20,971 nt of DNA. Origin: a virus. The notes under the pieces were generated by a model, which was given only the letters and a program-made list of their open reading frames with translations, was not told where the DNA came from and did no database searches. Location of the stretch: positions 1 to 20,971 of the IMG/VR virus record IMGVR_UViG_3300025889_001149. One strand, written 5' to 3'. Made by a program: the position numbers and the translations under genes. Shown here one piece after another: positions 1-20,971 of this stretch (positions are counted from its first letter, which is position 1; the number at the start of each line of letters is the position of its first letter).

Positions 1-193
1 CAATGTCAACTATGATAGTAACCGAATTAGTATAACCTGCTTTACCTTGTTCTTGGCTTGAAGTTCTGCCATCCAAAACAATGTATTCATTTGGTGCAGA
101 ATCAGGCGCTAACCCATCATAAACTGGCAAACTTGTGGCAGATACTAAATGAGTATAAAACCATTTCTTTATTTCTATATTAGGATTTAGCAT
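1..193 (-). CDS. Tail completion protein, partial (runs off left edge)
   Basis: An open frame of about 64 codons starts at ATG 193-191, inside the end of the gp10-like gene, and is still open at base 1. It begins MLNPNIEIKKWFYTHL and continues through LPVYDGLAPDSAPNEY into a beta-rich stretch (YIVLDGR, then VTIIVD). This pattern of an N-terminal helix, a P-x-Y-D-x-x-P loop and then paired strands is typical of the DUF3168/gp17-like tail terminator or completion proteins, and the position directly after a gp10-like gene is the expected one. In such phages the protein caps the tail tube at the head-proximal end. Family assignment rests on order and general pattern, since most of the protein is missing. 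Confidence 0.6.
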   Translation of the reverse strand, partial: MLNPNIEIKKWFYTHLVSATSLPVYDGLAPDSAPNEYIVLDGRTSSQEQGKAGYTNSVTIIVDI

Positions 194-773
194 TTAATAC
201 CTTTTTTATATTTTCTTTTAATTTAGGAATTTCTTGCTCATAAGCTGGTAGTAAAAATGGTTGTGGTCTCAATCCTTTTCTTAATATACTTATGGCTATC
301 GCATAAGCAGCACTTTTGTCTTGTTTTTGTCTTGCTTGTTTTGAGCCTGTCCTTTTACCTGTTTTAACACTATAAGTTCCAGTTATACCTTTTGCTTTTA
401 CCCATAACATTAACGCTTCCACCATTTGTTTAAATGTACCACCTTTATTACCTTTAAATTGCATAGCAAAATCATTGTAATTTGATGGAACTGAAACTTT
501 TGGTCCAGTACCAAATTCTACATATGGAGCATATGGCAATTTAGAACCAATAGTATAAAGTAATTTTCCTTGACCTAATTCTTCTTTTAATTGTATAGAA
601 TTGCGTAAACTACCAAAGTTTACAGGTGCATTTTTTTTGGCATTAGTTTGAATATTTAAAGCTGATGCGTTTATTTCTAAAGCCACTTCAACTTTAACCT
701 TTTCAGTATATTTTTTTAAATCACTGAATATTTTATCCATCCCATTGACGTTCAAAAATATGCCGTTAGCCAT
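180..773 (-). CDS. HK97 gp10-like head-tail / tail completion protein
   Basis: The 197-residue protein has the hallmarks of the HK97 gp10 family: an N-terminal helix (residues about 8-45), the segment APVNFGSLRNSI near residue 50 and the motif YAPYVEFGTGP near residues 81-90. In this family the protein sits at the head-tail interface and helps complete the tail. It is longer than the usual 110-150 residues because of a basic, Lys/Gln-rich insertion (about residues 135-155), followed by the conserved C-terminal RPQPFLLPAYEQ. Its start overlaps the stop of the head-closure gene by one base, and its 3' end overlaps the start of the next gene, so translation is probably coupled. Family assignment is firm; the role is from family knowledge. 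Confidence 0.85.
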   Translation of the reverse strand: MANGIFLNVNGMDKIFSDLKKYTEKVKVEVALEINASALNIQTNAKKNAPVNFGSLRNSIQLKEELGQGKLLYTIGSKLPYAPYVEFGTGPKVSVPSNYNDFAMQFKGNKGGTFKQMVEALMLWVKAKGITGTYSVKTGKRTGSKQARQKQDKSAAYAIAISILRKGLRPQPFLLPAYEQEIPKLKENIKKVLNAKS

Positions 774-1114
774 TAGTAATACATTTCAATTTCAAAGAAT
801 CTATGAGCATTATCCACATCTTTAATAGAGTGAATCGTATAGGTATCGCCTTCCACTTCCAATTTGTACATATCCGTAATTGTAATATCCCAACGAATAA
901 ACAACTTTGCAAACCTTGTAAAACTTAATTGAGATTCTTGCAACGACCTATTTTGCGGTTGTGGTCTAAAATCCCCCCAAGTAGTCGTTTGCAACGCATA
1001 TGTCGTAGTGTACCCACCTTGCCCATCGCTTACACTTGTTGGAGCATAAACGTTTACTAATCTAGTCATAGAATTAGCATCAACATAATTATCCTTGTGA
1101 AGTCCTATTCTCAT
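773..1114 (-). CDS. Head closure protein (SPP1 gp16-like head-tail joining)
   Basis: I place the start at ATG 1114-1112, giving 113 residues (MRIGLHKDNYV...). The frame stays open upstream to 1171, but that part lies wholly within the upstream connector gene, whose TAA stop is separated from this ATG by a single T. The sequence shows the pattern of the phage head-tail joining family (PF05521): an N-terminal strand with Y-A-P, the G-Q-G-G-Y-T hairpin near residue 36, W-G-D-F-R-P near 48 and a C-terminal YTIHSIKDV segment. Members form the ring that closes the filled head beneath the connector. Gene order (connector, closure, gp10, tail completion) fits exactly. Confidence 0.8.
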   Translation of the reverse strand: MRIGLHKDNYVDANSMTRLVNVYAPTSVSDGQGGYTTTYALQTTTWGDFRPQPQNRSLQESQLSFTRFAKLFIRWDITITDMYKLEVEGDTYTIHSIKDVDNAHRFFEIEMYY

Positions 1115-1115
1115 A

Positions 1116-1646
1116 TTATAAAATTGGGGATGTTCTTGTCCATCTTTGACACACTCGCCACGTTTTCTCACAAATACCTAAATCATTGACATCCATACCT
1201 CTATTCTCGTAGCCGTAGTTTATTTGGTCTAAAATAGCAATTTTAATTTCTTTTGGTACTGTTGTAAATCCTGTTCTATAAACCGCCACCATTTCATTAA
1301 ATGCTGGGTAGTTTAATTGCGGATATTGACCACCGATTAATTTATAATCAGCCGATTCAATTACGTTTCCGTTATTATCGGTTAGGCTTGTAAATGACAC
1401 CACTGGTCCAAAAGGCAACTGAAAGTTAGCTGCTGCATTAGTGAACCAAACAGTAGCCGTTTTAGGTGTAATACTTAAGCCTGAAGCCTTTTCTACGGCT
1501 TGTCTTGATTGAGTGATTAATTCAGCGAATAAATCATCTTCAACGCTATTAGTAACACGGCAATATTGTTTTGCTTCGGCAACTGTAACAGGTTCGGTTA
1601 TAACTCCGTAATCAACTAATGTGTGGTCTATAATGAAATTATACAT
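1116..1646 (-). CDS. Head-tail connector (gp6/gp15-like adaptor)
   Basis: The 176-residue protein carries the signature EPVTVAEAKQYCRV at residues 18-31, followed by a helix with Q-S-R-Q-A-V-E near residue 47 and the QLPFGPVVSFTSL segment near 77-89, as in the gp6-like/DUF3168-neighbour connector family (PF05135). Such proteins form the dodecameric adaptor under the portal. It is the first gene after the capsid terminator. The start is preceded by AAGGA five bases upstream, one of few Shine-Dalgarno-like sequences in the window. The C-terminal 20 residues after ENRGM look unlike a typical connector tail, so the end may be diverged. Confidence 0.8.
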   Translation of the reverse strand: MYNFIIDHTLVDYGVITEPVTVAEAKQYCRVTNSVEDDLFAELITQSRQAVEKASGLSITPKTATVWFTNAAANFQLPFGPVVSFTSLTDNNGNVIESADYKLIGGQYPQLNYPAFNEMVAVYRTGFTTVPKEIKIAILDQINYGYENRGMDVNDLGICEKTWRVCQRWTRTSPIL

Positions 1647-1659
1647 AATTCCTTTTTTA

Positions 1660-1667
1660 CAAATTTA
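1660..1667 (-). promoter_or_regulatory. Possible promoter core for head-tail genes
   Basis: TAAATTTG, a match to the Bacteroidetes -7 element TAnnTTTG, lies between the capsid terminator and the connector start, about 14 bases upstream of the ATG. A matching -33 TTG is not evident, so this is tentative. Confidence 0.3.
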
Positions 1668-1685
1668 CGTTTATTTTAATAAAAA

Positions 1686-1707
1686 AACCCCTACCGAAGT
1701 AAGGGTT
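1686..1707 (-). terminator. UUCG-capped terminator after major capsid gene
   Basis: The minus strand reads AACCCTTAC-TTCG-GTAGGGGTT, a 9-bp stem (one G-U pair) closed by the very stable C(UUCG)G tetraloop and followed by seven Ts. On the plus strand the same hairpin is followed by a T-rich tract, so it may work in both directions. It sits between the major capsid protein and the connector gene. Confidence 0.9.
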
Positions 1708-1730
1708 CTTTTTTTATACTAAATATTCAA

Positions 1731-2822
1731 TTAAGCAACGTTGCCTAAATCAGCAAAAATAGCTGAAGCAGTTTGCATTAAGTTAACATCTTCGTAGCAC
1801 TCAATACGTGCAGTAACCATATTTTGTTGGAAGTTACTTGCATTCTCATAAGAGAACTCAATAGCTAAACCTTCAACTTCAACACGCTCACAATAGTTGT
1901 TATCCAAGATTAATACCTTGTCATCAGCTACCCAAGAAGCAGCGATTACAGGTACACCCCAAATAGTGATTCCACCATTAGGATTTACGATAACAGAACC
2001 TGAACCAGCATAGTAACCATTGCTGATTGTTTCTTTTAATAAACGACCCATTTGAGTAGGACTTACAACTGCAAAAGAAGCAACATAGTTAGCACTCTTT
2101 TGGTTTCCGATATAATCAACTAATTGTTTTAAGTCAATTGTTTCGGCAGTTGTTGTAGAACCAGTTGCAGCAGTAGATACTGTTGTATAGAAAGCACTGT
2201 TCTCTGCTTTGTAGAAATCTCTAGTTAACATTCTTGGTAAAGTTGTACTTAAGAATGGTAAAGATTTTGCCATTTGCTTTGAGAAAGTAGAGAAACCAGC
2301 GATGTAATCGTTTACAACTTTAACTTCGCTTAATGCGTAGCTGTTTTGTCCTTTATCAGAACCTTCAGTTTGAGCAGCGATGTTGTTAGTTGTTGCAGTT
2401 TCCTTGTAGAAAACATATAAACCACTTGCACTACGTACAGTTGGAATTAAATCACGGAAGTTAACCGCTTGGCTTGGTAAGATAGCAGCATTAGGTGCGT
2501 AACTAGCTTGAGCATCTCCTGTTAAAGAACCTGACAAAGTCATAGTCTTAACATCGGATAAATCTAAACGGAATTTACCGCCAGACTTCATTTCTTTTTC
2601 CATTGCATCCATTTTGCCGTCAAGTTTTTCCATAATCACTTCATCCATAAACTTAACTTCACGCTTTGCAGCTTTCTTTTGAGCAACTAATTGTGCGTCA
2701 ATTTGCTTTTGCATTTCATCTTTTACAACACTGATTTCAGCTTTTACTGAATCAATTTGAGCAGAAATGTCGGATTTGATTCCTTTTACATTCTCTGCCA
2801 TTTCATTAATTAAATTTTCCAT
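1731..2822 (-). CDS. Major capsid protein (HK97 fold)
   Basis: The 363-residue protein has the two-part layout of HK97-type capsid precursors (PF05065). Residues 1 to about 85 are a charged, Lys/Glu-rich predicted coiled coil, the scaffold-like delta domain normally cut off by the prohead protease. The shell domain follows from about residue 90 and includes NFRDLIPTVRSASGLYVFY near 120-140, SYALSEVKVVNDYIAGFSTFSKQM near 160-185 and the C-terminal ITIWGVPVIAASWVADDKVLILDN. It forms the icosahedral shell. It lies directly downstream of the protease (2-base gap) and is followed by a strong terminator, which would raise capsid message relative to the connector genes. Confidence 0.93.
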   Translation of the reverse strand: MENLINEMAENVKGIKSDISAQIDSVKAEISVVKDEMQKQIDAQLVAQKKAAKREVKFMDEVIMEKLDGKMDAMEKEMKSGGKFRLDLSDVKTMTLSGSLTGDAQASYAPNAAILPSQAVNFRDLIPTVRSASGLYVFYKETATTNNIAAQTEGSDKGQNSYALSEVKVVNDYIAGFSTFSKQMAKSLPFLSTTLPRMLTRDFYKAENSAFYTTVSTAATGSTTTAETIDLKQLVDYIGNQKSANYVASFAVVSPTQMGRLLKETISNGYYAGSGSVIVNPNGGITIWGVPVIAASWVADDKVLILDNNYCERVEVEGLAIEFSYENASNFQQNMVTARIECYEDVNLMQTASAIFADLGNVA

Positions 2823-2824
2823 TT

Positions 2825-3583
2825 TTACTTTTTAAATAAGTTATTAAATTGTGCTATTGCTTTAAGGACTTTTTCTTCTTCATCATTTTTCACATCTTCG
2901 TTTGTCGGCTGCGGTGCTTCTGCGGTCGCAGTGATTTCTTTCACGATTTCAATTTCTAATAATTCAGATTGAATCCTTTTTATTTCTATCTCCATTAAAG
3001 CAAAGGTTTCGTCTGTGAAACGACCACCTTTAAATGCTTTAAGAAGTTTCTCTAGCCTTGTTGCTAATTGTTCTTTCTTTACTTCACTTTTAACTGAAAT
3101 AGTTGGTGTTTCAGGGTTTGCTGCCCATAATACCGCACTTCCTTCATAAAGTTTAAGTTCGGTAATGGTTCTAACACCATCTTTTCCTACGCTTGAATTT
3201 ATTGTAGTAAATCCAATTGAGTGTTGGTTGATTAAACCAGCATCATACATTTTTAAAATATCTTCTCCTGTTTCAGTCATTACAATTGGAGTGATAGCAA
3301 TAAGCATATCGCCTTCAACGTAAAGTTGTTCAGGTTTACCAATAACGGCTTCCATTTCAGCACAATGGTCAACTAAAGACCATATTAAGTTTTTACCTGC
3401 TGGACCACGCTCTTTTAACGTTTTAGTAAATGCTTCAGGAACGATAATATCGTTGTCTAAATCAACGTTTCCAGTTCTTGCCCATACGGCTTTTACTCTG
3501 CGTTGCTCGGTATCAACATCCATTACTTCGTAACCAATGTCTTGCTTTTCAACAACAACATCTTTATTTGTGTATGTTTTCAT
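2825..3583 (-). CDS. Prohead maturation protease (peptidase U35/S78)
   Basis: The 252-residue protein matches the HK97 gp4-type serine protease family. Visible landmarks are VKAVWARTGNVDLDNDII (31-48, the strand and turn before the active site), His73 in LVDHC, and His121-Ser122 in NQHSIGF, the expected nucleophile motif, followed by ITELKLYEGSAVLWAANP (140-157). A Lys/Glu-rich helical C-terminal tail (from about 165) is likely removed in assembly or acts as a scaffold. It should cleave the capsid delta domain and itself inside the prohead. It sits between the MuF-like gene and the capsid gene, as usual. Confidence 0.92.
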   Translation of the reverse strand: MKTYTNKDVVVEKQDIGYEVMDVDTEQRRVKAVWARTGNVDLDNDIIVPEAFTKTLKERGPAGKNLIWSLVDHCAEMEAVIGKPEQLYVEGDMLIAITPIVMTETGEDILKMYDAGLINQHSIGFTTINSSVGKDGVRTITELKLYEGSAVLWAANPETPTISVKSEVKKEQLATRLEKLLKAFKGGRFTDETFALMEIEIKRIQSELLEIEIVKEITATAEAPQPTNEDVKNDEEEKVLKAIAQFNNLFKK

Positions 3584-3588
3584 ATTAA

Positions 3589-3596
3589 CAAAGTTA
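3589..3596 (-). promoter_or_regulatory. Possible promoter core TAACTTTG before prohead protease
   Basis: TAACTTTG fits TAnnTTTG and lies six bases from the protease ATG in a short A/T-rich gap. The extended word TATAACTTTGTT recurs in front of the portal gene. There is no clear -33 TTG, and the short distance would make the message nearly leaderless, so function is uncertain. Confidence 0.3.
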
Positions 3597-3606
3597 TAAT
3601 TTTTTT

Positions 3607-4488
3607 TTAATCCGTTAATGCTTCGCTAACTAATGTGGTAACTTCCATCAATGCGTAATTTGTTAACAAGTTCCAAATGTATCCAACATCGCCTTTTGGT
3701 GGGTTATTTTGTAAAGTCATTAGTTTACCTTTTGAATCCCTTTGTGCTTCATATCCTAAAGTACAACGGCAATTACATACATCGGCAGCACTTCCACTTG
3801 AATCGCACGGATGCAACATTAAATCAAATCCACCTTTTTTGTTTTGTAGTTTAAATTTGTCATCAAACGGAATTTTAACCCCATCCATATGCAAATGGTC
3901 AAATTGGTCTCTTGGTATTCTTCTTGTGCGGTTATCCCTTGCACTTATCCATTCCTTTAAAGTAACTAACCCTGTTGATGCCGTTCCAACCATTGAACCT
4001 ATGTTAGCTGCCCTTCCTGTTTCCGTTCTTGCGATAAGTTCGGCACGATAGTCGGTTATTCCGCTAACCCTTAAAAGTGCAATCGTTTCTTGCATAGTGT
4101 AATTCTTTTCACTAGCTTGAATAAGGAATCTTCGGATTTGTTCTTTGGTGGTGTCGGTTATGTCGGCAGCCAATTGATTTAAACCTTGTCTTTCTAAATA
4201 TTGAAGGATAACGTAAGCAAATAGGTCGGTTTCGGCTGATTTGGTCTCTAATGCCTCGTAAATGCCCTTTACAGACCTTTTAACGGACTTTTGTACTATT
4301 TGTGCCATCTTTACCCCCATAGCCATATGAAGTCGCTGAATGGTCTTTTTTAAGGCTTTATCGCTAATTGCGTTTAAGTTTTGGGTACGGCAATATGTAT
4401 CAACCTGTTTTTGCAGTTCTTTTTTGAACTTGGGCGAATAGGTTTTTAATGCGTTGGCATATAGTTTTCTATAATCTTGCCAAATCAT
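3607..4488 (-). CDS. Phage Mu F-like minor head (head morphogenesis) protein
   Basis: The 293-residue protein carries the SPP1 gp7/Mu gpF domain (PF04233) in its C-terminal half: ARTETGRAAN at 153-162, W180 followed by D185/R187 (SARDNRTR), DQFDHLHMDGV at 194-204, HPCD at 226-229 and the closing C-N-C-R-C at 238-242. The Cys/His set resembles a metal-binding or redox cluster. The N-terminal half is helical. Members bind the portal and are packaged in small copy number, with roles in assembly or DNA entry. It overlaps the upstream gene's stop by one base. Confidence 0.88.
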   Translation of the reverse strand: MIWQDYRKLYANALKTYSPKFKKELQKQVDTYCRTQNLNAISDKALKKTIQRLHMAMGVKMAQIVQKSVKRSVKGIYEALETKSAETDLFAYVILQYLERQGLNQLAADITDTTKEQIRRFLIQASEKNYTMQETIALLRVSGITDYRAELIARTETGRAANIGSMVGTASTGLVTLKEWISARDNRTRRIPRDQFDHLHMDGVKIPFDDKFKLQNKKGGFDLMLHPCDSSGSAADVCNCRCTLGYEAQRDSKGKLMTLQNNPPKGDVGYIWNLLTNYALMEVTTLVSEALTD

Positions 4489-4868
4489 TAGGCATCAATT
4501 TTTTCTATTAATTTACCTGCTGCGTTGAAAACATCCGTTTGACCTTGTTGACCTGCTCTTTGTCTAATGGCTATCAATCCTGCTCTATCTACGTTTACGA
4601 AATCGGAAGTATAGATATAATGCCAATGTTGTTTTGTTTCAGGGTCTGCACCGCTATCAACACCTAAAAACCATTTACCATAAGCAGCCATTCCGTTTTT
4701 CTCAATGTATGCGTTTTCTTCAGAAGCACTTGGTGGATTCCAAGATGAAGGCTTTGACACTTTGCCATCACTCACTAATGAATTTGCGTGGCTAACACCA
4801 GCTTTGTTCAATCCAGTGGTTTTCTTTAATTCTTGTACTAATTCAAGGAATTTGTTTATGTGTTTCAT
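4488..4868 (-). CDS. Small head-module protein, capsid-protease-associated type domain
   Basis: This 126-residue protein is not firmly recognised. It reads ANSLVSDGKVSKPSSW near residues 28-43, then AAYGKWFLGVDSGADPETKQHWHYIY and a C-terminal helix with AGLIAIRQRAGQQG. This resembles, from memory, a domain often attached to phage head proteins or prohead proteases, with a pattern like GKV-x-W ... YAKWFLG ... K-x-x-YKY ... AL-x-AI-x-x-R-A. Here it stands alone between the Dps-like and MuF-like genes, with one-base overlaps at both ends. A structural or assembly role is inferred from position only. Confidence 0.6.
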   Translation of the reverse strand: MKHINKFLELVQELKKTTGLNKAGVSHANSLVSDGKVSKPSSWNPPSASEENAYIEKNGMAAYGKWFLGVDSGADPETKQHWHYIYTSDFVNVDRAGLIAIRQRAGQQGQTDVFNAAGKLIEKIDA

Positions 4869-5230
4869 TATGATAAGGTTAAAAGGTAATTTGTTTTAGC
4901 AATCAATTGAGCAATTTCATCTATTTGGTTTTGAATCCAACTATCTTGATAAATAGTTTTGCGTTCCTTTTGAACAAACTCATATAAACCTTTGTAGTAT
5001 TTAACCAATTGCTCGTGTCCTGAATAGTTTTGTAATGTAGCAACCGAATAACCTTGTGGTCTGCCATAAACACCGCTTACGCTTTCAACTAGGTCATCAA
5101 TTAATTCTAGTATTTCATCGTAATAGTTATTCAATGCCTTATGCTCTGCGTATGATGTAGTTTGATGATGCCAAACAATTGATTGTTGTTTTGAATCGTG
5201 CAAACGTGATATAAATTCAACAAAAGTCAT
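4868..5230 (-). CDS. Dps/ferritin-like helical protein (DUF5856-type)
   Basis: The 120-residue all-helical protein reads WHHQTTSYAEHKALNNYYDE (20-39) followed by ILELIDDLVES (40-50). This is the helix A/B pattern of Dps-like proteins. H21, H30, N34, D45 and E49 align with the E. coli Dps ferroxidase-site residues H51, H63, D67, D78 and E82 if the intervening loop is three residues shorter. The same type of protein is known as DUF5856 in several phage groups. It lies between portal and MuF-like genes, so it is probably expressed with head proteins. Whether it binds iron, is in the virion, or is purely structural cannot be read from sequence. Confidence 0.7.
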   Translation of the reverse strand: MTFVEFISRLHDSKQQSIVWHHQTTSYAEHKALNNYYDEILELIDDLVESVSGVYGRPQGYSVATLQNYSGHEQLVKYYKGLYEFVQKERKTIYQDSWIQNQIDEIAQLIAKTNYLLTLS

Positions 5231-5232
5231 TA

Positions 5233-6618
5233 TTAAGGTTTTAAATTGTCAGGAATGTTTAAAGGCTGGAATTGGTCAACAGGTTGAAGTCCGCTAGGAA
5301 CGTACAATTTTTCCATTTCCTCGCTAGGAATATAATCAGGAACTTTTATACCCATTATTTCCATCTTTTGTGCTGGCGCAATCCACCAAGCCTTATCCAA
5401 CCAAGTTGCTTGTTCGCTCTTATTTGCTTCTAGTTCTTGATAAACCTTCATATCATAACCTACATAAAGATTAGAACCTTTGTAACCCCAATCAGTGTGT
5501 AGTTTTCTATTTAAGTTTTCGGTCAACGCATCAAGCAAAGGAATAGCACAACGTAATGTCAATGCCTTTTCGCCTTCTAATTGATTGTTGTAAGTTTTAT
5601 TGTCGGCATCGTTTAATAGTTGTGAAGGAACTCCGTAAATGTTACAAAGTGCTTTCATATCCCATTTTTCTGATTCAATGATATTAAGTTCAACAGGAGA
5701 CAAACCGATTGCTTTCCAATCTACCTTATAACCTGACACCGCAATAGAATTAAAGTTTGATGAACCACCCTTTTGACTAATAGCGGTTTTAAGTGCTTGT
5801 GCTTGTTGTGTTCCACTTGTAGGGTCAAAGCGGTCATCATTCATAAATAACACACCTGCTGGTCCACCATTTTGAAATGCTGCAACTGAAGCCGTTTTAG
5901 CTTCGTTACTTCTTGTCAATGTTCTTGCTGCTGCTCTTAATGGCGATTGTCCATAAAGTTGATTTCCTGTAACATTCCATTGTGGATTGTAAAACTTATC
6001 GTGTAATATTTCTTTAGGGTCAAATGTCCACATCTCGCCAAAGTACAATTGGTAACCTGCTCTAACAGGTGGGAACTCATTTACGTTAGCTATGATAGCC
6101 ATATACTGACTAGGCAAAGCGTAAAGTTCAAATGGTTTACTTTGGTTTGCACCTGCTTCAATAAGTTTAGCGTAAATAAAAGAATTACCTGTAATTAACT
6201 TAAATCCGCACCACTGCTCTACTAAATCTCCCCAAGTATCTTCGCCATTTGGATATTTCAATAGTTCGTTCAATCTTGAATCTCCAGTGTATATTTCAAA
6301 TGCTTTTTTGTGTAATTCGTTTACTTCTTGCCAATTGGTAATCTTATCAGGTTGTTTCATCAAAGACTTATAACGTTTGGCAGAAACTTCATCCGTTACT
6401 TTGTAAACGTGGAATGGAGCAAGTTTTGCTTTGTCTGTTATTAGTTTAACAATTGAATAAACGATATCATTTTTAACGTAACCATCATTTACGAATGCTT
6501 GGGCATCTTGTCCTTGCCAAGTTACTATGCCGTTTTGTATTGCTACTTGTGAACCAAGTGGATAGTTAGGTAAAAGAGTGTTTAGTTTCTTTTTTGTAAA
6601 GAAATCCCAAATTGCCAT
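5233..6618 (-). CDS. Portal protein (HK97 family)
   Basis: The 461-residue protein has the pattern of HK97-type portals (PF04860): VYSIVKLITDKAKLAPFHVYKV near 53-75, LLKYPN near 120, GNSFIYAKL near 145-153, LYGQSPLRAAARTL near 221-234, NGGPAGVLF near 249-257 and the clip/crown part ALCNIYGVPSQLLND near 324-338. Twelve copies would form the DNA entry channel at one head vertex and the docking site for terminase. It follows terminase after a 35-base gap that contains a promoter-like word. Length is normal. Confidence 0.93.
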   Translation of the reverse strand: MAIWDFFTKKKLNTLLPNYPLGSQVAIQNGIVTWQGQDAQAFVNDGYVKNDIVYSIVKLITDKAKLAPFHVYKVTDEVSAKRYKSLMKQPDKITNWQEVNELHKKAFEIYTGDSRLNELLKYPNGEDTWGDLVEQWCGFKLITGNSFIYAKLIEAGANQSKPFELYALPSQYMAIIANVNEFPPVRAGYQLYFGEMWTFDPKEILHDKFYNPQWNVTGNQLYGQSPLRAAARTLTRSNEAKTASVAAFQNGGPAGVLFMNDDRFDPTSGTQQAQALKTAISQKGGSSNFNSIAVSGYKVDWKAIGLSPVELNIIESEKWDMKALCNIYGVPSQLLNDADNKTYNNQLEGEKALTLRCAIPLLDALTENLNRKLHTDWGYKGSNLYVGYDMKVYQELEANKSEQATWLDKAWWIAPAQKMEIMGIKVPDYIPSEEMEKLYVPSGLQPVDQFQPLNIPDNLKP

Positions 6619-6634
6619 ATTATTAGAATTTAAA

Positions 6635-6642
6635 CAAAGTTA
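6635..6642 (-). promoter_or_regulatory. Possible promoter core TAACTTTG before portal gene
   Basis: TAACTTTG (TAnnTTTG type) lies in the gap between terminase and portal, 16 bases before the portal ATG. It shares the 12-base word TATAACTTTGTT with the site before the prohead protease. The -33 element is not clear. Confidence 0.35.
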
Positions 6643-6653
6643 TACAATTTACG

Positions 6654-7829
6654 CTAAAATACACTTACTTGAAATTTAGGTTTGGATAAATGCGTGAATA
6701 TTGCGTAACGTGCTGCATCCAAAGCATCATCATTTGCTTTGACTGGTTCTTCTATTACGTTGTCGTTTTTATCCTTCTTCCATTTGTAAGATTGTATTTC
6801 TCGTTTTAGGTTTTGACTACTGTAATGAATGTTTATCGGAAACGATTTCATTTGCATTATTCCTGCCCATACATCTTTTTGTGCTGGTTTAATGTTAAAA
6901 CCTTGTCGGTAAAGTTCTTCAATGGATTTAGGTTCGGCTGCATCTGCGTAAATCGTGGCACGTTCAGGCACTTTTTCTTTTATCAATCTTGATAGGTCGG
7001 ATAAGGTAAGACCGCTTTGATAAATGATTTCCTCAAAATAGTTTTGTCCTTCATAATGCGTAACCTTTATAAGTGCTGCTGGGTGTACATAACCGAAGTC
7101 AAGTCCATAGAATGTATCTCCGTTGGGTGTTTCGCTATATTGCTTCCATTGGGTGTAAATAAGTTCTTTTGCTGCTCCCCTTTCGCCCAATCCATAAACC
7201 TTCCACATAAAGTCATCAGGTAGGTCTTTGTATTGCTCAATGTTTTTTATTTGGGTGTCGGATAAATTTGATATGTTGTTAAGATACGTTGAATGAATGC
7301 GTTTGTTTAATGGTTCATCAGCTATGTCGTAAACCCAAGAAACAAAGTCGGCAGGATTCCAGTCAAGAAAAACTTGTCCAGTTGTTCTTATAATTAACTG
7401 GTCATATAATGCTTTGCTAATAAGGTTAGCCTCGTTTATGAATAGAATATCCCTTGCTGGTCCTTTTGCTTTATCAGGGTCTTCCAATCCAAACAACTCA
7501 ATGTAAGAACCATTTTTAAACGTATAAATAAAATCGGTGTATTTGAAGTCGTTTTCATCCCATATATTCCATTGCTCCATTATGCCTTTAAAGTCTCTGT
7601 ATATGCCACGTTTAACGTGCGGAAGCGAATGTGATACTAGGGAAATTCTTGTCTTTGGTTTGGATAAAGCTATTGTGATTAAAAGCTGAACTATTGAGTA
7701 AGATTTACTTGAACGGCTGCCACCTTCGTTGCATATTACAGGATAACCTTGTTCGTAAGCCTTTTTGTTTGCGTAAAATACAGGAGTAGCCTTAATCTTT
7801 AATTGGTTGACAATCTGCATCAGGTTCAA
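6654..7829 (-). CDS. terL: Terminase large subunit (PBSX-type)
   Basis: The 391-residue protein shows both terminase halves. The ATPase has a Walker A-like GGSRSSKS at 36-43, Walker B ILFINEA at 128-134 with catalytic Glu133, and the coupling motif FLDWNPA at 154-160. The RNase H-like nuclease has D244 in YGLDFGY, D296 in IYADAAEP and a C-terminal acidic cluster in NDDALDAARYA (367-377). The enzyme packages DNA through the portal and cuts concatemers. The G-G-S-R-S-S-K loop is typical of the PBSX/Terminase_3 group. Its start overlaps the small-subunit gene by 38 bases; Met4 is an alternative start. Confidence 0.95.
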   Translation of the reverse strand: MNLMQIVNQLKIKATPVFYANKKAYEQGYPVICNEGGSRSSKSYSIVQLLITIALSKPKTRISLVSHSLPHVKRGIYRDFKGIMEQWNIWDENDFKYTDFIYTFKNGSYIELFGLEDPDKAKGPARDILFINEANLISKALYDQLIIRTTGQVFLDWNPADFVSWVYDIADEPLNKRIHSTYLNNISNLSDTQIKNIEQYKDLPDDFMWKVYGLGERGAAKELIYTQWKQYSETPNGDTFYGLDFGYVHPAALIKVTHYEGQNYFEEIIYQSGLTLSDLSRLIKEKVPERATIYADAAEPKSIEELYRQGFNIKPAQKDVWAGIMQMKSFPINIHYSSQNLKREIQSYKWKKDKNDNVIEEPVKANDDALDAARYAIFTHLSKPKFQVSVF

Positions 7830-8142
7830 TGTTTATGTGGACATTCCCTTTTATGTCTGCGGTAATATCTGTTGTTTGTTTTGGTTTACCTTCTAATCGG
7901 TCAATAACTGTTTCATATGCTCTTTGGTCTCCTTTTAATGCTTTGGCAATCATTTGCATATCCATTAATTCAAGCACTGTAAAATCTTCTTCATCGCCTG
8001 TAATTGGGTTTCTTTTCTTTTGCACCAATTCAAGTAAACGCAATAATCTTGTTTTGCTATGTTGTACTCCTTTAGGTTTACCTGCTGGGTTTCCTGATTG
8101 TCCTTTTTTAAATTGTCCTATTTCTTGGTTAGGTATTGCCAT
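7792..8142 (-). CDS. Terminase small subunit candidate (DUF5681-type)
   Basis: The 116-residue protein starts with the DUF5681 signature GQSGNPAGKPKG (14-25), then a helical region with a basic patch (KTRLLRLLELVQKKRN) and a segment reading AKALKGDQRAYETVIDRLEGKPKQ, the usual end of this family. Proteins of this type directly in front of a PBSX-type large subunit act as small subunits that recognise the packaging site. The HTH expected for DNA recognition is not obvious, so function is inferred from family and position. Confidence 0.75.
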   Translation of the reverse strand: MAIPNQEIGQFKKGQSGNPAGKPKGVQHSKTRLLRLLELVQKKRNPITGDEEDFTVLELMDMQMIAKALKGDQRAYETVIDRLEGKPKQTTDITADIKGNVHINIEPDADCQPIKD

Positions 8143-8163
8143 ATCGCCTGTATTTAGCCTGAA

Positions 8164-8586
8164 TTACAAAGTTACACCACAATTAGGACAAGTCTTACCT
8201 CCTTTAGTATTGTCCTTTGGTTCTTCATCATTTCCAAATGCTGGAATGTCTAAACCCCAATTATCTAAATCTTGTATTTCCCATTCGTTTGCAAGTAGGT
8301 CAAAATCCCAATCTCCTGTACTAACATTATCACGAACAATAAATTGTTTCTTTTGTTGCTCGGTTAGGTTGTTTGCGTGAATCACTGGAACATCGGTAAG
8401 TCCAGCTTCAATACAAGCACGAAATCTTTGGTTGCCACCTAGAATCATATTGTTTTCATCAATGACTATTGGGCGAAGGTTAAGCATTTCAGGAAACTCT
8501 TGAATAGACTTAACCAATAGTTTAAATTTAGCATCACGGCATATTCTAGGATTGTTTGGGTTGGGTTTGATTTGACTTACTAGCAT
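8164..8586 (-). CDS. ParB/Srx-domain protein with C-terminal zinc-ribbon remnant
   Basis: The 140-residue protein has a ParB N-terminal/Srx-type fold: VSQIKPNPNNPR (3-14), LRPIVIDENNMILGGNQRFRACIEAG (37-62, with the GGNQRFRA nucleotide-binding motif) and LTEQQKKQFIVRDN (75-88). Phage versions are often fused or linked to a DNA methyltransferase; no methyltransferase follows here. The last residues contain CPNCG, a single zinc-knuckle half, which looks like the remains of a longer C-terminal domain. It lies just before the terminase genes and overlaps the upstream zinc-ribbon gene by one base. A role in packaging or DNA modification is possible but not shown. Confidence 0.8.
   Translation of the reverse strand: MLVSQIKPNPNNPRICRDAKFKLLVKSIQEFPEMLNLRPIVIDENNMILGGNQRFRACIEAGLTDVPVIHANNLTEQQKKQFIVRDNVSTGDWDFDLLANEWEIQDLDNWGLDIPAFGNDEEPKDNTKGGKTCPNCGVTL
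8167..8174 (-). promoter_or_regulatory. Possible promoter core TAACTTTG before TerS
   Basis: TAACTTTG overlaps the last codons of the ParB-like gene, 25 bases upstream of the small-terminase ATG. It is the third copy of this exact octamer in front of a structural-module gene. A matching -33 TTG is not found at the usual spacing. Confidence 0.3.
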
Positions 8587-8774
8587 TATCGGTTTTTTGT
8601 GTCGGTTCTAATGGAATGTAATTGTGTTTTTACTTTAAGGTTTTTAATATCCAAATATGTGCCACATTTAAAGCATTTTACTTTGGTAGCTTCAAGTAAA
8701 GATTGCCAAACGTATTGCTCGGTTATTCTACCGCACTTGCATTGATATTCTCTTTTTGCGTAGGTGTCTTTCAT
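8586..8774 (-). CDS. Small zinc-ribbon protein
   Basis: The 62-residue protein has Cys pairs in YQCKCGR (10-16) and KCFKCGTYL (33-41), the four-Cys spacing of a small zinc ribbon, with a basic C-terminal tail. Such short ribbons commonly lie near packaging genes in Bacteroidetes phages, but their job is unknown. Its stop overlaps the ParB-like start by one base. Confidence 0.65.
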   Translation of the reverse strand: MKDTYAKREYQCKCGRITEQYVWQSLLEATKVKCFKCGTYLDIKNLKVKTQLHSIRTDTKNR

Positions 8775-8777
8775 AAC

Positions 8778-8897
8778 TTATCTTCCTTGACCACGATACG
8801 GCTTTGGTTTAGGACTATGCTTATTGTAGGACTTTTTAGCCTTACCGCATTTCCTTTTACCAAATGTTGTTTTGCCGTTTGTAGTTAGTTTAGCCAT
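8778..8897 (-). CDS. Small, strongly basic conserved phage protein (39 aa)
   Basis: ATG 8897-8895 opens a 39-residue frame that is missed by length-limited gene callers: MAKLTTNGKTTFGKRKCGKAKKSYNK and an end reading PYRGQGR. Nearly a third of the residues are Lys or Arg. Proteins of this pattern (T-x-N-G-K ... F-G-K ... GKAKKS-x-NKH ... YRGQG) recur in phages as short uncharacterised genes, which supports it being real. The gene is set in phase with its neighbours: the endonuclease stop and this ATG form TAATATG, and the next ATG follows its stop by three bases. Nucleic-acid binding is a guess from charge. Confidence 0.7.
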   Translation of the reverse strand: MAKLTTNGKTTFGKRKCGKAKKSYNKHSPKPKPYRGQGR

Positions 8898-8898
8898 A

Positions 8899-9372
8899 TT
8901 AATTTTTTAAGCATAATGATGAAATATGCTGAAATGATAAATTATACATTTCTGCTATTTCTTTTAATTTTTTGCCACCTTTTCTTAAAGCTAATATTTC
9001 TTCTTTTTGATAATCTTTTATTTTAGCATTAGGGTTTAATTCACCTTTATTTTTAGCTAATCCCATATTTGTTGCATGAATCATATTTTCACTATGTGTA
9101 ACCCATTCTAAATTAGATATATGATTATTTTTTTTATTTCCATCAATATGATTTACACACCTTTTATTTAAAGGATTTGGTATATAATATTGAGCGACCA
9201 ATCTATGTACTTTTCTGCCAAAATACTTTTTACCAAAATAAAAATTTAAAACCATATAACCATCTTTATCTATTTGGTTTTTCATTTTCTTAAGTCCATT
9301 GTTGGTTAATTTATATATATCACCATATTCGGTTATTTTATATAAACCATCAAATTCTAATACATCTTTCAT
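8899..9372 (-). CDS. Free-standing HNH homing endonuclease (NUMOD4/HNH_3)
   Basis: The 157-residue protein has an N-terminal NUMOD4-like part (FDGLYKITEYGDIY, 7-20), the HNH_3 core (VHRLVA 55-60, VNHIDGNK 73-80, NLEW 87-90) and a C-terminal helix-turn-helix (about 119-157: KIKDYQKEEILALRKGG then IAEMYNLSFQHIS) of the type that binds DNA in such enzymes. It would nick or cut intron-less or variant alleles and spread itself. It is inserted between NinG and a small basic gene, with an ATGA overlap to NinG. It differs from the other two HNH genes here in its C-terminal module. Confidence 0.88.
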   Translation of the reverse strand: MKDVLEFDGLYKITEYGDIYKLTNNGLKKMKNQIDKDGYMVLNFYFGKKYFGRKVHRLVAQYYIPNPLNKRCVNHIDGNKKNNHISNLEWVTHSENMIHATNMGLAKNKGELNPNAKIKDYQKEEILALRKGGKKLKEIAEMYNLSFQHISSLCLKN

Positions 9373-9731
9373 ATTTTATATTTTTCAATAAGTTCTTCTA
9401 ATTCAGACCTTTGCCATTTGTAAACTTTTACTTTGGTAGCAATTGTTTCTAACCCTCTAACCGCCTTTTCGCCAATCTTATCTACCAATCCTATTCTGTA
9501 CATAGCTTGGTTTCCGTGTTTATAGCAGTTGCATCCAGCACACTGAAGATTAATATTCCATTCGTTATAACGTAAAGCGGAATAACCTTTAACAGGGAAA
9601 TAATGCCCAGCTTGATTTGCGTTTGGACTTCCACAAGAAATACAAGGCAAACCTTCATCTCTTTTACGGATGTATGCGTTAACAACCTTTTGTGTTTTCT
9701 CTAATAGTTTGGGTAATGGTATTAATGCCAT
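9369..9731 (-). CDS. ninG: NinG/Rap-type recombination endonuclease
   Basis: The 120-residue protein fits the lambda NinG (Rap) family (PF05766): KLLEKTQKVVNAYIRKRDEGLPC, Cys30 and Cys33 in CISCG, AGHYFP with His43, NEWNINLQCAGCN with Cys64 and Cys67, and KHG with His72. The CxxC...H...CxxC...H arrangement is an HNH/endonuclease-VII-like zinc fold. Lambda Rap cuts branched recombination intermediates. It is shorter than lambda NinG (about 200 residues) but keeps all core residues. Its neighbours (nuclease, replication genes) support a recombination role. Confidence 0.85.
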   Translation of the reverse strand: MALIPLPKLLEKTQKVVNAYIRKRDEGLPCISCGSPNANQAGHYFPVKGYSALRYNEWNINLQCAGCNCYKHGNQAMYRIGLVDKIGEKAVRGLETIATKVKVYKWQRSELEELIEKYKI

Positions 9732-9745
9732 AATGCAAAACTATA

Positions 9746-9910
9746 TCATTTTACAATACGAAACGTAATTTGTCGGTTTTGGTAAGTGAATCGCTTTTTG
9801 TTAAGTGGATTCATTGACTGTTTAATTTGGTACTCAACTATGCCTGTTATTCTTCTTGCGTAGGCTACTGATTTAAATATGGTTTCTTCTTTAGTGTCTA
9901 GGAATATCAT
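9746..9910 (-). CDS. Unrecognised small basic protein (54 aa)
   Basis: I place the start at ATG 9910, after an A-rich stretch; the frame is open to 9952 but that part lies in the upstream nuclease gene. The protein begins MIFLDTKEETIFKSVAYARR and ends QITFRIVK. The segment FKSVAYARRITGIVEYQIKQSM looks like a small helix-turn-helix such as the NUMOD1 DNA-binding element of homing enzymes. No clear family is recognised. It sits between the PD-(D/E)XK-like nuclease and NinG, overlapping the former by 20 bases. Confidence 0.55.
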   Translation of the reverse strand: MIFLDTKEETIFKSVAYARRITGIVEYQIKQSMNPLNKKRFTYQNRQITFRIVK

Positions 9911-10313
9911 TTTCACTTTTTGAGAATTTATGTGTCCGTTCATATGCTGCAATATCGTTTAGTAATGTTGTAAATGGTATTAAAAGTCCTAATGATGTAT
10001 TGTTGTCTCCTCCGTTTTTAAGGTATTTCTTTTCTTTTATGTATTCTCTACAAATCTTTTTTAGTTTGTCGGTTGGAATAATAAAAGCAATATCTAATTC
10101 ATTCATTCGGTAAATCCAATAATTTGCGTTTGTTGTTGACAATCCACTAGGTTTGCCTCTTGATTCGTATTCTATGAATATGTTGCCTGTTTTATGAACT
10201 AGGCGGTCATTTTTAACTTCAATAAGTTTTCCATTAAAAAACAATTCCTTTACCCAATCTTCGGCTTCTTCGCCTAAATTAAGGTCGTGAAAAAAGCTAT
10301 TAGAGTATTTCAT
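9891..10313 (-). CDS. PD-(D/E)XK-like nuclease family protein
   Basis: The 140-residue protein shows LIEVKNDRLVHKTGNIFIEYESRG starting near residue 30: E32-V-K34 fits the (D/E)XK catalytic pair, acidic residues upstream (E15, E16, E18) could supply the metal-binding acid, and the IFIEYE strand follows as usual. GKPSGLSTT near 53-61 is the loop typical of a phage family with this fold. Such proteins are thought to act as Holliday-junction or recombination nucleases, which fits the adjacent NinG. The assignment is by motif, not by a known close homologue. Confidence 0.7.
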   Translation of the reverse strand: MKYSNSFFHDLNLGEEAEDWVKELFFNGKLIEVKNDRLVHKTGNIFIEYESRGKPSGLSTTNANYWIYRMNELDIAFIIPTDKLKKICREYIKEKKYLKNGGDNNTSLGLLIPFTTLLNDIAAYERTHKFSKSENDIPRH

Positions 10314-10438
10314 TTGAATTTTTTTATAAGTAGTAAAACAATGGCAATTAAAGCTAATGTTCCTAATAGGAATATGCTTAATAAAGCACCTAGAAATAGT
10401 CTAGTAAACTCTATCATTATCTGTATCAATTCTTTCAT
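10310..10438 (-). CDS. Single-TM small membrane protein (42 aa)
   Basis: ATG 10438 opens a 42-residue frame: MKELIQIMIEFTRLF, then a hydrophobic stretch of about 24 residues (LGALLSIFLLGTLALIAIVL), ending LLIKKFK. One membrane span with a basic C-terminus is clear. Its TGA overlaps the ATG of the nuclease gene (ATGA) and its 5' part overlaps the 86-residue gene upstream by 38 bases. The ATGA coupling supports a real gene. Function is unknown; lysis is unlikely given its distance from the lysis cassette. Confidence 0.6.
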   Translation of the reverse strand: MKELIQIMIEFTRLFLGALLSIFLLGTLALIAIVLLLIKKFK

Positions 10439-10661
10439 TGTTATAGGTTTGGTTATAGTATTTTATTGCCCAATTTCTATAAGTATTTTCTGTATCTTTA
10501 TTTTTAAATAAATCACTTGCCATTCTTGCAAATATTTGTGCATCTATTATTTGTTCTTTTTCTTTTTCAAGTAATTCTTTAGCTTTATCTCTAATAACAT
10601 AAACATTTGTTTCAGTTCCGATTTCAATATATTCAATTAATTCCATCATTGCTGTTTTCAT
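10401..10661 (-). CDS. Unrecognised small helical protein (86 aa)
   Basis: The 86-residue protein is acidic and helical: MKTAMMELIEYIEIG, a Lys/Glu-rich helix (RDKAKELLEKEKEQIIDAQIF) and a C-terminal aromatic stretch (YRNWAIKYYNQTY). The motif MKTAM-x-ELI-x-Y reminds me of short genes widespread in Bacteroidetes phages, of unknown role. It lies three bases after the stop of the preceding replication gene, in the same operon. Confidence 0.65.
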   Translation of the reverse strand: MKTAMMELIEYIEIGTETNVYVIRDKAKELLEKEKEQIIDAQIFARMASDLFKNKDTENTYRNWAIKYYNQTYNNERIDTDNDRVY

Positions 10662-10664
10662 AGG

Positions 10665-11399
10665 TTATTTGTTTAAATTGTTAAAATAAATCATTAATGA
10701 ATATTTTTTAGCTAATATTTTCATTTGGTCATCTGTTATAACCACTTCGCTAGGTTTGGTCGCTTTGCCTAATATAGCAATCCTAACCTTTTCTTTTATC
10801 CTATCGGCTTCTTCTTTTGTCATTGTAATTAGTTTACGTTTCCACAAATAGTCAAAGATTGTATGATTAATTAATTGCCAATCCTTTTTTGATTTACCCC
10901 ACCAATCAATTTCATCCTTAATGGCTTGTTCTTCATTAATAATAAATTTAGGCACATCAGATTCACTTTTAGGTTCTATCTTTTTTCTAACTTCAACGGC
11001 AATCTTTTTATAAGCTGACATTACTTCGCCAATCAATCTTGGATTAAAAATTATATGCTTATCAACGGCTAATCTATCTGCTGCCATCATTTCAAAGGCG
11101 GTTTTTAATTCCTTTAATCTAAAGTTTCCATAGTTGTCAATTACAAAGTCAACTATAAATTCAAAATCCTTTAAATCAGGTGTTTGTGTTCCGCTTAATT
11201 GTAAACAAGATTTAAGCACTTCTTTTACTTCAATTCTTGAACATTGACATATACCCATAGTTTGAATGGCATCGTATATTTTTAGTTCAAACTTATCCGT
11301 TAGTTTATAAGCTATTTCGTTTGATGGCTTCTCGTTCAGCGTAAGAGAGTTGTTGATTTTGATTAATTCGTTTTGCATTTGGGTTATAATTTTTGTCAA
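10665..11399 (-). CDS. Unrecognised replication-module protein (244 aa)
   Basis: The 244-residue protein has no recognised domain. It is helical, with IYDAIQTMGICQCSR near 41-55, FEFIVDFVIDNYGNFRLKELKTAFEMMAADRL near 79-110 and VVITDDQMKILAKKYSLMIYF near 219-239. The part reading YGNFRLKELKTAFEM is of the kind seen in phage proteins next to initiator or helicase-loader genes. Its start overlaps the initiator gene by 95 bases; Met8 (11378) would shorten this only slightly. It may be a helicase loader or an initiator partner, judged by position alone. Confidence 0.7.
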   Translation of the reverse strand: MTKIITQMQNELIKINNSLTLNEKPSNEIAYKLTDKFELKIYDAIQTMGICQCSRIEVKEVLKSCLQLSGTQTPDLKDFEFIVDFVIDNYGNFRLKELKTAFEMMAADRLAVDKHIIFNPRLIGEVMSAYKKIAVEVRKKIEPKSESDVPKFIINEEQAIKDEIDWWGKSKKDWQLINHTIFDYLWKRKLITMTKEEADRIKEKVRIAILGKATKPSEVVITDDQMKILAKKYSLMIYFNNLNK

Positions 11400-12069
11400 T
11401 AAATTTTCCTTCCGTTAAGTCTCTAGCCATCCAGTTCTTTGCAGTAGCAATCCAATCCTTCTTTTTTTCGCCTTTAGAATCAGACCAATTTTTAATTACT
11501 TCAAAATAATAATTGAAGTTAGCAACTTCGTATTGAGTTCCAATAAAACATTGCTCAAATTTTTCTATGGTATTAACTTCACTATCTACAAAAAGTGTAG
11601 CGCTACTAACTTTCTTTTTATTTACTTTATTTTCCTTTTCTTTACTTTCCTTTACTTTGTTATTTTCTGTTATAACGTTGTTATCATTTGTTATAACATT
11701 TTTATTTTTCCATCTATTTTCCATACCTTTTTTACCAGCAAAAGATTTTAATTTTCTTTTTTCATCTTGTAATTCCTTATTGTATAAAACCCTTTCACTC
11801 CAATAAAATTCATTATCAGTAACAAATAAACCTATTTCAATACAACTGTTATAAAATGCGGTTAACTTTGTTATATCAATGTTAAGTTGATAGCAAATCC
11901 CACTAAATAATTTACATTTTAATTTTGAATCTTGACTTTGGTGCATTAATTCAATAAAATACCAATAAAGTCCATAACCTTCCATTCCATAAATTGAAAG
12001 TAAATACAAAATTTTTTCATCATTAGCAGCATTAAAATCGTGCTGAAAATAATATGATTTGTTGTGCAT
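11305..12069 (-). CDS. Replication initiator-like protein (Lin1244/DUF4373 N-domain)
   Basis: The 254-residue protein begins with YYFQHDFNAANDEKILYLLSIYGMEGYGLYWYFIELM (6-42), the signature of the Lin1244/Lin1753-like (DUF4373) winged-helix domain found in phage and plasmid initiators. SFAGKKGMENRWKNK (109-123) closes the conserved part. A Lys/Asn/Glu-rich linker (about 121-154) follows, then a C-terminal domain with YYFEVIKNWSDSKGEKKKDWIATAKNWMARDL (187-218), as in DnaD-like phage replication proteins. The linker DNA carries phased repeats that look like an origin. It is the first gene after a promoter and a structured leader, so it probably heads the replication operon. Confidence 0.82.
   Translation of the reverse strand: MHNKSYYFQHDFNAANDEKILYLLSIYGMEGYGLYWYFIELMHQSQDSKLKCKLFSGICYQLNIDITKLTAFYNSCIEIGLFVTDNEFYWSERVLYNKELQDEKRKLKSFAGKKGMENRWKNKNVITNDNNVITENNKVKESKEKENKVNKKKVSSATLFVDSEVNTIEKFEQCFIGTQYEVANFNYYFEVIKNWSDSKGEKKKDWIATAKNWMARDLTEGKFIDKNYNPNAKRINQNQQLSYAEREAIKRNSL
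11611..11694. other. Candidate replication origin inside initiator gene (phased repeats plus purine tract)
   Basis: On the minus strand ATAACA occurs at 11694-11689, 11684-11679, 11673-11668 and 11663-11658, at steps of 10, 11 and 10 bp. The first and third lie within the 8-bp palindrome GTTATAAC, 21 bp apart. Directly downstream, plus-strand bases 11611-11657 contain no G: 47 nt of T/C with a few A, including three TTTACTTT words. This is the lambda ori layout (repeats followed by an A+T-rich purine/pyrimidine tract inside the initiator gene). That it works as an origin is inference. Confidence 0.45.
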
Positions 12070-12080
12070 AAAATAAAAAA

Positions 12081-12160
12081 GGCTCTCGGCGTTCCCCCCA
12101 GTAGGATTGAGGGTTCAGCTTTGAGCCAATAAGTTTAGAATCGGATATCCTACATCCTGA
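12081..12160 (-). ncRNA. Structured leader RNA with kissing hairpin loops
   Basis: The minus-strand leader of the initiator gene folds, by eye, into two hairpins. Hairpin 1 (12157-12143) is GGAT, a 7-nt loop GTAGGAT, then ATCC. Hairpin 2 (12127-12081) has an outer stem GGCTC/GAGCC, a symmetric 9/9 internal loop, an inner stem CCCTC/GGGGG and the 9-nt loop AATCCTACT. The loop word ATCCTAC is the exact complement of the hairpin 1 loop, so a 7-bp kissing interaction is possible. Hairpin 2 runs into TTTTTTATTTT and then the ATG, so it could also act as an attenuator. No known riboswitch or ribozyme class is recognised. Confidence 0.6.
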
Positions 12161-12162
12161 TA

Positions 12163-12195
12163 CAAATATACGCTATTTTAACGAATATTGTGCAA
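12163..12195 (-). promoter_or_regulatory. Promoter for replication operon (TTG-N22-TATATTTG)
   Basis: TATATTTG at 12170-12163 matches the Bacteroidetes -7 element TAnnTTTG, and a TTG lies 22 bases upstream (12195-12193). Transcription would start near 12157, the first base of leader hairpin 1. The promoter overlaps the end of the HTH gene upstream. Confidence 0.55.
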
Positions 12196-12367
12196 CTTGC
12201 TTTTTGTTTTTTAGCTTAATGCTGGTCGTTATAATATTCATTCCATTATTCCTTAATTCAGCTATTCGTGCTGCTAATCTAAAGCATCCGAACTTGTTTA
12301 AGGCATCAATTGGGGTTAGCTTTTTACCTTTATTTAGGTAGTCTGCGATTTGTTTTGTTTGGCTCAT
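12173..12367 (-). CDS. Small helix-turn-helix DNA-binding protein (HTH_39-like)
   Basis: The 64-residue protein reads TKQIADYLNKGKKLTPIDALNKFGCFRLAARIAELRNNGMNI, the compact helix-turn-helix typical of a widespread phage family (PF14090-like), followed by a short wing ending VAQYSLK. LTPIDAL-x-x-FGCFRLAARI is the conserved core. Proteins like this are probably transcription regulators or accessory replication factors. It is the last gene before the replication operon promoter, so it is a natural candidate to act on that promoter or leader; this is inference. Confidence 0.8.
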   Translation of the reverse strand: MSQTKQIADYLNKGKKLTPIDALNKFGCFRLAARIAELRNNGMNIITTSIKLKNKKQVAQYSLK

Positions 12368-12395
12368 AGTTTATTTGGTTTAAGGTAAATTAATT

Positions 12396-12641
12396 TTACT
12401 TATTTTCTTGATTTTGCGATAATAAGGAAATAACCCTATTTTGTAATTCTTTAAATTCCATTTCTGTATGGGGTGCATTATAACATTCAAACTTTATTTC
12501 TCCAACTCTAAATTGGTCTTTAACAACTAAACAATGATATTCTTCATACAATCCTTGTTTTGCTAAAGATTCTGCTGCTGAATTTAAACGTTCATTTTCT
12601 ACATCATTAGGGAATCTTATAATAAATATTGGTTTACACAT
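12396..12641 (-). CDS. Unrecognised conserved-type phage protein (81 aa)
   Basis: The 81-residue protein starts MCKPIFIIRFPNDVENERL and has an alternating strand/helix pattern: strand (PIFIIRFP), helix (ERLNSAAESLAKQG), strands (YHCLVVKD, EIKFECYN), then a C-terminal helix (EFKELQNRVISLLSQ). This is a small alpha/beta fold. No family is recognised with confidence. It lies between the SSB-like and HTH genes in the same operon. Confidence 0.6.
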   Translation of the reverse strand: MCKPIFIIRFPNDVENERLNSAAESLAKQGLYEEYHCLVVKDQFRVGEIKFECYNAPHTEMEFKELQNRVISLLSQNQENK

Positions 12642-12650
12642 ATTTAATTT

Positions 12651-12926
12651 TTAGAATGGTAATGTTTCGGTGTCTTCTGCTTCCTGTTGGTTTTGTACAA
12701 ACTCCTTTTTGTTTTCAGGAGACCACACATATTCTTTGCCGTTTCCGCAATATTCCTTTTTAGCTTTTTCTGCCCTTTGAGTTGCGGTTTGTCCGTTGTA
12801 AACTGTATGGGTATTTTCGTACTTATCAAGTTCCTTGCGTTTTTCTACTACCAGTGTTGCGTAGTGATTGCCGTTTTTGTGTTTAGTAAACTTAATGTCC
12901 TCTTTTTTGATGTTTAATACAATCAT
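12651..12926 (-). CDS. Single-stranded-DNA-binding-like protein
   Basis: The 91-residue protein has a beta-rich N-terminal part: IKFTKHKNGNHYATLVVEKRKELDKYENTHTVY (11-43) recalls the OB-fold strands of SSB-like phage proteins (K-N-G-x-Y-x-x-L-V-V-x-K-R, then D-K-Y-x-N-T). The C-terminus is acidic and ends DTETLPF, much like the D-x-x-P-F tip by which SSB recruits partner proteins. It is shorter than a normal SSB (about 150 residues). The location among recombination genes supports ssDNA binding. The role is inferred from motif and context. Confidence 0.65.
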   Translation of the reverse strand: MIVLNIKKEDIKFTKHKNGNHYATLVVEKRKELDKYENTHTVYNGQTATQRAEKAKKEYCGNGKEYVWSPENKKEFVQNQQEAEDTETLPF

Positions 12927-12931
12927 TGTTT

Positions 12932-13096
12932 TTAATTTTCGTGTTTATTAATTTGTTCTTGTTCTATTTGGTTTTCGGTGGCAATATCTTCTTCCAATTC
13001 ATCTTCATCTTCCCAATCGCAATGTTCTAAACAATCAGGGCAAATGTCAATTTCTTCAAAGTCCGTGTATGCACCGCAGCAGGTACTATATGGCAT
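12932..13096 (-). CDS. Small acidic zinc-finger-like protein (54 aa)
   Basis: ATG 13096 opens a 54-residue frame: MPYSTCCGAY, then ICPDCLEHCDWEDEDELEED and an end reading INKHEN. Cys6-Cys7 and Cys19-x-x-Cys22, with Cys26 and His25 close by, resemble a small zinc site. The rest is highly acidic. Its ATG overlaps the end of the upstream 77-residue gene by 11 bases and its stop is five bases before the SSB-like start. Similar short CC...CPxC proteins occur in other Flavobacterium phages, as far as I recall. Function is unknown. Confidence 0.7.
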   Translation of the reverse strand: MPYSTCCGAYTDFEEIDICPDCLEHCDWEDEDELEEDIATENQIEQEQINKHEN

Positions 13097-13319
13097 AATT
13101 CTCAAATTTTTCAGTCATATCATCCAATCTAGTGAATGGTTTTGGCTGGGTTAGTAATCTTGTTTGTGGGTAATGTTTAGCACGATAACGCTTTAATTCT
13201 TCTTTAGCTTTATTCATTTCATCGTAATATTCCTTTCGCCAAAACTTATGGCAAGATTCATATTTCCACTTGTAATAATTAAAGTTTTCTTCTAGTTTAA
13301 ATAGTTTGTTGTCTAGCAT
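13086..13319 (-). CDS. Unrecognised aromatic, basic helical protein (77 aa)
   Basis: The 77-residue protein starts MLDNKLFKLEENFNYYKWKY and is rich in Tyr, Lys and Glu, with a long helix (YYDEMNKAKEELKRYRAKHY) and a C-terminal segment TRLDDMTEKFENYAI. No domain is recognised. It overlaps the upstream gene's stop by 7 bases and the downstream zinc-finger-like gene by 11 bases. Confidence 0.6.
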   Translation of the reverse strand: MLDNKLFKLEENFNYYKWKYESCHKFWRKEYYDEMNKAKEELKRYRAKHYPQTRLLTQPKPFTRLDDMTEKFENYAI

Positions 13320-13930
13320 AAAGTAGATTTTTTAGCGGTAAACATTTCGGTTAATTCCTTTGGAAGCGGTGCGTTTAGATTGTAAAGTTGCTTTAATTCA
13401 TCCAAAGTTTCGCAAAATTCAATGGCTATTTTTAAATCATTTTCGCCTTTGTGCTTTTTAATGTAAGGTGCGACTTCTTTGTTAAAATCCATTTCTTCAG
13501 CAGGAGTGGCTTCAAATCCAGCAGCCTTCATTAACCAACCTAAAAGCAATCTATAAGCCTTTCCTTCGGCTCTTGTTTGTGCCATAGATAAAATCGCATA
13601 TTCATCAAAAGAACGCTTGGAACGCTCTTTATTTGAACATAAAGCGTGTCCTACTGATACTACCTGCCCTGTTGCAATGTTTCTAACCTCGCAAACGGCT
13701 AAATATTTGATTTCGGTTTCGGTGGAAACGTTTTGAACACTTGTGATAATTGGGATAAGACCAATCGCTGCTCCAGCGTAACCCCAACCCTCAACATTGA
13801 CAAATTGTTTTCCTTGAATGTTTGAACTCAATCCCTTCTCTTTGATAAGCAAGGCAAGTTCATTTGATAGGTTTAAAAGCGAATCTTTGTTGATAAGTTC
13901 GTAACTAGGATTCATTTGCATTTCGTTCAT
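13313..13930 (-). CDS. Conserved phage protein, possible recombination function
   Basis: I place the start at ATG 13930 (MNEMQMNPSYEL, 205 residues); the frame is open to 13987 but only from a TTG. The core reads VEGWGYAGAAIGLIPIITSV, then an antiparallel-looking pair (YLAVCEVRN, GQVVSVGHALCS), SFDEYAILSMAQTRAEGKAYRLLLGWLMKAAGFEATPAEEM. The pattern EGW ... G-x-x-G-x-x-P ... MAQTRA-x-x-KA-x-R-x-x-LG ... AGFEATPAEEM is widespread in phage and actinobacterial proteins that I recall only as uncharacterised. The layout and SSB-like neighbour suggest a Rad52/ERF-like annealing protein, but this is not demonstrated. Confidence 0.7.
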   Translation of the reverse strand: MNEMQMNPSYELINKDSLLNLSNELALLIKEKGLSSNIQGKQFVNVEGWGYAGAAIGLIPIITSVQNVSTETEIKYLAVCEVRNIATGQVVSVGHALCSNKERSKRSFDEYAILSMAQTRAEGKAYRLLLGWLMKAAGFEATPAEEMDFNKEVAPYIKKHKGENDLKIAIEFCETLDELKQLYNLNAPLPKELTEMFTAKKSTLC

Positions 13931-13992
13931 AGACTTGTGTTTTGGTTTAATAATACTTAAAATTAATAGTTTTTTGTTAATAAACAAAATAA

Positions 13993-14334
13993 TTATAAAA
14001 TTCTTTTTATTTCGTTTAATTCATCCTTTAAATCCGTATCGTAATGTAAACTCAACGTATTTTGGATGGTTTGCAAGGAATGAATAACTGTGGTGTGGTC
14101 TCTGCCTACAATATCCCCAATGGTCTTAAGTTTTAGCCTTGTATTGTTTTTAATAAGGTAAAGCGATATAAACCTTGCTTTTACGTTGTTTCTCTTACGG
14201 CTTTTGCCCTTGATGTCCTTTATTTCCATTTGGTAATAATCAGCCACCTTTTTGATAATGCCTTCAGCGTAATTAATCATTTCCTTCGTTGTTTGCTTGT
14301 TCTCCTTTTGGCTTGGTAGTGTCCAATAATTCAT
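13993..14334 (-). CDS. Orphan DnaA domain IV (DNA-binding domain) protein
   Basis: The 113-residue protein matches the DnaA C-terminal domain (PF08299): INYAEGIIKKVADYYQMEIKDIKGKSRKRNNVKARFISLYLI (20-61), KLKTIGDIVGRDHTTVIHSLQTI (68-90) with the GRDHTTV signature that contacts the DnaA box. The AAA+ ATPase part is absent. It may bind DnaA boxes in host or phage DNA, as an initiator accessory or a decoy. Met19 (14280) is an equally good start: it would leave an 8-base overlap with the upstream gene instead of 62. Domain identity is clear; the biological role is open. Confidence 0.85.
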   Translation of the reverse strand: MNYWTLPSQKENKQTTKEMINYAEGIIKKVADYYQMEIKDIKGKSRKRNNVKARFISLYLIKNNTRLKLKTIGDIVGRDHTTVIHSLQTIQNTLSLHYDTDLKDELNEIKRIL

Positions 14335-14443
14335 TTAATTCAATTTTTAGTTTTCTAATTTGGTTTCTTAACATTTCGTTCTCCATCTCTAATATTTGGT
14401 TTAACCGCATATATTCATACTTGGATTTGTCTATGTAACTCAT
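14273..14443 (-). CDS. Small coiled-coil protein (56 aa)
   Basis: ATG 14443 opens a 56-residue frame: MSYIDKSKYEYMRLNQILEM, then a heptad-rich helix (ENEMLRNQIRKLKIELNELL) and a polar tail ending NEGND. A single coiled coil is clear. It lies four bases after the stop of the 99-residue gene and its 3' end overlaps the DnaA-like gene. The spacing on both sides and A-rich start context support a real gene. It may be an oligomerisation partner of the DnaA-like protein, but only position suggests this. Confidence 0.65.
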   Translation of the reverse strand: MSYIDKSKYEYMRLNQILEMENEMLRNQIRKLKIELNELLDTTKPKGEQANNEGND

Positions 14444-14446
14444 AAT

Positions 14447-14746
14447 TTAAAATCTTAAAAGGTTTACAGGTAATACAAATTCTTCGGCAATGATATAAAG
14501 GTCAATTACTATCCATTTATAGCTTCTTAATAGCCTTTTTTCAATGTCGTGCATCCTAGCAATTTTAATAAGGAAATCGTTTTCATTAGAGAATAAACGA
14601 ATGTTGTCGTAAGGTCCAGCTTTCCTGTATAGCCTTAAATCATTCTCAATGGATTCCCTTCTTAATTGTGCCTTTGTAATAAGTTCCAATAGGCAATTGC
14701 CTCTTTGCAATAGTTGTCGTTGTTTTTGGTTTTGATGGAGCGTCAT
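14447..14746 (-). CDS. Unrecognised helical protein (99 aa)
   Basis: The 99-residue protein starts MTLHQNQKQRQLLQRGNCLL and is predicted helical, basic at the N-terminus (KAQLRRESIENDLRLYRKAG) with a hydrophobic C-terminal part (YKWIVIDLYIIAEEFVLPVNLL). That stretch is not hydrophobic enough to be a clear membrane span. No domain is recognised. It follows the second homing endonuclease by 11 bases. Confidence 0.6.
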   Translation of the reverse strand: MTLHQNQKQRQLLQRGNCLLELITKAQLRRESIENDLRLYRKAGPYDNIRLFSNENDFLIKIARMHDIEKRLLRSYKWIVIDLYIIAEEFVLPVNLLRF

Positions 14747-14757
14747 TTGGTTTTATT

Positions 14758-15222
14758 TTAAACGTAAATTAATGATGTTTTATTAGGACTAGAACCATTT
14801 AAATAATTTATTAATGTTGAATATTTAAATCCTAAAATTAATGAAGCATCTTTTGCATTTTCATAAAACACACCTGTTTTTAAATCAAGTATTATTTTGC
14901 CAAAATTTGATGGTTTTCTTAACCCAATTTTATATGCGTGTAAATTATTTTCACTTGATGTTGACCATTCTAAATTTTCTACTCTATTATCAGTTTTAAT
15001 GCCGTTTATATGATTTACATTTTTTTTGTTTTGGCTATTATTAATAAATGCTTCAGCAACCAATCTATGTATTTTATATGTTTTAATTTTATTTTTATTA
15101 CATAAACTAACTCTATAATAACCATTACTTGATAAAGATGGTTTTAATTCTTTATTTTTTTTATTATTTATAACTGTACCATCTTTGGTAACGTTATAAT
15201 TCGGATAATTTTTAATTTGCAT
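14758..15222 (-). CDS. HNH homing endonuclease with C-terminal DNA-binding module (paralogue 1)
   Basis: The 154-residue protein has the N-terminal [13 protein letters not shown] strand pair (5-17), the HNH core (IHRLVAEAF 51-59, VNHINGIK 69-76, NLEW 83-86) and a C-terminal NUMOD1-like part ([25 protein letters not shown], 119-143). It is a close paralogue of the enzyme at 19974-20438, including the shared ending PNKTxLIY. The gene is visibly richer in A+T than its neighbours, consistent with horizontal spread. It is inserted between the ribbon-helix-helix gene and the 99-residue gene. Confidence 0.88.
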
Positions 15223-15227
15223 TTTCT

Positions 15228-15374
15228 TTAATTTTTAGATTCATAATATTTTTGTACAATAATGGAAACTAATTTGCTGGGTGCTAAATACATCTTTTTT
15301 GCTTCAGCATCCACTTTCTTTTTAATTGATTCAGGTAACCTGATACACACTACTTCTTGTTTTTCTTTTTTCAT
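15228..15374 (-). CDS. Ribbon-helix-helix DNA-binding protein (48 aa)
   Basis: ATG 15374 opens a 48-residue frame: [20 protein letters not shown], then [20 protein letters not shown] and an end QKYYESKN. The strand VVCIRLP followed by two helices with P-S-K-L-V at the second helix start is the CopG/Arc ribbon-helix-helix pattern. Such proteins bind operators as dimers through the N-terminal strand. It lies six bases upstream of the HNH gene and three bases after a 28-residue peptide gene. As the only clear small repressor-type protein in the early operon, it may act on the regulatory gap at 16188-16490; this is inference. Confidence 0.75.
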
Positions 15375-15377
15375 ATT

Positions 15378-15464
15378 TTATAGGTTTTGTAAATAAGCAC
15401 ACATAATGAAAGCAACGATTAAAATAACGATTGCTTGAAAGTTCTTGTTTTGTTGGTCTGACAT
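15378..15464 (-). CDS. Very small TM peptide (28 aa)
   Basis: ATG 15464 opens a 28-residue frame: MSDQQNKNFQAIVILIVAFI followed by MCAYLQNL. A polar N-terminus and one hydrophobic span of about 15-17 residues are seen. It fills the gap between two genes almost exactly (three bases before one ATG, two bases after the previous stop), which supports coding. Function is unknown. Confidence 0.5.
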   Translation of the reverse strand: MSDQQNKNFQAIVILIVAFIMCAYLQNL

Positions 15465-15466
15465 AA

Positions 15467-15646
15467 TTAAAGTTTTACGATTGATAAAATGATTTGATTG
15501 TTTGCTAAATCAATGGTGCGGAATTTCACTAGGAAAAACCTGTTGCCATCAATTTCATAGTCAAGGAATACGTTATCGCCTCCTTGCGGAATAAACTGCC
15601 CATTGTAAGGGTAAAAGTTGTTTTCGTAAGCTAATACTGATTTCAT
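15467..15646 (-). CDS. Unrecognised small beta-rich protein (59 aa)
   Basis: I start it at ATG 15646 (MKSVLAYENNFYPYNGQFIP), because the open frame further up to 15718 lies inside the upstream gene. The protein is likely all beta: strands around VFLDYEIDGNRFFLVKF and a final strand QIILSIVKL, with a GG turn near residue 22. No family is recognised. It is followed by a tiny membrane peptide gene. Confidence 0.6.
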   Translation of the reverse strand: MKSVLAYENNFYPYNGQFIPQGGDNVFLDYEIDGNRFFLVKFRTIDLANNQIILSIVKL

Positions 15647-15662
15647 AGTTTTAATTTTTGGT

Positions 15663-15875
15663 TTATAATTTATTTGATTTTTTAACATCCAATACTTTAA
15701 TATGCCCTTTATCTTCAATTATACATTGAAATTGATAACCTTCGTTTATAATAGCTAATGCTTTTTTGTATAATGGCATACTAATATGTTTGCCTTTTTT
15801 ATATCTATTTAATAATTCAATTTCACTTTCTTTTGTTACTGGTTTATTCCAAGATGACCAATCAATTGTAAACAT
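15663..15875 (-). CDS. Unrecognised small protein (70 aa)
   Basis: I start it at ATG 15875 (MFTIDWSSWNKPVTKESEIE). The frame is open to 15926, but that would pass through the GC-rich hairpins and a T-run. It has a central helix (MPLYKKALAIINEGY) and two C-terminal strands (QFQCIIEDKG, HIKVLDVKK). No domain is recognised. The hairpins just upstream may tune its expression. Confidence 0.6.
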   Translation of the reverse strand: MFTIDWSSWNKPVTKESEIELLNRYKKGKHISMPLYKKALAIINEGYQFQCIIEDKGHIKVLDVKKSNKL

Positions 15876-15893
15876 AGTTTTATATTTAAGGTT

Positions 15894-15931
15894 AAAAAAT
15901 TGTGCGTTTTGAGTGTCGCACCCCACTGGGG
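15894..15931 (-). terminator. GC-rich double hairpin with T-run (attenuator-like)
   Basis: On the minus strand, directly after the stop of the upstream gene, CCCC-AGT-GGGG (15931-15921) is followed by GTGCG, a 10-nt loop and CGCAC (15921-15902), then AA and six Ts. The second hairpin plus T-run looks like a weak intrinsic terminator. The two hairpins share one base (15921), so one may hinder the other. The G+C content is striking against the surrounding A+T-rich DNA. Confidence 0.5.
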
Positions 15932-15932
15932 A

Positions 15933-16187
15933 TTAGTAATGTTCTAATCCGTAAATATCTAAAACTAAATCAGCTGGGAAAAAATTAGATTTTAATCCAA
16001 TTGTTAAATCGCAAGAATCATAAATTAATTCTTTTTTAATTAAATTCCCTATAATACCTTTTTCTGATGCAGTTAATTTAGAATCATAACAAACGTTGTT
16101 ATTTATATTGTAAGCACCTACAATTGATTCTAACATTGCAAATTCTAATTCAGTTAAATTTAATTTTAAATCGTTGATTGTTTTCAT
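15933..16187 (-). CDS. Unrecognised first gene of early operon (84 aa)
   Basis: I start it at ATG 16187 (MKTINDLKLNLTELEFAMLE); the frame is open to 16220, but only from a TTG that is part of the promoter box. The protein is mixed helix/strand, with FAMLESIVGAYN, TASEKGIIGNLIKKELIYD and an end LDIYGLEHY. The pattern LT-x-x-E-x-x-x-L ... G-x-x-x-x-L-x-KKGLI-like resembles a small winged helix, but is not enough to assign. It is the first gene after the regulatory gap. Confidence 0.6.
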   Translation of the reverse strand: MKTINDLKLNLTELEFAMLESIVGAYNINNNVCYDSKLTASEKGIIGNLIKKELIYDSCDLTIGLKSNFFPADLVLDIYGLEHY

Positions 16188-16492
16188 AACTAATGGTTTT
16201 TTGTTTGTTTGATAAATCAAAGATACATAATAATTACAATACTAACCAAAAATTATTTAAATTATTATTGTTAAAATAGTGTTAAAATGCTATGTATTTG
16301 TAAATCAAAGAGTTATGCAAAAAGTTCACAAATAGAGAACTTTATTTCTAATTTGCATGAAATTTCCTAAAAATCTATGCAAAATTGAAGTTATTGGAAA
16401 TAGTAAAGCCATAACTTGTCTTATATGGTACAAAAGCACATCAAAAAGTGCATTTTATGATACATTACGCATATTTACGAATGCAAACGGAT
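16188..16492. promoter_or_regulatory. Gene-free regulatory gap with dyad and ATGCAAA repeats
   Basis: No convincing gene lies in this A+T-rich stretch. It contains a perfect 7-bp dyad AAAGTTC / GAACTTT with 9 bases between the arms (16321-16343). It also holds four ATGCAAA words: direct at 16315-16321, 16377-16383 and 16481-16487, inverted at 16352-16358. A weaker stem, GCCATA/TATGGT, spans about 16408-16429. With a promoter at its left end and terminators at its right, this is the likely control region of the early genes and may hold operators or replication iterons. Confidence 0.55.
16218..16249 (-). promoter_or_regulatory. Early operon promoter (TTG-N21-TATCTTTG)
   Basis: TATCTTTG at 16225-16218 matches TAnnTTTG, with a TTG in a TTTTTGG context 21 bases upstream (16249-16247). 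Transcription should begin near 16211, giving a leader of about 24 bases rich in A before the ATG at 16187. This also argues against the longer reading of the first gene. Confidence 0.6.
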
Positions 16493-16526
16493 AAAAAAAA
16501 CCCCTCAACGTAGAAACGTAAGGGGG
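16493..16526 (-). terminator. Terminator 2 of tandem pair
   Basis: On the minus strand CCCCCTTACGT-TTCT-ACGTTGAGGGG folds into a stem (CCCCT/AGGGG arms plus inner ACGT/ACGT, with a small internal loop) followed by eight Ts. It backs up the terminator at 16573-16595. Confidence 0.8.
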
Positions 16527-16566
16527 ATAAAACCATTTGTCTATAAAACTATGCGTACAAATATAT

Positions 16567-16595
16567 AAAAAAAACCCAGCTTTTTACACTGGGTT
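16567..16595 (-). terminator. Terminator 1 of tandem pair, end of lysis/MPE operon
   Basis: On the minus strand AACCCAG, a 9-nt loop and CTGGGTT form a perfect 7-bp stem running into a long T tract. It lies 29 bases after the stop of the mini-peptidase gene and should end transcripts from the lysis operon. Confidence 0.88.
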
Positions 16596-16623
16596 AAACC
16601 AAACTATGAGAAAACCAAACAAC

Positions 16624-16893
16624 CTACTTTGACCCATCCTGTAAAGGTTCATCATTTGTGTCATCCACTCTACGATAACCCTCCTTCCATAAGATGTTAG
16701 TCAAAGTTACACTTTTGCGTATAATCGCTTTTTCATCATCCGTTGGGTTCAACAAGTGCAATACTTCGTGCAATAGAATTTCAAGGTGTTTCTTGCCCTT
16801 TAAACGTGGGTCTATATAAACATTACCATCACTTTCGGCAATGCCGTGTGCTTGTTCCCTGCCTAATTTCTTATATATAATTTTAATTCTCAT
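16624..16893 (-). CDS. Mini zincin: HExxH metallopeptidase-like protein
   Basis: The 89-residue protein contains H42-E43-V-L-H46 in LLHEVLHLLNP, the zinc-binding and catalytic motif of zincins, preceded by NVYIDPRLKGKKHLEI, which provides the edge strand and helix usual before it. A third ligand could be Asp52/Asp53/Glu54 or lie in RKSVTLTNILWKEGYRR. Phages of this group often carry such short putative peptidases; the substrate is unknown. It closes the operon before the tandem terminators and overlaps the upstream gene by 11 bases. Confidence 0.72.
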   Translation of the reverse strand: MRIKIIYKKLGREQAHGIAESDGNVYIDPRLKGKKHLEILLHEVLHLLNPTDDEKAIIRKSVTLTNILWKEGYRRVDDTNDEPLQDGSK

Positions 16894-17077
16894 TCTTTAA
16901 AACGGCTTCATCTGGTCTATCAACTTCTTTTACTATCACTTTGTTTCCACCACGTATTTTAGATAACATACGTTTTACATCCTCCTCCATTTTATAATAT
17001 TCTAATAATTTCTTTACTAGATAATTTTCTTGTTCGGATAGTGTCATTTTATTAAATGCTTTAGGTAATTTAATCAT
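16883..17077 (-). CDS. Unrecognised small helical protein (64 aa)
   Basis: The 64-residue protein starts MIKLPKAFNKMTLSEQENYL and continues VKKLLEYYKMEEDVKRMLSK, a helical hairpin, then a basic strand GGNKVIVKEVDRPDEA. No family is recognised. It starts two bases after the stop of the phosphoesterase and overlaps the mini-peptidase by 11 bases, so the three are probably translated together. Confidence 0.6.
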   Translation of the reverse strand: MIKLPKAFNKMTLSEQENYLVKKLLEYYKMEEDVKRMLSKIRGGNKVIVKEVDRPDEAVLKNEN

Positions 17078-17079
17078 AT

Positions 17080-18048
17080 CTAGTGAATTTTATTATTGAT
17101 AATTCTTTTATTTAAGACCTCAAAATTACCATCTTTTTCTACTAAAATATGAGCAAATCCTACGTTATGTTTTGTATTGTGTGGGTCGTAATCAGGAGCA
17201 AGTGTGCAAAGGCATCCTGTACTCCAACAACTAATAGGTTCTTCTTTAATGTTCGTTTCGGAATGGTTTGATGTGGAATGTACGTGTCCTATAATCATTG
17301 AACTTTTTGCTCTTATAAAAACCCCACGTGCTGCGTTTACAGGTGCAAACATTCCCCTAACTATTGTGTGTCCGTGTAACATATGCAATTTACCTGCTCT
17401 TAACACAACAAATTGGTCGTAAAAATCAATATTAAACTTCTTTAAATCTAGCCTTTGTGGTAGTTTGTAATAATCATCGTTAAATAACATTGGTGCTTTT
17501 TTCATCAAATAACGCATATACCAGTTGTCGTGGTTGCCCTCTAACCAAACAATATGTGCCTTTGGAAACTTTGTCCTTAAATGTGAAAGGAATATTGTAC
17601 AATACTCAAACCATTCAACAACATCATCAGGACTTGGCGGTGGTGCATCGTGGCTAGTAAACGGAGTGTTATCTAATATGTCCCCACCTAAAACAATACA
17701 ATTTACTTTTTGTTTAGTTCCGTAGTCAATGGCTAATTTAATAGCATCGTTATCTTGGTTAGGGATATGCAAATCCGACATCCAAAGAATGTTATTTGAA
17801 CTCACTGGAAGGTCAACGAATTGTCTTGCTTTAATCTTTGTAGGTGGCAAGTCAGGTGTGTGCGTGATTTTGTATTTCTGACTTTTAAATTTACCCATTG
17901 AACCGCTTACATACCTAATAAACGTTCTTGCATCTTCTACATTATTGAATAGATGCGAATGGTCATTGTATAATTTAGCAGCAATACTGCTTTTACTAAT
18001 AGATGGGAATTTAGCCACGTACTCCGCAGCTAGTTGTTGTTTTTCCAT
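17080..18048 (-). CDS. Calcineurin-like metallophosphoesterase
   Basis: The 322-residue protein has all five metal-binding motifs of the family: D92-x-H94 (MSDLH), G-G-D123 (VLGGDILDN), G-N172-H173-D174 (LEGNHDNW), H225-G-H227 and G-H255-V-H257. An N-terminal domain of about 80 residues (LAAEYVAKFPSISKSSIAAKLYNDH) looks like a helix-turn-helix and may bind DNA. In phages such enzymes are thought to be nucleases or nucleotide phosphatases, sometimes supporting recombination or countering host defence. The substrate cannot be told. It follows the endolysin by 12 bases. Confidence 0.9.
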   Translation of the reverse strand: MEKQQLAAEYVAKFPSISKSSIAAKLYNDHSHLFNNVEDARTFIRYVSGSMGKFKSQKYKITHTPDLPPTKIKARQFVDLPVSSNNILWMSDLHIPNQDNDAIKLAIDYGTKQKVNCIVLGGDILDNTPFTSHDAPPPSPDDVVEWFEYCTIFLSHLRTKFPKAHIVWLEGNHDNWYMRYLMKKAPMLFNDDYYKLPQRLDLKKFNIDFYDQFVVLRAGKLHMLHGHTIVRGMFAPVNAARGVFIRAKSSMIIGHVHSTSNHSETNIKEEPISCWSTGCLCTLAPDYDPHNTKHNVGFAHILVEKDGNFEVLNKRIINNKIH

Positions 18049-18060
18049 ATTATATTTAGT

Positions 18061-18663
18061 TTAACAAATACTATCTCGTACCAAATCCGCTTCGGCTTCC
18101 CTTCTTATAACCAAGCCATCCATTCCCTTATTTTCCCAAAGCCTTTTGCTCTTTTCAATTTCCTCTGCGATTCCGTGATAATCTTGCTTTGCAACTAAAT
18201 CAACTATTGCCCTCATTTCGGTTCTTGAATCGCCATCTAATTTCATTCCTCTATTATAAACCATAGAAACCAATGCTCCTTGTGTGTCCTCGTTTAATGT
18301 TTCTAATTGCGGATAAATCAATTTAGTCATATTGAAATATCTAGGAATTGATACTTTAACGAAAACATCATAAGCCATATTGTACGGAATCCTAACATTT
18401 AATATTTCCCCTTTCATCATTGATTTAACTACTTCGCCTTTAATACCGCAAAATCTTTTAAGTGCGTTTAAATAGTTTAAGTTTAAATCCTTCCAATCGC
18501 TAAAAAGCGTTTTCTCGGTGCAATAGCCAACATCGTAGCCAATTCCAATTGTGCATCCGCTTTGCCCTCCTGCCCAAGTAGGTTTGTTGTAACGTTTCTC
18601 GTACACATTCCTTCCACCGATTTCGTGCTGGATAATAAGGTCTATTGACTTTTTACTTATCAT
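18061..18663 (-). CDS. Endolysin, GH24-type lysozyme
   Basis: The 200-residue protein has HEIGGR with probable catalytic Glu14, WAGGQSGCTIGIGYDVGY (30-47), where T38 matches Thr26 of T4 lysozyme and the IGIGYD segment is the family signature, and GALVSMVYNRG near 129-139, the helix common to these muramidases. It should cleave the glycan strands of peptidoglycan. There is no signal peptide, so release to the periplasm probably needs the two-TM protein just upstream. The spacing between Glu14 and T38 is longer than in T4, as in many phage relatives with a GGxSGxTIGIGYD motif. Confidence 0.88.
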   Translation of the reverse strand: MISKKSIDLIIQHEIGGRNVYEKRYNKPTWAGGQSGCTIGIGYDVGYCTEKTLFSDWKDLNLNYLNALKRFCGIKGEVVKSMMKGEILNVRIPYNMAYDVFVKVSIPRYFNMTKLIYPQLETLNEDTQGALVSMVYNRGMKLDGDSRTEMRAIVDLVAKQDYHGIAEEIEKSKRLWENKGMDGLVIRREAEADLVRDSIC

Positions 18664-18826
18664 TCTTTTTAAGTATTGAATCAGGACTAAATACTAAACC
18701 TATTCCAAGTGTTATAACAATGACCGCTCCAGTCCAATCAGACTTACCCATAAAAACACTTGCTAAACCGCCCAAAATAATAACCAAACCTATTAAGGTG
18801 GTTTTCCAATCCATTACGTTTTTCAT
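18653..18826 (-). CDS. Holin candidate, two TM segments (57 aa)
   Basis: ATG 18826 opens a 57-residue frame missed by length cut-offs. It has MKNVMDWKTT, a first span LIGLVIILGGLASVFM, a short polar turn GKSDW, a second span TGAVIVITLGIGLVF and a charged tail SPDSILKKNDK. Two helices with a tight turn and basic C-terminus fit a class II holin. Its ATG overlaps the stop of the upstream gene (ATGA) and its end overlaps the endolysin start by 11 bases. Met5 (18814) is a second possible start, allowing dual-start control as in lambda S; that is only a possibility. Confidence 0.72.
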   Translation of the reverse strand: MKNVMDWKTTLIGLVIILGGLASVFMGKSDWTGAVIVITLGIGLVFSPDSILKKNDK

Positions 18827-19356
18827 AATATCTTTTTTAAATATCCTATTTGAAACTGATTTGTAGTTGCAGAAAACTGAAACAAGTCGTTTTTAGCCGT
18901 TTTAAACCCCAAGCCAACACCTACACCCACTTTTTCATCAAACCGCCTTAAATCGCCTATAAACCCCAAATAAAACTCTTTTTTAGGCTTTGAGTATATC
19001 TTTTGCTCAATTACTATCGTTCTATTCTCAATTTCAGCCTTAAATCCCCTTCCTTTTATCTTGTTTTCACTTATTGTGTCGCTTATGTATGCGTATCCAA
19101 GTGAATCTATGCGTATTGTATCGTTATAGTTTCGGACCAGCTTATAATCTTCAACTATCCTCATAGTATCGTGGATGGTTAAAGTATCAATACCCAAAAC
19201 GACAAAAGGGATTGAATCCCCTTTGCGATATTTAAAGACCTTCTCAACTTTTATAATAGTGTCAACCTTTGTTATTACTATCGGTTCAACATTCTTTGGA
19301 CTGAATATAAATATTAGCACCACGATTAATAATATGGTAACTAATATCTCTTTCAA
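18823..19356 (-). CDS. Membrane-anchored envelope protein, spanin-like candidate
   Basis: The 177-residue protein starts with an uncleaved-looking TM segment (ILVTILLIVVLIFIF, 4-18), then a periplasmic-type region rich in beta strands and Thr/Asp (DTIIKVEKVFKYRKGD, DTLTIHDTMRIVEDY). The C-terminal 50 residues alternate in outer-membrane-strand style: EFYLGFIGDLRRF, VGVGVGLGFKT, LFQFSATTNQFQIGYLKKIL, ending in a hydrophobic strand. It resembles DUF6808-type proteins of Bacteroidetes phages. An inner-membrane anchor plus an outer-membrane-like end, inside the lysis cassette, suggests envelope disruption. This is inference; no lipoprotein signal or classic Rz is seen. Confidence 0.65.
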   Translation of the reverse strand: MKEILVTILLIVVLIFIFSPKNVEPIVITKVDTIIKVEKVFKYRKGDSIPFVVLGIDTLTIHDTMRIVEDYKLVRNYNDTIRIDSLGYAYISDTISENKIKGRGFKAEIENRTIVIEQKIYSKPKKEFYLGFIGDLRRFDEKVGVGVGLGFKTAKNDLFQFSATTNQFQIGYLKKIL

Positions 19357-19571
19357 TCTCTATCTTGTTTGTTTTGTAATGCAATAGCCATCTTGTTAAT
19401 CTCGGCTAAAATGTGGTCTAGTTTCTTATAGATTTGGTCATCCTGTTTTTCAACCATATTAACCCTTATTTCTAACTCTTTTAGTTTAAGAGATATCTTA
19501 ACATAGATTCCAATTAAACCTCCTATTATTAAGATGGATTGACCGATAATAAAAGTAACTAGATTTTCCAT
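19353..19571 (-). CDS. TM plus coiled-coil protein of lysis cassette (72 aa)
   Basis: The 72-residue protein has an N-terminal membrane span (LVTFIIGQSILIIGGLIGIYV, 4-24) followed by a heptad-rich helix (LKLKELEIRVNMVEKQDDQI to the end). This is the mirror image of XhlA-type proteins and may be an accessory holin or an anchored coiled coil. It overlaps the next gene by an ATGA and follows the preceding gene directly (1-base gap), so it belongs to the same translational unit as the spanin-like, holin and endolysin genes. Confidence 0.65.
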   Translation of the reverse strand: MENLVTFIIGQSILIIGGLIGIYVKISLKLKELEIRVNMVEKQDDQIYKKLDHILAEINKMAIALQNKQDRD

Positions 19572-19958
19572 TTACAATTCTTCTTCTTCTTCTTTAACAA
19601 ATGTGATGCCTGTTGTCCAATCGGCTAAAAAGTTAAAGTTCTCTAACCCTTTCGGATTTAACACCTCAATAGGTTTAAACTCAAACTCTTTGTTTCCTAA
19701 TTCTTCAACTTGCTTGGTTAGCTTTTTGATAGCTTCTTTAGTAAACTTGTAACCATTTTTTTCATCCAATAAAAGAATGTCTTTTTCATCGGTTGATGCG
19801 TTGTCAAGGCGGAGTTCTTCAACTTGGGCTTGATAGCTTTCGTGGTGGGATTTGACTTTTTCATACAAGCGGAATAATTTTTTTTGTGTCTTACTTTCAG
19901 AATTTCCAATGACTGCATTTAAATTCGCAATTAATTGATTCAGTTTACTGTACTTCAT
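19572..19958 (-). CDS. Unrecognised helical protein (128 aa)
   Basis: The 128-residue protein has long charged helices (KLNQLIANLNAVIG, KTQKKLFRLYEKVKSHHESYQ, KFTKEAIKKLTKQVEELG) and a C-terminal part with FEFKPIEVLNPKGLENFNFLADWTTGITF, ending in a run of acidic residues. The GYKFTKEAIKKL and LADWTTGI segments look conserved in kind, as in small phage proteins of unknown role. It lies between a homing endonuclease and the lysis cassette. Confidence 0.65.
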   Translation of the reverse strand: MKYSKLNQLIANLNAVIGNSESKTQKKLFRLYEKVKSHHESYQAQVEELRLDNASTDEKDILLLDEKNGYKFTKEAIKKLTKQVEELGNKEFEFKPIEVLNPKGLENFNFLADWTTGITFVKEEEEEL

Positions 19959-19973
19959 ATTGTTTGATTTGGT

Positions 19974-20438
19974 TTAAGCGTAAATTAATGTTGTTTTATT
20001 TGGGTATGTATTTGTTAAATATCCGTGTAAAGTTTTCATATTTACATTATAATATTTAGCTGCTTCAGTTACTGAATCATAAAAAATACCTGTTGCGGTA
20101 TCTAGCACAATTCTTGTTACACTTGGCTTTTTTAATCCTGTATCAAATGCGTGTTGTATATTTTGACTTGCAGTAACCCATTCAAGATTTTCAATCCTAT
20201 TATCGGTTTTTATTCCGTTAATATGATTAACCATTTTATAGTTATTCACATTATCAATATAAGCCTCTGCAACTAACCTATGTATTGTGTAGTTTTTATA
20301 TTTTAAATCTTTACATAATACAACTTGCATATATCCTCTTGAATTACTACAAGGAGTTAATTTTCTATTAAATCTTAAACTCCATACTTCGCCATCTTTT
20401 GTTATAGCGTAATTTGGATAATTAGGAATTGGCTTCAT
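19974..20438 (-). CDS. HNH homing endonuclease with C-terminal DNA-binding module (paralogue 2)
   Basis: The 154-residue protein matches the enzyme at 14758-15222 over its whole length: NYPNYAITKDGEVWSL (6-21), IHRLVAEAY (52-60), [12 protein letters not shown] (70-81), NLEW (84-87), then a NUMOD1-like end (FYDSVTEAAKYYNVNMKTLHGYL, 119-141) and PNKTTLIYA. It probably cuts alleles lacking the insertion. The C-terminal part differs most from its paralogue, which fits different target sites. It is inserted between a small TM protein and the 128-residue gene. Confidence 0.88.
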   Translation of the reverse strand: MKPIPNYPNYAITKDGEVWSLRFNRKLTPCSNSRGYMQVVLCKDLKYKNYTIHRLVAEAYIDNVNNYKMVNHINGIKTDNRIENLEWVTASQNIQHAFDTGLKKPSVTRIVLDTATGIFYDSVTEAAKYYNVNMKTLHGYLTNTYPNKTTLIYA

Positions 20439-20454
20439 ATTGGTTTATTTTATA

Positions 20455-20462
20455 CAAATATA
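20455..20462 (-). promoter_or_regulatory. Possible promoter core TATATTTG before homing endonuclease
   Basis: TATATTTG fits TAnnTTTG and lies 17 bases before the endonuclease ATG. No TTG is seen at the usual -33 distance, so it may be weak or accidental. Confidence 0.3.
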
Positions 20463-20464
20463 GG

Positions 20465-20626
20465 TTAATTGTTATACTTTTTATTAGTTTGCCTTTCCAT
20501 TTCGTGATGTTGCTTTAATATTTCAATTTGTAAATATAGTAGAAATGATAATATTGCAACTATAAACATCAAACCCCTTCTAAAGTATTTTTGTAGTTTT
20601 TCAGTTGTGGTTTCAAAATGATTCAT
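20465..20626 (-). CDS. Single-TM small protein (53 aa)
   Basis: ATG 20626 opens a 53-residue frame: MNHFETTTEKLQKYFRRGLM, a membrane span FIVAILSFLLYLQIEIL and a basic/polar end ERQTNKKYNN. The N-terminal amphipathic helix, Arg pair and single span suggest an inner-membrane protein with its N-terminus inside. It may be an early member of the lysis set, though the homing endonuclease now separates it from that cassette. Function is unknown. Confidence 0.6.
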   Translation of the reverse strand: MNHFETTTEKLQKYFRRGLMFIVAILSFLLYLQIEILKQHHEMERQTNKKYNN

Positions 20627-20651
20627 AATATTAATTTTTTTAAAATTAGAA

Positions 20652-20951
20652 CTATTCGGTTACTTCAGCAACTTCTTCAGAAGTTTCTACTACAGGAGCA
20701 ACATAATCGCCTACGATTGTAACATCTAATTGAGTTGCAATCCAGTCATACGCATATTGATTTGTCTGCCAATCTGCATAGTCTTGTCCTGTCATAGTTA
20801 AGTTGCCTTGTGATAAGTTTACCATTGTATCACTTAAAAGTGCATAGTAAAAGGTAGCTGCATTAGTTAAATTGTCATTAATGCAATAAGCGTTAAGGAT
20901 TGTTGCCGTTCCTAAATTTAGTGGGAATACCACTTGTTGTATTTGTTTCAT
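20652..20951 (-). CDS. Small conserved-type phage protein, possible tail-associated (99 aa)
   Basis: The 99-residue protein starts MKQIQQVVFPLNLGTATILN and continues AYCINDNLTNAATFYYALLS, then NLTMTGQDYADWQTNQYAYDWIATQLDVTII and an acidic tail (VETSEEVAEVTE). The pattern of a G-T-A-T strand, N-L...FYY-x-L-L and L-T-M-x-G-x-D-Y-x-x-W is common to short proteins near tail genes in Flavobacterium phages, but I know no function. A fibre or tail accessory role is inferred from position at the end of the structural region. Confidence 0.6.
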   Translation of the reverse strand: MKQIQQVVFPLNLGTATILNAYCINDNLTNAATFYYALLSDTMVNLSQGNLTMTGQDYADWQTNQYAYDWIATQLDVTIVGDYVAPVVETSEEVAEVTE

Positions 20952-20971
20952 TTTATTTATTTTAAGGAGTT

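Follow-up and report, generated by a model that had tools for sequence, protein, structure and literature searches.

Does the run of short repeats in the middle of this phage's initiator gene, together with the purine-rich tract beside it, form the origin from which the phage replicates? The window, by which we mean the whole stretch of DNA analyzed, is an IMG/VR virus record of 20,971 bases. Its left part is a packaging and head block (assigned by eye from protein sequence), the middle is a replication block, and a lysozyme is encoded farther right. A preliminary description, made from sequence alone, had read the linker of the initiator gene as a lambda-ori-like arrangement. The features on which this reading turns are as follows.

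10665-11399 (-): downstream gene overlapping the initiator gene; phrog_26016, unknown function
11305-12069 (-): initiator gene, 254 aa; PF14297 Lin1244_N, E 6e-11; phrog_2562, E 4e-17
11308-11580 (-): C-terminal domain, swapped independently of the N-domain and repeats (identity matrix, DNA switch points)
11611-11658 (-): 5-bp tandem tract AAAG(T/G/A)n, purine-rich on the coding strand; putative unwinding element, and a recombination switch point observed in relatives
11658-11694 (-): iteron array, four ATAACA words at steps of 10, 11, and 10 bp (sequence and conservation)
11710-11739 (-): codes for the basic motif AGKKGMENRW, with which the long helix ends; follows the repeat class
11794-12051 (-): N-terminal winged-helix domain, the putative DNA-binding part (PF14297 match; AlphaFold2 pLDDT mostly above 90)
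11847-11885 (-): further, weaker group of (A/T)TAAC half-sites within the sequence that encodes the N-domain (sequence; family-wide lag-11 signal)

Outside this region, HNH homing endonuclease-like proteins are encoded at 8899-9372, 14758-15222, and 19974-20438 (-), a call that rests on the motif NHIDGxKxxNxxxNLEWVT, read by eye only.

The initiator N-domain scored 43.3 bits against PF14297 (cut-off 25), a model score that places the protein among the Lin1244_N phage replication initiators, and phrog_2562 is annotated "replication initiation protein." PF14297 was the sole Pfam domain found. PF04492 (Phage_rep_O), which lambda O itself matches, was not found in the initiator, and the Pfam search likewise gave no sequence match to PF06970 (RepA_N). 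In the AlphaFold2 model, the winged-helix domain is predicted with confidence and a long helix terminates in AGKKGMENRW. Residues 126 to 163 (pLDDT under 50), corresponding approximately to the part encoded by the array and tract, are disordered, and the C-domain is moderately confident. The N-domain fold resembles the RepA_N N-domains 4pql and 4pt7 (Z about 7, rmsd 2.3; for 4pql, Z 7.2 and rmsd 2.3 over 79 residues). Because unrelated winged helices score equally, this likeness is only suggestive. Lambda O was absent from the VIA-align list of structural matches to the N-domain, which is uninformative either way. The gene at 10665-11399, whose sole match was to phrog_26016, goes with the C-domain: its products are 52-69% identical where the C-domains are alike and about 28% identical in others. 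From its position only, it can be put forward as a candidate partner or helicase loader, and no more than that.

The four ATAACA words lie on the - (coding) strand at 11689-11694, 11679-11684, 11668-11673, and 11658-11663, two of them read as ATA-ACA and two as xAT-AAC-A, so that the spacing and the two codon phases given in the preliminary description held. ATAACA by itself is not enriched in the window (28 found vs. 27.6 expected), and none of 2000 first-order Markov copies of the window contained a four-word array at 9-12 bp steps. The placing of two words inside palindromes 21 bp apart was also correct as to position (GTTATAAC at 11669-11676 and 11690-11697), but the palindrome is not the conserved part. 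We rejected it as the conserved unit, since the ATAACA words persist where it changes: its second copy is GCTATAAC in loci L002 and L003 and differs in L014-L016, and the words are kept in all of these. An Rfam search found nothing.

The 47-nt stretch without C that had been noted next to the array is present, but such a stretch is ordinary. The longest C-free run on the coding strand of the window is 59 nt, and runs of 47 or more occurred in 252 of 300 Markov copies, by which we rejected the lack of C as a signal. The unusual feature is instead a 5-bp period, with an identity of 0.74 at lag 5 and 0.81 at lag 15. Among linkers from 73 clusters, 33 contained (AAAGK)≥3, all in the sense direction and at codons 122-158, and the 708,728 strand-bases of these loci contained no other such run, antisense or elsewhere; three perfect units in a row are missing from about half of the clusters. 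In the K/E-rich stretch, codon usage is biased toward the pentamer. Specifically, usage there compared to the rest of the genes was 0.61 vs. 0.20 for Ser AGT, 0.80 vs. 0.31 for Val GTA, and 0.75 vs. 0.32 for Gly GGA, and Lys before Val or Gly was AAA in 83 of 88 cases there and in 103 of 152 elsewhere. A pure (AAAGT)n would give TAA once per 15 bases; the tracts have G at that place (AAG GAA).

The repeats and the tract are constrained at the DNA level. For the 73 clusters, which are under 65% identical, we held the peptide fixed and redrew synonymous codons from each locus's own usage. Against this background, lag 11 peaked with a Z of 15.5 around codons 109-135 (~117), and lags 5, 10, 15, and 20 peaked around codons 125-155 (~133), with Z values of 19.9 at lag 5 and 16.7 at lag 10. 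No periodic signal was found past codon 173, where Z was near 0. An earlier version of the test with 56 clusters also gave periodicity above synonymous resampling. A further lag-11 peak (Z 6.7) fell at codons 45-75, within the folded domain, where the window carries its weaker half-site set. The motifs at codons 45-75 agreed with the class defined by the linker in 70 cases, compared to 34.6 when permuted (0/2000).

Relatives of the initiator are encoded by 25 viral loci and one bacterial contig (L027, the one match in a scan of genome contigs, binned as Sphingomonadaceae and possibly mis-binned). In relatives that share the N-domain type of the window, the array is unchanged or has one half-site more, and the residues between the words vary; the proposed check, that ATAACA spacing be kept despite linker divergence, was thus run on relatives and its prediction held. 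Among AGKxGM proteins gathered by N-domain similarity, 18 of 25 show perfect 10/11 alternation. Three of the seven exceptions (L064, L074, and L108; 125-130 aa) are stand-alone N-domain proteins that have no linker, a natural negative control in which no array was found. Lin1244_N proteins of 125-131 aa that stand alone, with neither linker nor tract, were seen in L050, L057, L058, L061, L064, L067, L071, L074, and others; they could conceivably be regulators or competitors of initiators.

An unbiased scan of IMG/VR for the array pattern returned 42 stretches with 43 arrays, nearly all in the sense direction in initiator-type genes. Some matches belong to DUF6291 (PF19808), and most of those share the AGKKGM segment. 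The DUF6291 proteins of L298, L306, L307, L319, and L322 have ATAACA arrays in the linker, and we infer, tentatively, that DUF6291 is a second N-domain family of initiators with in-gene origins. A scan for the bare (AAAGK)5 pattern gave at least 120 stretches, a sample whose contigs are partly redundant. Of these 120, 105 were sense in an ORF and about 95 encode PF14297 proteins, with a DnaB_2 C-domain in 18 of 51 tested. A Firmicutes-type set picked by N-domain had a three-unit AAAGD run in 6 of 12 clusters. Two loci, L275 (near 182-932) and L304 (near 2375-3125), have an initiator gene whose frame stays open only under a TGA=Gly reading, judged from the occurrence of TGA at conserved glycine positions; this points to a code 25 host. 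Both carry the same array and AAAGK tract.

The class of repeat goes along with the N-domain, and exchange of the C-domain is independent of both. The initiator of the window is 41% identical to that of L008 in the N-domain and 90% in the C-domain; against L013 these values are 30% and 91%, and against L015, which has the window's array, 80% and 22%. L008 and L013 carry other repeats in the same place, at 12-bp steps with GGGTGGC or at 11-bp steps with GCGAACGCA. In pairs that recombined recently, identity at the DNA level rises abruptly inside the pentamer tract, from about 60% to 100%; for L005 and L008 the rise holds from codon 140 on, and for L005 and L006 it runs in the opposite sense. 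Different repeats under like C-domains, with switch points in the tract, indicate that N-domain and array form one cassette, as in a RepA_N-type architecture in which N-domain and repeats are exchanged as a unit against the C-domain. The basic motif before the linker pairs with the repeat class as follows.

AGKxGM: ATAACA
xARxSAxxRW: GCAATG/GCGAACGCA
GKxG(A/N): GGGTGGC or its complement
AGKxSA: TTGAAC
AGRxGG: GAAGCA

These pairings predicted the class in 43 of 44 assignable cases (83 clusters, of which 55 were classed and 44 assignable), by rules that were drawn after seeing the data. In 19 fresh clusters there were 4 strict assignments, all in agreement, and 8 class-labelled clusters received no assignment. 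The class C and C' arrays look like one site in opposite orientations, which gives different peptides. Whether the basic motif is a specificity determinant or merely a marker of N-domain type, either may be the case.

Taken as an arrangement, the lambda-like layout is supported: central repeats within the gene, then an A+T-rich purine tract. Its function remains an inference. The preliminary description requires refinement in that the initiator is not of the lambda O family, the half-sites are spaced at 10.5-12 bp, the tract consists of a specific 5-bp repeat, and the N-domain coding region contains a further, weaker array. We consider it very probable that the array and tract are the phage's replication origin, with binding and origin activity inferred, and have similar confidence, again by inference from sequence, that the same two-part layout, with an array that differs by initiator head type, lies concealed within initiator coding regions in many other phages. 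The suggested skew analysis, run on the window, showed no GC-skew turning point at the initiator gene; the lack of one is expected if transcription-linked skew dominates, yet it gives the origin no support. The alternative origin site at 16188-16490 was examined and has no comparable array, and the region 16150-16650 contains only weak two-copy repeats and imperfect inverted repeats. The intergenic stretch of 400 bp at 16221-16623 has a positive AT skew, unlike nearly all the rest of the window, and a terminator-like hairpin at 16573-16595 (-); no iteron-like array was found in it. A DnaA-box origin, for which boxes should cluster, was rejected for the window: 27 TTATNCACA-like sites with one mismatch allowed were found vs. 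37 expected, none clustered at the array. A 113-aa protein encoded at 13993-14334 (-) consists of DnaA domain IV only (PF08299, E 3.5e-22), with no AAA+ part. It might occupy host DnaA boxes, though boxes are not enriched in the window.

Three other explanations can be weighed against an origin. The array could be an operator for autoregulation, acting in repression of the initiator operon or in copy control rather than as a replication start. Initiators often bind their own genes, and no data here place the replication start at the array. Against this, the array is ~375 bp into the coding region and shows no promoter-like excess, the adjoining 5-bp tract is left unexplained, and Tuc2009 and lambda have origins in this place; we regard the operator as very improbable. 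We give as little credence to the view that the DNA repeats are a by-product, arising in a disordered linker of low complexity from repetition in the protein or from slipped-strand expansion. The low pLDDT of residues 126-163 speaks for it, as do the repetitive linker peptides (NVITxxNNVITxxN, KVKES) and the reading frame, which is the same in all 28 unique ATAACA arrays. Nevertheless, periodicity is greater than under synonymous resampling, steps of 10 and 11 bp are not divisible by 3, the second array sits in the folded domain and matches the linker class, and class C and C' present apparently one site through different peptides.

The remaining alternative concerns only the tract, which might be chiefly a recombination hinge without a role in initiation, and under which the array may still be an origin. 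Recent recombinants do switch inside the tract. But a reason would be needed for its conservation in phages whose N- and C-domains are unrelated, Lactobacillus phages and those with the TGA=Gly reading among them, and the Tuc2009 pentamer differs in sequence and therefore could not serve as shared homology. We judge the hinge unlikely, if less so than the other two.

If the array and tract are an origin, the winged helix of the N-domain, possibly together with the basic segment AGKKGMxxRW, would bind the half-sites, whose steps of ~10.5 bp would thus line initiators up on one face of the helix. Bound initiators may then strain or position the adjoining A+T-rich (AAAGK)n tract, which would open and expose one strand bearing a fixed 5-nt repeat, and the C-domain and the partner encoded downstream are predicted to start helicase loading on that strand. 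With the site inside the gene, recombination would not part the DNA-binding domain from its target. In a bolder reading, toward which we are mildly skeptical, the (AAAGK)n tract would be a general single-strand element of phage origins, present in Bacteroidota, Firmicutes, and TGA=Gly phages and with one unit per half helical turn, the opened strand being read by the C-domain or helicase loader in the way that oriC uses DnaA-trios and the DnaD element; its sequence would vary by initiator family (AGGWT in Tuc2009), and it would double as the crossover point for swapping heads with sites.

An in-gene origin with its own initiator is of a kind already known from a few model phages and plasmids. 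Our search of the open literature found no published origin of the Lin1244_N family in Bacteroidota phages, and the phased half-site classes, second array, and 5-bp tract of this family are probably undescribed there; subscription papers were mostly outside the search, which is no proof. One rule, helically phased repeats after the N-domain and then a 5-bp tract, points to origins in many uncultured phages and, for five classes, connects the recognition motif with its target sequence. Direct tests become possible both of a single-strand unwinding code and of the swapping of heads with their sites, and marker-frequency, incompatibility, and origin-based resistance experiments could be designed for Bacteroidota phages.

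Among known systems, the organisers of the lactococcal P335 phages TP901-1 and Tuc2009 bind direct repeats in their own genes, which serve as ori (PMC8965321), and the Tuc2009 sequence record also notes an origin in Rep's own gene. In Tuc2009 Rep, which served as a positive control, four 11-bp repeats, CAACCAAATGN, precede a pentamer tract of AGGAT/AGGTT (lag 5 Z 5.6), an order like that of the window in other sequences. These organisers (Tuc2009 Rep2009 and TP901-1 ORF13) differ in their domains (PF06926; HTH_36 and DnaB_2). TP901-1 gave no clear signal, and of the three published in-gene phage origins examined, only Tuc2009 had a clear pentamer tract. At Bacillus subtilis oriC, the DnaA-trio and DnaD recognition element consist of short repeats beside initiator boxes that are read as single strands (PMC10201434). 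The (MCTTT)n strand of the tract has TnnT every 5 nt, like the DnaD recognition element core; oriC differs in its 3-nt period and its DnaA/DnaD system. This analogy is a lead that may or may not hold, a hypothesis and not evidence.

The closest parallels are lambda and the RepA_N plasmids. In lambda, the iterons lie in mid-O, and O can bind without the A+T-rich tract, which has purines on one strand and is needed for unwinding (PMC7466680, PMC5043065). With lambda and other lambdoid origins the window shares the central in-gene repeats, the A+T-rich, purine-asymmetric tract after them, and a next gene that overlaps the initiator gene. It differs from lambda in initiator family (PF14297 rather than PF04492), in having 6-bp words at 10-11 bp rather than 18-bp iterons at 20-24 bp steps, and in its 5-bp repeat, which is not clear in the lambda tract. 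In RepA_N plasmids, the winged-helix N-domain of pSK41 Rep binds boxes in the middle of its own gene, the central peptide being a dispensable linker, and pPR9 is a natural chimera in which N-domain and ori were exchanged and the C-domain kept (PMC5703833). The window resembles them in its repeats in the middle of the initiator gene and in the exchange of N-domain and site against the C-domain; it differs in lacking a PF06970 match, with a fold likeness of just Z about 7. The best reading, which we hold with high confidence while its function is inferred, is that of an in-gene origin working like lambda ori in O and the RepA_N plasmid ori.

Follow-up and report, generated by a model that had tools for sequence, protein, structure and literature searches.

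A kissing-loop leader RNA ahead of replication initiator genes in phages of probable Bacteroidetes hosts

In plasmid ColE1, RNA I and RNA II kiss through loops of about 7 nt, and this loop-loop pairing controls the replication primer. In phages, the put RNA of HK022 consists of two hairpins at the start of an early transcript and antiterminates, while the replication gene 32 of T4 has a structured leader (a pseudoknot) that is bound by the gene's own product. The antisense attenuators of plasmids pT181 and pIP501 use kissing loops of about 7 nt in initiator control, together with a terminator hairpin in the leader (PMC3753616). In the cobalamin (corrinoid) riboswitch, the L5-L13 kiss is intramolecular, pairing an upstream loop with the loop of a downstream hairpin, and it controls a terminator or ribosome-site hairpin; in one corrinoid riboswitch, P13 is stabilised by the kissing loop, which thereby favours formation of the terminator hairpin (PMC10653944).

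The leader described here, a control RNA of about 90 nt that is apparently undescribed, resembles the cobalamin riboswitch in that its kiss involves the hairpin that would serve as the expression platform. It differs in having no aptamer and no Rfam match, in consisting of only two hairpins with the first at +1, in that the kissed hairpin itself bears a U-run and adjoins the AUG, and in being found in phages before replication genes. A B12 aptamer core is absent, and there is no room for one because the predicted transcript starts at hairpin 1. Loop size, initiator control and a terminator-like leader hairpin are shared with the plasmid attenuators, but the partner loop of the leader lies in cis in the same RNA, and no signal of an antisense TAnnTTTG promoter was seen.

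The window is a virus record of 20,971 bases, and the leader RNA lies on its minus strand (12158-12070), where two hairpins carry fully complementary loops of 7 nt (12153-12147 and 12107-12101), exactly as the initial annotation had placed them. Read 5′ to 3′ on the minus strand, the order is a promoter element TATATTTG, hairpin 1, a linker, hairpin 2, TTTTTTATTTT, and the ATG at 12069. The promoter noticed earlier is thus present (12170-12163, minus strand) and is of the Bacteroidetes -7 type (TAnnTTTG), not sigma-70, as judged from its sequence, its family-wide presence, and the published consensus, in which the G is numbered -5 (PMC6847099, PMC9723704). Counted from this G, transcription is predicted to start at the A at 12158 (minus strand). 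Hairpin 1 (GGAT-GTAGGAT-ATCC; 12157-12143, minus strand) forms the 5′ end of the RNA from +2; across the leaders its stem pairs are 100% paired and 3 of 4 covary. Its loop, GTAGGAT, kisses loop 2, ATCCTAC. The linker GATTCTAAACTTATT (12142-12128, minus strand) contains AAACTTATT in the window, and alignment columns 32-39 are conserved at 82-98%; AACTTATT is conserved in the close family and absent in diverged subtypes, and L022 and L157 have a small hairpin in place of the linker.

Hairpin 2 (12127-12081, minus strand; MFE -18.1 kcal/mol) is composed of an outer stem GGCTC/GAGCC, a 3x3 loop, a 2-bp GC/GC segment, a 4x4 loop, and an inner stem CCCTCA/TGGGGG, and all 13 of its pairs covary in the family. 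What had been described as a symmetric 9/9 internal loop therefore contains two covarying base pairs between its smaller loops, and the striking G6 run is indeed present, in the 3′ arm. The U-run TTTTTTATTTT (12080-12070, minus strand) separates hairpin 2 from the start codon, and a run of this kind is specific to the leaders among gene starts. The gene that follows (12069-11305, minus strand) encodes 254 amino acids (Pfam PF14297 Lin1244_N; PHROG 2562, replication initiation protein), a Lin1244-type initiator with similarity to the replication initiation proteins of phages. The folding energy of the whole window leader is unremarkable (z -1.24), and chance therefore had to be excluded by comparison of leaders.

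Relatives were gathered from viral contigs by protein searches, RNA-model searches, and DNA-pattern searches (including an exact DNA motif). The set is dominated by virus contigs from a single collection, many of them near-duplicates, and wherever possible it is distinct sequences that are counted. Relatives gathered by way of the initiator are biased towards that gene, a bias from which the pattern scans are free. When leaders are set side by side, both loops are seen to have changed together. In a first alignment of 13 leaders, 98.7% of cells are paired compared to 36-47% in slid controls. A covariance model (R1), built without the kissing pairs, matches leaders in most viral loci, and among 51 distinct model-aligned leaders 98.4% of cells pair, with changes on both sides at 21 of 24 pairs. 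The kiss is Watson-Crick in all 51, through 13 different 7-mers and without any G-U pair; 100% of its cells are paired, five of its seven pairs covary, and the remaining two are invariant in alignment A4. All leader stems covary as well.

Scans that are independent of the model gave the same picture. When two hairpins with complementary loops were sought ahead of 1656 ORF starts, 36 starts had a 7-nt kissing pair, every one of them the same leader type, while three dinucleotide-shuffled sets yielded 0 pairs of 7 nt and 0.67 of 6 nt per set. Four scans of the virus collection, in which the hairpin 2 stem was fixed and the 7 loop bases were free, returned 173 matches. Four of these are in unrelated sequence and one is in a contig that has lost both the promoter and hairpin 1; each of the remaining 168 has an exactly complementary upstream loop. 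As distinct leaders, this amounts to 111 of 111, and with loops taken from other leaders as a control, 0 of 10298 matched. Among near-identical leaders the kiss has changed 55 times on both sides and 0 times on one side; L013 and L128, for example, are 98.6% identical outside the loops and differ in three kissing pairs. These scans and the two-sided-only changes place the kiss under direct selection. The covariation between the loops, which the initial annotation had named as decisive, is thus found, and the kissing-loop leader that it proposed ahead of the replication initiator is strongly supported, from these alignments, as a real RNA that is far from chance.

The loops do not in general evolve faster than the stems (55 changes in 714 kissing pairs compared to 141 in 1734 stem pairs); the changes are merely clustered. 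All 51 aligned leaders have nUnnnAn loops, but the form is not universal, as the pattern scan also contains the loops GGACGAG and GTCGTTT. The sole leader found without a matching hairpin 1 is that of L331, identical with L051 (IMGVR_UViG_3300008107_001361), in which the promoter is missing and the upstream gene extends into the 3′ arm of hairpin 1, the result of a natural deletion or of faulty assembly.

TAnnTTTG stands ahead of hairpin 1 in 48 of 52 leaders aligned by covariance model and in 106 of 107 found by pattern. In the 107 leaders that extend far enough upstream, the 4-bp hairpin 1 core begins at the predicted +1 (50 leaders), +2 (50), or +3 (6), with a similar result for the model-aligned leaders, and the transcript is accordingly predicted to begin with hairpin 1. 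G-U pairs occur in the stems of aligned leaders, including that of hairpin 2, and together with the position of hairpin 1 at this promoter they point to a sense-strand RNA. A function as a DNA hairpin or origin is less likely given the G-U asymmetry and the coupling to +1. The promoter type and the start context suggest that the phages carrying the leader, all of them uncultivated, probably infect Bacteroidetes.

A hairpin at +1 to +3, in a leader of two-hairpin shape that always stands at the operon head, would also suit a positive element, that is, a 5′-terminal RNA cap that shields the mRNA or, like HK022 put, works on RNA polymerase and allows full transcription of the long replication operon. 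This reading is doubtful, as it leaves the U-run and the fixed distance to the AUG unexplained; put shares the two hairpins but is not known to have a loop-loop pair or a U-run at a start codon.

The internal loop of hairpin 2 had been proposed as the natural ligand or protein site, a proposal that comparison does not bear out. The internal loops resemble a non-canonical helix (A-G, G-A); their letters vary, and wobble and Watson-Crick pairs take their place in L019 and L122. In four diverged leaders the internal loop is gone and the kiss is kept: GTGGTAG/CTACCAC in L022, CTACGAA/TTCGTAG in L157 (which has an extra hairpin), GTACGAAC/GTTCGTAC in L198, and CCGACA/TGTCGG in L206. These leaders and that of L205 were missed by the model or differ in linker and loops; they belong to more distant initiators and were identified by eye, with less certainty than the members of the main family. 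In all five, promoter, hairpin 1, kiss, hairpin 2, U-rich run, and ATG recur, and this retained core suggests that the kiss, the U-run, and closeness to the AUG matter rather than a ligand pocket. A possible, diverged relative (L182:906-995; GAGCAG/CTGCTC), with only a weak model match, precedes a DnaG-DnaB primase-helicase gene.

A riboswitch that senses a ligand or protein at the internal loop, or autogenous repression by the initiator, is for such reasons very improbable. High conservation of AACUUAUU in the linker and of one A (column 80) in the close family would speak for it, and the T4 gene 32 pseudoknot is a precedent for autogenous control. The diverged subtypes, however, lose linker and loops and retain the kiss, and the type of leader does not track the controlled protein, since scaffolds and proteins are shuffled. 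The initiators of L018 and L019 are 98% identical and have different leaders, and identical leaders, or identical hairpin 2 stems, precede unrelated proteins. The initiator is therefore unlikely to be the ligand, and compared to gene 32 the leaders described here are exchanged between unrelated genes.

The leader stands at the head of a replication operon, once in nearly every phage and twice, with different loops, in a few. The initiator families behind it are Lin1244_N, DUF1376-like, HTH_36/DnaD-like, and others without a Pfam name; when the first gene is HNH-like, GIY-YIG, T5orf172, or methylase-like, the next gene is the probable initiator in nearly all listed cases. These arrangements mark the leader as a module that is exchanged at the operon head and swaps freely between initiator families. 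What comparison demonstrates to be conserved across the family is architecture and not detail, namely the two hairpins, the kiss, a sense-strand RNA with a predicted +1 start, the U-run, a fixed distance to the AUG, and the place at the operon head.

Small HNH-like or GIY-YIG endonuclease genes lie exactly between leader and initiator in L402, L403, L405, L362, L423, and others, and the gene after such an endonuclease mostly overlaps it by 8-17 nt. Intronless homing at the leader-initiator site could explain the exchange of leaders. Second leaders, with loop letters that differ from those of the first, are found at L128:4618-4712, L139:3934-4028, and L092:1660-1753, and they precede NUMOD4/HNH genes (L128, L139) or a GNAT-like protein. 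Three related free-standing genes scattered over the minus strand of the window (8899-9372, 14758-15222, and 19974-20438) are of the HNH endonuclease type by sequence resemblance. A small phage protein encoded upstream of the replication genes (13993-14334, minus strand) has, of DnaA, only the DNA-binding domain (Bac_DnaA_C, E 3.5e-22).

The kissing loops also invite comparison with plasmid copy control (ColE1, pT181), in which the leader would be the target of a trans or antisense RNA. The loops are fully paired over 7 nt, mostly fit nUnnnAn and so resemble fast-pairing U-turn loops, and their letters diversify. This possibility is nevertheless extremely unlikely, as every leader contains the partner loop within its own RNA. 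Antisense promoters of the TAnnTTTG type show no excess across the stretch of leader plus 200 nt (0.27 per leader compared to 0.25 expected), and extra copies of GTAGGAT that might be targets in trans are not enriched in the window. A distinctly improbable proposal is that the leader is a ligand-free RNA device whose own loop-loop pair is the sole sensor and carries a phage-specific "loop code". It draws on the concerted jumps by which loops change on otherwise unchanged scaffolds (e.g., L013/L128), as in plasmid incompatibility loops. If it were true, the short terminated leaders made by one phage could affect, in trans, a co-infecting phage that shares its code, and a difference in code would separate phages from each other, or the two leaders of a single phage.

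The sequence between hairpin 2 and the start codon sets the leaders apart from other genes. At least 9 T in the 12 bases before the ATG are present at 25 of the 896 distinct gene starts from viral loci and at none of the other 871, and all 25 belong to leaders of the kissing type (those of L022 and L025 included); other gene starts in these loci are A-rich. The U-run begins directly after the final base pair of hairpin 2, and in 49 of 51 leaders its first 8 nt include at least 6 T. The ATG lies 8-12 nt past the stem. From the end of the inner stem to the AUG, the distance is a near-constant 22-25 nt where the true start is taken. In some class I/II leaders the 3′ arm of hairpin 2 contains an in-frame ATG (e.g., L002:1469, L027:3029), so that gene callers may start the initiator too early; the window has ACG there.

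A stable hairpin followed directly by a U-run is the form of an intrinsic terminator, and hairpin 2 has it even though internal loops are present. Its energy is -14.5 to -24 kcal/mol in six examples. By the d'Aubenton-Carafa score, with the kiss left out, the window hairpin passes (d = 16.9), as do 34 of 51 leaders, with 17 of 51 below threshold. Hairpin 2 has non-canonical segments near its base, and a simple shuffle-based terminator scan does not list it owing to the internal loops. The initial annotation had foreseen a switch between termination or occlusion and expression. The terminator-like hairpin adjoining the start codon agrees with that proposal in shape and makes termination or occlusion plausible, the function itself being what we infer; a switch between two folds finds no counterpart, as no alternative or antiterminator helix has support across the 51 leaders. 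A gate of this kind would thus lack an obvious built-in "on" state.

It has been observed that F. johnsoniae prefers starts with A at -3 and an open region from -20 to +20 (PMC6847099). Both preferences are violated at the start region of the leaders, and the U-run must therefore pay for something else, an argument for a gate by termination. A rival reading is purely translational, in that the kissed hairpin 2 occludes the start region and the U-run is a landing pad for ribosomal protein S1, without real termination; the lower half of hairpin 2 would melt on 30S binding, with the kissed core outside the 30S footprint. The U-run before the AUG could indeed be an S1 site, which would count against a terminator. 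In favour of the translational reading, the inner stem ends just beyond the ribosome footprint, no Shine-Dalgarno (SD) sequence is used, and in F. johnsoniae initiation is tuned by structure around the start codon (PMC6847099). In the phages, however, A-rich starts are preferred, and a U-run directly after the stem is the arrangement of terminators, so that this alternative is considered possible but rather unlikely.

The preferred reading, to which we give a probability of roughly 0.55, is that the leader is a cis-acting gate in which the kiss stabilises the terminator-shaped hairpin adjoining the start codon. Transcription would start at the foot of hairpin 1, which would fold at once. As the top of hairpin 2 leaves the polymerase, loop 2 would pair with loop 1 to give a pre-formed kissed core, and with the polymerase positioned on the U-run, the lower half of hairpin 2 would then zip up. 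The result would have the shape of an intrinsic terminator whose last U lies beside the AUG. In read-through transcripts, the kissed hairpin 2 would cover the ribosome landing zone. In this manner the leader may limit or delay, in cis, the initiator and the downstream operon, with the kiss as the lock. Termination or occlusion, the split between them, a kiss that strengthens rather than opens hairpin 2, and a trigger, if any, are the parts of this scheme that we infer. Decisions at start-codon pause sites are known (PMC5234074).

The leader family is present in more than 150 virus contigs. The earlier remark that no Rfam class is recognisable is confirmed: the window has no match in Rfam 15 at gathering score, the leader alone at E<=10 gives only chance matches 21 to 88 bits under gathering scores, and 19 loci including diverged members give one tRNA match, outside the leaders. 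This match (L022:2422-2529) is stretched over 108 bases, a possible insertion, and is not called by ARAGORN. Direct DNA comparison with sequenced phages yielded no leader. Among relatives of the initiator in the phage collection, the nearest two from Bacteroidetes are those of Flavobacterium phage 1/32 and a Porphyromonas phage, in which the gene is preceded by annotated gaps of -1 and 61 nt. A search with R1 of 80 cellular-genome loci with an initiator homologue found 0 leaders, as did model R2 in 395 Bacteroidota genomes, weak evidence given its stricter filters and lack of a positive control.

This leader family is widespread and absent from Rfam, and the covariation of its tertiary pair is close to perfect. 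Its place is the replication switch point in phages of probable Bacteroidetes hosts, phages that use no SD signal and in which little is known about the timing of gene expression. In this family the kissing loop stands alone as a regulatory part, free of any aptamer, so that natural compensatory variants can be used to ask whether kissing strengthens a terminator or start-site hairpin or blocks it. The leaders may also supply orthogonal RNA parts for Bacteroidetes.
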